Made by a program: the position numbers and the translations under genes. A stretch of 64,000 bases of DNA from Erysipelotrichaceae bacterium (lineage in GTDB: Bacteria; Bacillota_I; Bacilli_A; RFN20; CAG-826), in contig SVBB01000003.1 in the NCBI GenBank assembly GCA_015059105.1, positions 62,001 to 126,000 of the forward strand. The letters run 5' to 3'. Position 1 is the stretch's first letter; each line of letters starts with the position of its first letter. Shown piece by piece: positions 1 through 64,000 of the stretch. Below the pieces are notes generated by a model. It saw only the letters and a list, made by a program, of their open reading frames with translations, did no database searches and had not been told where the DNA came from.

Positions 1-1
1 C

Positions 2-904
2 GGCAGAATTAGAAACGATTTTACGTGGGAAGGGGAAACATTTGAATTAGAAACAATCTTCTATACAAACGGGATTATTTATAAATATAAAGGTAGTTTT
101 ACTAAAGATGGCAACAACAATGGCGAATTCTTAATCATTAAGAACGAATCACTAGAAAAAACCACAATGAAAGATAGTTATAAAAAAGATTTATCGAACG
201 CTGCTTTCTTTAAAGAACATGGGTTCGCTCCTAATGTCGGTATGGATACATCTAATGTTGTTAGGTTTGCACTTTCTAACGGTGAGTTTAATGGGTCTAC
301 TGATGCCATTGGTTATAGCGCCGATTGGTTTGGGGTATATTATAACGTCCTTGGTGAAGCAACATTTAATGCCTTATTGCATCTTTTCGACGACAGTATT
401 GAGTCAATTGTTCCTTTTGAAGAAAACGGAAAAGCGAATGGGTATATTTTTAGAAGGGTTGGTGGCAATAGCCCACTTACTGTCCCTAGTAGATATTTTA
501 GAGATTATTTATCGGCTGGGACTTTGCGAGGTATAAATCTATATGGCTTGTCCATTCTTGCTTTTAAGAAAGGTGGCACTATTGTTGTCGATGAAATTGA
601 GAAGAGTTTCAATAGAAATTTAATTGAGAACCTTATCATTATGTTTAACGATAAAACTATTAACAAGAACAATGCCAGCATTGTGTATTCAACACATTAT
701 TCTGAATTGTTAGATACAAACAATAGATGCGATAACATAAATGTTCTACATAGAGTAAGTAATGAAATTACCCTTAAGAACGTTCATGCTGACTATGACT
801 GTAGAACAGATATGCTTAAGAGTGGTCAATTTAATCAAAATGTTTTCGATACTCTAATCAATTACGATCGTTTAATAGAACTTAAGGAGACTCTTAGAAA
901 ATGA
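2..904 (+). CDS. AAA_15/AAA_21-type ATPase (OLD/RloA/AriA-like), 5' end outside the window
   Basis: The frame is open from base 2, so the N-terminus, with the expected Walker A P-loop, lies upstream; about 300 residues are visible. The visible part carries the C-terminal half of an SMC/ABC-like ATPase head: a signature-like stretch DYLSAGTLRG, a Walker B strand TIVVDEIEKSF, and the switch histidine in VYSTHYSELLD. This layout is typical of the ATPase subunit of OLD-family, RloA or PARIS AriA-like defence systems. Its stop overlaps the start of the next gene by 4 bases (ATGA), so the two are translationally coupled and probably form one complex. The exact family cannot be fixed without the N-terminal half. 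Confidence 0.8.
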   Translation, partial: GRIRNDFTWEGETFELETIFYTNGIIYKYKGSFTKDGNNNGEFLIIKNESLEKTTMKDSYKKDLSNAAFFKEHGFAPNVGMDTSNVVRFALSNGEFNGSTDAIGYSADWFGVYYNVLGEATFNALLHLFDDSIESIVPFEENGKANGYIFRRVGGNSPLTVPSRYFRDYLSAGTLRGINLYGLSILAFKKGGTIVVDEIEKSFNRNLIENLIIMFNDKTINKNNASIVYSTHYSELLDTNNRCDNINVLHRVSNEITLKNVHADYDCRTDMLKSGQFNQNVFDTLINYDRLIELKETLRK

Positions 905-1404
905 AAATTGTTCTAGGCTGTGAAGGACAATCTGAAGTTTTGTTGGTGTTAGACCTTTTAAATAAAGAAACACTAATTTTTGACAAGAAAGACATTCTTG
1001 ATAGACGTCCAATTCATTTTAGGCAGCCTAGAGAAATAGCCCCGTTAATTGATATCTTGCCAATTGAGGAAGAAATAGTGTTTTACCGTATTGGCGACAC
1101 TCAAAACGATGAATATAATTTATCTTGTTTAAGTGCAAGGAAAGATAAGATTAGTGTGGTGAAGGTTTGTACAAAACCAGAAATAGAAATACTCATTATT
1201 ATAAATGAACATCTATATGATGAGTATTTGAAACAAAAGAGTAAGATGATGCCGAAGCAATTTGTTAAGGCATATGTAAGCGAATACACCAATTTTAAAG
1301 ATTATATAGAGAATCATGATCTCCGCCCTGCTATTGCCGAGTATAAGAGGATAAAGAAGAATAATAAAGATGAAATATATTTAGAAGATTTAATTAAAAA
1401 ATAG
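901..1404 (+). CDS. Small TOPRIM/RloB-like nuclease-type partner of the ATPase
   Basis: A 167-residue protein whose start overlaps the stop of the upstream ATPase. It opens with a hydrophobic strand and an acidic turn, KIVLGCEGQSE, matching the glycine-glutamate motif that begins TOPRIM folds. An acidic stretch RIGDTQNDEYN follows near residue 65. A later KPEIEILIIINEH resembles the conserved Pro-x-x-Glu-hydrophobic stretch of RloB proteins. ATPase plus TOPRIM pairs are the basis of OLD, PARIS (AriA-AriB) and RloAB-type anti-phage modules, in which the TOPRIM partner is the nuclease effector. At 167 residues it is shorter than usual RloB or AriB proteins. Family placement is by motif reading only; the pairing itself is clear. 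Confidence 0.6.
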   Translation: MKIVLGCEGQSEVLLVLDLLNKETLIFDKKDILDRRPIHFRQPREIAPLIDILPIEEEIVFYRIGDTQNDEYNLSCLSARKDKISVVKVCTKPEIEILIIINEHLYDEYLKQKSKMMPKQFVKAYVSEYTNFKDYIENHDLRPAIAEYKRIKKNNKDEIYLEDLIKK

Positions 1405-1556
1405 GTTTATAGACGCTAATAACAAGTATAAACTCAAATTGTATGCATTTAATAGGCGATTTTTGGGATTATACTTTTTATTTGTTCTCAACCAATAAGT
1501 TAAAAAATGAAGTATTAATAATTGAGATTGTCTCTCCATAGTAATAATCTAGAAGC

Positions 1557-2348
1557 ATGAAAAACCATTTCTTTGGCAAATATTATAAGTTCATATCTGA
1601 TGATGGATATACTTTTGCACTTATTGTATCTACCGCTAATGAAGGTGATATGTTACAACTAGTAACACCTACTAAGGGATATTTTATTGATGATACAAAA
1701 TCAGTATGTATTACAGATAATGTTATTGATATTAATATCAATCAAGATGATATATTTCTTAAGGGTAGATTAGAATTAGGGGAATTACATCCTCTTGATA
1801 AAAAGGTGATGGGACCATTTACTTATTTACCAATGGAATGCCGTCATGAGATATATTCGATGTATCACACAGTGAATGGTTCAGTATTACTAAATGGTAA
1901 AGAATTATTATTCACTGATTCATTAGGATATATTGAAGGTGATAGTGGGGTTAACTTCCCTAGTAAGTATATTTGGTATAATTCAGTGACTGATAAAGGA
2001 ACAGTCACTTTAGCAATCGCGACTATCCCATTATTAGGGTTTATAAACTTCACTGGATTATTATGCTTTATCAAAACTAAAGATAAAGAATATAGATTCA
2101 CTACCTATAATAACGGAAAGATAGTTTCTAAAAGTGAAAAAGAAATAATTATAAAGAAAGGCAAATACAAATTTGTATTAACTATTCCTTATATTGGAGG
2201 ACATGATTTAAAAGCTCCAGTTAAAGGTAATATGATTAGATATATCAAAGAGAATATCAATGTTCATACTTCATATAAACTCTTATATAAAGAAGAAACG
2301 ATATTAGAAGTTGATGATTCATTATCATCTCTAGAATATATGTATTAA
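1557..2348 (+). CDS. Tocopherol cyclase-like beta-barrel domain protein
   Basis: A 263-residue soluble protein with no signal peptide. The middle has GYIEGDSGVNFPSKYIWYNS, the acidic-Gly-x-x-Phe-Pro-x-x-(Tyr/Trp)-x-Trp motif characteristic of the tocopherol-cyclase-like (Pfam Tocopherol_cycl) family, which in bacteria is usually of unknown function. It sits alone between two ATPase genes with 150 bp upstream, so it is probably its own unit. A second member with the same core motif (YGYSDKNWG...WVWLSSN) is encoded at 33164-34309. True tocopherol cyclisation is not expected in such a bacterium; lipid or isoprenoid binding is a guess. Confidence 0.6.
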   Translation: MKNHFFGKYYKFISDDGYTFALIVSTANEGDMLQLVTPTKGYFIDDTKSVCITDNVIDININQDDIFLKGRLELGELHPLDKKVMGPFTYLPMECRHEIYSMYHTVNGSVLLNGKELLFTDSLGYIEGDSGVNFPSKYIWYNSVTDKGTVTLAIATIPLLGFINFTGLLCFIKTKDKEYRFTTYNNGKIVSKSEKEIIIKKGKYKFVLTIPYIGGHDLKAPVKGNMIRYIKENINVHTSYKLLYKEETILEVDDSLSSLEYMY

Positions 2349-2394
2349 AACCAATGAAATGATTTGGATTGGACTATAAGGCACGCTTTACGTA

Positions 2395-2423
2395 TTGAAT
2401 AAGAACATCCGTTATCATATAAT
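2395..2423 (+). promoter_or_regulatory. Sigma-70-type promoter for the second ATPase gene
   Basis: TTGAAT and TATAAT are separated by exactly 17 bases, about 38 bases upstream of the ATG at 2462. Spacing and -10 match the housekeeping consensus. It implies that the 2462 ATPase is transcribed separately from the tocopherol-cyclase-like gene. Confidence 0.6.
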
Positions 2424-2461
2424 ATATTTGTTCAAAGATTTTGAACTAATGAGGTATTTAT

Positions 2462-3565
2462 ATGGCGGTCCTAAATGTTCAGTTAGATAACATTCTTTGC
2501 TTTAATGATTTTAAAGCGGATTTTACTTATCCTAAAAAGATTGTTCGTTCTCCTTTGGAATATGAATATTTGAAAAATTACCCTTCTATTAGATATAAAA
2601 AGGTCAACATCATTATCGGATCTAATGCGACTGGAAAAACATCATTAGGGAAGGCTTTATGGAAAATATTTGTCTTTCTACGCGACCGTGAAGCCAAACC
2701 TATTAGAGATTTGGTCACGGATAATTCTAAAGACGCATATATTCTTTTAGATTGTGTATATTCTGTAGGTCTATTCTTTAGATTTGAAGCTATTATAAAA
2801 ACTAATGGAGATATCGTTGTTAAATATCTTCCACTTAGGATAAATAAAGACGATACATACGAAAAAATGGTGGAGAGACTACCAAAGGATTCTTCTTTTG
2901 TTAATTACGTACAAGCATTAGAGAAAGCTAAAATTGGTGGTTGGTTTTTTAAATTTCCCACCATTGAAGATGGTTTTGACCGTATATCTTGTAAATACGA
3001 TGACAAGAGAAAAAAAGAATTTGTAAAAACATTTGATAACGTGCTTAAAACATTTGATCCTTCTATTGAGAAGGTCTTTAAATCAGAAGAACAAGAAGAC
3101 ACATATATTATTAGATTTTATAACGGCAAGACCGTAGCGATTAAAGATGGAGAAACCATCAGCGGTCTTAATTATTTATCTTCCGGCACGAAATATGCAT
3201 TAAATATTGCAAATGTGATGTGTTCTATCAAGAACCACGATAACGGTTTCTATTATGTTGATGAACAGTTCTCTTACGTTAATTCAGATATTGAAATCGC
3301 CTGTTTGAATACAATGATTGAATTATTAGGAGATGGTGAACAATTATTCTTCACCACTCATAATCCAGAAATTATGACTCTCCCTCTTCCAATTCACTCT
3401 TTTTCCTTCCTTAAGAAGGCGGAATATGATCATGGATATAAAGTTGAATTAATTAACGCTTCTGATTATGAAAAGAGAAATAATGTTAATATCAAAAATC
3501 TATATGATAATGATTATTTTGATATTGCACCAGATACAAGAAAAGTGTTTGAAATAGGGGACTAG
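2462..3565 (+). CDS. AAA_15-type ATP-binding protein (second SMC/OLD-like ATPase)
   Basis: A complete 367-residue ATPase of the AAA_15/AAA_21 group. It has a Walker A motif IGSNATGKTS near residue 53, a signature LSSGTKYALN near 240, a Walker B FYYVDEQFSYV near 273, and a switch histidine FFTTHNPEIM near 302. These are the hallmarks of SMC-like ATPase subunits in defence modules. It starts 38 bases after a good promoter, and GAGG lies 8-12 bases before the ATG. The gene that follows is a 25-codon remnant beginning with a TOPRIM-like motif, so this ATPase probably once had a TOPRIM partner, as the pair at 2-1404 still does, and is now an orphan. Confidence 0.85.
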   Translation: MAVLNVQLDNILCFNDFKADFTYPKKIVRSPLEYEYLKNYPSIRYKKVNIIIGSNATGKTSLGKALWKIFVFLRDREAKPIRDLVTDNSKDAYILLDCVYSVGLFFRFEAIIKTNGDIVVKYLPLRINKDDTYEKMVERLPKDSSFVNYVQALEKAKIGGWFFKFPTIEDGFDRISCKYDDKRKKEFVKTFDNVLKTFDPSIEKVFKSEEQEDTYIIRFYNGKTVAIKDGETISGLNYLSSGTKYALNIANVMCSIKNHDNGFYYVDEQFSYVNSDIEIACLNTMIELLGDGEQLFFTTHNPEIMTLPLPIHSFSFLKKAEYDHGYKVELINASDYEKRNNVNIKNLYDNDYFDIAPDTRKVFEIGD

Positions 3566-3569
3566 TTTT

Positions 3570-3647
3570 GTGAGTGCTTATCAATACTTCGTCGAAGGCG
3601 ATTGCGAGAAGAGACTAAATAAAATGCTGAATAATATAACTTTGTAA
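3570..3647 (+). pseudogene. Truncated TOPRIM gene remnant
   Basis: A GTG-started frame of 25 codons begins 5 bases after the ATPase stop. It reads VSAYQYFVEGDCEKRLNKML, then ends at TAA. The YFVEGDCEK core is the opening strand and catalytic Glu motif of TOPRIM/RloB/AriB-like proteins, and the position directly after an AAA_15 ATPase is where such a partner belongs. The rest of the domain is missing and the following sequence is A/T-rich. This is best read as a 3'-deleted effector gene. A genuine 25-residue peptide is possible but less likely. Confidence 0.6.
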
Positions 3648-3690
3648 AAAATACAAATAAGTAAAAAATACATTTATATAATTGAAATAG

Positions 3691-3715
3691 TAGTCGTTTT
3701 ATGCGACTATTTTTG
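3691..3715 (+). terminator. Short hairpin plus T-run before the AlbA_2 gene
   Basis: TAGTCG (3691-3696) pairs with CGACTA (3704-3709), followed by TTTTTG. It probably ends transcription from the ATPase unit. It finishes two bases before the ATG at 3717, so it leaves no room for a Shine-Dalgarno site and may also affect translation of that gene. Confidence 0.5.
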
Positions 3716-3716
3716 T

Positions 3717-5135
3717 ATGAATAAAGAAGAACTAATCTATATCATTAAAAACAAAAGCGAATGTGAATATGTTGAATACAAAGATAGTTTTTATAGTGAC
3801 GATGAAATCGGTGAATATATCTCTGCATTATCTAATGGAGCAGCTTTAAGAAAACAAAAATATGGATACCTAATATGGGGCGTTGATAATAAGAGTAGAA
3901 AACTTACCAATACAAAATTTATCTATGATAGGGAAGTTAATGGAGGAGAAAGCTATTCTCACTATCTATCGAGGAACCTTGGCCCAAGCATCGATGTAGA
4001 ATTCAAAGAAGAACTAATTGATGGATGTAGAGTGGTATATCTAGAAATACCTGCAGCAAATGATGTGATTACCGATTACAAATATGTACGATATATTCGT
4101 GTTGGTTCTAGCAAAGAAGAGATAAGAAGATTTCCAAAAATAGAAAAGAAACTATGGAATATTCTTAACGGTGATGAATTCTCTGTTTATAAAAATGAAT
4201 CACCTAGGCAAGACCTTACTTTTAAGATATTCACCATATATCTTGATGCCTATAATATTGCATACACGAAAGAGAATATGTTTTCAAATAACAACATGCT
4301 TACCGAGAACGGAAAGTTCAATTGGATTGCCTATATGTTTTCTGACCAATTCAATATGTCGTTCAAAGTGGTGAAGTTTGCGGGCACTAGTAAGATGTCT
4401 GAGTTTGTGTTCAGGAAGGAATTTGGTAATTGCTGTGTCCTCAAGGCAATTGATGATTTGATCAACTATATGGAAACAGTGGAGAATATTGTCCGTTCAT
4501 ATTTTGATGGAATGAAGAGTTCCCGTCGCGATGAATTCTTGTTCAATAAGAGAGCGTTTAAAGAAGCGTATGTCAACGCAGTGTTACATAACGATTGGTC
4601 AACGAGAACTGGCCCATCTGTATTCTTATTCAAAGATCATTTGGAAATATTTTCTTACGGTACTCCATTAAGCGTTATGAGCAAAGATGAATTTTTGATT
4701 GGCACTTCAAAACCTATTAATCCTGAGCTTGCAGAAACGTTCACAAAGTTTGAGAAATATGAACAGAGTGGAAGAGGGGTTACAACGATACTCGAAGAAT
4801 ATAATAAAAGCGTATTTGATTTCTCTTTTGAAAACAGTTTTACAGTCAGTTTCAAATACAACAAGCTAGCATTCTGGGATGAGGTTTCTAATAACGATGT
4901 CACAGAAAATGTCGTAAAGGATGTCGTAAAGAATGTCACAAAGACGGACGAGGAAGTTCTTATAGAACTTATTAAAAAAAGACCAACAATAACTATTAAT
5001 GAAATGTCGCAAAGCATAAATAAAACAACAAGAACAGTGCAAAGAATAATAAAATCATCAAATAGAATTGTTAGACGAAAATCTCGATATTCTGGATTTT
5101 GGGAGATTATTAATGAAAAGGAAAACAACAATTGA
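3717..5135 (+). CDS. AlbA_2/Schlafen-type transcriptional regulator with ATPase-like and winged-helix domains
   Basis: A 472-residue protein of the RecG-like regulator group. Residues about 15-135 form an AlbA_2 (Schlafen AAA_4) domain, with EYVEYKDSF and YGYLIWGVDN. Residues about 285-370 are the HATPase_c_4-like domain, with KEAYVNAVLHNDW and a glycine-rich QSGRGVTTI. A linker near 395-410 repeats VTENVVKDVVKNVTK, followed by a winged-helix domain (ITINEMSQSINKTTRTVQRI). The family is abundant in gut Bacillota and Bacteroidota, and the helix-turn-helix end suggests DNA binding. No Shine-Dalgarno site is visible, and a terminator-like hairpin abuts the start. It closes the accessory island at the left end of the window. 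Confidence 0.85.
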   Translation: MNKEELIYIIKNKSECEYVEYKDSFYSDDEIGEYISALSNGAALRKQKYGYLIWGVDNKSRKLTNTKFIYDREVNGGESYSHYLSRNLGPSIDVEFKEELIDGCRVVYLEIPAANDVITDYKYVRYIRVGSSKEEIRRFPKIEKKLWNILNGDEFSVYKNESPRQDLTFKIFTIYLDAYNIAYTKENMFSNNNMLTENGKFNWIAYMFSDQFNMSFKVVKFAGTSKMSEFVFRKEFGNCCVLKAIDDLINYMETVENIVRSYFDGMKSSRRDEFLFNKRAFKEAYVNAVLHNDWSTRTGPSVFLFKDHLEIFSYGTPLSVMSKDEFLIGTSKPINPELAETFTKFEKYEQSGRGVTTILEEYNKSVFDFSFENSFTVSFKYNKLAFWDEVSNNDVTENVVKDVVKNVTKTDEEVLIELIKKRPTITINEMSQSINKTTRTVQRIIKSSNRIVRRKSRYSGFWEIINEKENNN

Positions 5136-5227
5136 AGTTGGTAAAAGCATAAGAAATAACGACGGTAAAAATACATAGACAATCCGCATCTTTCATTTTC
5201 GCTATTTATAAAATAAAATGTTTTTAT

Positions 5228-6229
5228 ATGAATATAGAGACATTAAAAGCAAAACATGGAGTGGAATTCATCACCATCACTAATGATGTTGGTTTAGAAG
5301 TGGTCTTATCTAATTATGGGGCTTCTATATATCAACTGAAGATGGATTTAGAAGAGATGATTTTAACTCCAAAGAGTTTTGAAACATTTTACCATAATAG
5401 CAGATATTATGGTTTAACCATTGGTCGAATCGCCGGAAGGGTGAAAAACGCTGTGATGAATATAGGCGATAAGACATACCAACTAGAAGCTAATGAAGGA
5501 ACTAATTCCTTACATGGGGGATTTCATTCCATTGCCTTTAAAAAATGGAGAACCCAAGTTGTTAATAAAAAAGAATATATCATCGTGAGATTTTATTTAA
5601 CCACTAAAAAGGGAGAAGCGGGATATCCTGGTAAATGCGAATATATCGTTTCTTATAAAGTACACGCGGAAGATAATATCTTACAGGTCAAATATGATGC
5701 GGTGTGTAAAGAAGATACATATATCGCTTTAACTAACCACGCTTATTTTAATTTAGGAAATGATAAAGATATTCTTAATCATCGCTTAAGAATTAAGGCT
5801 GATGAAGTATCAACATTTGATGAGAATGATTTCTGTATCAATGGATATATTCCTGTTGATAATACGATATATGACTTTAGACAGCCTAAGTTACTAAAGA
5901 AAGATATTGCAGATAAAGAGTTACATTCTATAAAGTGGTTAAATGGTTATGATCATCGTTTCCATTTGAACACTATTCCCAAAGAAGAAGCGAATATCTC
6001 TTTAGATAATGGGAATTATAAATTAGATGTCTATACCGACTTTGATTCTGTGCATGTCTATACAGCGGGATTCACGGAACACGAGATGTTAATCACTGAT
6101 GAAAATGATGATATCTATAAAGGTGTTACATTAGAATGTTCTTCTTTAGCCCCAGAATTTAAAAAAGCTAAAGAACATTATACATATCACGTTAAATATG
6201 TCTTCAGGAGGAAATCTGATGAAAACTAA
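5228..6229 (+). CDS. galM: Aldose 1-epimerase (galactose mutarotase)
   Basis: A 333-residue protein of normal family length. It shows the mutarotase motifs in order: GRIAGRVKNA, NSLHGGFHS, the catalytic-histidine motif TNHAYFNLG, YDHRFHL, and the catalytic glutamate near the end in TLECSSLAPEF. It interconverts alpha- and beta-anomers of galactose or glucose in the cytoplasm, feeding the Leloir pathway. It overlaps the next gene, a GH13 lipoprotein, by 11 bases, so epimerase and amylase are co-expressed. No strong ribosome site precedes its ATG. Confidence 0.93.
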   Translation: MNIETLKAKHGVEFITITNDVGLEVVLSNYGASIYQLKMDLEEMILTPKSFETFYHNSRYYGLTIGRIAGRVKNAVMNIGDKTYQLEANEGTNSLHGGFHSIAFKKWRTQVVNKKEYIIVRFYLTTKKGEAGYPGKCEYIVSYKVHAEDNILQVKYDAVCKEDTYIALTNHAYFNLGNDKDILNHRLRIKADEVSTFDENDFCINGYIPVDNTIYDFRQPKLLKKDIADKELHSIKWLNGYDHRFHLNTIPKEEANISLDNGNYKLDVYTDFDSVHVYTAGFTEHEMLITDENDDIYKGVTLECSSLAPEFKKAKEHYTYHVKYVFRRKSDEN

Positions 6230-7784
6230 ACTATTAACTCTATTTTCTATTCCACTATTAATGTTATCTTCCTGTGGAAGTAAAAATTATATCGAAGTTA
6301 AAGAAAGAGATATCGTCTATAGTGAGGACTATTTCCGTAACTATTATGAGATATTCCCAATCGCTTATGCGGATAGTAACGGGGACGGGAATGGGGATTT
6401 AAAAGGTATCGTTGATAAATTCGATTATATCAAATCTCTTAATGTTACAGGTTTATGGTTAACACCTGTTCATCCTTCTCCAACTTATCATAAATATGAT
6501 GTCAAAGATTATAAGGCTATTGATTCTACTTTCGGAACTTTGGATGATTATGATGCATTAGTGAGTAAGTGTCATGATAACCATATGAATATCATCCTTG
6601 ATTTAGTTCTCAATCATACTTCTAGTGAACATCCTTGGTTCATTAGCTGTATGGAAGCCCATATCAATAATCAACCATCTAACAAATATTATAATTATTA
6701 CAATGTCTCTAAAGGCTCTGAACCTGGTTATGCCCAATATAAGAATTCTGGCTATTATTATGAAGCGAGATTCTGGGATGGGATGCCGGATTTAAATTTA
6801 CAAGGTGTGATTGATGGATCTAATACCAGTCTTATTAATGATTTAAAAGATATTATGAAATTCTGGTTAGTCACTCATAAGGTGGATGGCTTTAGACTGG
6901 ATGCTTGTACTTCTTTCTTCACCGGTAATGATGATAAGAACTATGAGTTCCTTACTTGGGTGAAGAGCGAAGCTGAAAAGATTAAAAAGAATACATATAT
7001 CATTGGAGAAGTGCTTGAAGGTAGTCCAACATACGCGAAATATTATAAGAACACGAATGTCGATTCTTATTTCGCTTTTGATGATATGAGAGATAGTGGT
7101 ATCACTCCAACTATCAATACTGAAGCGGCATATAAGGTTGGTAATTTGATAGGTAAGCATTTCACTCACGCGGGTGAAAATAGAGTGCCTGCCCCGCTTC
7201 TTGCTAACCATGACCAAGCTGCGGGAGGAAGAAGCTATACTCCTAATATTGAAATGAATAAATTAAAACATGGAGTCTTATCAATCCTCCCAGGTGCTTC
7301 TTTTGAATATTACGGCGAAGAAGTGGGAATGAAAGCGCTTTCTACTAGTAGAGATGAAGATTTACGTCAACCATTCCCGTGGGGTGATAAATATACCTGT
7401 AAACCTGTTAGTGGTTCCACTCCTGAAAGTGAAGATGATAAGAAATATCCTTTAGGAGATATGCCAAGCCAAGATAAAGATGAGAACTCAATGCTCAATT
7501 ATTTTAGAAAGATATATCGTTATCGCTTAGAAAACCCTGAACTCATGAGAGGGGGAGTGGAACTATATTATGAAAGTGAAGATGAATATGTCGGTATTTT
7601 AAAAAGAGAATATAAAGGTTCTTCTGTTTATATCGCATTAAATTTATCTAATGAGAAATCTGGAAGCATCGATGTATCAGATTTAAATGTCTCTGTCGTC
7701 GGGGATTTATCGGTAGGAGAAAAACCATATTATGACGGTAATAAAATCGTCTTACCACCTTTATCAATGATTCTTTTACATTAA
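6219..7784 (+). CDS. GH13 alpha-amylase-family lipoprotein
   Basis: The start chosen is ATG 6219, seven bases after AGGAGG (6206-6211); an upstream in-frame ATG at 6198 lacks a site and would spoil the signal peptide. The 521-residue product begins with a lipoprotein signal ending LLMLSSCG. The (beta/alpha)8 amylase motifs follow: LDLVLNHTS, VDGFRLDACTSF (nucleophile Asp), YIIGEVLEG (acid/base Glu) and LLANHDQAA (stabilising Asp). It should hydrolyse alpha-1,4-glucans at the cell surface. It overlaps galM by 11 bases and is followed by a terminator. The exact substrate (starch, maltodextrin or pullulan) cannot be read from the motifs. Confidence 0.92.
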   Translation: MKTKLLTLFSIPLLMLSSCGSKNYIEVKERDIVYSEDYFRNYYEIFPIAYADSNGDGNGDLKGIVDKFDYIKSLNVTGLWLTPVHPSPTYHKYDVKDYKAIDSTFGTLDDYDALVSKCHDNHMNIILDLVLNHTSSEHPWFISCMEAHINNQPSNKYYNYYNVSKGSEPGYAQYKNSGYYYEARFWDGMPDLNLQGVIDGSNTSLINDLKDIMKFWLVTHKVDGFRLDACTSFFTGNDDKNYEFLTWVKSEAEKIKKNTYIIGEVLEGSPTYAKYYKNTNVDSYFAFDDMRDSGITPTINTEAAYKVGNLIGKHFTHAGENRVPAPLLANHDQAAGGRSYTPNIEMNKLKHGVLSILPGASFEYYGEEVGMKALSTSRDEDLRQPFPWGDKYTCKPVSGSTPESEDDKKYPLGDMPSQDKDENSMLNYFRKIYRYRLENPELMRGGVELYYESEDEYVGILKREYKGSSVYIALNLSNEKSGSIDVSDLNVSVVGDLSVGEKPYYDGNKIVLPPLSMILLH

Positions 7785-7825
7785 TATTAAAGTATATAAA
7801 AATCTCATTTTAATTAATTACGAAT

Positions 7826-7852
7826 GGCTATTTTTTTGAATAGCCTTTCTTC
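7826..7852 (+). terminator. Rho-independent terminator after the GH13 gene
   Basis: GGCTATT (7826-7832) pairs with AATAGCC (7839-7845) and is followed by TTTCTTCT. It separates the galM-amylase unit from the GH53 gene. Confidence 0.7.
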
Positions 7853-7883
7853 TAATATATAATTATATTAAGGAGATAATTTT

Positions 7884-9980
7884 ATGAAAGCTGTGAAAAA
7901 ATTATTGTTTTTACTTTCTTTAGGTGTTCTCTCTCTTTCCGCATGTGGAAGTAACCCTTCTAGCAGTGGACCAGTTGATTCTTCAAGCGCGGAATCGACT
8001 TCTAGTTATAATCCAGAAGATGATGGTCCATATACTGGAGTTGGTCCATATGTCAAGAAAGTGGCGAATATGCCTGATGATTTCGTTATAGGAATGGATT
8101 CTTCTAGCGTCCTTTCTTTAGAGGAGAGCGGCGTTAAATATTATGACTTTGACGGCACGGAGAAAGACTTGTTTGTCATATTAGCCGGACAAGGTATTAA
8201 TACGATACGTATTCGTATTTGGGTTGATCCTTGGACCGCAGATGGACACGGTTATGGTGGCGGCAACGTCGATATCGATAGAGCGGTCACTATCGGTAAA
8301 AGAGCTACTGCGGCGGGACTTAAAGTTTTAGCTAATTTCCATTATTCGGATTTCTGGGCTGATCCAGGTAGACAGCTCGCTCCAAAAGCATGGGAAGGCA
8401 AAACCTTAGATCAAAAGATTGAATTATTAAGTGCTTATACCGTTGAATCAATGCAAAAATTCAAAGATAACAACGTTGATATTTCGATGGTTCAAATCGG
8501 TAATGAAACGACTGGTGGTATGGCTGGGGAAAAACATTTAGAAGATTATTCTAATTTTGCGAGAATGGTCACTGCTGGTACTAGAGCGGTTAAATCCGTT
8601 TATCCAAATGCCCAAACTATCGTTCATTTCACCAATCCAGAAAAAGGTGCATACGGCGCGATTGCTGGTGCATTAAAGAATGCGGGAGCAGAATACGATA
8701 TCTTCGGTACATCATATTACCCATTCTTCCACGGCACATTAGATAACTTAGTCACTCAATTAAACGCCGCGAATAGACGTTCTGGTGGTAAGAAAGTGAT
8801 GGTTATGGAAACTTCCTATGCCTATACAGATGAAGATACCGACTTCTGCGCTAACCAATTCTCTAGCACATCCTCTTATGACCAATTCTATCCAGTCACA
8901 CAAGGTGGGCAAATCGCTAACTTTAGAAATATCTGTGATGCTTTAGTCAATAGAGTGAATAATCACGCGGGTAGTGGTGTTTGCTACTGGGAAGGCACTT
9001 GGATCAGTGTCAACCAACCAACTTGGGAAGAGAATAAAGCTCTTTGGGATAGAGATGGTTCTGGTTGGGCTTCTGACTATGCGGCAGAATATGACCCAGA
9101 AGTTGAAAAATATGGTGGAGGCGGTACGGTTGTTGATAACCAATGCTTCTTCGATAAGACTGGTCATCCACTTGAATCCTTAAAGATGTTCAAACTATTA
9201 AAAACTGGTAATAGAACAGAAGAATGGATTGAAGGGGCAGAATCTACTGGTGTCGAATTTATGACCAATGAAGAAATCAAATTACCAGCTACTGTGAGAG
9301 CGATTTATAACTCTGATAATAGAAGAGACACTGCTGTTACTTGGGATGTTTCTAAAGCCTATAGCGGTGATAAGACTATCACATTAAATGGCGACATCAA
9401 TAAACTCAAAGATTCTGGTCCAGGTTCATACACTGTCAATGGTGTTATTAAAGACGGTGATAAATCTTTCTCAGTCACTTGTACAGTGAGACTTGATATC
9501 GCTAACTACATCAAAAACCCATCCTTTGAAGACGGGGAAGATAATAACTGGGAAATCAAGAGCAATGATGAACTCAATAAGGGTTACTTAATCATCACTA
9601 ACCAAAACGCGAATAACCCAATCTCTGGTAAATGGGATGTCCATGGTTATTCCGTTGATGGTCATATGAATTATGAAGTCACTCAAGGTAATATCACTGC
9701 TAGTAAAGATGCCCCTGTCAAATTCCGTTTCTTCGTCACAGGTGGGGCGAATGAATCTCCAGTTCCAGAATCTGCTCAAAAGATGTATGCCTATATCTTA
9801 GAAGATGATGTTGAGATCAAGAAAGTTGATTTCAAGATCACTAAGTGGGGCGATATCCATCAAGTCGATGCAGAGGGTATTACTTTAAAACCAGGTAAAA
9901 CTTATAAAGTGGGATTCCATGTCGAGCTCGATTCTCCAGGTGTGTGGATCGATATCGATGATGTGAATTTATACGAATAA
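7884..9980 (+). CDS. GH53 endo-beta-1,4-galactanase lipoprotein with galactan-binding C-terminus
   Basis: A 698-residue lipoprotein: signal ending LSLSACG, then a Ser-rich linker to about residue 50. The GH53 barrel spans roughly residues 60-430, with the family's opening IGMDSSSVLSLEESG, acid/base Glu in MVQIGNETTGG (near 208) and nucleophile Glu in VMETSYAYT (near 309). An Ig-like region (about 450-530) is followed by a final beta-sandwich starting NPSFEDGEDNNW, resembling the galactan-binding CBM61 module found on other GH53 enzymes. It should cut beta-1,4-galactan (pectin arabinogalactan I) outside the cell. The ribosome site AAGGAG lies 8 bases before the ATG. It is monocistronic, with terminators on both sides. 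Confidence 0.93.
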   Translation: MKAVKKLLFLLSLGVLSLSACGSNPSSSGPVDSSSAESTSSYNPEDDGPYTGVGPYVKKVANMPDDFVIGMDSSSVLSLEESGVKYYDFDGTEKDLFVILAGQGINTIRIRIWVDPWTADGHGYGGGNVDIDRAVTIGKRATAAGLKVLANFHYSDFWADPGRQLAPKAWEGKTLDQKIELLSAYTVESMQKFKDNNVDISMVQIGNETTGGMAGEKHLEDYSNFARMVTAGTRAVKSVYPNAQTIVHFTNPEKGAYGAIAGALKNAGAEYDIFGTSYYPFFHGTLDNLVTQLNAANRRSGGKKVMVMETSYAYTDEDTDFCANQFSSTSSYDQFYPVTQGGQIANFRNICDALVNRVNNHAGSGVCYWEGTWISVNQPTWEENKALWDRDGSGWASDYAAEYDPEVEKYGGGGTVVDNQCFFDKTGHPLESLKMFKLLKTGNRTEEWIEGAESTGVEFMTNEEIKLPATVRAIYNSDNRRDTAVTWDVSKAYSGDKTITLNGDINKLKDSGPGSYTVNGVIKDGDKSFSVTCTVRLDIANYIKNPSFEDGEDNNWEIKSNDELNKGYLIITNQNANNPISGKWDVHGYSVDGHMNYEVTQGNITASKDAPVKFRFFVTGGANESPVPESAQKMYAYILEDDVEIKKVDFKITKWGDIHQVDAEGITLKPGKTYKVGFHVELDSPGVWIDIDDVNLYE

Positions 9981-10008
9981 GTATTACACACATACATATC
10001 TATACAAT

Positions 10009-10028
10009 AGGAGCTTCGGCTCCTTTTG
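10009..10028 (+). terminator. Rho-independent terminator after GH53
   Basis: AGGAGC and GCTCCT form a 6-bp stem around a stable TTCG tetraloop (10015-10018), followed by TTTTG. Confidence 0.85.
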
Positions 10029-10088
10029 TTTATAGTTATTGAAATTGCAAAAAAGGCAAATATAATAAGAAATACAAGGATTATATTT

Positions 10089-10346
10089 ATGAAAGAAATA
10101 AATAAAGAAGAATTAAACGATATCGAAAAGATTGAAAAATTGTGTAGTAATAGTGGTGAACCAGTATATATAAATAACAACGGGAAAAGAGAATTAGTGA
10201 TTATGGATATCAATTATTTTAAAAACATTTTTGGGCCTATATATGAGGCTGAGTTAATTAATAAAGGGCTTAAACAAATTGATAGTGGCCAAACTAAGGA
10301 TGGAAAAACTGTGATGAAGAATATCAAAGATAAATATAAGTTTTAA
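10089..10346 (+). CDS. Phd/YefM-type antitoxin-like protein, no toxin partner
   Basis: An 85-residue protein. ATG 10089 is preferred over an in-frame upstream start at 10026 that lies inside the preceding terminator; AAGGA lies about 8 bases before 10089. The core SGEPVYINNNGKRELVIMDINYF matches the Phd/YefM antitoxin fold, in which a short N-terminal DNA-binding part precedes a strand where a foreign peptide is 'vetoed'. No RelE/Doc/YoeB toxin follows: the next gene is a NERD-like membrane protein. It is therefore either an orphan antitoxin or a small regulator. Confidence 0.7.
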   Translation: MKEINKEELNDIEKIEKLCSNSGEPVYINNNGKRELVIMDINYFKNIFGPIYEAELINKGLKQIDSGQTKDGKTVMKNIKDKYKF

Positions 10347-10408
10347 AAAACTGTTTATTTGGCTTATGTCTTTTTGTTTTACTAAGTAAAGTGTGCTAAA
10401 GTATATTT

Positions 10409-11014
10409 ATGTTTTGGTATTTTATCTTCTTTCCTATCGTCGGCATGGTGATCATTATCATCGTCGCGGTTTTACTTGGAAAAAGAGATAGAAAAAAAGA
10501 AGCGATAAAAATGGAAGAAAATAAAAAGAACTTATTATCTTCTAATCCTACTCAAGCCGTGCTTCAATATTTAGATAACAACAAAGAAATATCTGAATAT
10601 ACATTTATCAATTTAGAAATTAGCAAAACGAAATTTGATATTCTTTATATTTCTAAAAAAGGTATCTTCATCATCTATCCACTTAATAATGAAGGAATTA
10701 TAAATGGGGAAGTCAATGAAGAGAACTGGTTAAATAAAACCCATGATGAATTCGTATTAAAGAATCCAATGTATAATAATGGGAAAGATATTGAAGTGAT
10801 TAGTAACATTACTTCTTTACAGTCAGGGATTTATTCTATCGCTGTATGTACATGTGCATCAGAAATCAACATCATCGATAAAGATGAAGAATATAATGTT
10901 TGTAAATTAGAAGAGTTAAAAGAAGTGATATCTTCTTATCCTGATATCATCAGTGAAAATGATTTAGTAATCTACTATAACAATATCGTCAATGCCTCTA
11001 GTCAAGGTGAATGA
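10409..11014 (+). CDS. NERD-like domain membrane-anchored protein
   Basis: A 201-residue protein with one N-terminal transmembrane helix (about residues 3-23), a basic stretch, and a cytoplasmic domain. The segment KTKFDILYISKKGIFIIYPLNNEG followed by INGEVNEENW matches the core of NERD (nuclease-related) domains, where a pattern of the type DxIxxSxxGIFxIExK is followed by Gly-x-x-x-x-x-x-x-Trp. The usual catalytic-type Glu-x-Lys is replaced by YPLNN, so nuclease activity is doubtful. Its 3' end overlaps the convergent GH2 gene by 17 bases. Function unknown. Confidence 0.55.
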   Translation: MFWYFIFFPIVGMVIIIIVAVLLGKRDRKKEAIKMEENKKNLLSSNPTQAVLQYLDNNKEISEYTFINLEISKTKFDILYISKKGIFIIYPLNNEGIINGEVNEENWLNKTHDEFVLKNPMYNNGKDIEVISNITSLQSGIYSIAVCTCASEINIIDKDEEYNVCKLEELKEVISSYPDIISENDLVIYYNNIVNASSQGE

Positions 11015-12671
11015 GGTCATTGATTTCTTTAATTATCTTTGGTTCAAACTTAACAATTTCTCTATCGAAAGTGACAAAACCATTCGTTTCCTCTTCTACA
11101 TCGCTTAATTGGGTGTATATAGAGGCGGAAAGGCCTTTTTTAATATTTCTTACGATGTCGCGTTTAATGAGCCTAGAATAGGCCTTTATGAATTCATCTC
11201 TATCCGTATAATTCTTATAGACAGAGTTACCTTTCATCTCGTGACCTTCAATTGGATGGACAAGTCCTCCAAATTCCGAGATGATGATGCATCTTTTATC
11301 TAATATAGGCATATGCGCGCGCTGGAAATAGACATGTAAAGATTTGATATCTCCAATCTTTTGGTCATGCCAGCCAGAGGCGTGGTCATAGATTCTGGTA
11401 TTATCAAGCTCCTGACACATCTTTAATATTTCCTTGCTATCAAATTGTCCCCATCCTTCATTGAATATCGTCCATAAGGCAATGCAAGGACAGTTATATA
11501 AATAATTGATCGTTTGTTTGAATTCGTATTTGGCTTGTCTTCTTCCTTCGATGTCTTCTCTATGGAATTTCTTGTAGCGGTGGTCTTTCGCGTGCATATG
11601 GGTGAATAAAGGTAATATCACTGTATGGAAGTCATATGCACCTCCTCCATTAAGGAAGTCCTGCCAGACGATCATTCCTCTTTTATCGCATTCATAATAC
11701 CAACGGGGAATTTCTATCTTGATATGTTTTCTTATCGTATTAAAGCCAAGCGCTTTTGCGAGTTCAATATCGTTGATATAGTCTTCGTAACTCGTGGGAG
11801 TTAATAATCCTTTTTTATAATATCCTTGGTCTAATATTCCTTTCATGAAGATTGGTTTGTTATTTAAGGCGAGTCTAAGTTTACCTTTATCATCTTTCAT
11901 CACTGAAAATTTACGCATTGCAAAATAAGATGAAACAGTGTCTTCTCCCACGGTGACTTTAAGTGGATATAGATATGGGTCTTCTGTAGACCATAAATGT
12001 TGATTCTCTATTGGGATAATTATTTCTTTATTCGTCTCTATTTCTATCTTATTATTGTCGATTTCAATGATGGCTTTATGCGCCTTTGATTTAACAACTA
12101 TTTTTAGCTCACTTTTATCGATATCAGGAGTGAGCTTTATATCGTTAACATGAAGAGAAGGAACTGACTCAATAAAGACGGGGAAATATATCCCGGACTG
12201 CGGGGTATACCACATCCCTCCTCTTTCCATCTTTTGTTTACCTCTTGAATAATAAGAAGTATCGGTTAAATCTCTGACTTTTACGATGAGAATATTATCT
12301 TTATCTTTTAAATGTCTTTTGATTTCAAAATTGAAAGGAAGATAGCCACCTTCATGATGGCCTAAATAGTGGTCATTAAGGAAGACATCACATATTTGAT
12401 CAACCCCTAAAAAGTGGAGATAAATTTCATCTTTGATAAATGATTTTTCAACATTAAAAACGAGTTTATAAAAGAGATATTCATCAGGCTGAAGGATATG
12501 ATTAATATCTTTATTCATCTCTGTTTCTGGAGAAAAAGGAACGATGATATTACCAGTAAAATCTTCAGGAATTGCATCGCTTTTTGATATCTTATATTTC
12601 CAAATCCCGTTTAGAGATAGATATGAATCTCTTTTAAATTGCGGGCGAGGATAACTAGTTAGGTAATTCAT
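10998..12671 (-). CDS. GH2 beta-galactosidase/beta-glucuronidase-type enzyme (cytoplasmic)
   Basis: A 557-residue GH2 protein without a signal peptide. The N-terminal sugar-binding jelly roll (YLSLNGIWKYKIS, about residues 18-180) and immunoglobulin-like region precede the barrel. The acid/base is in TIFNEGWGQFD (Glu near 404) and the nucleophile in IISEFGGLVHP (Glu near 466). It is shorter than LacZ and closer to the compact GH2 enzymes of gut bacteria; galactoside, glucuronide or mannoside specificity cannot be told. Its start overlaps the end of the upstream MFS transporter gene by 17 bases, so it probably cleaves the imported sugar. It overlaps the convergent NERD gene at its 3' end. Confidence 0.9.
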   Translation of the reverse strand: MNYLTSYPRPQFKRDSYLSLNGIWKYKISKSDAIPEDFTGNIIVPFSPETEMNKDINHILQPDEYLFYKLVFNVEKSFIKDEIYLHFLGVDQICDVFLNDHYLGHHEGGYLPFNFEIKRHLKDKDNILIVKVRDLTDTSYYSRGKQKMERGGMWYTPQSGIYFPVFIESVPSLHVNDIKLTPDIDKSELKIVVKSKAHKAIIEIDNNKIEIETNKEIIIPIENQHLWSTEDPYLYPLKVTVGEDTVSSYFAMRKFSVMKDDKGKLRLALNNKPIFMKGILDQGYYKKGLLTPTSYEDYINDIELAKALGFNTIRKHIKIEIPRWYYECDKRGMIVWQDFLNGGGAYDFHTVILPLFTHMHAKDHRYKKFHREDIEGRRQAKYEFKQTINYLYNCPCIALWTIFNEGWGQFDSKEILKMCQELDNTRIYDHASGWHDQKIGDIKSLHVYFQRAHMPILDKRCIIISEFGGLVHPIEGHEMKGNSVYKNYTDRDEFIKAYSRLIKRDIVRNIKKGLSASIYTQLSDVEEETNGFVTFDREIVKFEPKIIKEINDLIHLD

Positions 12672-13956
12672 CTTTCTTCTCCTGTTTGAATAAGAATATT
12701 AATGGGATAAAGACCAAAGCAATTATAGTCGCGGTGAATAAGAAGATGAATTCGTTTGGGCGGGTTACTAACTGTCCATATTCATTTGTGTATTGCTGGG
12801 CGTTAATAAGCGAAACAGCTTGTCCAATATACGGCCCAGTGACCATTGGAATAAGGACGACGAAGACCATTCGTACACCCTGGAATAAACCGGTTTGATT
12901 GCTCGGTGTGTAGTCTCTTATTTTTGCCCCTAAAACGGCAGTAGTCACTAGATAGCCAGACATCAAAATAATTCCACCAGCGATAAGCGCGGGCATATGT
13001 CTAGCGAAGGTCATAAATACCCCACCTCCAATCGCGAATATTAAGGCTGGGATAATGACTTTATTTTTACCGATTTTATCCATGAATAATCCGACGATGA
13101 TTGCCACTAGAGAAGCGACGAGAAGAATAGAGCCAAGCGAGATGGTGAAATCCATTCCTTTGATATTAAGTCCTTCTTGGAAATAGACCATGAAATATGG
13201 CATATATACTTGGACCCCAATATTGAATGTCATAAAGGAAAGTAATGAGAGATATAATTTCTTATTATCTTTTACTGATTTAGGTCTAAAACCATAGATG
13301 AGGTTATGGAGATATGGTTCTTCTTTATTTGGTTTGACATTATCTTTTGGATAAAGGAATAAACAGATAGTACCCGCGAGTAATGTTAATCCTCCAAAGA
13401 TATAAAAGAAGATGTCCCATCGTTTTTCGCTGCCATCGACAAATATGCCTCCGACGAGGACGACCATAATCATCGCGATTAATGGTAAGACGGATAATAC
13501 TGATTCAACCTTACCTCTGTTAGACGTATTTGTATTATCAGTCACTGATGCATTGAACGCGGCATCGTTAGCAGTGCTACCAAAGAAAGTCATCACACAG
13601 TCCATAAGGACGATTAATACCCCTGATAAGAAGATATTGTTGTTTACAATAATGGTGATGTTATTCTTTGGATCAAGGAATGCGAATAAGATGATTGATA
13701 TACCCCAGATGATATAACCTAAAGAGATGAATAATTTCCTTTTACCAAGACGGTCTGCTAAAGCACCCATAAAAAGAGTGGTTAATGTCGCGGTGACCGC
13801 ACTTAAAGCGGTCATCATCGGGATGAAAGAATATTCTTGGGTACAGAAGAAGACATAGAGATTGAGATAATTATTTTCAATAGCCCAGGCTAGTTGACCA
13901 ACAAAGCCTGCGAGCAAAAAAGAAACCCATTTTCTCCAACCAAGTTTGTTTTCCAT
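12655..13956 (-). CDS. MFS transporter, probable glycoside importer
   Basis: A 433-residue protein with about 12 hydrophobic segments. It has the MFS loop-2 signature FMGALADRLGKRK, an equivalent in the second half (GLFMDKIGKNK), and a large cytoplasmic loop near residue 215. GAGG lies upstream of the ATG. It forms a two-gene operon with the GH2 enzyme, overlapping by 17 bases, so it likely imports the oligosaccharide that the GH2 hydrolyses. The substrate cannot be fixed from sequence. Confidence 0.88.
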   Translation of the reverse strand: MENKLGWRKWVSFLLAGFVGQLAWAIENNYLNLYVFFCTQEYSFIPMMTALSAVTATLTTLFMGALADRLGKRKLFISLGYIIWGISIILFAFLDPKNNITIIVNNNIFLSGVLIVLMDCVMTFFGSTANDAAFNASVTDNTNTSNRGKVESVLSVLPLIAMIMVVLVGGIFVDGSEKRWDIFFYIFGGLTLLAGTICLFLYPKDNVKPNKEEPYLHNLIYGFRPKSVKDNKKLYLSLLSFMTFNIGVQVYMPYFMVYFQEGLNIKGMDFTISLGSILLVASLVAIIVGLFMDKIGKNKVIIPALIFAIGGGVFMTFARHMPALIAGGIILMSGYLVTTAVLGAKIRDYTPSNQTGLFQGVRMVFVVLIPMVTGPYIGQAVSLINAQQYTNEYGQLVTRPNEFIFLFTATIIALVFIPLIFLFKQEKKDELPN

Positions 13957-13996
13957 AATATGTTCCTCTATTTATCTATTTACATAGTAATGCTTA

Positions 13997-14209
13997 TCAA
14001 TCTTTTTTTGAATTCATTTCTTTTTCAAATAGAGAAAAAACATATAAGAATGACTCTCCGTATAAGCCAGTGTCATCATCTTCAAGCAGTTTTATTGTAT
14101 CTGAGAGATAAAACAAGTCAGTAGCTTTCTCAATGGATAATTTGTATTTGCTCGCAATGAGTTCGATAACATGAGTAATAATTACCGCTTTGACTAATGT
14201 GTGCGCCAT
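13997..14209 (-). CDS. DUF3791-like small protein, third gene of the XRE/DUF3990 operon
   Basis: A 70-residue, mostly helical protein starting MAHTLVKAVIITHVIELIAS. The arrangement of an N-terminal helix, a Ser-x-x-x-Ala helix (LSIEKATDLF), an acidic stretch and a final Tyr-rich helix resembles DUF3791. It overlaps the upstream DUF3990 gene by one base. In these loci DUF3791 proteins travel with DUF3990 proteins and are candidate antitoxin or chaperone parts. Confidence 0.55.
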   Translation of the reverse strand: MAHTLVKAVIITHVIELIASKYKLSIEKATDLFYLSDTIKLLEDDDTGLYGESFLYVFSLFEKEMNSKKD

Positions 14210-14688
14210 TATTTCACCTCATAACTATCGATGTATTTGATATGGGCTAATGATTTATCACTACAAAATGCGATTTGTGAGTTTATTTTTTGGTATTTTA
14301 ATTTTTTTAAACCAGCCTCCATATCGATAACACCATCGATGATAAATGAGATGGTTTCACCTACAGTATCATCAGCTATTTTGCCTTCAACAATGTCGAA
14401 TCCATGAATATAATCTTTTTTTGAACGACAGTTTATGACTAATTCCAGCCAGTCCATATCAGCTTCGTCAAAGGATTTATATTTTAAATCGCTTTTATTT
14501 TCATCCCATTCAAAAACACTGACAAAGGCATTGACATCTCTATTTCTTCTCATAGTCCTTTTTGCCATCTTTTCAGCTTGCTCTTTGATTGGGGTGAGAT
14601 AAAAGGCAAAGCCAAAATCTCTACCAATGTCGGTTTTTATAATAATGGGGTTTTTAACAATAACATTTGAGCCATGGTACAAAATCAT
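14209..14688 (-). CDS. DUF3990 protein, ADP-ribosyltransferase-like candidate toxin
   Basis: A 159-residue protein opening MILYHGSNVIVKNP, then GRDFGFAFYLTPIKEQAEKMA. The YHGS histidine and the FYLT tyrosine match the first two elements of the His-Tyr-x signature of ART-fold (DarT/PARP-like) enzymes, and the overall pattern is DUF3990. It is the middle gene of a tightly overlapping operon: a 4-base overlap with the XRE-DUF3791 gene before it and a 1-base overlap with the DUF3791-like gene after it. The layout is that of a toxin-antitoxin or effector module. Enzyme activity is inferred from the fold signature and not shown; the third catalytic position is not obvious. Confidence 0.7.
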   Translation of the reverse strand: MILYHGSNVIVKNPIIIKTDIGRDFGFAFYLTPIKEQAEKMAKRTMRRNRDVNAFVSVFEWDENKSDLKYKSFDEADMDWLELVINCRSKKDYIHGFDIVEGKIADDTVGETISFIIDGVIDMEAGLKKLKYQKINSQIAFCSDKSLAHIKYIDSYEVK

Positions 14689-15134
14689 TTGTGATCTCCT
14701 AATAACGCGCCGATATAATCATTGAGATAAACAGTGGACATTCCATGTAAATCTTCATAGTCATCTTTGATGAGATTGATAAGGTCCTTTTTCTTCATCC
14801 TGGTATATACATCGTTGCTTGGTGAATTGATGCTTTCGGCATACTGTTCAATGGTCATAATAAGGAAGCGATTAACTTTTTTATCTAATTTCGTGTTAAT
14901 CCTGGTTGCTCTATCGCGTTTCGTTTTTGCATCCTTGATACTATTAACAGTCAATGAAATATCTAGAGCACCTAACACTTTTAAAAGGGATGAGAATGAA
15001 TAACTACTTGCTCCATTTTCAATGGAACCTAATGTTTGCCTTGTGATGCCTGTTTTACTGGCGAGATCATCCATTCTCATATTGAGTGACAATCTTTTTT
15101 CTTTTACTACTTTACCAATTTCAACACTGTTCAT
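14685..15134 (-). CDS. XRE repressor fused to a DUF3791 domain, candidate antitoxin
   Basis: A 149-residue protein. Residues about 7-65 are an XRE helix-turn-helix (VKEKRLSLNMRMDDLASKTG, then ITRQTLGSIENG). After a basic linker, residues about 88-145 form a DUF3791 domain (FLIMTIEQYAESINSP ... LHGMSTVYLNDYIGALLG). It is the first gene of the operon with DUF3990 and a second DUF3791-like protein. Its promoter (15141-15168) places the transcript start at or next to the ATG, so the mRNA is probably leaderless, and the divergent RhuM promoter is about 100 bases away. Autoregulation in the manner of an antitoxin is likely but inferred. Confidence 0.8.
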   Translation of the reverse strand: MNSVEIGKVVKEKRLSLNMRMDDLASKTGITRQTLGSIENGASSYSFSSLLKVLGALDISLTVNSIKDAKTKRDRATRINTKLDKKVNRFLIMTIEQYAESINSPSNDVYTRMKKKDLINLIKDDYEDLHGMSTVYLNDYIGALLGDHK

Positions 15135-15140
15135 AATTAT

Positions 15141-15168
15141 ATTATATATAATAAAAAAACAATGTCAA
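15141..15168 (-). promoter_or_regulatory. Promoter of the XRE-DUF3791/DUF3990 operon
   Basis: On the minus strand TTGACA (15168-15163) is followed after 16 bases by TATAAT (15146-15141). The ATG begins at 15134, only about 6 bases past the -10, so the transcript should start at the start codon (leaderless). Confidence 0.6.
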
Positions 15169-15244
15169 AAATTATTAACATTCTTTGTTATTCAGCTGTT
15201 TGAGTTGCTTGTGTTTTTCTTTGATATTTAATGATTTGTTATAG

Positions 15245-15273
15245 TTGAGAAAAAATCACTTTTTTGATATAAT
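15245..15273 (+). promoter_or_regulatory. Promoter of the first RhuM cassette with a conserved spacer
   Basis: TTGAGA and TATAAT are 17 bases apart. The spacer begins AAAAATCACTTTTT, an imperfect palindrome that is repeated in the promoter of the second RhuM cassette (34606-34635). Conservation of a spacer rather than only the boxes suggests an operator read by a cassette-encoded XRE protein. Confidence 0.6.
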
Positions 15274-15300
15274 AATAATGTACAAAGGAGGTAATTATAT

Positions 15301-16287
15301 ATGAATGAAAAAGGTTTGGTAATTATCTATAATAACAATGTTGAAGTGAAATTAATTGATAATAATGTCTGGATGACTCAAGATCAATTGGTTTCACTAT
15401 ATCAATCAAGCAAATCGAACATATCTGAACACATCAAACATATCTTTGAAGATGGTGAATTAGAAGAAAATTCAGTTGTTCGGAATTTCCGAATAACTGC
15501 TTCAGACAGTAAAATTTATAATGTTAAACATTATAACCTTGATATGATTATCGCTATTGGTTATAGAGTTAGAAGTAATATTGGAACTAATTTTAGAAAA
15601 TGGGCAACTGAAACACTCAAAGAATATATGACTAAAGGCTTTGCCCTTAATGATAACCTTCTTAAAGAAGCTGGTGGTGGCCGTTATTTTAAAGAATTAT
15701 TAGCGAGAATCCGTGATATTAGAAGCAGCGAAAAGGTGTTTTGGAGACAAGTTCTCGAAATCTTTGCTACTAGCTCTGATTATGATCCTAAATCCGAAGT
15801 TGCACTTAAGTTCTTTTCAACAGTTCAAAACAAGATGCATTGGGCTGCTCATGGACATACTGCTGCAGAAATCATCAAAGAAAGAGCGGATGCTTCAAAA
15901 GACTTTATGGGTTTAAAATCTTTTAATGGTGATTATCCTTTGTTGGAAGATGCAGTAGTGGCTAAAAACTATCTATCTAAAGATGAGATGGATATATTAA
16001 ATAGAATTGTTTCTTTATACCTTGATTTTGCAGAATTACAAGCACTTGAAGAACACGTGATGACGATGAATGACTGGATTAAAGAATTAGATTATTTCTT
16101 AACCATGACGAGAAAAGACATCTTAAATGGACCGGGATTAGTTTCCCATCAAGATGCACTAGAACATGCGAGAAAAGAATACGATGCATTTAGAAATAGA
16201 CTTTTTGTTAATCCTACGGAAAATGAAAAAGAAATGCTTCTTCATTTTAATGAACTCCTATTAATTGAGAAAAAGGATAACAAATAA
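15301..16287 (+). CDS. RhuM-family protein, cassette 1
   Basis: A 328-residue protein of the RhuM family, named after a Salmonella pathogenicity-island gene and still of unknown function. Residues about 20-110 form an N-terminal winged-helix-like, antirepressor-type part (VWMTQDQLVSLYQSSKSNIS, then YNLDMIIAIGYRVRS). The C-terminal helical part has FFSTVQNKMHWAAHGHTAAE, RADASKDFMGL and KNYLSKDEMDILNRIVSLYLD. A strong AAAGGAGG site precedes the ATG. The next gene, an XRE-Nudix fusion, starts one base after its stop. A paralogue sits at 34661-35656 with an equivalent XRE neighbour. No catalytic motif is evident. Confidence 0.85.
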   Translation: MNEKGLVIIYNNNVEVKLIDNNVWMTQDQLVSLYQSSKSNISEHIKHIFEDGELEENSVVRNFRITASDSKIYNVKHYNLDMIIAIGYRVRSNIGTNFRKWATETLKEYMTKGFALNDNLLKEAGGGRYFKELLARIRDIRSSEKVFWRQVLEIFATSSDYDPKSEVALKFFSTVQNKMHWAAHGHTAAEIIKERADASKDFMGLKSFNGDYPLLEDAVVAKNYLSKDEMDILNRIVSLYLDFAELQALEEHVMTMNDWIKELDYFLTMTRKDILNGPGLVSHQDALEHARKEYDAFRNRLFVNPTENEKEMLLHFNELLLIEKKDNK

Positions 16288-16288
16288 T

Positions 16289-16966
16289 ATGAGTGTTCAT
16301 TTCGGAAAAAAGATTAAAGAAATTCGTAAGAAGAATAATCTTACTCAATTAGAATTTGCCCAAATCTTTGGTTATAAAGATAAATCTATGATTGCCCATA
16401 TTGAAAAGGGCGAAACAGAAATGAGCAATGACAAGATTGCATTATTAATTGATAAATTTAACATTGATGCAAACGAGCTTTTTCTAGAAAAGAAGATTTA
16501 TGATGATAAAAATTATGTTAAAAGAATAAGAAAATATTTAGGTGACCAAAAAATCATTCTTAACTGCGCGGGTGGAATAGTTGAAAAAGATGGGAAGATT
16601 CTTTTCCAACGACGAACAGATAATGATAAATGGGGACTTCCTGGCGGACTATTGGAACTTAATGAGACATATTTAGAAGCTGCTATTAGGGAAATAAAAG
16701 AAGAGACAGGACTAGATGTTAGACCAAAATATTTTCTTGGTATATTCCATAACCACAATATGGTGTGGGGCAACGGTGATAAAGCGCACACCATTGGAGC
16801 GTATTATGTGTTTGAAATAGAGGGAGGGGACCTAAAAATAGATGAAGAGTCATCTGAACTTAAATTCTGTTCTAAGGAAGAAGTACCACCTCTTTTTGCT
16901 CCTGACCACATAAAAGCAGTAGAAGCATATTACAAAGGCATCAAAAACACTATTTTCGAAGCATAG
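16289..16966 (+). CDS. XRE helix-turn-helix fused to a Nudix hydrolase
   Basis: ATG 16289 is preferred to an in-frame TTG at 16265; AAAGGAT lies about 11 bases upstream. The 225-residue protein has an XRE domain at about 5-65 (KIKEIRKKNNLTQLEFAQIF, SMIAHIEKGE). A Nudix domain follows at about 82-215 with a complete Nudix box, GLLELNE...REIKEETGL, matching Gx5Ex7REUXEEXGU, so hydrolysis of a nucleoside-diphosphate-linked substrate is expected. The protein could bind the cassette promoter and sense or cleave a nucleotide. It pairs with RhuM here; the second cassette has an XRE-peptidase instead. The 3' end faces the convergent DUF368 gene. Confidence 0.85.
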   Translation: MSVHFGKKIKEIRKKNNLTQLEFAQIFGYKDKSMIAHIEKGETEMSNDKIALLIDKFNIDANELFLEKKIYDDKNYVKRIRKYLGDQKIILNCAGGIVEKDGKILFQRRTDNDKWGLPGGLLELNETYLEAAIREIKEETGLDVRPKYFLGIFHNHNMVWGNGDKAHTIGAYYVFEIEGGDLKIDEESSELKFCSKEEVPPLFAPDHIKAVEAYYKGIKNTIFEA

Positions 16967-16984
16967 TCTGTAGGGAATAACTTA

Positions 16985-17953
16985 TTATTCGTTTGTACTT
17001 TGTTCGACTTTGAGCTTTCTTTGATATCTGACGATTTGATATGAGCCAAATGCCGCTAAAGCGGTGATGGCTATACCTAATGGTATTTCAATATAGATTG
17101 GCATGATTGGATTGATATCCGCGCCGACATGACTGACACCGGCCCAGTTGAGATAGTAGTTATAGATTTCGAAGTTGAAATATAAAGCAAAGATTGATCC
17201 GACGATGAACCCAGCGATTGCTACATACGTTGAGTCATGATGTTTGTCGAGCAGCATTCTCATTAATTTAGAGATGATGACCACTCCAATGATACAGCCG
17301 ATGGCAAAGCAGCCAATCATTCCAATTAATTTACCAAAGTTAGACCAGTCACCAGCTTTAACGATGTCTCCTGCCCATAAACGCGCGTGATCAACAAGAG
17401 GACGATAAAAGCCGATTACTAATAAGATGAGAGAACCAGATAATCCTGGAACGGATAAAGCGACTGCCGCAAGAACACCGACAGGAATTAGTACAAAATA
17501 TAACCAAATTGGCATTTCGTTAAATTGTGCATCAAGATTAATCTGTGGTCCTAGAAAGACACTGCCTACACCCATAAGCGCGACAAAGATAATTGCGATA
17601 ACAAAGATGATGACATATTTCTTATTTGGTTTTAATCCTTTGATTTCATCAGTAACGGAAGGAAGAGAACCCACTAAGAAACCGACAAACATCGAGATTA
17701 AAACAAACATCAAATGTTCAAATGCTAAGGAGAATAAATAAATGCAAGGAATAACCGCGATGATTATACCAAGTAAGATTGGAAGTAAAACGATAAAAGA
17801 TTCTTTGATATGTTTTCTAAAGGAGTTGACGGCATTGATCAAATCTTCATAGATGCGGAATATCAGAGCGACAGCTGCTCCAGAAACACCAGGGATAGCC
17901 GCTCCTACCCCAATCGCCATACCGGCAAATAATCTTTTAAAAAACTTTTTCAT
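16985..17953 (-). CDS. DUF368 membrane protein (PopT-type polyprenyl-phosphate transporter)
   Basis: The start is ATG 17953, eight bases after AAGGA on the minus strand; the longer frame to 18100 runs antisense into pth and is not coding. The 322-residue protein has about eight transmembrane segments and the family opening GMAIGVGAAIPGVSGAAVAL plus an internal repeat VALSVPGLSGSLILLVIGFY. DUF368 proteins (PopT) recycle undecaprenyl phosphate across the membrane for cell-wall synthesis. It is divergent from pth, with 46 bp between starts. Confidence 0.9.
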   Translation of the reverse strand: MKKFFKRLFAGMAIGVGAAIPGVSGAAVALIFRIYEDLINAVNSFRKHIKESFIVLLPILLGIIIAVIPCIYLFSLAFEHLMFVLISMFVGFLVGSLPSVTDEIKGLKPNKKYVIIFVIAIIFVALMGVGSVFLGPQINLDAQFNEMPIWLYFVLIPVGVLAAVALSVPGLSGSLILLVIGFYRPLVDHARLWAGDIVKAGDWSNFGKLIGMIGCFAIGCIIGVVIISKLMRMLLDKHHDSTYVAIAGFIVGSIFALYFNFEIYNYYLNWAGVSHVGADINPIMPIYIEIPLGIAITALAAFGSYQIVRYQRKLKVEQSTNE

Positions 17954-17999
17954 AAAATAATCCTTACTTATTATATAATAATCTCGGTAACATTGTTGT

Positions 18000-18551
18000 A
18001 TGAAATTAATTGTTGGTTTAGGAAACCCCGGAAAGAAATATGAAGGCACAAGGCACAATATGGGCTTTATGGTTGTTGATCTTTTAAGCGATGTCAGCAA
18101 AATTGATATCGATAAAGAAGCTTTTCAGGGTTTATTAGGTAGAGGAAAAATCTACGACCAAGATGTGATGCTATTTAAACCAACGACTTTTATGAACTTA
18201 TCTGGTAATGCAGTAAGAGAAGTTGTTAACTATTTTAAAATCGATATCAACGATGTTGTGATTGTCTATGATGATATGGCGATTGAGCCAGGATTAATTA
18301 GACTTAGATTAGGCGGTTCTAGTGGTGGCCAAAAAGGAATGCAGAACATCATCGAGCAACTTGGTACGGATAAGATTAAACGTATCAGAGTGGGTATCGG
18401 TGAACCGCATTTCGATGGCATTGATCACGTCTTAACTAAACCGCTTAAAGAAGAAAAAGAACTCATTGATAAAGCGTTATTAAATGCGAAAGACGCACTT
18501 CTAGTTTATTTAAAAAGAGGCTTTGAAGTTGCGATGAATAATTTTAACTAG
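18000..18551 (+). CDS. pth: Peptidyl-tRNA hydrolase
   Basis: A 183-residue cytoplasmic enzyme of typical length that releases peptides from drop-off peptidyl-tRNAs. It has VGLGNPGKKYEGTRHNMGF (catalytic His about residue 20), KPTTFMNLSGNAV, VYDDMAIEPG and GGSSGGQKGMQNI. It opens the conserved block pth-mfd-rqcP-tilS-ftsH known from Bacillus, with mfd beginning directly after it. Confidence 0.96.
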   Translation: MKLIVGLGNPGKKYEGTRHNMGFMVVDLLSDVSKIDIDKEAFQGLLGRGKIYDQDVMLFKPTTFMNLSGNAVREVVNYFKIDINDVVIVYDDMAIEPGLIRLRLGGSSGGQKGMQNIIEQLGTDKIKRIRVGIGEPHFDGIDHVLTKPLKEEKELIDKALLNAKDALLVYLKRGFEVAMNNFN

Positions 18552-18563
18552 AGGTGATGCTTA

Positions 18564-21500
18564 ACGAACCTATTTGACTTAGTAAAAAATAATGTTGCTA
18601 CCTCCCCCTTCCTCAAGAAAAAGGGGCATTTTGTCGTTGACGATATCGCTGGTATTTCTCTTCTCGCAATCACCCATTTTAGAAATTCAAAAGAACCGAT
18701 TGTATTACTCACTTCTAACTTATATAAAGCTCAATTAATATATGATTTCATTTTAACCTTCGTTAATCAAAATGATGTTTTGCTTTTTCCTGGCGATGAA
18801 CTCATCAGAGCAGAGACGGTCGCAGAAAGTAAAGAACTAATATCCGCGAGAGTATTCACTCTTAACCAATTAAAATATGATGAGCATAAAATAATCATTA
18901 CAAATATCGCGGGTATTTGCAGATTTTTACCGCAAAAATCAGTCTTTTTTGAAAATAATATCGAAATTAAAATCGGTGATACGATTGATGTAGATGAACT
19001 AAAAAGAAAGCTTGTTAATTCTGGATATTCACGTGTTAGTAAAGTCAATCAATCATTACAGTTTGCAATACGTGGAGATATCATTGACATCTTTTCAATT
19101 AACCTCGATAACCCGATTCGTATCGAGTTATTTGGAGAAGAAGTTGACTCTATCAGATTATTCGATATCGCTACCCAAGTGTCTTCTAAAAAGATTGATG
19201 AAGTGGAGATTATTCCCGCCCGTGATTTCATATTAACTGATGAAGAAATTAAACAGGCCAGTGAGAAGCTTCACGCGCAGCTAGAGAAGGACCAAAAGGT
19301 TCTTGATTATACAACTTTTGAAAGACTGAGAAATAGCATTGATAACGACCTAGTGGATATCTTAGAAGGAACATCAACTAGTCGAAGTTATAAATATTTT
19401 TCTTTCTTAACTAATAACTATTCTTCTTTACTTAATTATTTAACTGAACCAACGCTTATCTATGTAGATGAAGATGCGATTGAACAATCTGATAAATTAC
19501 TTCAGGATGAATCATTCCATCTATTAGAAGAGATGTTTGAAGAAGGGAAGATTATTTCCCATCTTGAGATGTATCGTGATTTAAATACAGTTGTCTTTAA
19601 TAGCAAATGTCACAGCATTAAAACATCTTTATTCATGAAACATAATAGCGATATTACTTTTGCTTGTCGTAATGTTCCATATACTTCTAGTAAAGATATC
19701 GATGCGATTAATGTTATCCATAATTATTTAGATGATGGGTATTTAGTCCAAGCCTGTTTACATTCTTCTGAACAGCTCAATTTGTTATCAGAATTACTAT
19801 ATAGAGAAAAAGTTCCTTATAAAGTAGTGAATAATTATGATTTACCAGAAAAAGGAACTGTGAATATCATTCTCGCCAGTATCCCGCGTGGTTTCACTCT
19901 TCCAGAAGAGAAATATGTTTTATTATCTAGCTCTGAACTATTCAATGAAAAGATTAGAACATCAAGATTTGATACGAGATTTAAAAAAGGAACAATTATT
20001 AAAAACTTTGAAGAACTCGAACCAGGCGATTATATCGTTCATGAATATCACGGGATTGGACAATTCTTAGAATTACAAACTTTAGAAATAGACGGGATGC
20101 ATCGGGATTACCTCAAATGTGCATATTTTGGCAATGAGATACTTTATGTCCCACTTACTCAGTTCCAATTAGTGAGAAAATATCAAGGTAAAGAAGGTGT
20201 CTCGCCAAGGCTATCTCACTTGCACGGGAAAGATTGGGAAAACACGAAAAAGAAGATTAAAGAAAAGATCAACGATTTAGCCAATCGTCTCTTCAATTTA
20301 TATGTTGAAAGAAGTAAACAAATTGGTTACGTCTATCAAGAAGATGACATCTTCCAAAAACAGTTTGAAGATCAATGTGAATTTGAACTGACAGAAGACC
20401 AAGCACGCGCGGTCAGTGAGATTAAAAAAGATATGCAGTCTCCTCAACCGATGGACCGCTTATTATGCGGCGATGTTGGTTTTGGAAAAACAGAAGTTGC
20501 CTTCCGCGCGATATTCAAAGCAATCTCTTCTGGAAAACAAGTTGCGATGCTTTGTCCAACCACCCTTTTAGCAAGACAACATTATGAAAATGCGATTGAA
20601 AGATTTAAGGGTTTTGATATAAAAATCGCTGTATTTTCCCGCTTAATTTCTACTAAAGAGCAGAAAAAATATATGGACGGTTTGCTTGATGGAACTATCC
20701 ATTTAGCAATCGGCACACATCGCTTATTATCAGAGAAAATCAAGTTTAAAGATCTCGGTTTATTGGTCATTGATGAAGAGCAAAGATTCGGTGTAGAACA
20801 AAAAGAAAAACTTAAAGAATTAAAGAGAAATGTCGATGTTCTTTCTTTAAGTGCAACCCCAATTCCACGTACTCTCCAGATGTCGCTTTTAGGAGTGAGA
20901 AGTTTGTCTCAAATTCAGACCGCCCCTGTTGATAGAATGCCGATTCAAACATATGTTATCCCTTATAAATTTGAAGTGTGTAAAGAGTTGATTGAAAGAG
21001 AACTTGGTAGAGGTGGACAAGTCTTCTATATGCATAATAATATCTCTACTTTATATACCTGCGCGAGCAGACTACAAAAAGCTTTACCAGATATCACAAT
21101 CGGTGTTGTACACGGACAGATGGATAAAGATGATTTAGAAGAGATAATGATGAATTATTATAACGGTTTAATCGATGTATTAGTCTGTACTTCTATCATT
21201 GAAAACGGTATTGATATTCCTAACGCGAACACGATTATTGTTGAAGATAGTGAACGATATGGTTTATCCCAGTTATATCAAATCAAAGGTAGAGTAGGAC
21301 GAAGTGACCGCATCGCTTATGCTTATTTGATGTTCTCTGACCACAAAGTGATGAATGAGAAAGTCCAAAAGAGATTAAAAGCTATTCAAGACTTCACCGA
21401 ACTCGGTAGTGGTTACCGCATCGCCCAGAGAGATTTGATGATTAGAGGGGCAGGAGATATCTTAGGACCGGAACAAGCTGGTTATATCGATTCTATTGGA

Positions 21501-22052
21501 CTAGATTTATATTTGAAATTACTTAATGAGGCGGTCCAAGAAAAGGTTGAAGGTAAGAAAAAAGAAGTGGAAGAAGTGGATGTATCTAAATTAACCATTA
21601 AATTCGATGCTTATATCCCTGATGAATACGCGAATGATCCAGAAAAGATAGAATTATATCAAGAGATCATCTCTGCTTCTTCTGTTGATTCCTTATTATC
21701 CTTAAAAAGAAAAGTTGAAGATATATATGGTAAGCTTCCGGAAAGTGTAGAACTCGTATTCTCTAAAAGAAATATCGAATTATTGATTAAAGAAAGTAAC
21801 GTTTTAAAAGTTGACGATTCATATCGCTATATTGAAATCACTTTAGGTGAACCATATATCAATATCAAAGGAATTGGAAACATACTTTTTGAAGCGCTTA
21901 TTCCATATTTAAATAAAATTAAGGTAAGATATGTTAAACAGGAATTCCAAATCATCATCAATAAAGGTCCAGAGATGTTTAATGATTTAGAAGGGATTCT
22001 TTATAAACTTATCTCGATTAAAAAGAATAATAGAACGGTTGAAATATCATGA
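18564..22052 (+). CDS. mfd: Transcription-repair coupling factor Mfd, 5' end without a normal start
   Basis: The coding frame is open from just after pth; the first in-frame ATG is 18780, yet the codons before it read like the true Mfd N-terminus (NLFDLVKNN ... VVDDIAGISLLAITHF). Domains in order: UvrB-like N-terminal part, CarD-like RNA-polymerase-interaction domain (LEPGDYIVHEYHGIGQFLEL), helicase with Walker A GDVGFGKTE and VIDEEQRFG, translocation motif LSATPIPRTLQ, TRCF C-terminal domain. It removes stalled polymerase at DNA lesions. A GAGGTG-ATG at 18551-18559 is one frame off (frameshift or base error), so the start shown is approximate. The stop overlaps rqcP by 4 bases. Confidence 0.93.
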   Translation, partial: TNLFDLVKNNVATSPFLKKKGHFVVDDIAGISLLAITHFRNSKEPIVLLTSNLYKAQLIYDFILTFVNQNDVLLFPGDELIRAETVAESKELISARVFTLNQLKYDEHKIIITNIAGICRFLPQKSVFFENNIEIKIGDTIDVDELKRKLVNSGYSRVSKVNQSLQFAIRGDIIDIFSINLDNPIRIELFGEEVDSIRLFDIATQVSSKKIDEVEIIPARDFILTDEEIKQASEKLHAQLEKDQKVLDYTTFERLRNSIDNDLVDILEGTSTSRSYKYFSFLTNNYSSLLNYLTEPTLIYVDEDAIEQSDKLLQDESFHLLEEMFEEGKIISHLEMYRDLNTVVFNSKCHSIKTSLFMKHNSDITFACRNVPYTSSKDIDAINVIHNYLDDGYLVQACLHSSEQLNLLSELLYREKVPYKVVNNYDLPEKGTVNIILASIPRGFTLPEEKYVLLSSSELFNEKIRTSRFDTRFKKGTIIKNFEELEPGDYIVHEYHGIGQFLELQTLEIDGMHRDYLKCAYFGNEILYVPLTQFQLVRKYQGKEGVSPRLSHLHGKDWENTKKKIKEKINDLANRLFNLYVERSKQIGYVYQEDDIFQKQFEDQCEFELTEDQARAVSEIKKDMQSPQPMDRLLCGDVGFGKTEVAFRAIFKAISSGKQVAMLCPTTLLARQHYENAIERFKGFDIKIAVFSRLISTKEQKKYMDGLLDGTIHLAIGTHRLLSEKIKFKDLGLLVIDEEQRFGVEQKEKLKELKRNVDVLSLSATPIPRTLQMSLLGVRSLSQIQTAPVDRMPIQTYVIPYKFEVCKELIERELGRGGQVFYMHNNISTLYTCASRLQKALPDITIGVVHGQMDKDDLEEIMMNYYNGLIDVLVCTSIIENGIDIPNANTIIVEDSERYGLSQLYQIKGRVGRSDRIAYAYLMFSDHKVMNEKVQKRLKAIQDFTELGSGYRIAQRDLMIRGAGDILGPEQAGYIDSIGLDLYLKLLNEAVQEKVEGKKKEVEEVDVSKLTIKFDAYIPDEYANDPEKIELYQEIISASSVDSLLSLKRKVEDIYGKLPESVELVFSKRNIELLIKESNVLKVDDSYRYIEITLGEPYINIKGIGNILFEALIPYLNKIKVRYVKQEFQIIINKGPEMFNDLEGILYKLISIKKNNRTVEIS

Positions 22053-22300
22053 GATTAGATTTGTGTTTGAAACATTCCGGAATTGTAAAACGTCGCACAG
22101 TCGCGAAGTATTTTTGTGAACGCGGACTTGTCAAAATTAATGACCGCGTTGGTAAGCCATCAAGCGAAGTTAAAGACGGCGATTATGTCTCTATTAAATA
22201 CGGAGAAAAAGAAGTGAGGATGCAAGTCTCTTTAAGAAAAGAAGGCCGCGTGATTTATGTGGGATACACTCTCGTAGAGGATGAAAAAGTCGATGCTTAA
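22049..22300 (+). CDS. rqcP: S4-domain RNA-binding protein RqcP (YabO/Hsp15-like)
   Basis: An 83-residue S4-domain protein: MRLDLCLKHSGIVKRRTVAK, RGLVKINDRVGKPSSEVKDGD. The position between mfd and tilS matches yabO (rqcP) of Bacillus. RqcP works with RqcH on stalled 50S subunits to add alanine tails in ribosome rescue. It overlaps mfd by 4 bases and tilS by 8 bases, so it is within one transcript. Confidence 0.88.
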   Translation: MRLDLCLKHSGIVKRRTVAKYFCERGLVKINDRVGKPSSEVKDGDYVSIKYGEKEVRMQVSLRKEGRVIYVGYTLVEDEKVDA

Positions 22301-23498
22301 TTTAGATAAAAACAAAAAATATTTGCTCGCTTGTTCTTATGGACCAGATTCCATGTATCTTTTAGAACTGCTAAGAAAAGAAGGTTATAAATTTGCAGTC
22401 GCTCATGTCAATTATCATTTCCGTAAAGAAAGCGATGAAGAAGAGAAAGCATTAAGAGAATATTGCTATAAATATAACATTGGTTTATACGTCTATAGTA
22501 ATGACCAGGCTATCGTTTCTAACCTAGAAGAAGAAGCTAGAGAAATCAGATATAAATTCTTTAAAACAGTTTATGACCGTAATGGCTTTGATGTTTTACT
22601 AGTCGCCCATCATAAAGATGATAATTTAGAGACATATTTGCTACAAAAACAACGTAAAAACCTTCCTCTTTTTTACGGAATTAATCCAGAAACAGTCATT
22701 AATGAGATGGTGGTGATCCGTCCATTATTAGACATCTATAAAGAAGATATCATCAAATATAATAAAGATAATAATATTCCTTATTCTATTGATGTTACCA
22801 ATCTTGAAAATGTGTTTTTAAGAAACAGGATTAGAAACCAACTTTTAAAATATTCTAATCATTACCAAAAAGAGAAAATCGCGAGTGAAATTATTAAGGA
22901 AAATGAAAGACTTGATATCATTAAATGTAAGTTAAATGAACACGACATTAATTCCATCAAATTCTTGCTCACATTAACTAATGAAGAACTCGCTTATGGG
23001 CTGACGATGCTCATTAGAAAAGTATTACCAGATTATGAATGTTCCTCTCGTTTTATTTCTGAGATTAAGAAAGTCTGTCAGTCTAAAAAATCTAATGTTC
23101 TCATTCCTTTAAAAGATGATTATTTCTTATGCAAGGAATATGATGTTTTATCAATCAGAAAACTTGAAACATTTGAACCAATAAAAGTTGATTCCCCAAC
23201 CCTTATCGATAATGATTTATTCTATTTTGATTTAGAAAAAAGAGGAGAAGATAAAGGACTAAAATATCCTCTTACCATTAGGCCTTATGTTAAAGGCGAT
23301 ACTTATAAAATTAAAGATTATGAAGTGCAAGTGAATCGCTTGTTCATCGATTGGAAGATGCCGATGTATTTAAGAAAGTTATGGCCATTATTCGAATATG
23401 ATGGAAAGATTATTTACATCCCTCGTTACCAAAGCGATTTCGAACTTAAAAATGATAAATATTTTTACGTTAAATGTCGTTTTGCTTTGAAAAAATGA
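22293..23498 (+). CDS. tilS: tRNA(Ile)-lysidine synthase
   Basis: Two starts are possible: ATG 22281, directly abutting GAGG, and ATG 22293, twelve bases after it; 22293 is preferred because 22281 leaves no spacing. The protein is about 401 residues. The N-terminal PP-loop reads ACSYGPDSMYLL in place of the usual SGGxDS, followed by AHVNYHFRKESDEEE and VAHHKDDNLETYLLQ. C-terminal TilS-specific domains include PLTIRPYVKGD. It converts C34 of the AUA-reading tRNA-Ile to lysidine, an essential step. A Tyr in the second P-loop position is unusual but other conserved residues are present. Confidence 0.92.
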   Translation: MLNLDKNKKYLLACSYGPDSMYLLELLRKEGYKFAVAHVNYHFRKESDEEEKALREYCYKYNIGLYVYSNDQAIVSNLEEEAREIRYKFFKTVYDRNGFDVLLVAHHKDDNLETYLLQKQRKNLPLFYGINPETVINEMVVIRPLLDIYKEDIIKYNKDNNIPYSIDVTNLENVFLRNRIRNQLLKYSNHYQKEKIASEIIKENERLDIIKCKLNEHDINSIKFLLTLTNEELAYGLTMLIRKVLPDYECSSRFISEIKKVCQSKKSNVLIPLKDDYFLCKEYDVLSIRKLETFEPIKVDSPTLIDNDLFYFDLEKRGEDKGLKYPLTIRPYVKGDTYKIKDYEVQVNRLFIDWKMPMYLRKLWPLFEYDGKIIYIPRYQSDFELKNDKYFYVKCRFALKK

Positions 23499-23568
23499 CT
23501 TTTACTAATATAATTACAACTAGTATTCAAAGAATACATAATATCAATTAAAACTTGGAGGTACATTT

Positions 23569-25749
23569 ATGGACGAAGAGCCAAGAAACCCACAACCTCA
23601 AAGAAGAGGCATATCAATTGGATTTATCATCTCTTTATTATTAGTAGTTGGCCTTATCGTATTGATGGCAACATTGCTTTTTGGTAACTTTTCAAGTTCA
23701 TCAACTTTAAACCATGGCCAATTTATCCAAGCATTAGAAAATAATAGAGTTTTAACTATTGAATCCACTCCTAAAGAACAAACGATCATCGTTCTTGAAG
23801 GTAAATATGAATATACAGGTAACAACGGACAAGCGAGAACTGGCCGTTATTATGTCGCCATCCCATGGGGAACATATTATGATACAGAACATCAATATAC
23901 ATATATTAATGAATCCACGAAAGAACAAGTCGTGACCCCAGCTGGACAATCCATCGATAGTCTTATCAGTGCGAAAGTTGCTGAAGGCGCGAAAGGCATT
24001 ACCTACAAAGTAAAAGACCCATATGTTTCTACCTTCTGGGATCAATGGGGACCAACCATTATCATGGGTGGTTTATCACTCCTTCTCGTCTTATTCTTAT
24101 TCTCAAGATTATCGAAATCCGTTGGTAGTTCTAACCAAAAAGCCCTCGACTTCAATCGTTCTAGAGCGAGAAAAGAAACCAATTCCAAAATTAGATTTGA
24201 TGATGTCGCTGGCTGTGACGAAGAAAAAGCAGAAATGGTGGAACTCGTTTCCTATTTAAAAGAACCAAAGAAATATTCTAAATTTGGTGCGAAATTGCCA
24301 AAAGGTGTCCTCCTTGTGGGCCCGCCTGGCTGTGGTAAAACATTATTAGCGAAAGCTGTCGCTGGTGAAGCAGGAGTTCCTTTCTATTCCATCTCTGGTT
24401 CTGACTTCGTCGAAATGTTCGTCGGTGTTGGTGCAGGACGTGTGAGAGACATGTTTAGAATTGCAAAAGCAAACGCCCCATGTTTAGTCTTTATCGATGA
24501 AATCGACGCTGTCGGTAGACAAAGAGGTGCCGGTTTAGGTGGCGGTAACGATGAAAGAGAACAAACCCTTAACCAATTATTAGTTGAGATGGACGGATTC
24601 TCTGATAATAGTGGCATTATCGTCATTGCAGCAACTAACCGTGACGACGTTCTTGACCCAGCCCTTATGAGAGCGGGACGTTTTGATAGAACAATTACTG
24701 TTTCTTTACCAGATAGAAAAGGTAGAGAAGATATCTTTAAAGTTCACGCTAGAAATAAAAACATTGACCCAGATGTTAACTTCACTAATTTAGCAAAGAG
24801 AACCGTTGGATTCTCTGGTGCTGATATTGAGAACATTTTAAATGAAGCTGCCATTTTAGCAGTTAGAAAAAATAGACCAACTATCGGTATTGATGAAATC
24901 GATGAAGCTATCGATAGACGCGTCGCTGGTCCTGCTAAGTCATCCCGCAGTCTTACACCTCATGAAAAAGATGTGGTGGCGCACCATGAAGCTGGTCATG
25001 CCATTATTGGTTTAAAATATCCGCATAGTGACAAGGTTCAAAAGATTACAATCATTCCACGTGGCAATACAGGCGGTCACGTGCGCATGACTCCTGAAGA
25101 AGATAGATTCCTACTCACGAAACGCGAATTAGAAGCGCGTATCGTTGGCTATTTAGGTGGGCGTTCTTCTGAAGAAGTGTTCTTTGATGACATTTCTACA
25201 GGGGCACAGAACGATATTGAAATGGCCACCAACATTGCAAGAATGATGGTCACCGAACTCGGTATGTCTGCACTTGGTCCAGTGCAATACGAAAGAGATA
25301 CAGGTAGTGTTTTCTTAGGAAGAGATTACACGAACACTCAAAAGAATTTCTCTTTAGCTACAGCAGAACAAATTGACGCTGAAATAAGAAAGATCATCGA
25401 TAATGCTCATGAAGAAGCATTACGCTTAATCAAGAAATATAAGGCGGAAGTTGAACTCATCGCTCAAACCCTTATTGAGCATGAACAAATCACTGCAGAA
25501 GAGATTGATTATTTGCTTGAAAATGGTCACCTTAAACGCGACGAAGTGAAACAAGAAGTTATCGATATTGAACCTATCGATATTGAAGTTAAAGAACCTG
25601 CTAGTGAAGCTCCAGCTACAGAAGATAAACCAGCTGAAGAAAAAGTAGCGGATAAACCTGCGAAAAAACCAGCAGCAAAAAAGACTCCAAAAGTCGAAAA
25701 GAAACCACGTCGAACTGATATTAAAGACGAGGAAAATAAAGGAGAATAA
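23569..25749 (+). CDS. ftsH: ATP-dependent zinc metalloprotease FtsH
   Basis: A 726-residue membrane protease. Two transmembrane helices (about 17-38 and 163-181) flank an extracytoplasmic domain. The AAA+ core has GPPGCGKTLLAKAVAGEAG and FIDEIDAVGRQRG with the second-region-of-homology arginines (NRDDVLDPALMRAGRFDR). The zinc site is HHEAGHAIIG near residue 471, with a downstream metal ligand near ISTGAQNDIE. The tail after about residue 650 is a Lys/Pro/Ala/Glu-rich, probably disordered extension (KKPAAKKTPKVEKKPRR). It degrades unassembled membrane proteins. A strong GGAGG precedes the ATG. It is followed by a terminator-like hairpin before dusB. Confidence 0.97.
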   Translation: MDEEPRNPQPQRRGISIGFIISLLLVVGLIVLMATLLFGNFSSSSTLNHGQFIQALENNRVLTIESTPKEQTIIVLEGKYEYTGNNGQARTGRYYVAIPWGTYYDTEHQYTYINESTKEQVVTPAGQSIDSLISAKVAEGAKGITYKVKDPYVSTFWDQWGPTIIMGGLSLLLVLFLFSRLSKSVGSSNQKALDFNRSRARKETNSKIRFDDVAGCDEEKAEMVELVSYLKEPKKYSKFGAKLPKGVLLVGPPGCGKTLLAKAVAGEAGVPFYSISGSDFVEMFVGVGAGRVRDMFRIAKANAPCLVFIDEIDAVGRQRGAGLGGGNDEREQTLNQLLVEMDGFSDNSGIIVIAATNRDDVLDPALMRAGRFDRTITVSLPDRKGREDIFKVHARNKNIDPDVNFTNLAKRTVGFSGADIENILNEAAILAVRKNRPTIGIDEIDEAIDRRVAGPAKSSRSLTPHEKDVVAHHEAGHAIIGLKYPHSDKVQKITIIPRGNTGGHVRMTPEEDRFLLTKRELEARIVGYLGGRSSEEVFFDDISTGAQNDIEMATNIARMMVTELGMSALGPVQYERDTGSVFLGRDYTNTQKNFSLATAEQIDAEIRKIIDNAHEEALRLIKKYKAEVELIAQTLIEHEQITAEEIDYLLENGHLKRDEVKQEVIDIEPIDIEVKEPASEAPATEDKPAEEKVADKPAKKPAAKKTPKVEKKPRRTDIKDEENKGE

Positions 25750-25772
25750 GGAGGCACGTCCTCCTCTTTTCT
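25749..25772 (+). terminator. GGAGG-containing hairpin between ftsH and dusB
   Basis: AGGAGG (25749-25754) pairs with CCTCCT (25760-25765), then TCTTTTCTT leads straight to the dusB ATG at 25774. It looks like an intrinsic terminator and also hides the only Shine-Dalgarno-like sequence ahead of dusB. Confidence 0.6.
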
Positions 25773-25773
25773 T

Positions 25774-26760
25774 ATGTGGAAAATTGGCAATACAGAAATT
25801 AAGGGAAAAGTCCTTTTGGCTCCGATGGCGGGTTATACTTCTTTTGGGTACCGTAAATTCATGGAAAAATTCGGTGTGGACGTCACCGTTACCGAGATGG
25901 TTTCTGATATGGGTTTACTATATGGAAATAGAGAAACAACAGAATATCTATCCTTTAGTAAGAGTGATGTTCCTGTTGGAGTACAAATATTCGGGTTTGA
26001 GCCAAAAAACCTTGCAAAAGCCGCAGAAATCGTAATTAAAAAAGTGCCGTTTATTTCTTTTATTGATGTTAATATGGGTTGTCCAGTTCCTAAAGTTACT
26101 CGTAATGGAGCGGGCAGCGCTTTATTAAAAAATCCGAAGCTTTGTGGCGAGATAATTCGCGAGATTAGAAAGGTTACAGATTTACCAGTTACCGCGAAAA
26201 TTCGTTTAGGTTGGGATGATAAAAATATCAACTTTTTAGAGGTGATAAATGAGCTTGAAAATGCTGGGGTTGCGATGATTGGAATTCACGCGAGAACCAC
26301 TAAACAACTCTATTACGGTGAACCTCGTTATGACCTACTAAAAGACATTCGAAAAAAGATGAATGTTCCTTTAGTTATTTCAGGTAATATTTTTACTTTG
26401 GATGATGCGAAAAACGCGATTGATATTACGGGAGCAGATGCGGTGATGGTAGCTCGTGGAGGAGTTGGCAATCCGACCCTTATCAAACAGATTAACCAAT
26501 ACTATGAAGATGGTAGCATTATTCCTGACGCCACCTTTGATGAACAAGTGGAATATTGTTTAGAACTTGCCAGATTGTTAATCGAAGAAAAAGGGGAAGA
26601 AAAAGCGATGCGAGTGTATCGTTCAATGGCTCCAAAATTCTTCAAAGGAATCCCAGAAGTAAAGAAACTCAATTCGCGTTTAGCGAGTGAATTAGTGAGT
26701 TATGATTCGTTAGTAGAAATAATAAATGATTATAAATCTCGTCATTACGATGATTTCTAA
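25774..26760 (+). CDS. dusB: tRNA-dihydrouridine synthase (DusB type)
   Basis: A 328-residue FMN-dependent enzyme. The (beta/alpha)8 motifs are LLAPMAGYTSFGYRKF, TEMVSDMGLLY, QIFGFEP, DVNMGCPVPKVTRNGAGSAL (catalytic Cys), KIRLGWDD, GIHARTTKQLYYG and MVARGGVGNPTL. It reduces specific uridines in the tRNA D-loop. A dusB gene just before lysS is the Bacillus arrangement. No free ribosome site is seen; the GGAGG upstream lies in a hairpin 20 bases away. Confidence 0.94.
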   Translation: MWKIGNTEIKGKVLLAPMAGYTSFGYRKFMEKFGVDVTVTEMVSDMGLLYGNRETTEYLSFSKSDVPVGVQIFGFEPKNLAKAAEIVIKKVPFISFIDVNMGCPVPKVTRNGAGSALLKNPKLCGEIIREIRKVTDLPVTAKIRLGWDDKNINFLEVINELENAGVAMIGIHARTTKQLYYGEPRYDLLKDIRKKMNVPLVISGNIFTLDDAKNAIDITGADAVMVARGGVGNPTLIKQINQYYEDGSIIPDATFDEQVEYCLELARLLIEEKGEEKAMRVYRSMAPKFFKGIPEVKKLNSRLASELVSYDSLVEIINDYKSRHYDDF

Positions 26761-26813
26761 TCTTTTATTGCCTGACGCATTTACGTATAATATTGGAGTT
26801 GGAGGTAAAACTC

Positions 26814-28298
26814 ATGGAAGAAAAATTATTAAATGACCAAGAAATTGCAAGAAGAGAAAAACTTGCCAAATATGTCGAACTCGGTGTTGACCCATATGGA
26901 CAAAGATATGAAGTCAGCCATCATGCTTTAGAAATTAGAGAAATTTGTAAAGATAAAACCCCTGAAGAAATACAAGCATTAGAACTTGAAGTATCAATTG
27001 CTGGTCGTATCAAATTCTTAAGAAAGATGGGTAAAGCCAGTTTCTTTAACGTTTTAGATAAGACCGGACCAATCCAAGTTTATATCGGTATCGATGTCGT
27101 CGGCGAAGCTAATTATGAATTATTCAAGCTAGCAGATGTCGGTGATATCGTCGGTGTGAAAGGTAAAGTGATGACCACTCGTACTGGTGAATTAACAGTG
27201 AGATGTGAACAGTTCACCCATTTAACTAAGTGCCTTCACCCTCTTCCAGAAAAATTCCATGGGTTAACAGATATCGAAGAAAGAAGCAGAAGAAGATATC
27301 TCGACCTCATCATGAATGAAGAAGCGCGTAAAGTCGCTTTTGCGAGACCAAAAGTAATAAGAAGTATGCAAGAAGGATTAGATGCACAAGGATTCGTCGA
27401 AGTGGAAACTAGCATGCTCACGAATACAAATGGTGGTGCAGCAGCGCGTCCATTCATCACTCATCACAATACATTAGATAGAGATTTCTTTTTAAGAATC
27501 GCTCTTGAAATCAACTTGAAGAAACTCCTCGTCGGTGGTATGGAAAGAGTGTATGAAATCAACCGTGTCTTTAGAAATGAAGGAATGGATGCTAACCACA
27601 ATCCAGAATTCACAATGTTTGAATTATATCAAGCCTATACCGATTTAAAAGGCATGGGTGATTTAATTGAAAACCTCATTAGAAAAGCCGCCAAAGATGT
27701 CACTGGTGATACCAAGATCAATTATCAAGGAAAAGATATCGATTTCTCCCAACCATTTAGATGGGTCAAAATGAATGATTTAATCAAAGAAAAATGCGGC
27801 ATTGACTTTAGTCAAATCACTGACTTTGAAGAAGCCAAAGCTCTCGCGGAAAAGCACAATATCAAATTGGACAAATTCAAGAATACTGTTGGTCACGTTA
27901 TGAACGAATTTTATGAAGAATTCTGCCAAGACGATTTAATCCAACCAACATTTGTTTATTGCTATCCAATCGAAGTCTCTCCTCTTACTAAAAAAGGCAA
28001 AGATCCACGTTATGTTGAACGTTTCGAATTATTCGTGAACGGACACGAACTCGCGAACGCCTATACAGAGCTCAATGACCCAATCGATCAAAAGGAGAGA
28101 TTTGAAGCTCAATTAAAGGCAAAAGAATTAGGCGATGAAGAAGCTAATGAAATGGATAATGACTTCATTGAAGCTCTTGAATATGGTATGCCTCCAGCAG
28201 GCGGTATTGGTATGGGTGTGGACCGTCTTGTGATGCTCCTCACAAACCAAGCCTCCATCCGTGAAGTCGTTCTCTTCCCAACGATGAGAGATAAATAA
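26814..28298 (+). CDS. lysS: Lysyl-tRNA synthetase, class II
   Basis: The start is ATG 26814, eight bases after GGAGG (26801-26805); an in-frame TTG at 26793 precedes the ribosome site. The 494-residue protein has an N-terminal OB-fold (VSIAGRIKFLRKMGKASFF) and the class II core: motif 1 near RSMQEGLDAQGFVEVETSML, motif 2 YEINRVFRNEGMDANHNPEF, motif 3 GIGMGVDRLVML. It charges tRNA-Lys. It is followed by an intrinsic terminator at 28328. Confidence 0.97.
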   Translation: MEEKLLNDQEIARREKLAKYVELGVDPYGQRYEVSHHALEIREICKDKTPEEIQALELEVSIAGRIKFLRKMGKASFFNVLDKTGPIQVYIGIDVVGEANYELFKLADVGDIVGVKGKVMTTRTGELTVRCEQFTHLTKCLHPLPEKFHGLTDIEERSRRRYLDLIMNEEARKVAFARPKVIRSMQEGLDAQGFVEVETSMLTNTNGGAAARPFITHHNTLDRDFFLRIALEINLKKLLVGGMERVYEINRVFRNEGMDANHNPEFTMFELYQAYTDLKGMGDLIENLIRKAAKDVTGDTKINYQGKDIDFSQPFRWVKMNDLIKEKCGIDFSQITDFEEAKALAEKHNIKLDKFKNTVGHVMNEFYEEFCQDDLIQPTFVYCYPIEVSPLTKKGKDPRYVERFELFVNGHELANAYTELNDPIDQKERFEAQLKAKELGDEEANEMDNDFIEALEYGMPPAGGIGMGVDRLVMLLTNQASIREVVLFPTMRDK

Positions 28299-28327
28299 TA
28301 TAAAAACTTTCAAAAATGAAAAATGAT

Positions 28328-28352
28328 AAGACCCATTAGGGTCTTTTCTTTT
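28328..28352 (+). terminator. Rho-independent terminator after lysS
   Basis: AAGACCC (28328-28334) and GGGTCTT (28339-28345) form a 7-bp stem with an ATTA loop, followed by TTCTTTTTG. Confidence 0.88.
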
Positions 28353-28361
28353 TGTTTGTAA

Positions 28362-28455
28362 AAAATGCGGAAAATAAAATCCGAAAAAATCGCATTTTTC
28401 GCGTCTATATATAGTAAGGGGGTTTCTTTAAATGAGAAATTCCTCACTCCCTTGC
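28362..28455 (+). other. Structured non-coding stretch between lysS and the small ORF
   Basis: AAAAATGCG (about 28362) is complementary to CGCATTTTT (about 28392), with an inner CGGA/TCCG pair. A second imperfect hairpin follows around TTTCT/AGAAA and GGGGG/CTCCC (about 28418-28455). No gene is seen here. It may be the leader of the hydrophobic small ORF or part of a long rpsF leader. Confidence 0.35.
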
Positions 28456-28492
28456 TTTTGGCCTAGGTATAGAAAGGAGAATTATTCTTACG

Positions 28493-28573
28493 ATGGATTA
28501 TTCTGTCGTGATGTCCTTGATTATCCTGGTCATCCTTCTGTTGTTTATGGGTAATAAAAAAGATCCTCGGTAG
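28493..28573 (+). CDS. Small hydrophobic peptide, type I toxin-like candidate
   Basis: A 26-codon ORF with AAGGAG about 13 bases upstream. The product is a single predicted transmembrane segment, SLIILVILLLFMG, preceded by a short polar start and ended by a charged tail NKKDPR. This is the build of type I toxin peptides of Bacillota (TxpA, Fst and holin-like toxin groups), but no sequence-specific match is claimed. On the opposite strand a perfect intrinsic terminator lies over its 3' end and a promoter lies nearby, as expected if an antisense RNA exists. It sits in the 500-bp gap between lysS and rpsF, where no larger gene is found. Confidence 0.4.
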   Translation: MDYSVVMSLIILVILLLFMGNKKDPR

Positions 28574-28582
28574 GAGAGGATC
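28556..28582 (-). terminator. Minus-strand intrinsic terminator inside the small hydrophobic ORF
   Basis: GATCCTC (28562-28568) and GAGGATC (28576-28582) form a 7-bp stem, and the A-run 28556-28561 becomes TTTTTT on the minus strand. On the plus strand no T-run follows, so only the minus direction makes sense as a terminator. It implies an antisense transcript. Confidence 0.6.
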
Positions 28583-28598
28583 CCCATAACACAATATC

Positions 28599-28627
28599 AT
28601 AATACCTTATAATCGCCCCAAGAGCAA
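28599..28627 (-). promoter_or_regulatory. Minus-strand promoter candidate for an antisense RNA
   Basis: On the minus strand TTGCTC (28627-28622) is separated by 17 bases from TATTAT (28604-28599). Transcription would start near 28592 and reach the terminator at 28556, giving a very short RNA of about 37 nt. That is short for an antitoxin RNA, so a start further upstream is also possible. Confidence 0.35.
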
Positions 28628-28799
28628 GGGGGCCCAAGTCGGGAAAGGCTATGATAGCAAGTGTGTATACGTATGTCCGAATGTCGCATATAATATACGC
28701 GCTTGACTAGTCACCGATTACAATGTAAAATTACATTCGCTTGTTTAAGCATTCTCTCTGCTAGTTTGACTAGCCAGAAGACCGAAGGGAGGTAAAAAA
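28608..28799 (+). other. Putative structured leader of rpsF (S6:S18 autoregulation region)
   Basis: The 190 bases before rpsF contain several potential hairpins: GCCCC/GGGGC near 28615-28633, GCTT/AAGC near 28740, AATGTAA/TTACATT near 28723-28738, GCTAGT/ACTAGC near 28770-28785. ACCGA occurs twice, the second just before GGGAGG. rpsF leaders in many bacteria bind the S6:S18 complex through a conserved CCG element, so autoregulation is plausible, but the canonical fold was not confirmed by eye. Confidence 0.35.
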
Positions 28800-29090
28800 A
28801 TGCGCAATTACGAAATCATGTACATTTTGAAAAGCGACTTAGACGAAGAAGCACGCAAGAACGCTAATGAAGAATTAGCCAAGATTATCACTAGCAATGG
28901 TGGTACTGTCAATGCTTGCGATGAATCAATGGGCCTAAGAGAATTAGCCTATCCTATCAAAAAGGAAAACAAAGGCTATTACGTCGTAATCAAGGTGACT
29001 ATGGGCAACGAAGCGATTGCTGAATTCAATCGTCGTACCCGTATCAACCCATCCGTGTTACGTTATTTAATCACAGTAGCACACGAATAA
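28800..29090 (+). CDS. rpsF: 30S ribosomal protein S6
   Basis: A 96-residue protein with the S6 opening MRNYEIMYILKSDLDEEARK and the core GLRELAYPIKKENKGYYVVI, of usual length. AGGGAGG lies seven bases before the ATG. First gene of the classic rpsF-ssb-rpsR operon; S6 pairs with S18 in the small-subunit platform. Confidence 0.97.
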   Translation: MRNYEIMYILKSDLDEEARKNANEELAKIITSNGGTVNACDESMGLRELAYPIKKENKGYYVVIKVTMGNEAIAEFNRRTRINPSVLRYLITVAHE

Positions 29091-29103
29091 GGAGGTAGCG
29101 ATT

Positions 29104-29547
29104 ATGATGAATAATGTCGTGCTCGTAGGTCGTATAACTAGAGACCTTGAGCTCAGAACAGCCACCTCTGGAAGATCAATCGTTTCTTTCACTCTTGCAG
29201 TGGATAGCAGAATGAAAAATGCGGACGGAAGTAGAGCAACTAGCTTTATTGACTGTGTCGCCTTTGGACAAACTGCAGAAACGATGTCCAAATTTACGAG
29301 AAAAGGTTCATTAATCGGTGTCGTCGGAAGTTTGAATCAAAGAAAATACCAAAGAAAAGATGGAAGCACAGCTTCTGTCCTCGAAGTATTATGTGATTCA
29401 GTGCAATTCCTCGAACCAAAAGGAAGCAGAGCAGGAGGTCGCGATGAGATTCCACCATTCGACGACATCCCATCTCAACCTGAGGAAGATGACAATTCCC
29501 ATAATTTGGATTCCATCGATCTACCAGACGATGACTTACCATTTTAG
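29104..29547 (+). CDS. ssb: Single-stranded DNA-binding protein
   Basis: A 147-residue SSB. The OB-fold has NNVVLVGRITRDLELRTATS, FTLAVDSR, SFIDCVAFGQTAETMSKF and KGSLIGVVGSL. A flexible acidic linker ends in DDDLPF, the conserved tip that recruits replication and repair proteins. It starts 13 bases after rpsF and is followed by rpsR. Confidence 0.97.
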   Translation: MMNNVVLVGRITRDLELRTATSGRSIVSFTLAVDSRMKNADGSRATSFIDCVAFGQTAETMSKFTRKGSLIGVVGSLNQRKYQRKDGSTASVLEVLCDSVQFLEPKGSRAGGRDEIPPFDDIPSQPEEDDNSHNLDSIDLPDDDLPF

Positions 29548-29569
29548 TTAGAAAGGAAATTGTATTAAT

Positions 29570-29797
29570 ATGGCATTCAAAAAAGTTAGACCACATAAAA
29601 AGGTCTGTTATTTCAAAAAGAATAATATCAAGTACATTGATTACAAAGATGTCGAACTCTTAAAGCAATTCATCACTCCAAATGGAAAGATTGCTCCAAG
29701 ACGTACTACTGGTACATGTGCGAAACATCAACGTGAATTAGCGGTCGCGATTAAAAACGCCCGTTTCATGGCTTTATTACCATACGTTGCTGATTAA
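29570..29797 (+). CDS. rpsR: 30S ribosomal protein S18
   Basis: A 75-residue protein with the S18 core [39 protein letters not shown] and [12 protein letters not shown]. An N-terminal cysteine (KKVCYFKKN) is present. Last gene of the rpsF-ssb-rpsR operon, with GAAAGGA upstream and an intrinsic terminator just after. Confidence 0.97.
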
Positions 29798-29822
29798 TTA
29801 GATTAATTCAATTGAAATTGAG

Positions 29823-29847
29823 AGGGCCTTACAGGCCCTTTTATTTT
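29823..29847 (+). terminator. Rho-independent terminator of rpsF-ssb-rpsR
   Basis: AGGGCCT (29823-29829) and AGGCCCT (29833-29839) form a 7-bp stem with a TAC loop; the following bases are TTTATTTT. Confidence 0.9.
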
Positions 29848-29913
29848 ACCTTCTTGTGCGGTCAATGTTGATAATATGGTGTAAATACCATATAATAATA
29901 ACGAGGAAACATT

Positions 29914-30375
29914 ATGTTTTATCACGCTAACAAAGTTAAATTCTTAGAAGGTGTTGTTGTTGAATTGACATTTCAAGATGGCAAGATTATCCAATATGAT
30001 TTGTCTCAACTATTTTCAAAATACCCTCAGTTTAAAGAACTTTTATTAAATAGAGCGTTATTTGAAAATGGCAAATTAGATCCTGGAGGATATGGGGTTA
30101 TTTGGAATGATCAATTAGATATTGATGCTACTGCCATTTACTATGATGGTGTTCTTGTTGGGCAAATTGATGTTCCAATGAATCAAAGTTTGGGCGTCTT
30201 ATTAGCGGAGACTAGAGAATCATTAGGTATCACTCAAACTGAACTATCTAAGATGTCTCATATTGATTAAGGAGATATATCGAGAATAGAAAGAGGAATT
30301 GGGAATCCAACCATTGCTAAAATAGAAAGATTATTCAATGCTCTTGGCAAAAGGATATCAATTAAAATTGAATAA
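29914..30375 (+). pseudogene. DUF2442-XRE antitoxin-like gene interrupted by one TAA
   Basis: The frame from ATG 29914 encodes a DUF2442 domain (VVVELTFQDGKIIQYDLSQL ... AIYYDGV) and the start of an XRE domain (LLAETRESLGITQTELSKMS HID). It stops at TAA 30268-30270. The same frame then continues GDISRIERGIGNPTIAKIER to a TAA at 30373, which is exactly the second half of an XRE domain. A Gln codon (CAA) is expected at the stop, so a single C-to-T change explains it. The shorter 118-residue product lacks the recognition helix. It is either a recent pseudogene or a sequencing error. No partner toxin gene is next to it. Confidence 0.8.
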
Positions 30376-30383
30376 ACAATTAA

Positions 30384-30410
30384 CCACTCGTTATCGCGGG
30401 CGGTTTTTTT
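30384..30410 (+). terminator. Terminator after the DUF2442-XRE pseudogene
   Basis: CCACTCG (30384-30390) pairs with CGGGCGG (30397-30403) with one mismatch and one G-T pair, followed by seven T. Confidence 0.65.
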
Positions 30411-30425
30411 ACTATCTAAATGCTT

Positions 30426-31217
30426 TTATGAACCAGTTGATTCATAACGTCTCGCGCACAATGTCCAAATAAATGTAGCAAGCGTAAAGAAAGCAATTGC
30501 CGCCCCTATGATAGCTAAACTCAATAAATAAGGGTTGTAACTTCCATAAAGTAATGTATCAACAGGTAGGGAAATGAATAAACCAAATGGAAATATGAAA
30601 ATCAAAATAAAGCGGATTGCATATGGGTAAATAGCAATCGGATATTTTGCATATATAGTGAAGTTATAAATGATTTGAAGTAGTGGTCCACTGCGTTTGA
30701 AGATAAACGCTAAAGATGAAATAGCGATTTTAAATGAAGTGATAATTATTGCACCAAAGATCGCACCAATACTTAAAACGAGTATTGCACCAAAAGAAAC
30801 TGCTACCTGTAAATTCAATCCACAGATGACAATCATTGTGATGCCAACAATAACCTCACCAAATCCATCTGGTTGGAATGTTTCCGCAAACATTTGGAAA
30901 ATAACTGGAACAGGACGTAAGAAGTGACGGTCCATATCTCCTAGTTGAACACGGCGGAAAGCTACTAACCAAAATTCATCACTGAACAAATGGTCAATTG
31001 CTATAGGAAGCATTGAAAATCCGTAAAAAAAGCCGATTTCTGCAGGAGTATAGCCTTTTAGTGAAGGAATTGCTTGCAAAATAAAGTAGATAGAGCAAAG
31101 CGAACAAGCGTTAGAAATCAAGAAGGCAAGAATAGAAATAATCGAGTCCCTTTTGTATTCCAATCTGGACATCATGCTACGTTTGATACAGGTGAAATAA
31201 AGTTTGAAATATCTCAT
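30426..31217 (-). CDS. ABC-2-type permease (COG3694-like)
   Basis: A 263-residue membrane protein with about six transmembrane segments, starting MRYFKLYFTCIKRSMMSRLE. It resembles the second permease of the ABC-2 exporters whose first permease is DUF990. GGGAGG overlaps the end of the preceding gene, and the ATG is two bases past that gene's stop. Together with 31219-32058 and 32036-33055 it forms a complete exporter; the substrate is not known. Confidence 0.85.
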   Translation of the reverse strand: MRYFKLYFTCIKRSMMSRLEYKRDSIISILAFLISNACSLCSIYFILQAIPSLKGYTPAEIGFFYGFSMLPIAIDHLFSDEFWLVAFRRVQLGDMDRHFLRPVPVIFQMFAETFQPDGFGEVIVGITMIVICGLNLQVAVSFGAILVLSIGAIFGAIIITSFKIAISSLAFIFKRSGPLLQIIYNFTIYAKYPIAIYPYAIRFILIFIFPFGLFISLPVDTLLYGSYNPYLLSLAIIGAAIAFFTLATFIWTLCARRYESTGS

Positions 31218-31218
31218 A

Positions 31219-32058
31219 TTATCCTCCCTGCACCGTGACGAGTTTTATCGCGTGATTGAAAAGTAGTTTGCCAAGTAGTTCCAATAAAATTAGCCAAACA
31301 AAAGATATTAGAAGCACTTTAGCACATTCCAAATAACTATATTTCATCATCAATATTAATACTGGGTTTTGACTCATGCCTGCGAAGGGCATATAAGAAA
31401 CAATTTCACGGAAGACATTTGGAAAGAAAGCGATAGGTAATAACGTACCAGACAAGAATGAAATCACTGTTGTCTTCAATGAATTAAGTCCCCACGCTGC
31501 GGTGGTATAGAAACACAATATCCCAAATAAATAAGAAATAGCCCCATTTAATAAACAAGCGAGAACACTAGCGATCAAGAATAAACCGAAATGGGCAATG
31601 AAATCCCAAACAGATGGTACAGGTAAAAACCCAATTCCGATGAGTGTTCCTAAACCTGCTGCATATAGAGGGATACCAAACACAATTGACATCATTAAAA
31701 ACGCCCCAATGTTTGATGCGATGAACTTACCTCGATATGAAATGGGCTTGATTAAAAAATTACCGATTGTTCCTTGTCTAATGTCTCGATTGATATACCA
31801 CATAGTATCGTCGTTAAAAGTGACGAATCCAAATATCGTTGTTAATACAACATAGGAAATCATTTCTTTATATGTAAATCCATTAATAGAAGCATTAATC
31901 CCACCCTCACTGCTTTGATAAACAGCGAGCCATAAGAAAACTAGACAAGCAACTTCTGCAACTGTCACAAGTGCCCAAGTCAGTATATTAAAACGATACG
32001 CCATCATATCAATGGCTGAGGCACGAACAAACGGCTTATATTTTCTTAGCCATCTCAT
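31219..32058 (-). CDS. ABC-2-type permease, DUF990 family (COG4587-like)
   Basis: A 279-residue membrane protein with six predicted segments. The N-terminal RWLRKYKPFVRASAIDMMAY and the interior DDTMWYINRDIRQGTIGNFL, then LIKPISYRGKF, match the DUF990 permeases. AGGAGG lies six bases before the ATG, inside the end of the ATPase gene, with a 23-bp overlap. It probably pairs with the next permease as a heterodimer. Confidence 0.87.
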   Translation of the reverse strand: MRWLRKYKPFVRASAIDMMAYRFNILTWALVTVAEVACLVFLWLAVYQSSEGGINASINGFTYKEMISYVVLTTIFGFVTFNDDTMWYINRDIRQGTIGNFLIKPISYRGKFIASNIGAFLMMSIVFGIPLYAAGLGTLIGIGFLPVPSVWDFIAHFGLFLIASVLACLLNGAISYLFGILCFYTTAAWGLNSLKTTVISFLSGTLLPIAFFPNVFREIVSYMPFAGMSQNPVLILMMKYSYLECAKVLLISFVWLILLELLGKLLFNHAIKLVTVQGG

Positions 32059-33055
32059 GTTCTTCCTCCTGTTGAGAAAGGATTTGTTTTACGACATCTT
32101 CAATGGAAATGTCTGCAATTTTCATATCAATTGCTTGATACTTAGAAAAAGCGTATTGAACTACATGCTCAAGGACAACCTTATCAGCATCAAACTTGAG
32201 CATGACTTTATCTTTATTATTTTCATCTAATACCATTGTCACGTCATCAGAAAATGGTTTAACTTTTTCTGGATCAACGCTTGGTGGAACGGTCAACGTT
32301 AAAGTTTTGATATTACCAAAACGACGTTTGATATCTTTTAAAGGACCATCGTAAATAATCTTTCCTTTTTCAATCATGATAATGCGGGAACAGAGGTTTT
32401 CAATGTCTGCCATATCGTGAGTGGTGAGAACAACAGTGGTGTGATATTTTGCATTTAAGGCGTGGATGGCGGTGCGTATTTTTTCTTTAACAAGAACATC
32501 CATGCCGATAGTGGGCTCATCAAGGAAGAGAATCTTTGGATTATGTAGCATTGATGCAGCTAAGTCCGCTCTCATTCTTTGGCCTAAGGAAAGGGTGCGG
32601 ACTGGTTGAGTCATAAATTCATCAATACCGAGTACAGATGATAAAAAATTCATTCTTTCTTCATAATCTTCATCACTAACTTGATATATTTCTTTAAGAA
32701 CTTTAAAAGATTCCACAAGTGGAATGTCCCACCATAGTTGGCTCTTTTGTCCAAAAACAACACCGATATCTTTAGCGACAACTCTACGTTTGAGATAGGG
32801 TTCTTTGTCACCAATGAAAACTTTTCCAGATGTAGGAGTGAGAATTCCACACATCATTTTGATAGTGGTGGATTTACCCGCACCGTTAGAACCGATATAA
32901 CCAACAATCTCTCCTTCAGAAATGTCAAAAGAAACGCCATCGACAGCGCGAATCTCCGTGTATTTACGAGAGAACAATGTGGCTATCATACCAATAAGAC
33001 CTTTACCTCTTATCGGTTTACGAAATATTTTGGTGAGTTCTTGAACTTTTATCAT
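32036..33055 (-). CDS. ABC transporter ATP-binding protein (COG4586-like)
   Basis: ATG 33055 is preferred to an in-frame GTG at 33064 because AGGTAG lies eight bases before it. The 339-residue ATPase has Walker A GSNGAGKSTTIKMMCGIL, a Q-loop GVVFGQKSQLWWD, the signature LSLGQRMRADLAASML, Walker B ILFLDEPTIGMD and the H-loop VVLTTHDMADIE. The GQKSQLWWD Q-loop is typical of this exporter family. It is the first gene of the three-gene operon. An extended -10 (TGTTATAAT) is seen on the minus strand near 33085-33095. Confidence 0.92.
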   Translation of the reverse strand: MIKVQELTKIFRKPIRGKGLIGMIATLFSRKYTEIRAVDGVSFDISEGEIVGYIGSNGAGKSTTIKMMCGILTPTSGKVFIGDKEPYLKRRVVAKDIGVVFGQKSQLWWDIPLVESFKVLKEIYQVSDEDYEERMNFLSSVLGIDEFMTQPVRTLSLGQRMRADLAASMLHNPKILFLDEPTIGMDVLVKEKIRTAIHALNAKYHTTVVLTTHDMADIENLCSRIIMIEKGKIIYDGPLKDIKRRFGNIKTLTLTVPPSVDPEKVKPFSDDVTMVLDENNKDKVMLKFDADKVVLEHVVQYAFSKYQAIDMKIADISIEDVVKQILSQQEEEHEMAKKI

Positions 33056-33138
33056 AATTATCACTACCTATGGTGTTGTTTCATATTATAACATATTCAA
33101 TGTGTTTGACATTATGTCATCTATAACGAATAGATTTT

Positions 33139-33146
33139 GTTATAAT
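33139..33146 (+). promoter_or_regulatory. Extended -10 promoter of the second tocopherol-cyclase-like gene
   Basis: TG-T-TATAAT ends 17 bases before the ATG at 33164. No -35 box fits at 17 bases, as is common for extended -10 promoters; a TTGACA at 33106 is too far. The opposite strand has a similar element for the ABC operon, so this is a compact divergent promoter region. Confidence 0.5.
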
Positions 33147-33163
33147 GAATCGGGAGTCAATTT

Positions 33164-34309
33164 ATGTTTAACAAAAAATCACAACAAAGAAATAGATGCC
33201 AATTATATGGTGGGCAAGGGAAGAAAGGCTATGATTGGTGGTGGCATTCTTTTACAGCCTATAACGCAAAAACAGGTGAGCCACGTCCATTCTTTTTAGA
33301 ATTCTTTTTAATCGATCCAAAAAGAGGTGGAGAAGAACCAGTATTTGGTCAATTAAAAGAAAATCAAGAAGCCGGTATCAAACCATCATACCTTATGATC
33401 AAAATCGGCTACTGGGGGAAAGGTGCTAAGCAACTCCATCGTTTCTTTGGTTGGAAAAAGATAAAAGTTAATTATAAAGCACCATTTTCAATAAGCGCGG
33501 ATGATTGTTATTTAGATGAGTATCAAAGTAGAGGAAATGTCTCCATTTCTAAAGAAGAATCAGAGAAACATCCTGAATATATGTGCGATTATGGTTCCAT
33601 TTCATGGGATTTAAAAATAGAAAAAGATATCGCTTTTAATGTTGGTTATGGAGCGGGGTGGCTATTTAGACATCTTCAACTTTTTGAAATGTTTTGGCAC
33701 GCTGAAGGAATGAAATCTAGATTCTCAGGTACAATATTCGCGGACGGTGAAGAATACACTATTAGAAAAGAAGATAGCTATGGCTATTCCGATAAGAACT
33801 GGGGCAAAGATTTTACATCTCCTTGGGTTTGGTTATCTAGCAACAATATGGTAAGTAATATCACTAATAAAAAACTAGAAAACAGTGTCTTTGATATCGG
33901 TGGTGGCCGTCCTAAAGTTGGATTTATTGCCTTAAAAGGCAAATTACTAAGTGCTTTCTACTATGAAGGCAAATGCTATGAATTTAATTTCTCTAAATTC
34001 TGGACAAATACTAGAACAAAATTTGATTGTTATGAAACAGATACACATATAGTGTGGCATGTCGAACAGAAGACTTGGAATAATAAAATGATTACTGATA
34101 TAACTTGTTTAAAAGAGGATATGCTTCTTGTTAATTATGAAGCCCCAAACGGAAAGAAATTACATAACCGTTTATTTAATGGTGGTAATGGCGTGGGACG
34201 TATTCAACTATTTCATAAAGGCAAACTTATCGATGATATTAATGTCTATAATGTTGGTTGTGAATATGGGGAATATGGACTACCGACCATCTCTTATAAA
34301 AAACGATAA
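33164..34309 (+). CDS. Tocopherol cyclase-like domain protein, second copy
   Basis: A 381-residue soluble protein. The N-terminal part is rich in aromatic residues (GYDWWWHSFTAYNAKTGEPR), and the middle has SYGYSDKNWGKDF followed by WVWLSSNNM, the same core motif as the protein at 1557-2348 and as the tocopherol-cyclase-like Pfam family. It ends with a series of beta strands. CGGGAG lies nine bases upstream. It is transcribed alone, divergent from the ABC exporter, and ends at a terminator at 34335. Function in bacteria is unknown. Confidence 0.65.
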   Translation: MFNKKSQQRNRCQLYGGQGKKGYDWWWHSFTAYNAKTGEPRPFFLEFFLIDPKRGGEEPVFGQLKENQEAGIKPSYLMIKIGYWGKGAKQLHRFFGWKKIKVNYKAPFSISADDCYLDEYQSRGNVSISKEESEKHPEYMCDYGSISWDLKIEKDIAFNVGYGAGWLFRHLQLFEMFWHAEGMKSRFSGTIFADGEEYTIRKEDSYGYSDKNWGKDFTSPWVWLSSNNMVSNITNKKLENSVFDIGGGRPKVGFIALKGKLLSAFYYEGKCYEFNFSKFWTNTRTKFDCYETDTHIVWHVEQKTWNNKMITDITCLKEDMLLVNYEAPNGKKLHNRLFNGGNGVGRIQLFHKGKLIDDINVYNVGCEYGEYGLPTISYKKR

Positions 34310-34334
34310 GCAAGATGCATTTACGCTGAATTAA

Positions 34335-34364
34335 GTCGTCCAAGAATAACGGGCGGCTTTTTTT
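34335..34364 (+). terminator. Rho-independent terminator after the second tocopherol-cyclase-like gene
   Basis: GTCGTCC (34335-34341) pairs with GGGCGGC (34351-34357, two G-T pairs), followed by seven T. Confidence 0.85.
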
Positions 34365-34472
34365 GTCGTCGTCGGAAGCCCTTATATACACGTATATAAC
34401 TCGTTCTGGCTAACCCCGGTCAGTCCACGTCGCACGATATGTGATGAAATGAGCGAAAATAGCCGTCGTCAG

Positions 34473-34500
34473 AATCGTGTCCCAGATGGCTGTTTTGAGA
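34473..34500 (+). repeat. 28-bp direct repeat, left copy
   Basis: Begins AATCGTGTCCCAGATGGCT and ends TTTTGAGA. It matches 36407-36434 at 27 of 28 positions. The two copies bracket the second RhuM cassette. Confidence 0.9.
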
Positions 34501-34561
34501 GAGTGATTTCCGTCCTTCTCACGATTATCAGTGGCGTCATGACTCATAGAAGAAGCAAGGC

Positions 34562-34582
34562 CGTCCGAAAGGGCGTTTTTTT
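34562..34582 (+). terminator. GNRA-loop intrinsic terminator
   Basis: CGTCC (34562-34566) pairs with GGGCG (34571-34575) around GAAA, followed by TTTTTTT. It lies upstream of the RhuM promoter and ends an unannotated transcript. Confidence 0.75.
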
Positions 34583-34605
34583 GTGGAAATAAGCATTGAT
34601 ATCAA

Positions 34606-34635
34606 TTGATTAAAAATCACTTTTTATGATATAAT
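34606..34635 (+). promoter_or_regulatory. Promoter of the second RhuM cassette with a conserved spacer
   Basis: TTGATT and TATAAT are 18 bases apart. The spacer starts AAAAATCACTTTTT, identical over 14 bases to the spacer in the first RhuM promoter (15245-15273), although the surrounding sequence differs. Confidence 0.6.
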
Positions 34636-34660
34636 ATATTTATATTAAGGAGGTATAAAA

Positions 34661-35656
34661 ATGCCTACTAAAAACGAAATATTAATATACAATTTGCCTG
34701 ATGGAACTTCAAATGTAGAAGTTTATTTAACTGAAGACGATTTATGGATGAATCAAGCTTCTTTGGCAAAATTATTTCAATCATCAACTCAAAACATTAC
34801 AATGCATATCCGTCATATCTATGAAGAAGGTGAGCTTAGCGAAACTTTAACATGTAAGTCAAACTTACAAGTTCAAAATGAGGGTGGTAGAACCGTTAAA
34901 AGAACTATTAAGTTGTATAACCTAAAAATGATTATTGCTATCGGGTTTCGCGTTAAAAGCTCTACTGCAACTGCTTTTAGAGTGTGGGCAAATAATATCA
35001 TTACTGAATATATGATTAAAGGGTATTCAATGGATGATAAGCGTTTAGAAGACCCCGAGAAATTCGGTAGAGATTATTTTGATGAATTATATCTTAGAAT
35101 TAGAGCAATTCGTGCCTCCGAGAAAAGGTTCTATCAAAAGGTATTAGATATTTACTCAACGAGTATTGACTATAACAAAAACGACGAACAATCAATTGAG
35201 TTTTTCAAAACAGTTCAAAACAAACTTCATTATGCAATTTCTGGAGAAACTGCTGCGGAACTCATTTATCATCGCGCTGACGCGACCAAAGACAATATGG
35301 GTTTAACATCTTGGAGAGGAGAACATGTTCAAAAAGCCGATGTGACTATTGCAAAGAATTATCTTTCTAAAGAAGAAATTGATTCTTTGAATCAGATTGT
35401 GAACATGTATTTGGACCACGCTGAAAGAATGGCCAAGTCAAACATTCCTATGCATATGAACGATTGGATTGAAGCGCTTGATGCATTCTTAAAATTTGAA
35501 AGAGCAGACATTCTTATTGGGGCGGGTAAAATATCTCATGCTCTTGCAGAACAAAAAGCCCATAAAGAATATGAAAAATATGATACAAATAGACAAATAA
35601 CAATGTCTGCTGATTTAGACAAAGAATTGCTTGATGTGTTAAACAAAAAGAAATAA
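34661..35656 (+). CDS. RhuM-family protein, cassette 2
   Basis: A 331-residue paralogue of the protein at 15301-16287. Shared blocks in the same order: LWMNQASLAKLFQSS, EEGEL, YNLKMIIAIGFRVKS, FFKTVQNKLHYAISGETAAE, RADATKDNMGL, and AKNYLSKEEIDSLNQIVNMYLD. AAGGAGG lies eight bases before the ATG. The XRE-peptidase gene starts two bases after the stop. The conserved N-terminal part suggests DNA binding, as in antirepressors; the role of the helical C-terminal part is unknown. Together with its neighbour it lies between 28-bp direct repeats. Confidence 0.85.
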   Translation: MPTKNEILIYNLPDGTSNVEVYLTEDDLWMNQASLAKLFQSSTQNITMHIRHIYEEGELSETLTCKSNLQVQNEGGRTVKRTIKLYNLKMIIAIGFRVKSSTATAFRVWANNIITEYMIKGYSMDDKRLEDPEKFGRDYFDELYLRIRAIRASEKRFYQKVLDIYSTSIDYNKNDEQSIEFFKTVQNKLHYAISGETAAELIYHRADATKDNMGLTSWRGEHVQKADVTIAKNYLSKEEIDSLNQIVNMYLDHAERMAKSNIPMHMNDWIEALDAFLKFERADILIGAGKISHALAEQKAHKEYEKYDTNRQITMSADLDKELLDVLNKKK

Positions 35657-35658
35657 TT

Positions 35659-36393
35659 ATGGATAAAAAAGAACTTGGTGCAAATATAAGATCCACAAGA
35701 AAAGCAAAAGGATTATCCCAAAACCAATTAGCGGAGCTTATGGGATATAAAGATCACTCTACTCTTGCAAAGGTGGAGACTGGTGTAAATGATATTACTG
35801 TTGAAACTCTTTATAAATATGCAGATAAGTTAGAAATTGATGTTCAAACTCTTTTATCTATCAAATCCGAATTAGATATCTTTAATGATTTTTGTGAAGA
35901 AAACAAACTAGATATCTTTTTATCAACAAAGATGCCTAAGGGATATGAGAAATCGAACGGAACATTTGATATTACAAAGAAATCCTTATTTTACAATGTC
36001 AGTTATTTGAAAGAACTTCCATATTATGAAAGAATCTTTTATCTATTCCATGAATTAAGACACGCTGATCAATATTTTAATCCGCAAAAATATAGTGAAG
36101 AAATAAAACTTAGCAGTAGATACTCTATTATGTTTGATGGCACATGTTCTAAACTTATCAACAACAATTGGAAAGAATGCAAACTAAACGGAAAAGAAGA
36201 ATATTACATTAATTTATACTTAAATCAACCTTATGAAATAGACGCTAATCAATTTGCATATCAAGAAACTAAAAAGATTGTTGGTAAATCAAAAGAGTTA
36301 GATAAATTAATTGATTTTTGGACACCTAAAGAAACATTATCGTTTGAAGAAATTAAAGATATCTATAAGCAAATTGATAAGCTTTGTGAGTGA
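35659..36393 (+). CDS. XRE helix-turn-helix with ImmA/IrrE-like zinc peptidase domain
   Basis: A 244-residue protein. Residues about 6-65 are an XRE domain (NIRSTRKAKGLSQNQLAELM, GYKDHSTLAKVETG). The C-terminal half has the zinc-binding HELRH in RIFYLFHELRHADQYF near residue 134, with downstream acidic residues, as in ImmA/IrrE peptidases that cleave XRE repressors. It starts two bases after the RhuM gene. In cassette 1 the equivalent gene carries a Nudix domain in place of the peptidase. It may cleave a repressor, or itself, to switch the cassette on; this is inferred. Confidence 0.8.
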   Translation: MDKKELGANIRSTRKAKGLSQNQLAELMGYKDHSTLAKVETGVNDITVETLYKYADKLEIDVQTLLSIKSELDIFNDFCEENKLDIFLSTKMPKGYEKSNGTFDITKKSLFYNVSYLKELPYYERIFYLFHELRHADQYFNPQKYSEEIKLSSRYSIMFDGTCSKLINNNWKECKLNGKEEYYINLYLNQPYEIDANQFAYQETKKIVGKSKELDKLIDFWTPKETLSFEEIKDIYKQIDKLCE

Positions 36394-36406
36394 ATAGCAC
36401 TGTTGA

Positions 36407-36434
36407 AATCGTGTCCCAGATGGCTTTTTTGAGA
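36407..36434 (+). repeat. 28-bp direct repeat, right copy
   Basis: 27 of 28 bases match 34473-34500; the only change is G to T after AGATGGCT. It lies 14 bases after the XRE-peptidase stop codon, so repeat to repeat is 1,934 bp. Confidence 0.9.
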
Positions 36435-36517
36435 AAAACAATTTTTGAAAACAAGTGGCACATCTGTGGCACTATATAAAATATAATGATTACGTTAAAT
36501 AAAGCGAGGAACTAATT

Positions 36518-38101
36518 ATGCCAAACAAAGTAGAAGTAAAAGTATATCCACCATTAACGGAAGAAGAAAAAGAAGCGATTATCGCGAGACATAGAGAACT
36601 CGTCGATAAGCTCAATAAACTTCTTCCTCCAGGACAGAAAGTTTCTTTTGATGAGAATCTTAAAGATCGCCTCAATAATCCAAAAGAAGTCGCTGTTTAC
36701 CGCATCGGTCAAGAAGCAAAGGCGATTAAAGCAGAGCAAGAAAAAATCTATAAAGACATGGTTGATAAATACGGCAAGCCTACAGGAAACAATAAAAATC
36801 CGTTTGACCGCAATGTCTCCACTTTCTTTAGAACAGATAACACTAAAGATGCGCAAGATCATAATGAAAAGGTCTATCAAGACTACCTTCATTATCCAAA
36901 TAAACTCGCCTATGTCCGTTATAAGGATGTGATGAAGATCAATCCTCAAGATATCTTAGACTGCAAAGGCGACAAACTAAAACTCGCGGAATATTATCAG
37001 AAGAACTACCGCGCGATTAAAGATGCCTTTGAATACGGTAACGCCTTCAAATATGTCGATATGACAGCTGGGATGAAAAACGCTAAAAACTCTATCGAAG
37101 AACTCACTAATTTAATCGGTGGTTTAGATAAACAATATACTGAAATCGCTTCCTCAATCGATTATTTCGCATTCCCAGAAATCGATGGTCCACAAGCTCA
37201 AATCTTAATGCTCAAATGTGGGGACTTCATAAGCCAAGAACCAAACAATAAGACTTATATGACGATGGTGCAAAATAAACTCATCGAAGGAAAAGAAGAC
37301 ATTTTCACTGTCTTTGAAAACATGAAGAAAAAAGGTGCAGATTTCTCCAAAGGAGGAATCATGGCCTATAAGCCAATTAAGAAAGATAATTATAACGGCT
37401 ATGAACAAGAAATAGCGTTAAGAGATTTCTTCCCTGTTGCTCTAGGTGATGTCGATGGTTCATTTGATAATAACCTCATCGGTCATGAACAAGAAAATGT
37501 CAAATATATCTTAAAACCAAGAACACCAGATGAAATCAAACGCATCCAACTCATCTGCTTTGATGCCTCGTATCAATATGCGAATGAATGGAGAAAAAGA
37601 TTTACTCAAAAGACTAATCTCACGTCAATTGATCCAAAAAGATGTGAAGATAGCTTAAAAGCGAGCTGGTTCTCTAGATGGTTTGGTAGAAATTCTGCCC
37701 AATACGATTACTTGATGAAAGCATACAAGGAATTCAATGATCCTCGTCATAAAGATTATTTAAACGAAGATAAACTTAGAGAAGCTGCGGTCAATTATCG
37801 TACGAGAAAAGCAGGACAAGGCTATACTGGTCGTGGTAGTTCCGTCGACGATAGAAGAATGAAATTCGCGGATGACATCATCGCGACTTGCGACCAATGC
37901 AAAGAAGAGAAAAACGCTATCTTTGCAGAAATCGATAGTGAACTCCTCCATGGTTATCCACCACACAAAGAACCGGCGATTGAAAACCCTAATGTTGTCG
38001 AGGAAAAAGCAAACGATAATAAGGTAAATAAAAAAGAAATAGTTAAAGAAAAGAACATTGAAGAAGTTGAAAAAAACGACAACGATATCGTCTTAAAATA
38101 A
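36518..38101 (+). CDS. Unrecognised 527-residue soluble protein
   Basis: No family recognised. The product has no signal peptide or transmembrane segment, is highly charged, and is rich in helix-forming stretches. The N-terminus (PPLTEEEKEAIIARHRELVD) and the middle (NSIEELTNLIGGLDKQYTEI) could be coiled coils. A Cys-x-x-Cys is at CDQC near residue 465, and the last 45 residues are a Lys/Glu/Asn-rich tail that is probably disordered. It is monocistronic, starting 84 bases after the right direct repeat, with GCGAGGA before the ATG and an intrinsic terminator after it. Its place beside a mobile-looking cassette suggests it may be accessory. Confidence 0.75.
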   Translation: MPNKVEVKVYPPLTEEEKEAIIARHRELVDKLNKLLPPGQKVSFDENLKDRLNNPKEVAVYRIGQEAKAIKAEQEKIYKDMVDKYGKPTGNNKNPFDRNVSTFFRTDNTKDAQDHNEKVYQDYLHYPNKLAYVRYKDVMKINPQDILDCKGDKLKLAEYYQKNYRAIKDAFEYGNAFKYVDMTAGMKNAKNSIEELTNLIGGLDKQYTEIASSIDYFAFPEIDGPQAQILMLKCGDFISQEPNNKTYMTMVQNKLIEGKEDIFTVFENMKKKGADFSKGGIMAYKPIKKDNYNGYEQEIALRDFFPVALGDVDGSFDNNLIGHEQENVKYILKPRTPDEIKRIQLICFDASYQYANEWRKRFTQKTNLTSIDPKRCEDSLKASWFSRWFGRNSAQYDYLMKAYKEFNDPRHKDYLNEDKLREAAVNYRTRKAGQGYTGRGSSVDDRRMKFADDIIATCDQCKEEKNAIFAEIDSELLHGYPPHKEPAIENPNVVEEKANDNKVNKKEIVKEKNIEEVEKNDNDIVLK

Positions 38102-38114
38102 TATCAACTAACTA

Positions 38115-38138
38115 AGCCGCCATATGGTGGCTTTTTTA
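38115..38138 (+). terminator. Rho-independent terminator after the 527-residue gene
   Basis: AGCCGCC (38115-38121) and GGTGGCT (38126-38132) form a stem around ATAT, followed by a T-run. Confidence 0.9.
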
Positions 38139-38272
38139 ATAGCGCAGTATTATAACGCAGTGGCAACAAACACCTGAGGTAATAATTAAGAAGTGGCAAT
38201 CGATAAGAAAAATAACGTGATAGTGGAAAATTAATTATCACATCACTATTAAAATATTGTAAAATATTTATA

Positions 38273-39013
38273 ATGACTACTATTGATCAAATCATCGCAG
38301 AAAAGCTTGGGGCAATTCAATTTGGAGATTGGCCTTTTGGTAACTTCATTTTATGTGTCATCGCCTTAGTTCTTTCTCTTGTTCTCTGTGGCCTTATTGG
38401 TTATGAAAGAGAAATAAAAGGAAGTAACGCTGGTTTTAGGACCCATCTTCTTGTCGGCATTGGTTCTTGCGTTATTATGATTGTTTCTATCTACGGTTTT
38501 CCGGCAGTTGAAGGCACAAAAAGAGATGTTGCTCGTTTAGCTGCAGCAGTGGTTACTGGTGTTGGCTTTTTAGGTGCAGGTGCTATTATGCATAGGAACG
38601 CAGGTATTACTGGTTTAACAACTGCCGCAACTATCTGGGTCTCAATGGCAATTGGTCTAGCTTGTGGTTCGATGAACTTCATCCTCGCTACTGGAGGAAC
38701 AATCCTCATCCTTATCGTTTTAATTACATTAGGAAGATTTGAAGTATATTTCAGCAAGAAAAAAGGACCACAAATCACATTAAAAGCAACACGAAATGTA
38801 CCGGTTATCTCTCATCTTCTTGAAATCAGTGAACAATCTGAATGCAGTATCCATAATTTACAAATGGAATCATTAGAAGGTGATGAGATATAGTTATCCT
38901 TTGGCTTATATGCAAACAACAAAGATTTTGATTTAGTGATATTCCTTAGTAAACTCGAAAAGATTGAAGGGGTCAAATCCGTCACCTCATCGCGACCAAA
39001 ATATTATCAATAA
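38273..39013 (+). pseudogene. MgtC/SapB-family membrane protein gene interrupted by one TAG
   Basis: The first 206 codons encode a typical MgtC: four or five transmembrane helices with GLIGYEREIKGSNAGFRTHL, VGIGSCVIMIVS, RLAAAVVTGVGFLGAGAIM and GLTTAATIWVSMAIGLA, then the start of the C-terminal ACT-like domain (SIHNLQMESLEGDEI). A TAG at 38891-38893 stops it. The same frame goes on with LSFGLYANNKDFDLVIFL and IEGVKSVTSSRPKYYQ to a TAA at 39011, completing the domain. The transmembrane part could still be made as a shortened protein. An intrinsic terminator follows at 39015. No ribosome site is evident. Confidence 0.8.
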
Positions 39014-39014
39014 T

Positions 39015-39040
39015 GACTGTCTGTGATGACAGTCTTTTTT
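39015..39040 (+). terminator. Rho-independent terminator of the mgtC unit
   Basis: GACTGTC (39015-39021) and GACAGTC (39028-39034) form a perfect stem with a TGTGAT loop, followed by six T. It directly follows the second stop of the interrupted mgtC, so the broken gene's 3' end is intact. Confidence 0.92.
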
Positions 39041-39187
39041 ATATTATTTCTTTTCCTATATAATATTTTTGTATCTCATTAACAATATATGTATCCAAGG
39101 GATGCATTATTGATTGACCCCTAGGGGTCGCTTTTTCTTCCTTGGTAAAATATATAAGGATAGTCGCGGGACCTCTATAATATTTTT

Positions 39188-39320
39188 ACTGCTAGACAGT
39201 CTGATTTACATACTGAGGACGCGGCTTCCCTATTAAACGTTGTTTGTAGGATGAGGCACAGACCTTCTATTTGAGATATTACGTTAGGGAAGCTAAGCGA
39301 ATTGCCCAAAGTAACTATCC
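39188..39320 (+). ncRNA. Candidate IS110 bridge RNA
   Basis: Between a TATAAT at 39176-39181 and the transposase ribosome site lies a structured non-coding stretch. GCTTCCCTA (39224-39232) pairs with TAGGGAAGC (39085+200, i.e. 39285-39293), extended by AACGT (39236-39240) with ACGTT (39281-39285), and closes a loop of about 40 bases. IS110 transposases use a bridge RNA made from the non-coding end next to the gene, with internal loops that pair with donor and target DNA. Position, size and fold fit; the guide sequences were not assigned. Confidence 0.5.
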
Positions 39321-39337
39321 AAAAGGAGGTTTTATTT

Positions 39338-40552
39338 ATGCCTACTTATTATGTGGGTATTGATGTCAGTAAGTTTAAGCACACCTGCTGCATCATCAAT
39401 GAAAATGGAGAAGTGATCAAAAAGAGTTTTGACTTCTCCAATTCAAAAGAAGGATTTGATTCATTGATAGAAATATTTAAATCAATTGATCAATCTGAAT
39501 CATCATTTCAAATAGTGATGGAAGCAACTGGTCATTATCACGAATGTTTATTTAGATATCTAGTTGCTAATAATTACTTAGCTCAAATTAAAAACCCTGT
39601 CGTGATAGCAAGATTTAAACAATCTGAATATCTCGACAAGGCGAAGACTGATAACCTTGATGCACTTCTTATTGCCCAATATGCATCAAAGCATCCATTC
39701 AGTCCTTCTATGCTTAAATCATACAACATTGAAAGAATTAGGCGAATATCAAGAGCCAAATATTTTCTATATCAGAATAAAGAAAGAACGATTAATCATC
39801 TTCATCGATATTTAGATGAATCTTTTCCAGAATTAATCCCTTTCTTAAGAAAAAGAGGAGATATTAAGCGATATCAAGGTCGTAATTTATTTGATTCTAA
39901 GACTACTTTGTGGCTTCTTGAAAACTTTCCATCCGCGAAGAAATTTTCTAATGCAAGAAGTGAAACAGCGGAGAAACTAAGAAGAATGTCTAAGGGTGCA
40001 TTTAGCTTAATTAAATTCAACGAGCTTAGAAATATTGCTAAAAATTCTATCGGTGTTTCATTCCAAGAAACCGAAGAAATAATAATTCAATTAGTTCAAG
40101 AACTTAGAAACATCCAAGAAAGAAACGACAAACTAGATGAACTTTTAATCCCCTTAATTGACGAAACATCACCTAACTTATTAACTGTTCCTGGGATTGG
40201 TTACCGTTTAGCGGGTCTACTTATTAGTGAAATAGGAGATGCGTCAGAGTTTCCAAGTGCAGATAAAATAATTAAATTTGCAGGACTTGATGTTAGAGTC
40301 TATCAATCTGGAACTGTTGAAAAGCATGGGGCGATTAGAAAAAGAGGATCGCCTTTACTTAGATATGCATTATTCCAAGCAGCGGAGAAAGCTCGTATTC
40401 ATTGCCCTGAAATTGCAGAATTCTATTCAAAGAAAAAGTCTGAGGGAAAACATCCGATTTGTGCCTTAACTCATACAGCAAGAAAGATACTTCGAATTGT
40501 TTGGGCTTTATTAAAAACTGGGCAAAACTATAGTCAATCTATCTCTGATTAG
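39338..40552 (+). CDS. IS110-family transposase (DEDD recombinase)
   Basis: ATG 39338 is chosen because AAGGAGG lies 11 bases before it; the frame is open further upstream only by chance. The 404-residue protein has the DEDD N-terminal domain: YYVGIDVSKFKHTCCII (Asp), VMEATGHYHECLF (Glu), KTDNLDALLIAQY (two Asp). A coiled middle follows, then the Transposase_20 domain with LLTVPGIGYRLAGLLISEIG and the serine-bearing RKRGSPLLRYALF. All catalytic positions are present and the gene is uninterrupted, so it may be active. Confidence 0.95.
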   Translation: MPTYYVGIDVSKFKHTCCIINENGEVIKKSFDFSNSKEGFDSLIEIFKSIDQSESSFQIVMEATGHYHECLFRYLVANNYLAQIKNPVVIARFKQSEYLDKAKTDNLDALLIAQYASKHPFSPSMLKSYNIERIRRISRAKYFLYQNKERTINHLHRYLDESFPELIPFLRKRGDIKRYQGRNLFDSKTTLWLLENFPSAKKFSNARSETAEKLRRMSKGAFSLIKFNELRNIAKNSIGVSFQETEEIIIQLVQELRNIQERNDKLDELLIPLIDETSPNLLTVPGIGYRLAGLLISEIGDASEFPSADKIIKFAGLDVRVYQSGTVEKHGAIRKRGSPLLRYALFQAAEKARIHCPEIAEFYSKKKSEGKHPICALTHTARKILRIVWALLKTGQNYSQSISD

Positions 40553-40574
40553 TGCTTAAATCAGTGAATATTTT

Positions 40575-40602
40575 AAAACTCTATCTTTGATATAGTTTTT
40601 TC
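40575..40602 (+). terminator. Hairpin with T-run after the IS110 transposase
   Basis: AAAACTCTATC (40575-40585) pairs with GATATAGTTTT (40589-40599) with a single mismatch, followed by more T. It ends transposase transcription and lies at or close to the right end of the element. Confidence 0.65.
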
Positions 40603-40642
40603 GTCGTGGACTTTAAGAAAAAAATACTTGATAATTGTAGGT

Positions 40643-41350
40643 ATGTATAACATTGCTATTGTGGAAGATAACGATAACGACGCGGAACTTTTACAGTCGT
40701 ATATCGTTAACATCTCTGAAAAAGAACATAATGAATATAACGTCATCCGTTTTCACGATGCGACTTCATTTTTAAAAGAGTATAAACCGATATATGCAGT
40801 CGTTCTTTTAGATGTGGAAATGCCGAATATGAATGGGGTGGAAGCTTCTAGTGAACTTCGTAAGATTGATAAGTCCTGTTCTATAATATTTGTCACTAAT
40901 CTGATTCAATACGCGCAGAAGGGGTATGAAGTAGATGCGGTGGCTTATCTTATTAAACCAGTTCAGTATTTTGACTTCTCTTTAAAATTTAAAAAAGCGA
41001 TATCCTTATATTCTTTAAATGAAGATAAAGATTATTTAGTGAAAGCTGGTAAAGGAATATATCACATCTCCACGAATAAATTGATGTTTGTGGAAGTGAT
41101 TAGACATAGGCTTTATTACCATCTCGTCGATGAAGTGATTGAGGTGACAGGAACAATCTCAAAAGCAGAAGAAGAGCTTAAAGGTTATGGCTTTTTAAAA
41201 TGCAATCAATGCTATTTAGTTAATCCGCATTATATATCTAAGATTGAAGGACTAGAACTTACAGTGGGTAGCTCAGTTTTGCTCATCTCTCGTCCACGAA
41301 AGAAGATATTTTTAGAAGAACTCGCGAATTGGTATAGTGGGGTGAAATAG
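40643..41350 (+). CDS. LytTR-family response regulator
   Basis: ATG 40643 is preferred over an in-frame TTG at 40628. The 235-residue protein has a receiver domain (NIAIVEDNDNDAELL, phospho-acceptor Asp in VVLLDVEMPNMNG, conserved Lys in YLIKPVQ) and a C-terminal LytTR DNA-binding domain (YHISTNKLMFVEVIRHRLYY ... GFLKCNQCYLVNPHYI). It is AgrA/VirR-like. It overlaps the sensor kinase gene by one base. The next genes encode GH16 lipoproteins, which may be its targets. Confidence 0.92.
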   Translation: MYNIAIVEDNDNDAELLQSYIVNISEKEHNEYNVIRFHDATSFLKEYKPIYAVVLLDVEMPNMNGVEASSELRKIDKSCSIIFVTNLIQYAQKGYEVDAVAYLIKPVQYFDFSLKFKKAISLYSLNEDKDYLVKAGKGIYHISTNKLMFVEVIRHRLYYHLVDEVIEVTGTISKAEEELKGYGFLKCNQCYLVNPHYISKIEGLELTVGSSVLLISRPRKKIFLEELANWYSGVK

Positions 41351-42720
41351 TGATACAAGATGTTTTAGCAATCTTTGTCCAAGTGATATTAGAATTCATC
41401 ATTGAACTCGGTGCTTTTATCATCATCGTTTTCTATTTCTTTAACCGAAAAGAGAAATTTATCGGAAGATTCTTCCTCGCACTCTTATTCGTCCTTGTAG
41501 TTGGGTTTGGTCTATCATTCTTCTATTATTATTTTGGAGATACTTTATGGGGCAGAGTCCTCGTCTATCTCGCTTTATTCGCGGCCTTTATCCCCGCGAC
41601 AAAATTCGTCGTCAACGAACAGTTTGTGCCAGTGATATTTTATTTAGGGGTGGCTTATGCGATTCAAAATATCGTCTATAAGATATGGCTCATCTTCTTC
41701 GTCTTTGTGGTCAATAACGACTGGGATTTATTATGGGGTGATAATTATAATCTCATCTACCATATCGTCTATTATTCATTCCTCGTGATAATGATAGTGG
41801 TTACCGCTTTGGTGTTCCGCTTCTTCTTCCATAAGAGCTTAAGCGATAGGATATTCAGCAAGAGAATATTATTTGTAACGATGTTTTGTTTATTAACCAC
41901 AGTAGTCCTTTGTTCTTTTGAAGATATTGCTTTTAAGAATATGTCCACGGGAAGAGAACATCATTTCGATAACAACACATTATTACTACTTAGACAAAGC
42001 GGGAACTTATTATCCATTCTTTCCTGCGTTCTTGTCTTATATTTATCTTCTAAAGCGATTAAAGAAAACCATTTAGCAAACGAAGTGGAATATCTCGAAC
42101 ATACGATTAAACAGTCCAAACAACAATATGAAATATCGAAAGATACGATTGAGATGATCAATATCAAATGTCATGACATCAAATATCAAATCCGTTCTTT
42201 AGCGAGCGCGGGTAACTTTAATCAAGAAGAGTTGAAGAAATTAGAAGAATCGGTCAATATCTACGATTCTAAACTAGATACTGGTAACCAGATGTTAAAC
42301 GTTCTTTTATGGGAGAAATCTTCCTTCTGCAAACAGAATAATATCAATTTTGGTTGTATGGTTGATGGGACGATCTTTGAATTCATGGATAGTGGGGACC
42401 TCTACTGTCTATTTGGTAACATCATCGATAACGCCTTAGAAGCGGTGAAGAACATCAAAGATGAAAAGCAGAGAATCATCAATATCTCCACCCGTAAAAG
42501 AGGGAATATGATCTTTATAGATCAAGACAATTATTATCATCAAAAATTAGAATTTAATAATGACCTTCCAGAGACCACAAAGGAAGATAAAAACTTCCAC
42601 GGCTTTGGTCTTAGAAGCATTAAAATTATCGCGAGAAAATATGGGGGAGAGATGTCGATTTCGACCTCTAATAACGTCTTCCATTTATCAATAATACTCA
42701 CCGACAATACGACAAAATAA
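41350..42720 (+). CDS. GHKL sensor histidine kinase (AgrC/VirS-like)
   Basis: GTG start overlapping the stop of the regulator gene by one base. The 456-residue protein has six or seven transmembrane helices in residues 1-230, a coiled-coil, the phospho-accepting His in MINIKCHDIKYQIRSL near residue 277, and the GHKL ATPase with N-box GNIIDNALEAV and G-box GFGLRSIKIIARKYGG. The build is that of kinases that sense peptides or small molecules in the membrane. It signals to the LytTR regulator. Confidence 0.92.
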   Translation: MIQDVLAIFVQVILEFIIELGAFIIIVFYFFNRKEKFIGRFFLALLFVLVVGFGLSFFYYYFGDTLWGRVLVYLALFAAFIPATKFVVNEQFVPVIFYLGVAYAIQNIVYKIWLIFFVFVVNNDWDLLWGDNYNLIYHIVYYSFLVIMIVVTALVFRFFFHKSLSDRIFSKRILFVTMFCLLTTVVLCSFEDIAFKNMSTGREHHFDNNTLLLLRQSGNLLSILSCVLVLYLSSKAIKENHLANEVEYLEHTIKQSKQQYEISKDTIEMINIKCHDIKYQIRSLASAGNFNQEELKKLEESVNIYDSKLDTGNQMLNVLLWEKSSFCKQNNINFGCMVDGTIFEFMDSGDLYCLFGNIIDNALEAVKNIKDEKQRIINISTRKRGNMIFIDQDNYYHQKLEFNNDLPETTKEDKNFHGFGLRSIKIIARKYGGEMSISTSNNVFHLSIILTDNTTK

Positions 42721-42727
42721 GTAACGA

Positions 42728-42753
42728 AATTGCAGTTTAGGTAAAGTAATTGC
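42728..42753 (+). promoter_or_regulatory. Candidate LytTR binding site before the GH16 genes
   Basis: AATTGC occurs twice (42728-42733 and 42748-42753), 20 bases apart start to start, in the 64-bp gap between the kinase and the first GH16 gene. LytTR regulators bind two direct repeats about two helical turns apart. The match to a known LytTR consensus is loose, so this is tentative. Confidence 0.3.
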
Positions 42754-42784
42754 CACTATCTTTTTGCTGTTTTAAGGTATATAT

Positions 42785-43540
42785 GTGAAAACTTTATTGG
42801 CCAAAACATCGCAGTTAATCTTTCTATGTGGGCTTTTATCTGCGTGTACGCATAGTGGGGGACCAGTAGTTCCTAAAGAAGGTGAAGCGCGTAAATTAGT
42901 CTCAGAAAATGATTATCTCGTCGATTTCTCAAAAGGCTATTCCAACGAATTCTTCTTCGCGAATGGCTATAAAAACGGCGATCCATTCATGTGTTATTGG
43001 TCAAGCGAAGCTGGCCAACTCGTCGATGGCAGTATGAAATCTACTCTTTATAAACAAGGAGATAGATATTACGGGATGGAATATCGTTCGAGAATGATGA
43101 ATTACCATTATGGCTATTATGCGGTCAATATGAAAGCCGCTTATTGTCCAGGGGTTATCTCATCTTTCTTCACTTACACGCATAACCCTGTGTGGGATGA
43201 AATTGATATCGAATTCTTAGGAAACAATCCGACGCATGTACAGTTCAACTATTATACAAGCGGAAAAGGTGGGCATGAATACATCTATAACCTCGGATTC
43301 GACGCCTCAAAGGATTTCCATGAATATGGCTTTGAATGGAACAAAGATTCAATCTCCTGGTATGTCGATGGAGTGAAAGTCTACACGGCGACAGAAGAGA
43401 TTCCAACTCATCCGCAGTACATCATGATGAATCTATGGAATGTCACTGGACATGACTTATGGGCGGGAAGATTCATCGATGGCACTCTTCCAGTATCCGC
43501 CTACTATAAATATTTCGCGTATATACCAGCAAATAGCTGA
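42785..43540 (+). CDS. GH16 beta-glucanase-family lipoprotein (short)
   Basis: GTG start with AAGG about eight bases upstream. The 251-residue protein has a lipoprotein signal ending GLLSACTHSG. The GH16 jelly roll carries the catalytic motif WDEIDIEFLG (Glu-x-Asp-x-x-Glu), plus GYYAVNMKAA and FEWNKDSISWYVDG. It should cut beta-1,3/1,4-glucans such as lichenan, or a related polymer, at the cell surface. It directly precedes a second, much larger GH16 gene with the same catalytic region, pointing to a duplication, and follows a two-component system. Confidence 0.9.
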   Translation: MKTLLAKTSQLIFLCGLLSACTHSGGPVVPKEGEARKLVSENDYLVDFSKGYSNEFFFANGYKNGDPFMCYWSSEAGQLVDGSMKSTLYKQGDRYYGMEYRSRMMNYHYGYYAVNMKAAYCPGVISSFFTYTHNPVWDEIDIEFLGNNPTHVQFNYYTSGKGGHEYIYNLGFDASKDFHEYGFEWNKDSISWYVDGVKVYTATEEIPTHPQYIMMNLWNVTGHDLWAGRFIDGTLPVSAYYKYFAYIPANS

Positions 43541-43580
43541 ATATATAAATAAAATCATTAATAATTTTGGAGGTATCAAA

Positions 43581-46500
43581 ATGCAAAAGAAATTATTACT
43601 CGTCGTCACAGCATTAGGGGCTATGACCTTAGCCGCTTGTGATCAAGGCAAAACTTCTGGTATTGTTGCTGATCCGCTTAATGCGACGATGATCGCTGAC
43701 TTCTCAAAAGGGAAATCAGAGGAAGTTTATGCTTCCGATGGATGGAGCAACGGCCAACCATTCAACGCAGTTTGGACAAATGATAACATCACTTATTCGG
43801 ATGGAAAAATGAAGTTATCAATCCAAGACAAAGAAGCGGAAGCAGATGGGGTTACATATCCTCATACAGCCGGTGAAGCTCGTACTCACAAACTATATGG
43901 TTATGGTGATTACGAAGTGAGAATGAAACCAACTAATGTCGTTGGTAGTGTTTCCACATTCTTCACTTACACAGATAAGTGGAATAAGGTCAATGGTGTG
44001 GAAAACAAACACGATGAAATCGATATCGAATTCTTAGGAAAAGATACGACAAAAGTGCAATTCAACTATTTCGTCGGTGGTCAAGGCGGACATGAACACA
44101 TGCACGACCTTGGTTTCGACGCGAGCCAAGGATTCCATAACTACGGTTTCCGTTGGGCTGAAAAATCCATCACTTGGTTTGTCGATGGTCAACCAGTTTA
44201 TCAAGTCAATAAAGATAACCCTGCAGAACTCCCAAGCCAAAATGGGAGAATGATGGCTTCTTATTGGCCATCCTCATTAGCTTCTTGGAGTGGTACTTAT
44301 GAAGGACCAAGCGACAAGACTTGTGAATATGAATGGATTAAATCCTCAGGCAATACAATTTATGCGGATGGCGAAGCTCCAATTCCTCCATTTGATAATA
44401 AGATCAATTGGGATAGCATCAGCAAAACTGATTTAGAATTTGGTGCGGATCCAACTGATACTGGTTATACAGTCACTAAGGCTGATGGTGTTACGACTAT
44501 TGCCTATGACCAACCAAAAGCCTGGAAGAACGCGCAAGCGGAAGCTGTTGATGTGGTCAATAGCAATGACGCAGTTTCATTAGTCCTTAAAAATAATAGT
44601 GCGACTGAATCAACCATTAGAGTTGATGTTCAAGGTGAAAACAAAGTCGGTAACCGCGATGCGTTAAATGAAATGGCGATCGCTTATGGCACTGATGCGG
44701 AAGTTACTACTGACCTCGATTGGGGTGGAAGTAAACTCACTTTAGCCGCCGGTGAAGAAGCGAGATTAGTCGTCAAATATGACGTTACTACTAATAGAGG
44801 TTTAGCGAAAAACATCTTAATCTTCGCTGACTCATTATCCGAAGCCCCAGCGGCTCACCAAGGTGGCAATATCACAGTCAAAGATATTAAGTTTGGCAGT
44901 ACAACTGGTACTCCAATCGTTCCACCTACACCAGAGCCAACTCCAACTGAAGATCCATGGGAAGATATCGACCCAGTCGATGTGACTTTCACTGGAGGAG
45001 CTGACTATACAATTACTAAATCTGAAGGTGTTACTAATGTTACATATACCCAAGCTTCTAACTGGGAAAATCTTAGCGCAGATATTAGAAGCTTAGCCAA
45101 TGGTGAAAATGATGCTGCCGGTGTCAAATTTAAAAACAATGGAACAACTAATGTCGCGGTGAGAGTTGACATTCAAGGTGTTACTAAAGTTGGTAATACT
45201 GACTGCTTAAATACAAGCGCCTCTGCTTCTGATGGTAGAAATGTTTCTACTGATACTGAATGGGGTGGAAGCTCATTCACTTTAAAGGCAGGCGAAGAAG
45301 TAGTTATCACAATCAATTATGCTACTGACACTGATAAAGGCGCTGCTAAGAACTTATTAATCTTCTTAGACTCTTTACAAGGCACTCCAAAAGTGAACAA
45401 CGGTAATGTCTCCATCTCAGAAGTGAAATTTGGTAATTTCGATGATGAAGTTCCTGCTACTCCAACACCAGCTCCAGTTGATCCAGAACCAACTCCAACA
45501 CCAGAGCCAGGTGATGAACCATATGATGATACTGTCGTCGTTCCAGCAATCAGTGAAAACGCAGTAGCGTTAAGCTTCTGGAGCAGCGATGCGACTAGTT
45601 ATCCAGCTGTCAGTGGTGATAGCGGTAAATCCGTCTCCGTTACTTATTCTGATATTGCTGCCTCTGCATATAAGTGCATCGGTGCAGAATCATTAGCAGG
45701 TATTACTGACCTCGCTTCTGTCAACCAAGTCAAAGTCACTGTGACAAACAAAGGTTTAAAATCTGCGAATATCCGTATTGACACTAAGAGTGCTGCCGGT
45801 GCCCATTTACAGTCCGGTGCCGCTATCGCTGGTGAAGAAGGCGATTACAGCGGTTTAGACTTTAGCAGTGAAGGAACTAAATTTGTGGTTGCTGCGAAGA
45901 AATCCGTCGTTGTGACTATTGATTTATCCGGTGCTGCTACATTAGGTGAATACATTTTCTTCCTCGATTCTATCGGTGCAGACGCCACTAGTGGTAAGAT
46001 CGTTCTCTCAAGCTTTGAATTTGCTGCTAGTGGAGAACCAACTCCAGAGCCAGGTCCAGAACCAACTCCAGTCGATCCAGAACCAACTCCAGTCGATCCT
46101 GATCCAACTCCAGTCGATCCTGATCCAACTCCAGTCGATCCTGATCCAACTCCAGTTGATCCAGTAGTGGTTCCAGATTTAGATGAAGATGCTGCAGCTT
46201 TAACTTTCTGGAAGAGCACTGAAGATTACACAATAGCTTCTAGTGAAAGCAATAAAATCTTATCCGTTTCCTATTCTGAACTCGTTGGTAATTCCTATGG
46301 CTGTGTTGGCGCGAACGATTTAAGTGGTGTAGTTTCTGCAACTACTGATACTGTTTCCGTTAACATTACTAACAAAGGTACTGCTGATGCAAAAGTCCGT
46401 ATTGATACACATCACAAGACTAGTGATACAACTAGTAATCCACTTCACGTCTCTGCTTCAGCCACTGGCGATATCGTTGGTACTGTTGATTACTCTGGTG

Positions 46501-47660
46501 AAGGCGTTATCTTAACTGTCAAAGCTAATAGCAACGCGAACTTAGTTATTACAATTGATCAATCTAGTGAATTATTCGATAAATTAGTAATCTTCGTTGA
46601 TTCCTGCAATGCAACTGCTGATAAAAAGAGCGGTGAAGTCGTCTTCTCAAGCTTTGTCTTCAGCGGTGAAGCCACTCCAACACCAGAGCCAGGTCCAACT
46701 CCAACACCTACACCAACTCCAGTTGAAGATTTACAATTAACTTTCACTGGTGGTGAAGGATACGCTGATTTAGTCACTGGTACTCCAGTTAAATCCTTAA
46801 CTGTTTCCTATACTGATCTTCCAGGTAACGGCTATGCAAATTTCGAAACCGATGTTTCCGCTGTTACTGGTTTAGCTGATAACAATATCTTCAAATTCCA
46901 AATTGTCAATAATGGTGCAAATATGGCGAAAATCCGTATTGATACATTAAGTGGCACTGCTCATATCCACACAAACATTCTCACAGCTAATGACTGGGGT
47001 GCTTGGATCCAAGGTGAAGGTAGTGTTGTCCAAGTTGGCAATGGTCAAACTGTTCAAGTCGGTATTACATTCGACCAAGCTGCTGGTGAAAAACCATTAA
47101 CTAGATTAGTGTTCTTCGTCGATTCCTGCAATGATGCTGCCGGTAATAAAACTGGTGAAGTGGTCTTATCTGACTTTGAATTTGATACTGTTTATGATTG
47201 GACCAAAGTGAGCAAGACTGACGCTACATTCACTACAGACGATACATCAATTTACTCAATTGAAAAAGAAGATGGTGTTTCAACTATTACTTATACAGGT
47301 GCTAAAGACTGGGCAAACCTCAACACATACCTCGCTGGTGTTGAAGGCGACTACAATGCTGTTCAATTAAGATTTAGAAATAAAACTAACACAACAGCAT
47401 CCATTCGTATTGACCTCAAAGATCCTTCTTGGAGTGCTACCAACTTAACAGTTGTGGCTGAAGTCTTTGGTCGCCCAGAAATCCAAGCTAATGCTAATGG
47501 TGAAACAACAATCACTCTCTATGATTCTCAAATGATGGATATTACCTTCCATTACACTGATGATTTAGGATTTGTCCTCCTCTTCGTTGATTCTATGCAA
47601 AGTGAAGCCCACAGTGGTCAAATCGCTATCGAAAGTGTGAAACTTGGTAATATCGCGTAA
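43581..47660 (+). CDS. Large GH16 lipoprotein with six tandem beta-sandwich modules
   Basis: The start is ATG 43581 after GGAGG (seven-base spacing); the frame is open further upstream only by overlap with the previous gene. The 1,359-residue product has a lipoprotein signal (AMTLAACDQG), a GH16 domain to about residue 270 with HDEIDIEFLG, then six related modules of 145-170 residues (starting near nt 44401, 44967, 45540, 46165, 46729, 47198). Each has a core like VRVDIQG or IRIDT and ends with (V/I)FxDS ... GxVxxSxxxF. Pro-Thr-rich linkers join modules 1-5, one made by 21-bp DNA repeats. The modules are probably carbohydrate-binding. The GH3 gene follows 11 bases later. Confidence 0.9.
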   Translation: MQKKLLLVVTALGAMTLAACDQGKTSGIVADPLNATMIADFSKGKSEEVYASDGWSNGQPFNAVWTNDNITYSDGKMKLSIQDKEAEADGVTYPHTAGEARTHKLYGYGDYEVRMKPTNVVGSVSTFFTYTDKWNKVNGVENKHDEIDIEFLGKDTTKVQFNYFVGGQGGHEHMHDLGFDASQGFHNYGFRWAEKSITWFVDGQPVYQVNKDNPAELPSQNGRMMASYWPSSLASWSGTYEGPSDKTCEYEWIKSSGNTIYADGEAPIPPFDNKINWDSISKTDLEFGADPTDTGYTVTKADGVTTIAYDQPKAWKNAQAEAVDVVNSNDAVSLVLKNNSATESTIRVDVQGENKVGNRDALNEMAIAYGTDAEVTTDLDWGGSKLTLAAGEEARLVVKYDVTTNRGLAKNILIFADSLSEAPAAHQGGNITVKDIKFGSTTGTPIVPPTPEPTPTEDPWEDIDPVDVTFTGGADYTITKSEGVTNVTYTQASNWENLSADIRSLANGENDAAGVKFKNNGTTNVAVRVDIQGVTKVGNTDCLNTSASASDGRNVSTDTEWGGSSFTLKAGEEVVITINYATDTDKGAAKNLLIFLDSLQGTPKVNNGNVSISEVKFGNFDDEVPATPTPAPVDPEPTPTPEPGDEPYDDTVVVPAISENAVALSFWSSDATSYPAVSGDSGKSVSVTYSDIAASAYKCIGAESLAGITDLASVNQVKVTVTNKGLKSANIRIDTKSAAGAHLQSGAAIAGEEGDYSGLDFSSEGTKFVVAAKKSVVVTIDLSGAATLGEYIFFLDSIGADATSGKIVLSSFEFAASGEPTPEPGPEPTPVDPEPTPVDPDPTPVDPDPTPVDPDPTPVDPVVVPDLDEDAAALTFWKSTEDYTIASSESNKILSVSYSELVGNSYGCVGANDLSGVVSATTDTVSVNITNKGTADAKVRIDTHHKTSDTTSNPLHVSASATGDIVGTVDYSGEGVILTVKANSNANLVITIDQSSELFDKLVIFVDSCNATADKKSGEVVFSSFVFSGEATPTPEPGPTPTPTPTPVEDLQLTFTGGEGYADLVTGTPVKSLTVSYTDLPGNGYANFETDVSAVTGLADNNIFKFQIVNNGANMAKIRIDTLSGTAHIHTNILTANDWGAWIQGEGSVVQVGNGQTVQVGITFDQAAGEKPLTRLVFFVDSCNDAAGNKTGEVVLSDFEFDTVYDWTKVSKTDATFTTDDTSIYSIEKEDGVSTITYTGAKDWANLNTYLAGVEGDYNAVQLRFRNKTNTTASIRIDLKDPSWSATNLTVVAEVFGRPEIQANANGETTITLYDSQMMDITFHYTDDLGFVLLFVDSMQSEAHSGQIAIESVKLGNIA
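46059..46163 (+). repeat. Minisatellite of five 21-bp units encoding a Pro-Thr linker
   Basis: Five consecutive 21-base units, consensus GATCCAACTCCAGTCGATCC plus T, each encode DPTPVDP (first two units EPTPVDP). They are nearly identical at the DNA level, including synonymous positions, so they arose recently by slippage or unequal crossing-over. Confidence 0.95.
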
Positions 47661-47671
47661 TTAATATAGTT

Positions 47672-50600
47672 ATGAAAAAAGGTAAATTATCAAAAATATT
47701 ACAAACGATTGGCATGGTGCTTGTCGCCGGAGTGGTGATCGGTGTTAACGTCGCCGTTAACAACTTCTCCGAAATCATCTCCATCTACTTAGGTGGTTTC
47801 GGTGCGGACTTCTCAGAATTTGATTCCTCCGCTGGTAACAACATGTGTCAAGAAATTGAATCCGAAGGTGTCGTTCTTCTTAAAAATGACGGCGCTGCCT
47901 TACCATTAACTAATAAAAACGAAAAAGGCAAAATCCCAATCGCGCTATTTGGCTGGGGTGCGACTGATGGAGGATTCATCACTTCTGGAAGTGGATCCGG
48001 TGGATCTGCGGAAAGAGGTTCTGGTAAACTCGTCACATTATTAGGTGCTCTTGAAGGGCAACCAGCAATGACTAGAGACGGGAAAGAAACTTTACCAGAA
48101 GTTAAAGGCCAATTCGAATACTATCATCCATTAATGGATATGTATTCTTCTTATAAAGCTGGTAGAGATAGAGGAGACTATTGGAATGCGGCTTACCCAT
48201 TCTTCAACCTCATCGAACCAACTGTTGATAAAGTCCAACCACATATTGCCGGGGCGAAAGAATTCTCTAACACAGCGGTTGTTGTGATTGCCCGTGCGGG
48301 TGGTGAAGGACAAGACATTCCTCGTATTCAAAAGAAATTCGAAAGTAATTTAGACGATTATTCACGTACATACCTCGATATTTCTAAAGAAGAAGAGGAC
48401 ATGCTCAATCTCGTAAAAGAAAGCTTTGAGAAAGTAGTGGTCATCATCGATGCTTGTAATGCGATGAACCTCTCCTTCTTAGACGATCCAAAGATCGATG
48501 CGGCGATTTCTATCAGTGGTGCTGGTCAATCCGGCGCGGTTGCTATCGCGGACATCCTCTCTGGTAAAATCAATCCATCTGGTAAAACTGTTGATACATA
48601 TGCTTATGATTTCTCAACAGCAGCGACATTCGCGAACGCCCCTGACTGCCGCGAAATTAACGGCGAAAAAGGTGGCATTAGAAAATACACTAATTCCGAC
48701 CAAGTTTACGTCGATTATGCTGAAGGTATCTATAACGGATATCGCTGGTATGAAACAGCGGATGCGGAAGGATTCTGGAATAGCGAATATGCGAAGACTA
48801 GATGGGGTGTTGAAGGATATGATCAAGTCGTTCAATATCCATTCGGATATGGCTTATCTTACACTTCATTCACTCAAGAAATCCTTAGCATTTCCCCAGC
48901 GGATAATAGTTATATCACTCCTGAATCAGAAATTAAGGTGACTGTGAAAGTCACTAATACTGGAACAGCTATGGGTAAAGAAGTTGTCCAATTATATTTC
49001 AATCCTCCATATACTGCTGGTGGGGTTGAAAAAAGTGCGGTCAACCTTGTGAGTTTTGCAAAAACTGGCTTAATAGCCCCAGGAGCATCAGAAGAAATTA
49101 CCTTAACTTTTAAAGGCTCCGATATGAAGTCTTATGATACGGAAAATAAATCCGGTGTTGTCGGTAGTGATGGTGGTTATGTCTTAGAAGCTGGTGAATA
49201 TGAAGTTTCACTCCGTTCCGATGCGCATAACATCATCGATTCTGTTAATTACTTTGTCGACACAAGTGCCGCGATTGATGAAGAAACAGTGCATAACCGT
49301 TTCACCGGTGAGAGTGTCACTAAAGGTGATGTTTCTATTGATGGTAGAGACACAAATGAAGGTATTACTTATTTAACAAGAAATAACTTCAAAGATACTT
49401 TCCCTGCTCCAAGAGCGGCGAGAGCAAGATCAGATAAGATGCCTGCTGATGGTTGGTTACCAACTGATGTGGACACAACTGTCATGCCAACTCAAGGTAA
49501 AGCTGGTGAATACCGTTTATATAAAGATGACAATAAATTAAATGAAGAATTAGTCTTAAGACTTGGTAAAGATTATAACGACCCATTATGGGATGAAGTT
49601 CTTAACCAAGTGACAGTTGACGAATTATATGGCGTCATCCAAGGTGGTGGATTTAGAACTAAAGCGGTTAATTCCGTTGGTAAACCAGAACACTTAGACT
49701 TAGATGGTCCAAGTGGTCTCAACCAAGAGATTAACGCGGGTGGTTCTTCTACTCCTGTCTTCTGGACAAGCTTCCCAATTGAAACAGCGATTGCCCAAAC
49801 TTGGAATGAAAATATCTCCTTACGTTTCGGCTTAACAATGGGCTATGAAGCTTATGTGACTGGTGTCGCGGGTTGGTACGCACCTGCCGCGAACATCCAC
49901 CGTTCACCATTTGATGGACGTAACTTCGAATATTATTCTGAAGATCCTCTCCTCTCTGGTAAGATGTGTGCGAAGACAATCGAAGGGGCGACTGATAACG
50001 GCTTATACTGCTATCTCAAACACTTCGTTGTTAACGAAACAGAAAATAAGAGAGAAGGCTTATTAACTTGGTTAAATGAACAATCATTAAGAGAAATCTA
50101 TGCCCGCTCATTTGAAATCACAGTTAAAGAAGGTGGTGCGAACGCGATCATGTCTGCCTTTAATAGATTAGGGGCAACTTGGTGTGGCGGTAACTATGGC
50201 TTATTAACTGGTGTTCTTCGTGATGAATGGGGATTTAGAGGCAGTGTCTTAACAGACTACGCGCTTGAATGGGAAATGGGCTTCATGGATATCGACCAAG
50301 GCATTAGAGCGGGTAACGATATGTGGCTTAACGGTTTACGTTCTGATTCCATTGGAACGATTAGAGACCGTGGTTCTGCGACTAGTGTGACTGCCGCGAG
50401 AAAAGCGACAAAGAACATGCTCTATACATTCTGCAATACGATGTATCGTCAATCCGAATATTTAAAGAATCCAGTGAAAGACGCACCTGCTTCCACATTA
50501 GTGGGCAAGACTTCTCCAAGCGCAGCTAAGACTTGGATCTGGATTATCGTCGGCGTTGATGTTGTCGCGGTGATTGGTCTCGGTATTTGGGTCTACTTCT

Positions 50601-50686
50601 GCTATTTCCATAAAAAGAAGGAAAAGAAAGGTGAAAAACCTATCGAAGAAGTAAATTCCTCTAATAACGAGAAACAATCAGAATAA
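47672..50686 (+). CDS. Membrane-anchored GH3 beta-glucosidase with swapped domain order
   Basis: A 1,004-residue protein. An N-terminal hydrophobic helix (about 13-33) is followed by the GH3 C-terminal-type domain (ESEGVVLLKNDGAALPL, VVVIIDACNAMNLSFL), then an Fn3-like domain (VTVKVTNTGTAMGKEVVQLY). Only then, from about residue 650, comes the catalytic barrel (DLDGPSGLNQE, FDGRNFEYYSEDPLLSG, LKHFVVNETENKR) with the nucleophile Asp in GSVLTDYALEWEMG near 862. A second transmembrane helix (about 949-971) and a basic tail end it. The order is reversed relative to classical GH3. It probably acts outside the membrane on beta-glucan oligosaccharides made by the GH16 enzymes, whose genes precede it. 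Confidence 0.93.
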   Translation: MKKGKLSKILQTIGMVLVAGVVIGVNVAVNNFSEIISIYLGGFGADFSEFDSSAGNNMCQEIESEGVVLLKNDGAALPLTNKNEKGKIPIALFGWGATDGGFITSGSGSGGSAERGSGKLVTLLGALEGQPAMTRDGKETLPEVKGQFEYYHPLMDMYSSYKAGRDRGDYWNAAYPFFNLIEPTVDKVQPHIAGAKEFSNTAVVVIARAGGEGQDIPRIQKKFESNLDDYSRTYLDISKEEEDMLNLVKESFEKVVVIIDACNAMNLSFLDDPKIDAAISISGAGQSGAVAIADILSGKINPSGKTVDTYAYDFSTAATFANAPDCREINGEKGGIRKYTNSDQVYVDYAEGIYNGYRWYETADAEGFWNSEYAKTRWGVEGYDQVVQYPFGYGLSYTSFTQEILSISPADNSYITPESEIKVTVKVTNTGTAMGKEVVQLYFNPPYTAGGVEKSAVNLVSFAKTGLIAPGASEEITLTFKGSDMKSYDTENKSGVVGSDGGYVLEAGEYEVSLRSDAHNIIDSVNYFVDTSAAIDEETVHNRFTGESVTKGDVSIDGRDTNEGITYLTRNNFKDTFPAPRAARARSDKMPADGWLPTDVDTTVMPTQGKAGEYRLYKDDNKLNEELVLRLGKDYNDPLWDEVLNQVTVDELYGVIQGGGFRTKAVNSVGKPEHLDLDGPSGLNQEINAGGSSTPVFWTSFPIETAIAQTWNENISLRFGLTMGYEAYVTGVAGWYAPAANIHRSPFDGRNFEYYSEDPLLSGKMCAKTIEGATDNGLYCYLKHFVVNETENKREGLLTWLNEQSLREIYARSFEITVKEGGANAIMSAFNRLGATWCGGNYGLLTGVLRDEWGFRGSVLTDYALEWEMGFMDIDQGIRAGNDMWLNGLRSDSIGTIRDRGSATSVTAARKATKNMLYTFCNTMYRQSEYLKNPVKDAPASTLVGKTSPSAAKTWIWIIVGVDVVAVIGLGIWVYFCYFHKKKEKKGEKPIEEVNSSNNEKQSE

Positions 50687-50699
50687 AAATAGTTTTCAC

Positions 50700-50736
50700 T
50701 ACAAAACAAGGTGACGTTTGCCACCTTGTTTTTTTT
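50700..50736 (+). terminator. Rho-independent terminator after GH3 (copy 1 of a repeated terminator)
   Basis: ACAAGGTG and CACCTTGT pair around a short A/C-GTTTGC loop, followed by eight T. A near-identical sequence recurs at 51054-51090. Confidence 0.92.
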
Positions 50737-50791
50737 GTCGTGTATTATTAATGCTAAAAACTATTTATAATTAGACTAAGGAGTAATTGAA

Positions 50792-51046
50792 ATGAATATT
50801 CGCGCGTCTGCTGATATAAGAACTAACTATAACGCGGTTATAGAAGAATGCCGACAAACAGGTGAACCCATTTACTTAACGAAGCATGGAAAAGGCGATG
50901 CAGTGGTAATGGATATTGCTTCTTTTGAAAGACGCGAACAACTGTTGCGCGCTCAACAAATGGTTTTAGAAGCATATATTGATAATCTATCAGGAGTAAA
51001 AACATTCTCCACTGATGAAGTGAAAGCAATAATGGAAAAAATATAA
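50792..51046 (+). CDS. YefM/Phd-type antitoxin, no toxin partner
   Basis: An 84-residue protein with AAGGAG eight bases before the ATG. It matches the YefM pattern well: MNIRASADIRTNYNAVIEEC, GEPIYLTKHGKGDAVVMDIA, and a C-terminal helix where the toxin normally docks. The downstream gene is a convergent glf, so no RelE/YoeB toxin is present. It is flanked on both sides by copies of the same terminator. Orphan antitoxin or anti-addiction module, or a small regulator. Confidence 0.85.
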   Translation: MNIRASADIRTNYNAVIEECRQTGEPIYLTKHGKGDAVVMDIASFERREQLLRAQQMVLEAYIDNLSGVKTFSTDEVKAIMEKI

Positions 51047-51053
51047 TGATAGA

Positions 51054-51090
51054 TACAAAACAAGGTGACATTTGCCACCTTGTTTTTTTG
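51054..51090. terminator. Bidirectional terminator between yefM-like gene and glf (copy 2)
   Basis: The same hairpin as at 50700-50736 with one change in the loop; T-runs on both strands let it serve the YefM-like gene and the convergent glf gene. Confidence 0.9.
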
Positions 51091-51094
51091 TTTT

Positions 51095-52198
51095 TTATAA
51101 ACTTTTTATATAATTAAGAGCTTCTAATATGACCTTATCCATATCGTAATACTTGTATTGGCCAAGTCGACCACCGAAATGGACATTAGATAGCTTATCA
51201 GCCTCTATTTTATATTTTTGATATAGTTCATTATTTTTATCGTTGTTAACAGGGTAATATGGTTCATCTCCAAGTTTCCAAGAAGAAGAATATTCTTTAG
51301 AGATGACGGTCTTATCTTGTTTACCAAATTCGAAATGTTTATGTTCGATGATACGGGTAAACGGCACTTCATATTCCGTATAATTGATGACGGCATTGCC
51401 TTGATAATCAGGGATATCTAATGTCTCTGTTTCAAATCTCACCGTGCGATATTCTAGTGGTCCATATTTATATTCAAAGAATTGATCGATTGGACCAGTA
51501 TAAATAATTCTACTGGCGATTTGTTCAAAATACTGGCGATTTGCAAAAAAATCAGCGTTTAATTTTAAATCGATTTTTTCAAGCATTCTATTGATGATTT
51601 GGGTATATCCTCCAATGGGAATACCTTGATAGATGTCATTGAAATAATTGTTATTAAATTCAAATCTTACCGGCAATCTTTTGATGATGAACGGTGGTAG
51701 TTCTGTGCATGGACGTCCCCACTGTTTGGCGGTGTAGCCTTTAATCAATCTTTCATATATCGTTTTACCGACTAAGTTAATCGCCTGTTCTTCTAAGTTC
51801 TTTGGCTCTTCGATATGAAATTCTGCTTTTTCTTTTTCGATTCTTTCTTTGGCTTGTTCAGGGGTAGAGATATCTGGCCAGATTTCCACGAATGTATTCA
51901 TATTAAAAGGAAGGTGATATCTATTTCCTTTATAGATGGCAATAGGGGAGTTTATGAAGTTATTGAACTCCGCGAATTGATTGATATAATTCCAGATTTC
52001 TTCATTGGAGGTATGGAAGATATGGGCTCCATAAACGTGGACGTTGATGCCGTGTTCATTTCTTGTATATATATTTCCACCAACGTGTTTCCTTTTGTCG
52101 ATGACAAGGCATCTATAACCTTTCTTAGTTAGTTCATACGCGCATACAGCTCCATAGAGGCCAGCGCCGACAATGAGATAATCGTATTCTTTTTTCAT
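51095..52198 (-). CDS. glf: UDP-galactopyranose mutase
   Basis: A 367-residue flavoenzyme: FAD-binding YLIVGAGLYGAVCAYEL, HVGGNIYTRNEHGINVHVYG, AHIFHTSNEEIWNYI, GYTAKQWGRP, IGGYTQIINRML, and the late GRLGQYKYYDMD. It converts UDP-Galp to UDP-Galf, the donor for galactofuranose in surface glycans. No galactofuranosyltransferase is adjacent, but a GT2 gene is 6 kb away. A terminator of the preceding fragment abuts its start on the minus strand. Confidence 0.97.
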   Translation of the reverse strand: MKKEYDYLIVGAGLYGAVCAYELTKKGYRCLVIDKRKHVGGNIYTRNEHGINVHVYGAHIFHTSNEEIWNYINQFAEFNNFINSPIAIYKGNRYHLPFNMNTFVEIWPDISTPEQAKERIEKEKAEFHIEEPKNLEEQAINLVGKTIYERLIKGYTAKQWGRPCTELPPFIIKRLPVRFEFNNNYFNDIYQGIPIGGYTQIINRMLEKIDLKLNADFFANRQYFEQIASRIIYTGPIDQFFEYKYGPLEYRTVRFETETLDIPDYQGNAVINYTEYEVPFTRIIEHKHFEFGKQDKTVISKEYSSSWKLGDEPYYPVNNDKNNELYQKYKIEADKLSNVHFGGRLGQYKYYDMDKVILEALNYIKSL

Positions 52199-52204
52199 AA
52201 AATA

Positions 52205-52242
52205 AAAGTCCTATGGATATTTTACCACATAGGACTATTCTT
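52205..52242 (-). terminator. Minus-strand terminator upstream of glf
   Basis: On the minus strand AGTCCTATG pairs with CATAGGACT around a 12-base loop, followed by TTTATTTT. A similar hairpin stands after the MFS gene at 54170-54200, so the two loci share related 3' sequence. Confidence 0.8.
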
Positions 52243-52282
52243 ATATAAAGAATTATTGAAATGCAATAACTAACTATCTTTA

Positions 52283-52510
52283 TCATATGTCGACATCAAC
52301 AGTGATAAAACCAGAGACAGAGTCCTGGGAATTAGGACTATATGAAATCGTATAAACATAGTGGTATGTTCCATCTTTTAAGACCGTTAAAACTTGGTCG
52401 TATTTATATTGGAAGCTATATGTTCTATTAGTGATGAGTTCTGGTGATATAGCATAGATGCTTTCAAATACGCCCCAACCAGTGATATTTCTAATTGAAT
52501 AAATCCTCAA
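52283..52510 (-). pseudogene. Fragment of an extracellular-type beta-sandwich protein gene
   Basis: A 75-codon frame whose first start-like codon is a TTG inside the end of the DUF234 ATPase gene. The product is beta-rich and Tyr-rich: NITGWGVFESIYAISPELIT, VLTVLKDGTYHYVYTISYS, GFITVDVDI. It reads like the last Ig-like domain of a surface protein, without start, ribosome site or signal. It is followed by an intrinsic terminator. Best explained as the 3' remnant of a gene whose 5' part was lost when the ATPase gene arrived. Confidence 0.45.
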
Positions 52511-53927
52511 GAGTAATCACCATTTTGTAATCAGACCAATATTCAGTTCTCTTTAGGCCAAATGTAGTTATTAATACTGGGACGATATGACTAGTTTTTT
52601 TATTACTAGCAGCTACTAATCTATCAATCTTATTCATTAAGTTAATATGTGCTTCTGTATTCATTTCGTATTCTTTTTGATAGAACTTCATTTCACATAG
52701 ATTGATGATTTTATCTTTTCTTTCAATTACTAAATCAATTTGACTCCCGTGCTTATTATCTTCTTTTGGCATTAACCATGAAAACTGCATCGTTTGCACT
52801 TGTGAGATGCCTAATCTTTTTTTGATGACATCGAGGTGGTTGTAACAAAGATTTTCAAAAGCTGGTCCTACCCAACTGTTTATCACATTTTCATTAAATA
52901 TATTGTCGCTCAACGATTGTTTATTAGAAATGTGCTTTAAATAGAATAAACAAAATGGGTCGATGACTTTATAACACTTTTCTTTCCCATTTCCTTTATA
53001 AGGAATATATTTAAGAATAAAGTCACTATTTTCAAGAGAAGAAAGGGCTTTTGTAATATATAAGCCATCGCTTATACCAAGTCCTTCAAGTAGTTCTTTT
53101 CTAGTGTAACCACCAGTTCTTTTTGCTAAAAAGTTAACTATGTCCTTAGATGTTTTTTTGTCGGTGAATGAGGCTTCAAATAAATTGTTATATTCAAGAG
53201 ATAACTTAGCGTCTTTCGCTACGAATAATTTATCGATATTTTCGTTAAGCGATAATGAAGGATCGTAATAATTTAAATAATATGGAATACCACTGAAAAC
53301 CATATATATAGAAGCGATGGTGTATAGAGGTAGATTTATTCCTTTAGCAAGGAAAAACTCACGGCATTCGTGGAGTGAAAGTGGCGATAGTCTAATAGAA
53401 TATGTTAGACGGTTATATAATCCCCCGTGTGCGTTAATTAAATTATTAATAATCCAAGAGGATGATGATCCACATACAATGACCATCAAGTTGTTTCTAG
53501 TGCATGCCCAATTGTTCCAAAACCATGAAAAGGCAGCGACAAAACCAGATTTAGGAGTGTCCATCCATGGGAACTCATCTAAAAAAACAACAAGTCTTCC
53601 ATCTTGGTTTTTGCTTTCTAATAACTTGATAAGCCTTAAAAAAGCTTCATTCCAGTCTTTTGGTTGATTCTTATTTATTTCTCCTGCTAATAGGAGTGAA
53701 GAATGGAAAGCTTTTAATTGAGTTTCTAATCTAGAATAATTAGATAATTTAGTTTCTTCAGGAGATAGTCCAGTATGTTTAAAGGCCATATTATTTAAAA
53801 AGAGTTCATTGATAAGGAATGTTTTCCCGACTCTTCTTCTTCCATAAACAGCGACTAATTCACTTTTATCACTATTCATAAGGTCAAGGAATTCTTTTTT
53901 CTCTTTTTCTCTTCCAATAAGACTCAT
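52491..53927 (-). CDS. ATPase_2/DUF234-type ATPase with PD-(D/E)XK-like C-terminus
   Basis: A 478-residue protein of the archaeal-type ATPase group common in gut anaerobes. Walker A is AVYGRRRVGKTFLINELF near residue 31, Walker B LVVFLDEFPWMD near 118, sensor VIVCGSSSSWI. A winged helix follows (YTRKELLEGLGISDGLYITK). The C-terminal DUF234 part has GSQIDLVIERKD, then LCEMKFYQ, the Asp...Glu-x-Lys pattern of a PD-(D/E)XK nuclease fold. Role unknown, possibly in conflict systems. AAGGAGA lies ahead of the ATG. Its upstream region contains two tandem 49-bp repeats, each with a TTGACA; the gene looks like an insertion, since a gene fragment abuts its 3' end. Confidence 0.85.
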   Translation of the reverse strand: MSLIGREKEKKEFLDLMNSDKSELVAVYGRRRVGKTFLINELFLNNMAFKHTGLSPEETKLSNYSRLETQLKAFHSSLLLAGEINKNQPKDWNEAFLRLIKLLESKNQDGRLVVFLDEFPWMDTPKSGFVAAFSWFWNNWACTRNNLMVIVCGSSSSWIINNLINAHGGLYNRLTYSIRLSPLSLHECREFFLAKGINLPLYTIASIYMVFSGIPYYLNYYDPSLSLNENIDKLFVAKDAKLSLEYNNLFEASFTDKKTSKDIVNFLAKRTGGYTRKELLEGLGISDGLYITKALSSLENSDFILKYIPYKGNGKEKCYKVIDPFCLFYLKHISNKQSLSDNIFNENVINSWVGPAFENLCYNHLDVIKKRLGISQVQTMQFSWLMPKEDNKHGSQIDLVIERKDKIINLCEMKFYQKEYEMNTEAHINLMNKIDRLVAASNKKTSHIVPVLITTFGLKRTEYWSDYKMVITLEDLFN

Positions 53928-53966
53928 AGCTTAATCTCCTTTTTTCTTGCAAATATAGTATAACCG

Positions 53967-54015
53967 ATAGTTGTCAAAAAATCGACTAAATTTCTTTATT
54001 ATTTGACTCCGATGA
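53967..54015. repeat. 49-bp direct repeat, copy 1
   Basis: Identical over 49 bases to 54031-54079 (begins ATAGTTGTCAAAAAATCGAC, ends GACTCCGATGA on the plus strand). Read on the minus strand it holds TTTTTTGACA, a possible -35 for the ATPase gene at 53927; 16 bases on is TATTTG. Confidence 0.95.
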
Positions 54016-54030
54016 GGCAAAAGTAGGCTT

Positions 54031-54079
54031 ATAGTTGTCAAAAAATCGACTAAATTTCTTTATTATTTGACTCCGATGA
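54031..54079. repeat. 49-bp direct repeat, copy 2
   Basis: Second identical copy, 64 bases after the first. The 15 bases between the copies (54016-54030) are unrelated. The rest of the gap from 54080 to the MFS terminator shows no gene. Confidence 0.95.
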
Positions 54080-54169
54080 TGTTGCCAAAAACTTGCATTT
54101 TATTAGCAAATGTCTTTTTTAGTTATAGTTTCGATAATGTTTTAGTTTAAGATAATAAATTTTTCATAA

Positions 54170-54202
54170 ATAAAAGTCCCATGATTTTCACATAGGACTG
54201 AT
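54170..54202 (-). terminator. Terminator after the MFS symporter gene
   Basis: On the minus strand AGTCCTATGTG pairs with CATGGGACT (one mismatch or wobble), followed by TTTATTTAT. Related to the hairpin at 52205-52242. Confidence 0.75.
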
Positions 54203-54224
54203 ATTGTTTTTATAAACAATAATT

Positions 54225-56147
54225 CTATTGAAGAGCGCTTGCTCTTTCAGAAAGAGTGGCTTCACGAAGTTTGAGGAATTCTTCTTCAACTTTCTTTTCT
54301 CTTTCTTCTTGTTTAGCTTTCTTGGCTTCAAGTTTAGCTTTGAGTTCTGGAGAAGCAGCAAGTTTATCAGCGAAGGCTTTTTCTTTCGCGTCTTTCTTAG
54401 CTTTTGCAGCAGCTTCTTTCTCTTCTTTGGCTTTTAATTTAATAGCAAGAGCGTCTTGATATTTCTTTTCTTCCGCTTCGAAGGATAAGCCTTGTTTTTC
54501 ACATTTGGCTTTGAGTTCTTTAACGCGTGCTTCTTCCGCTTCTTTATTGGAATTAGCTTCTTCTAAGGCTAAGCGTTCTTCACTAGAGACATAAGGAATA
54601 CCACGTGCTGCACAGACAGCCTTTTGGTCTTCTTCAATGGCTTTGTGGTCGCATTTAGAATATTTTTCAACTCTCATGAAGATGAAGAGTAAAGCGATTA
54701 AGACATAGCAGATTGTTTCCGCGCCGACGAAAATCCAGAGCATTGGAGTTTGCATTGTTTCTGGGTGGTTTGGATCGTAATTAGAGATTTGTAAGATTAA
54801 GTTTAAGATACCAGTGGCAATACCTGTCATACCCGCCATAATGGCACCGTAGATAGTCATTGATAAACCATCAGTGCGTTTGCCGTATAAAGCTTCTTGG
54901 TGATCCATGACGTCACCTAATAAGGCAATAGAGAGATACATTGCAGGAGTAGTGCCTAAGGCTTTCACTGCAAAGGAAACGATAGAGATGGCGAATTGAC
55001 TATTTTCTGGAACGAATGGAACGAGAAGTCCAATGCCACCTCCGATGATGGAGAGGATAGCACCTAAGATGATGGCTTTACCTTTACCAATCTTATTAGA
55101 GAGTGGCCAAGCGATAACCATACCTAAGGCAGTTGGAATCGCACCGACAATTGCTAAAGTACCAGAGAAGGCACCACCGTTAGCTGTGCTATATGTGCCA
55201 TCTGCTCCTTTAAACCATGATGTACAGAAATAGAGTTGCGAAACGTTCTTCATCATACCACCGAGTTGATAGAGGAAGAAGAAGACGATAATGATGAGCC
55301 AGAATTTATCTTTACGGCAGATTTTCCATTGCTCTTTAGTAGTGATGGATTTTTGTTCACCTTGTTCACTGTTATCTCTACTCGCGAGAGCGAATCTTTC
55401 TTCAGTGACCCTTTCTCTAGTGAAATAATATTCGATAATTGCACCAACAGCAGTGATGGCGATTAAGACGATAGAGAATACTTTAAAGGCGTTATAAGAT
55501 GCCGCAGTATCAATGACACCACCCTTATCGACGAATAAGAAGCCGAGGAAGAATGGAACGATCATCGTACATAAACCGATGGAGGCTAAGTTACAGGCGT
55601 TAGATAATGTGGCAAGTAAGGAACGATCTTTTCCGTTACGTGTGGATAAGTTAACTAACGAACTATGTGGTGTGAAGTATAGTGGGTAAGCGACTGCAAA
55701 CCATAAGTTATAACCAACAGCTAGAAGAACACAGGCTAAGACTTGTGTGCCGGAATCACTAGTGGCACTGGCAAGTGGAGTGACGATGAATAACATCACT
55801 AAAGCGATTAAACTTGCAGGTAATGAGAATAGGATTAATGGTCTAGCTTTACCAGCTTTGAATTTGCTCTTATCCATAAGTTTACCAACGACGATGTTTC
55901 CAATGACGACTAAAATGACGGAAACAACTGGTAATAATGTGTTGAATAAAGCAGCCCAGGCCGTGATCCCAAAAATATCAGTGAGATATTTGTTGAGATA
56001 GCTCGCGAGGAAGGCATTTGCGATCAACGCAAGGGTTGGTCCAGCGAAATATCCGAGGATCCCTTCTGGGAATAGTTTAGGCTTCGCAGATTTGACTTTT
56101 GATGACAATAATGGTGAGTCAAATATGCTCTTTTTAGATTTTGACAT
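54225..56147 (-). CDS. GPH-family (MelB-like) sugar:cation symporter with long charged tail
   Basis: A 640-residue protein. Residues about 25-495 form 12 transmembrane segments of the glycoside-pentoside-hexuronide group (NKYLTDIFGITAWAALF, VVGKLMDKSKFKAGKARPLI, GKRTDGLSMTIYGAIM). From about residue 500 there is a cytoplasmic, Lys/Glu/Ala-rich predicted coiled coil of about 140 residues, in which the pattern C-x3-Gly-(I/L) ... EE(R/K) recurs (CAARGIPYVSSEER, CEKQGLSFEAEEKK). AAAGGAG precedes the ATG, 18 bases after the GH3 stop. It probably imports the beta-glucoside hydrolysed by that GH3. Confidence 0.88.
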   Translation of the reverse strand: MSKSKKSIFDSPLLSSKVKSAKPKLFPEGILGYFAGPTLALIANAFLASYLNKYLTDIFGITAWAALFNTLLPVVSVILVVIGNIVVGKLMDKSKFKAGKARPLILFSLPASLIALVMLFIVTPLASATSDSGTQVLACVLLAVGYNLWFAVAYPLYFTPHSSLVNLSTRNGKDRSLLATLSNACNLASIGLCTMIVPFFLGFLFVDKGGVIDTAASYNAFKVFSIVLIAITAVGAIIEYYFTRERVTEERFALASRDNSEQGEQKSITTKEQWKICRKDKFWLIIIVFFFLYQLGGMMKNVSQLYFCTSWFKGADGTYSTANGGAFSGTLAIVGAIPTALGMVIAWPLSNKIGKGKAIILGAILSIIGGGIGLLVPFVPENSQFAISIVSFAVKALGTTPAMYLSIALLGDVMDHQEALYGKRTDGLSMTIYGAIMAGMTGIATGILNLILQISNYDPNHPETMQTPMLWIFVGAETICYVLIALLFIFMRVEKYSKCDHKAIEEDQKAVCAARGIPYVSSEERLALEEANSNKEAEEARVKELKAKCEKQGLSFEAEEKKYQDALAIKLKAKEEKEAAAKAKKDAKEKAFADKLAASPELKAKLEAKKAKQEEREKKVEEEFLKLREATLSERASALQ

Positions 56148-56165
56148 AAAATTTACTCCTTTCTT

Positions 56166-58619
56166 TTATGCTTGTTTTGCAGCCTTTTTTGCTAATTTTC
56201 TTTCTTTTTTAAGTTTTTTACCTTCTAAACGGAATTTATGTAATCCTTTGAAGAAGTGACCGTTGAACATCATGATGAGACCATCGAGTTGTTCCCAGTG
56301 AATCGCTCCTCCAGTCATTCTAGAAAGACCTCTCATCGGTTGATGATAGACACCCATGATAAGTGTATTCGCAGTCTTAGGATTTGTTTTCTTTAAGAAT
56401 TTGATCGCTGTTCTAATCACCCAGCCAAAGACTCTTCCGGACCAACCTTGTGCCCAGCGGAGTTGTTGAACTGTCGTATAGTAGTTGACGACGATTCTCT
56501 TCTTTCGATGGAATTTGAGTTTTCCTTCTGGGATATCTCTTCCTAAGACATAGGCGAATTCTTTATCAGGGACATCAGTGACTTTACCAGAGAAATATGA
56601 TGGGCATAATTTCTCTTCATATGGAAGAACATTCGTGGTTCCCTTCATATGATGTCTTTCTCTAAGCCAAATGTCTTTAGAAGAACCACCGATAGAGATA
56701 TCGTAATCACCTTCTTCAATCTCCCATTTGTTAGTGGCGACATTGAAGTATCTAAATGAATAATCATCGAATGGGATGAAGACTTCTTTTTCTTCTCCTG
56801 GTTCGAGTTCGACTTTTATAAATCCTTTTAATTCTTTATACGCGCGGAAGACTTTTGATTTCTTCAGCCCGATATACATCTGAGCGACTTCTTTACCTTT
56901 GACCTTACCGATGTTTTTGATTTTGAAGGAAGCACCTTTATCAGATAAGACTAAATCTGCATAGGCGAATTCGGTGTAAGATAAGCCGTATCCAAATGGA
57001 TAAAGGACATCGGTGTTCGTCTTTTCATAATAACGATATCCGACATAGATGGATTCTCGATATTCCGCAGTGTTTTCGTTTTTATGGAAATAGTTATATG
57101 CTGGATAATTCTTATAGAAGAATGGATATGACTCAGAGAGTTTACCAGATGGGTTGACTTTGCCAGTTAAGACATTGACAATCGCATTCGCGGAAGCTTG
57201 TCCAGTTAAGTGGCAGTGGATTAAGCCGTCTACTCTCTTCGCGAATGGTAGTTCTACGGCAGAACCAGTGAATAAGCAGACGACGATTGGTTTATCGAGT
57301 TTGAAAAGTTCATCTAATAAACGGAGTTGGTTATTAGGAAGCTTCATATTGACTCTATCAATACCTTCCGCTTCAGAGAGTTCATCAAGTCCTAAGAAAG
57401 CGACGATAACATCAGCGTCAGAAGCGAGTTTAACCGCGCGGGCCGCTCTGCCTTTGGACCATTTTCCGTTGAGGTGGAAACCTGGTTCATAACCGATGAA
57501 ATTGATATCAGGGTTTTCGTTTAATAAATCGACGACCTTATCAAGTCTCGTTGGATTAACTAAAGAAGAACCCGCACCTTGATAACGTGGTTTTTCGATG
57601 AATTTACCGATGAAAGCAATTTTCTTTTCTTTTGAGAGCGGTAAGACCCCATTATTTTCAAGAAGGACGATACATTCTTCCGCGGCTTTTTGGGCTAATT
57701 TATGATTTTCTTCTTCGTTAAATGTGACTGAGCTTTCTTTTAAATTCTTATCAGTTCTTAACGCGAGGTCGATGACGCGGTCAACACAGTCATCGAGGAT
57801 GGATTCATCTAAAACACCGTCTCTGATTGCTTTGATGATTTCTCGATCAGTATCGCCATCATTAAATGGCATTTCGAGTTCATTATTGGCGAGAAGACCT
57901 TTGATACGGTCATCTTCTCCGCCCCAGTCGGAGACCATCACCCCGTCATATTTCCATTCGTTTCTTAAAATGGCATTACAGATGTGTTGGTTTTGGTTGG
58001 AATAATCGCCGTTAACAAGGTTATAAGAGGACATGATTGTCCATGGTTTACCTTCTTTAATTGCGATTTCAAAGTTTGTTAAATATATTTCACGTAAGGC
58101 TCTTTCATCGACGACAGAGTCAACGTTCATTCTTCTAAGTTCTTGTGAGTTACAGGCAAAATGTTTAACACAGGCTGAAACACCTTGAGATTGAATACCT
58201 TGAACGTATTGGGCAGCCATTTTACCTGCTAAATATGGATCTTCAGAGAAATATTCAAAGTTACGTCCACATAATGGGTTACGCTTGATATTGATACCAG
58301 GTCCTAATAAGACGTGAACTTTTTCATATATCGCTTCTTTACCAAGGGCTTCACCTATCTCTTTTCCAAGTTCTAAGTTCCAGGAAGAGGCTACCGCAGA
58401 AGCAGTAGGGAAGCAAGTTGCTTTAAATGATTCATTAAGTCCGAGGTTATCGGCAGCGGCTTGTTGTTTTCTTAAACCGTGTGGACCATCAGATAAGAAT
58501 ATAGATGGGATACCGAGGCGATCGATGTTCTCGGTTTGCCAGAAGTCTTTCCCACTCATGAGGGAAGCCTTTTCTTGAAGCGTTAATTGGTCGATGATGT
58601 CTTGGTGTTTTCTGTTCAT
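56166..58619 (-). CDS. GH3 beta-glucosidase, classical domain order, cytoplasmic
   Basis: An 817-residue protein without a signal peptide. The catalytic barrel comes first (IFLSDGPHGLRK, CGRNFEYFSEDPYLAGK, VKHFACNSQELRRMNVDS) with the nucleophile Asp in GVMVSDWGGEDD near 230. The C-terminal alpha/beta sandwich follows (ENNGVLPLSKEKKIAFIG), then the Fn3-like domain (LVLSDKGASFKIKNIGKVKG). The last 110 residues are a helical, basic extension seen in related GH3s of gut Bacillota. The ATG overlaps the stop of the glycosyltransferase gene by one base (TAATG). It should hydrolyse imported beta-glucosides. Confidence 0.93.
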   Translation of the reverse strand: MNRKHQDIIDQLTLQEKASLMSGKDFWQTENIDRLGIPSIFLSDGPHGLRKQQAAADNLGLNESFKATCFPTASAVASSWNLELGKEIGEALGKEAIYEKVHVLLGPGINIKRNPLCGRNFEYFSEDPYLAGKMAAQYVQGIQSQGVSACVKHFACNSQELRRMNVDSVVDERALREIYLTNFEIAIKEGKPWTIMSSYNLVNGDYSNQNQHICNAILRNEWKYDGVMVSDWGGEDDRIKGLLANNELEMPFNDGDTDREIIKAIRDGVLDESILDDCVDRVIDLALRTDKNLKESSVTFNEEENHKLAQKAAEECIVLLENNGVLPLSKEKKIAFIGKFIEKPRYQGAGSSLVNPTRLDKVVDLLNENPDINFIGYEPGFHLNGKWSKGRAARAVKLASDADVIVAFLGLDELSEAEGIDRVNMKLPNNQLRLLDELFKLDKPIVVCLFTGSAVELPFAKRVDGLIHCHLTGQASANAIVNVLTGKVNPSGKLSESYPFFYKNYPAYNYFHKNENTAEYRESIYVGYRYYEKTNTDVLYPFGYGLSYTEFAYADLVLSDKGASFKIKNIGKVKGKEVAQMYIGLKKSKVFRAYKELKGFIKVELEPGEEKEVFIPFDDYSFRYFNVATNKWEIEEGDYDISIGGSSKDIWLRERHHMKGTTNVLPYEEKLCPSYFSGKVTDVPDKEFAYVLGRDIPEGKLKFHRKKRIVVNYYTTVQQLRWAQGWSGRVFGWVIRTAIKFLKKTNPKTANTLIMGVYHQPMRGLSRMTGGAIHWEQLDGLIMMFNGHFFKGLHKFRLEGKKLKKERKLAKKAAKQA

Positions 58620-59665
58620 TATTTCCAGCCCTTTCTTTTTGCAAATATTTTATAGCCAATGATGGTCATGAGATGCCTGATGCACGGTATTTGTAACCAT
58701 AATAACCAAGATGGTGAATGGTGTTTCCAAATGCGATACATTTCAGGATTACTCTCTTTAAAGTATTTATATAAATCCTTATATTGAAGATGTCTTTCTT
58801 TGCCTTTTCCTATATAGGTGTAGAAATAGACGAGAACTGACATCTTGAATAGCTCATGACGGATATGCCATTTAAGCGGTTTACTCATTGCGTTATATTC
58901 ATCGATATTGATGTGATCGATAACGGCTTTTTTGACGCGATATTGATGGTCATATTTCTTCGCCATATTCTCTAAAGAGATGGATTGACCTTTTCTACCC
59001 ACTGTGTACTTATAAATTCCTTTGTCTAAGTAATAGAGGGTCTTCGTGTTCTTGATGACATAGAAGAGGTATTGGTTATCCTCATAGAACGTTTTCTCTA
59101 ATAAAGGAATATTGATTTCTTTTAATAGAGCAGTTCTTACATATGTCATATGAATCATGAAGAAGTCACTGATGCCAACGCGTGGAAGTCCTTCCCAAGT
59201 GACGACATCTTCAATTTTCTTCATATGTCTTTTAAAGGAGATGACAGCTTGTGGAACATTATCATCTTCTTCATAAAAAGAACCATAATCAGCAAGATAT
59301 AAGTCTGGGTTATTTCCTTTTTCGTTTTGGACTTTGATGACATCTAATAAATGGATCAATCCTTCTTTATCGAGAAGGTCATCGCTGTCGAGAATCTTAA
59401 AATATAATCCTTGGGCGAGTTTGATACCAACATTGATACCAGAGCCATGGCCAGCATTCTCTTTATCAACCACTCGGACGAATGGATGCTTATCCGCGAA
59501 CTCATGAGCGATCTCTGAAGTCCTATCAGTTGAGCCATCGTTGACGACGATGACATCGAGTTCATCATCTCGACCCACGAGAAGAGAATCCAAGCATTGT
59601 TGAATATAACTTTCGGAGTTGAATGATGGGATGACAATAGATAGAAATTTCATTGACGAATTCAT
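58619..59665 (-). CDS. Family 2 glycosyltransferase
   Basis: A 348-residue GT2 enzyme with the GT-A fold signature LSIVIPSFNSESYIQQCLDS, VIVVNDGSTDRTSEI and the metal-binding ILDSDDLLDKEG. A second start at ATG 59653 is possible; no strong ribosome site marks either. It is the first gene of a unit with GH3 and the symporter. A GT beside catabolic genes is odd and suggests a surface-glycan role. The acceptor is unknown. Confidence 0.88.
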   Translation of the reverse strand: MNSSMKFLSIVIPSFNSESYIQQCLDSLLVGRDDELDVIVVNDGSTDRTSEIAHEFADKHPFVRVVDKENAGHGSGINVGIKLAQGLYFKILDSDDLLDKEGLIHLLDVIKVQNEKGNNPDLYLADYGSFYEEDDNVPQAVISFKRHMKKIEDVVTWEGLPRVGISDFFMIHMTYVRTALLKEINIPLLEKTFYEDNQYLFYVIKNTKTLYYLDKGIYKYTVGRKGQSISLENMAKKYDHQYRVKKAVIDHINIDEYNAMSKPLKWHIRHELFKMSVLVYFYTYIGKGKERHLQYKDLYKYFKESNPEMYRIWKHHSPSWLLWLQIPCIRHLMTIIGYKIFAKRKGWK

Positions 59666-60073
59666 TGTAATACTTCTTTCTAAAGAAAAATGGAAATTAG
59701 CATATATTGTTTTTAATTTGGCATAGATTGCATTTTAACCAGCAAATTAAAGGGCTATTTATACGCTTTCAACATAACTATCTTACAAGAAAAAAACATA
59801 TAAAAAAACATTTAAAATTTTTAAAGGTCAAATATTTAATTCTTATATATATGATAATTAATTATCAAATAGACAAAACTACAAAGGACAAAATAAGTTA
59901 ATTAATAAATTGAAAAACACCCCTAAAAATCAACATTATTGACCCTCAATCTCTATAATTAGTTATTAGAGATTAATTATATAAAATGAGGGTGTTTTCT
60001 CCCTTTTTTCCATCACTAAAATTTTAATGTCGATTTTGGCATCAATTCTTGCGTTTAACTTACAAAAATATTT
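59666..60073. other. Very A/T-rich intergenic region with nested inverted repeats
   Basis: No gene is seen in these 408 bases. Between 59911 and 60003, AAAACACCC pairs with GGGTGTTTT, while CCCTCA pairs with TGAGGG and AATCTCTA with TAGAGATT inside. The outer and inner pairings share the same G-rich arm and exclude each other. Read on the minus strand this follows the SGNH-like gene and could be its terminator (GGGGTGTTTTTC). The rest, 59700-59900, is low-complexity A/T and may hold the promoter of the GT2 operon. Confidence 0.45.
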
Positions 60074-61165
60074 TTATGAAATTTCTTTAATTGAGGCAGA
60101 ATATTTCGCCCAGTTGTAGCTCGTTTGATAAGCGGATAGGTTGTCTTTGCTAACATAGATAGAGGCGGATGAACCGTCTAGTAAATGATCGCCCACTCCA
60201 ATGGAATTTGGCTTATCGTTTTTGATGATGAGGTGGGTGAGACTACTACCCGAGAAACTATTATCATATAGGAGTCTGATATTATCCTGGATAGTGATTT
60301 CTTTAACATTTTTATTTTGGAAAACATCAGGGTTAAAGGCTGCAATCACTTTATTGTTATATCGATATGGAATAGTGATTTTTTCGTCTTCCTTAATTAG
60401 TTTAGTGATGATCACTTCATCGTCTTTTTCTGAATATTCGAAATACTCTAGATAAGTATTGTCCCCATCTTTACCGGTATCAGGATTGATTAAAGGAGGT
60501 TTATCAACATCTGGTATATCGGTAGGGGAAGTGATATCTAAAGACATCTTGATATCGTTGATCAACCCTTTGCTCCACATGATAACTCCTGATGAATTGA
60601 GGTGATAGTTTGTGTCATAGAACCATTCTTTTTCTTTCACCGCGTTATATGGGTTACCCAATATTTCAAAGTTTAATTTGTTGTGTAGATAGTTATAGAA
60701 AGTTGTGAGGTCATCTTGATAGTTAATAGCGGCTTCATTCATTGGAGAGAAGCGGTAATACATTGTTGCGCCTTTTTCTTTCACCGCATTAGAAAATTCA
60801 TTCATCTTATCGATAAAAGTAGTTTCGATGATTGAGGTATCGATGCTTATTGGGTTATTGTTATCCACTCCGTCAAGCATGATATTGCCTTCTCTATTCA
60901 CTTTGATATCTCCGTATTCGTTGAAGGAAGATGCGGCATAGATATCTTTTGGAGTGGGGATAATTCCTTTAGAGATATAGGAAATCTTTTCCCCGTTAAA
61001 AGAGGGGATAGAAGCGATCATGCTTTGCTTCATATGATAATCGAGCTTAAAGAACATATTTTTGTTCTGCTCTAATGCTTTATGCGTTTCTAGTGAGTTA
61101 TAGTACATCGATAATGTTTGGGATGATATTTCGGGAGAGAGTATGACGATATCATCTTTTTTAAT
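60074..61165 (-). pseudogene. 5'-truncated SGNH-like protein with a C-terminal leucine-rich-like part
   Basis: The frame reads convincingly from about 61165 (KKDDIVILSPEISSQTLSMY) down to the stop at 60074. WFYDTNYHLNSSGVIMWSKG carries the Asp-x-x-His pattern of SGNH esterases, as in alginate or peptidoglycan acetyl-handling proteins. The last 100 residues resemble a BspA-type LRR unit (VIAAFNPDVFQNKNVKEITI). Upstream of 61165 the frame stays open to 61324, but those codons are antisense to a membrane-protein gene, so the real N-terminus is missing. It could be a live fusion but is more likely broken. Confidence 0.6.
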
Positions 61166-61511
61166 GCTATACCTCGCTGGTAAAAGCTTTAGCGCTTTAC
61201 CACTCGTCTTCGCCCTTATTGGTGCATTAGTGATTGTGTGTGCAGCGTTTGTTGAATACAAATTCCCAAAAGTTGGACCTTTCATCTCCATTTTAGCGGG
61301 CGCTTCACTAACTGCTTCTTTCATCCTCGCAATCAGCGATAGAGTGAACTTCTTAGGCGATGCTTTAATCCCAATGGATTATCCAGCAGAATTCTATTCC
61401 GCGATTGGCGCGACTATCACTTGCTTCGTCTTTATCGGCGTGGCAATCATCTTACTCGCTGTCAGTTATTTCATTCCTGAGATTAAACTCGTCAAAGAAA
61501 AAGCGGAATAA
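61166..61511 (+). pseudogene. 5'-truncated membrane protein, head to head with the SGNH-like gene
   Basis: The plus-strand frame gives a clean C-terminal half of a membrane protein with three hydrophobic segments: SALPLVFALIGALVIVCAAF, GPFISILAGASLTASFIL and ATITCFVFIGVAIILLAVSY, ending IPEIKLVKEKAE. No ribosome site or convincing start is present, and the upstream bases belong to the opposite-strand gene. It keeps its own terminator at 61536. The family is not recognised. Confidence 0.5.
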
Positions 61512-61535
61512 GAGATATTATTCAAACTCATATTG

Positions 61536-61561
61536 GGGTGGTGTTAATCATCACCCTTTTA
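61536..61561 (+). terminator. Terminator of the truncated membrane-protein gene
   Basis: GGGTGGTG (61536-61543) pairs with CATCACCC (61549-61556) around TTAAT, followed by TTTTATTT. Confidence 0.8.
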
Positions 61562-61562
61562 T

Positions 61563-62042
61563 TTATAAATTTTTAATTTCTTTGATTTTTTTATTGATGG
61601 TTTCTTCGCTTCCTTTATAGGAATAACCGATGAAGATCGTCTTTTCTTTTTCACCTTTAAGATAGACGAGCTGCGCTTCATCATTTTCTCCGTTGATTTC
61701 TACACCTTGAACGATATCTCTAGGGAATTTCTTATCTTCGTTCGCGTATATATCAACAAAGCCAAATGTCATATCGCTTTTATCGTATGTGAGAAGTGGG
61801 ACACCAGCTTTTTTCTTATTGGTTTTATATGAAGAATATGAGAATAAAAGAAATAACAATCCTAAACCAAGGAAAACAGAACTGACGATGAGAATGATTT
61901 GATTCCATAGGGCACGTCTAGTTAAAAAGAATATCAAATCGATAACAAATATTAATAAAGATGTAAGAACACCATAGCCAGATGACTTTATATTGTTTCT
62001 TCCGGCTTTTCTTTCGGCAATAACAATGACTTTATCTTCCAT
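61563..62042 (-). CDS. Small two-helix membrane protein of unknown function
   Basis: ATG 62042 is chosen because AGGAG lies eight bases before it on the minus strand; an in-frame start at 62111 lacks one. The 159-residue protein has a short polar N-terminus, two transmembrane helices (about 25-42 and 49-67), a basic connector YKTNKKKAG, and an 85-residue soluble domain (MTFGFVDIYANEDKKFPRDI) with a beta-rich pattern like membrane-linked PH-type domains. No family is recognised. Confidence 0.7.
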   Translation of the reverse strand: MEDKVIVIAERKAGRNNIKSSGYGVLTSLLIFVIDLIFFLTRRALWNQIILIVSSVFLGLGLLFLLFSYSSYKTNKKKAGVPLLTYDKSDMTFGFVDIYANEDKKFPRDIVQGVEINGENDEAQLVYLKGEKEKTIFIGYSYKGSEETINKKIKEIKNL

Positions 62043-62160
62043 AAATATAACTCCTAATCGTGAAACTATTTCACTTGCATAGAATATTATCACTTTGAAA
62101 AGTGAAAACAACTCATTCGCATATTTAAAGATTTAAAGGAGAGATTTTGGTATATTGATA

Positions 62161-62841
62161 ATGATGAAAGAAATACAAAAGGATTTATTGTCTTTTGCCG
62201 ATATTAAGTACCGCGATTTCACTTTGCCTCTCATCCCAAATGTTGATCCAAATACTTTTATTGGAGTTAGACTTCCCGTTATTAAAAAATATGCGAAAGA
62301 ATTAGATGAAGATAGTAAAAAGAAGTTCTTATCTTTGCTGCCTCATAAATACCATGAAGAGAATATATTACATGCGATTATTCTTTCTAATATAAAGGAC
62401 TTTGATGAATTCATTAAATGTGTTGATAAGTTCCTCCCGCATGTTTCTAATTGGTCAGTATGCGACACGATATGTAATAAGCATCTATCTAAATATAAGA
62501 AAGAGTTATTACCAATCATTTATAAATGGCTAAAAAGTGATGAACTATACCGCGTGAGATATGCGGTGAAATGCTTGATGAGTTATTATCTTGGTGAAGA
62601 TTTTAGTAACGAGCACTTAGAGAAAGTAAAAGAAGTAACGCTCGACGATTATTATGTGAAGATGATGATTGCTTGGTATATCGCGACCGGATTAGCGAAA
62701 AACTACGATGATTTCATTAAACCTCTTGAAGAGAAATGGTTTGATAACTTCATTCATAATAAATCGATTCAAAAAGCCGTGGAGTCATTTCGTGTCAGCG
62801 ACGATCATAAGGCATATTTGAAGACTCTAAAAACCAAGTAA
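62161..62841 (+). CDS. AlkD-like DNA alkylation repair protein
   Basis: A 226-residue all-helical HEAT-like protein. The core matches the DNA alkylation repair family: IGVRLPVIKKYAKEL, FLPHVSNWSVCDTICNK, RVRYAVKCLMSYYL, DDYYVKMMIAWYIATGLAKN. AlkD-type enzymes excise positively charged alkylated bases. The AAGGAG is 19 bases before ATG 62161 and 13 before an in-frame TTG at 62155, so the start is uncertain by two codons. It is transcribed divergently from the small membrane protein. Confidence 0.88.
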   Translation: MMKEIQKDLLSFADIKYRDFTLPLIPNVDPNTFIGVRLPVIKKYAKELDEDSKKKFLSLLPHKYHEENILHAIILSNIKDFDEFIKCVDKFLPHVSNWSVCDTICNKHLSKYKKELLPIIYKWLKSDELYRVRYAVKCLMSYYLGEDFSNEHLEKVKEVTLDDYYVKMMIAWYIATGLAKNYDDFIKPLEEKWFDNFIHNKSIQKAVESFRVSDDHKAYLKTLKTK

Positions 62842-62891
62842 TAATAAAAATAGATTTAAATTTTATTTAAGGCTACCTAAAATAAAGATAT

Positions 62892-64000
62892 ATGAAACGT
62901 TTATATTGCCCAAAGCATCTAGCTTTACTAGCAATTTTAAGTTGCTTAACTATTTCTGCATGTTCAGTTACTAGTCCATCTTCTAGCACTCCATCAGCAG
63001 AATCCTCATCACAAGTCACTCCTTCAAGTGATACTTCTAGTCAGGAACCACCGGCTTCTACAAGCCAAGAACCTGTCACTTCATCTTCTCAAGAAGTGTC
63101 TTCTTCTAGTGAGAGTAGTTCCTCTGAAGCGAGCAGCTCATCAAGTGAAGAATCTTCTTCCTCAGAGATTAGTAGTTCTTCTATCGAACCATCATCTTCT
63201 AGTAGCAGTAGCTCATCTAGTGAAACCACCTCTTCTAGTGAAGACACATCTTCCTCCTCAGAGATTAGTAGTTCATCTAGCGAATCCTCTACCAGTGAAG
63301 AATCTTCTTCAGAAAGTAGCAGTAGTTCTTCAAGTCAAAAGAAGACGTACACAGTCACTTGGAAAAATGGTGATTCAGTTTTAGAAACCGATTTAACTGT
63401 TGAAGAAGGGAACATGCCATCTTATGATGGGACAACACCTACTAAAGCAAAAGATGCCCAATATACATATGTTTTTGATGGTTGGACACCGGCATTAGCT
63501 CCAGTTAATAGTGATGTTACTTATACTGCAAAGTTCTCATCAAGCACAAATGCATATGAAATAACTTGGAAGGATTATGATGGCTCGTTAATAGATAAGA
63601 AGAGTGTTGAATACGGCAAAACCCCAACATGCACTGCCCCGACAAGAGACGCGGATGATTATTATAATTATACATTCAAAGCATGGAATCCTTCTGTGGC
63701 TTCTGTTACTTGTGACGCTACTTATACAGCAACATATACAAAAAGAGTACACACCCTTTATTTCACTAACAATCAAAATTGGAATAACCTTAAAGCGTAT
63801 GCATGGGGTGGAACTGGTAAAGCGATGAATTGGCCAGGCGTAGATATGTATTATCACCGCACCAATGAATTTGGACAAGCAGTTTATGGAATAGCCAATA
63901 TGGATAAATACGATTACGTCATTTTCAATGGAAGTGGCGGACAAACTGTTAATATTCCATGTGATAACGCAAGTTCTCATAATGCGTTCTTCCTAAATGG
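62892..64000 (+). CDS. Starch-binding lipoprotein, 3' end outside the window
   Basis: The frame is open from ATG 62892 to the window end (at least 369 residues). The signal ends LTISACSVTS. A Ser/Glu-rich linker of about 120 residues follows (runs of SSS with E, P, T), then two Listeria-Bacteroides-type (InlB B) repeats: YTVTWKNGDSVLETDLTVEE ... TYTAKF, and YEITWKDYDGSLIDKKSVEY ... TYTATY. Next is a CBM26-like starch-binding module (TLYFTNNQNWNNLKAYAWGG, AMNWPGVDMYY, YDYVIFNGSGGQTVNI). A catalytic domain, perhaps an amylase, probably lies beyond the window. No clear ribosome site is visible. Confidence 0.85.
   Translation, partial: MKRLYCPKHLALLAILSCLTISACSVTSPSSSTPSAESSSQVTPSSDTSSQEPPASTSQEPVTSSSQEVSSSSESSSSEASSSSSEESSSSEISSSSIEPSSSSSSSSSSETTSSSEDTSSSSEISSSSSESSTSEESSSESSSSSSSQKKTYTVTWKNGDSVLETDLTVEEGNMPSYDGTTPTKAKDAQYTYVFDGWTPALAPVNSDVTYTAKFSSSTNAYEITWKDYDGSLIDKKSVEYGKTPTCTAPTRDADDYYNYTFKAWNPSVASVTCDATYTATYTKRVHTLYFTNNQNWNNLKAYAWGGTGKAMNWPGVDMYYHRTNEFGQAVYGIANMDKYDYVIFNGSGGQTVNIPCDNASSHNAFFLN

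Follow-up and report, generated by a model that had tools for sequence, protein, structure and literature searches.

A RhuM cassette flanked by pieces of an inter-cassette spacer in a probable, partly decayed accessory gene array of an Erysipelotrichaceae bacterium

The 28-bp direct repeats on either side of the second RhuM cassette in a 64-kb stretch of an Erysipelotrichaceae genome (the whole stretch is here called the window) are probably pieces of a long noncoding spacer. Comparison with related bacteria indicates that this spacer lies between exchangeable accessory genes, of which many are of predicted toxin or phage-defence type. Our preferred interpretation, to which we assign a probability of about two-thirds, is that spacer-bounded cassettes are exchanged through homology between spacers with illegitimate closure of the other end, and that a small accessory array, decayed in part, is present in the window: a 381-aa gene, a spacer, the RhuM and XRE-peptidase genes, a spacer remnant and a 527-aa gene. 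The RhuM and XRE-peptidase pair appears from these comparisons to be one removable item of an integron-like array that has no known integron enzyme or sites.

The initial annotation had reported two 28-bp repeats, at 34473-34500 and 36407-36434, identical at 27 of 28 bases and 1,934 bp apart. Our analysis returned the same coordinates and the same match, with a single mismatch and both copies on the forward strand. The pair is genuine and far beyond chance: the exact motif had two matches in the 64-kb window and none in 100 shuffles, and the flank-versus-flank repeat score was 25, with a maximum of 16 among 1,000 Markov shuffles. Each copy is part of a longer homology, the left within 34367-34503 and the right within 36386-36434. 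The search elsewhere in the same genome found only these two exact copies, plus a third match with two mismatches in an apparently unrelated region, and an ungapped scan of the order also gave matches in this genome only. That apparent uniqueness arose because the 28-mer, which is present twice in the related genome G077, has one base inserted there (GGCTTGTTTTGAGA) and was missed by the ungapped scan. Both G077 copies lie inside spacers, and the motif is not unique to its own genome. The annotation had allowed that the repeat might be a common dispersed element, and this was borne out in part: it is dispersed in related genomes, but as a cassette boundary. An exact scan across genomes gave one match, in an alphaproteobacterium, approximately the chance expectation for 19 bases. 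Viral contigs contained neither the exact repeat nor relatives of RhuM or of the peptidase. The stretch holding the left copy, proposed earlier as a possible small RNA, is indeed structured, as part of the spacer, but searches for tRNA and Rfam families at the repeats and spacer gave no match.

Except for the palindrome, all features of the array are assigned to the forward strand. The preceding cassette is the 381-aa gene (33164-34309), which has a weak match to the tocopherol-cyclase family PF14249. It is followed by the left spacer copy (34367-34503), the 5' part of an inter-cassette spacer, which contains the left repeat and, at 34382-34399, the 18-bp palindrome TTATATACACGTATATAA, present in one copy in this genome. 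A profile built from related genomes matched the A part of the spacer at 34428-34541 by nhmmer, with E=4e-10 in the first round in which the match appeared and about 1e-14 in later rounds. The 3' end of the left spacer is marked by a terminator-like hairpin with a T run (34560-34582), read from the sequence and aligned with the 3' terminator of other spacers. Conservation with other RhuM cassettes begins upstream of RhuM at about 34581-34605, and the promoter and leader region of the operon (34583-34660) has nucleotide matches to loci L022, L024 and L026. As the annotation stated, the repeats enclose a RhuM gene (34661-35656; 331 aa) and an XRE-peptidase gene (35659-36393; 244 aa), with no recombinase between them. 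The right spacer remnant (36386-36434) overlaps the stop of the latter gene. Beyond it are the conserved leader (36454-36517) and coding sequence (36518-38101) of the 527-aa gene, which has no Pfam family and whose homologue is a cassette in an array of genome G083. Relatives in spacer arrays exist for all three units of the window. Elsewhere in the window, a 118-aa ORF at 29914-30377 stops at an in-frame TAA (30268-30270) while a helix-turn-helix-like frame goes on to about 30374, and is probably a gene broken by a nonsense mutation; a 416-aa ORF near the array, at 39302-40552, was judged by eye to be an IS110-like transposase.

The two repeats have different origins within this layout. The left spacer (34367-34503) is 93.5% identical to a G077 spacer (L125:2936-3074), the comparisons with G077 giving 92-93.5%. 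In G249, from another genus, the 381-aa gene and its spacer are continuous, with 89% identity to the window up to 34471, and the left repeat therefore belongs to the spacer that follows the 381-aa cassette. The right copy, which starts within the 3' end of the XRE-peptidase gene, aligns with the G077 spacer over 54 columns (83%) and with the left copy over only 28. It is most simply read as what is left, after decay, of the spacer belonging to the RhuM cassette itself, an assignment based, for so short a piece, on those 54 aligned columns.

A full spacer is about 300-340 bp long, GC-rich and noncoding, and has the order terminator, 18-bp palindrome, about 46 fixed nucleotides, long imperfect hairpin, terminator. 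The hairpin joins part A (131 nt) of the element to part B (100 nt), through complementarity between the 3' portion of A and the 5' portion of B; the upstream terminator, the palindrome TTATATACNNGTATATAA and the constant spacing of about 46 nt make up the 5' extension of fuller copies. RNA folding was strong (z -4.2 and -3.7), with little covariation supporting an RNA structure. Of the 274 genomes of the order, all of them assemblies and mostly drafts, 26 from seven genera had matches to the spacer; in genus g18 the element was present in 18 of 31 genomes. The copies are clustered, roughly 1-3 kb apart, and keep a single orientation even beside genes on the opposite strand. They are also mosaic, B types being independent of the downstream gene, and the gene-spacer junction lies at a different point from one cassette to the next, as it also does when a single gene is compared across genomes. 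A strict crossover in the hairpin loop, in which the A half would stay with the upstream gene and the B half with the downstream one, was rejected on account of this independence. A description of such spacer arrays was not found in the open-access literature. In G005 and G016 (L007 and L006), which represent other genera, a different conserved noncoding stretch lies downstream of rpsR, around TTGCCTCA.TTGGCTAAAAATGACTT, and is possibly a genus-specific spacer type; in G005 it is followed by HipBA-type genes.

In related genomes the cassettes between spacers include RhuM with XRE-GNAT, ORF6N with XRE, MntA/HepT-like genes, HipBA and a Na/H exchanger, and the presence of the spacer follows that of the arrays across genera. 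The G083 array begins with rpsR and continues with spacer parts, a 234-aa gene, a spacer, ORF6N with XRE, a spacer, RhuM with XRE-GNAT, a spacer, a nucleotidyltransferase with a HepT-like/GNAT gene, a spacer, the homologue of the 527-aa gene and a small gene that, by sequence reading, is Nif11-leader-like. In G082, Na/H exchanger, RhuM with XRE-GNAT, HipBA and ORF6N-like modules have spacers or spacer parts between them. The arrays of G083, G082 and the window share a chromosomal neighbourhood of lysS, rpsF, ssb, rpsR and an ABC transporter gene. Small genes of about 98 aa, whose leader is Nif11-like (ending ..LEAVSGG), are found repeatedly as cassettes at L123, L124, L125 and L172, and are possible sources of peptide natural products.

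Several of these genes are nearly identical in different genera, which points to recent transfer. In G249 and G202, both from other genera, the 381-aa gene lies within spacer arrays and matches the window at 97.6% and 98.4% of DNA positions, respectively; for rpsR of G249 the figure is only about 72%. Of the ABC transporter genes beside the array (30426-33064; L168), one has 96.9% DNA identity to its counterpart in G247, again of another genus, where lysS is at 68%; this gene too appears to have moved between genera.

The sister genome G001, the sole other genome of the genus in the comparison, bears out the proposal that the cassette is gained or lost as a unit. There the 381-aa gene is directly followed by the 527-aa gene and the RhuM cassette is absent, homology to the window ending at 34342 and restarting at 36454; RhuM relatives elsewhere stand beside other neighbours. 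The annotation had looked to a related genome with one repeat copy and no cassette, but the cassette-free G001 is also free of the repeat, no copy being present in the 124 bp between the two genes. A 60-nt stretch in the same interval is 85% like the promoter of the XRE-HipA (HipBA) cassette of G005, suggesting that different cassettes have probably occupied it. The window's first RhuM cassette (15301-16966), where an XRE-NUDIX gene comes after RhuM, differs from the second in that G001 does have a counterpart of it, located about 18 kb away from the empty site.

The cargo itself is modular. The RhuM protein matches PF13310 and the PDC-S05 models (PADLOC), and a role of RhuM as a toxin domain has been proposed on neighbourhood evidence (PMC3710099). 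What sets the RhuM proteins of this order apart from the known PDC-S05/RhuM family is their recurrent pairing with an XRE protein whose effector domain is exchanged between genomes. Relatives with 75-82% protein identity occur in other genera, and in their XRE partners the first 67 or so residues are conserved while the C-terminal part differs: it is peptidase-like in the window, and elsewhere a GNAT domain, a NUDIX domain or a 202-aa domain of unknown kind. We interpret the pair, a defence-candidate or toxin-like RhuM protein with an XRE regulator, as a probable module of defence or toxin-antitoxin type. The XRE-peptidase joins an XRE helix-turn-helix part to a C-terminal HExxH metallopeptidase-like domain, and the HExxH and downstream glutamate motif looked for in ImmA/IrrE-like metallopeptidases is present; it had no match to a Pfam peptidase family, and its predicted structure (mean pLDDT 84) gave weak matches to small metallopeptidases. 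The peptidase-like domain is also found as a separate ORF, which in most of the cases examined follows an ATPase-like gene, so that its fusion to XRE resembles a product of domain shuffling. The RhuM prediction had a pTM of 0.49, its top match being DdrC at a low TM-score. Direct repeats of the same spacer family flank RhuM cassettes in G083 (95 bp) and G082 (26 bp); those in G065, G098 and G270 have flanking direct repeats of 25 and 32 bp that are unrelated to the spacer. Cassettes of RhuM with XRE-202aa at L071, L074, L075 and L076 (G080, G098, G076 and G270) begin directly after tRNA-like 3' ends, apparently of Met or Thr, and share the sequences of their left (TATGCAGACTACAG) and right (CAACCACA) ends, with unrelated DNA outside; they seem to represent another insertion style of the same module.

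Because the spacers between cassettes keep one orientation, every cassette is flanked by direct repeats. We propose that cassettes would travel between genomes as DNA fragments, that a spacer would offer homology for one crossover, in the window on the left side, and that the other end would be closed by illegitimate or short-homology joining, leaving a truncated spacer such as that on the right. The variable junctions and mosaic spacers favour such an exchange over precise site-specific recombination. By analogy, the exchange would fit homology-facilitated illegitimate recombination during natural transformation, a term that appears in PMC8116780 and PMC3410848. ComEC (PF03772) was found in seven of ten genomes, including genomes of g18 and g48, but a search of G000 and G001 did not detect it, and the case for natural uptake as a route into this lineage is weaker for that.

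The annotation had interpreted the 28-bp repeats as attachment-like sites or insertion scars, and near-identical direct repeats at both ends of a cassette with no recombinase inside would suit attachment sites or a target duplication. We find this highly improbable given that the empty site in G001 has no copy, that the left copy sits in a longer spacer running on without a break from the 381-aa cassette before it, that the right copy, as a remnant, starts within the end of the peptidase gene, and that the 28-mer also occurs within G077 spacers. A tyrosine recombinase encoded elsewhere, for example Xer, might instead insert and excise cassettes precisely at the palindromic spacer. Xer-like proteins occur in nearly all genomes, and both the imperfect palindromic repeats in one orientation between cassettes and the palindrome at a fixed distance from the hairpin would be in keeping with such an enzyme; the differing gene-spacer junctions, the B types unlinked to the downstream gene, the unconserved attC core boxes and the lack of an integron integrase above cut-off (0 of 274 genomes) make it unlikely. 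The spacers could also be functional 3' ends, terminators or small RNAs that serve expression and only travel along, with no role in movement, which would count against the preferred exchange through spacers. Terminators at both ends, strong folding and a position on the same strand as the upstream operon speak for this, but the orientation that is unchanged beside opposite-strand genes, the scant covariation and the tracking of cassette arrays across genera leave it a low probability.

Several known systems resemble the arrays in part. As in integron arrays and CALIN, the arrays have a single orientation, an imperfect palindromic repeat borders every gene, the cargo includes toxin-antitoxin genes and, as in CALIN, no integrase is nearby. 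The spacers are longer, however, with terminators, variable rather than precise cassette junctions and no conserved attC R boxes: among 25 spacers searched with a simple consensus (RYYYAAC...GTTRRRY), GTTRRRY occupied a common position in no more than 8 and RYYYAAC in 1. The integrase search used the TIGR02249 cut-off; complete integrons require this enzyme and CALIN do not. The pdif (XerCD) modules of Acinetobacter carry toxin-antitoxin cargo between short flanking repeats with no recombinase inside (PMC13141974, PMC6449649), as the window module is flanked, but the 28-bp match is a fragment of a longer spacer with no evident 11-6-11 Xer site. A Bacillus-type dif pattern, which may not fit the local dif, found no convincing dif in eight genomes. 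Like the minimal mobile elements of Neisseria (term cited in PMC2649163), G001, G082, G083 and the window have alternative recombinase-free cassettes between conserved genes, with signs of horizontal exchange; here, unlike there, the repeated spacer also gives homology and several cassettes stand in series.

A bolder proposal, which we consider doubtful, is that cassette capture without an integron integrase, at a long palindromic site class of its own, builds toxin and defence arrays around lysS-rpsR in these small, low-GC genomes and passes them from one genus to another. IntegronFinder 2.0 reported one complete integron in Firmicutes, where integrons are extremely rare (PMC9024848). Arrays of defence and toxin-antitoxin cassettes with a palindromic spacer that is not attC would represent integron-like gene shuffling by another route. 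The spacer would serve as a search key for new defence modules, and the swappable effector domain behind RhuM would make the function of RhuM directly testable.
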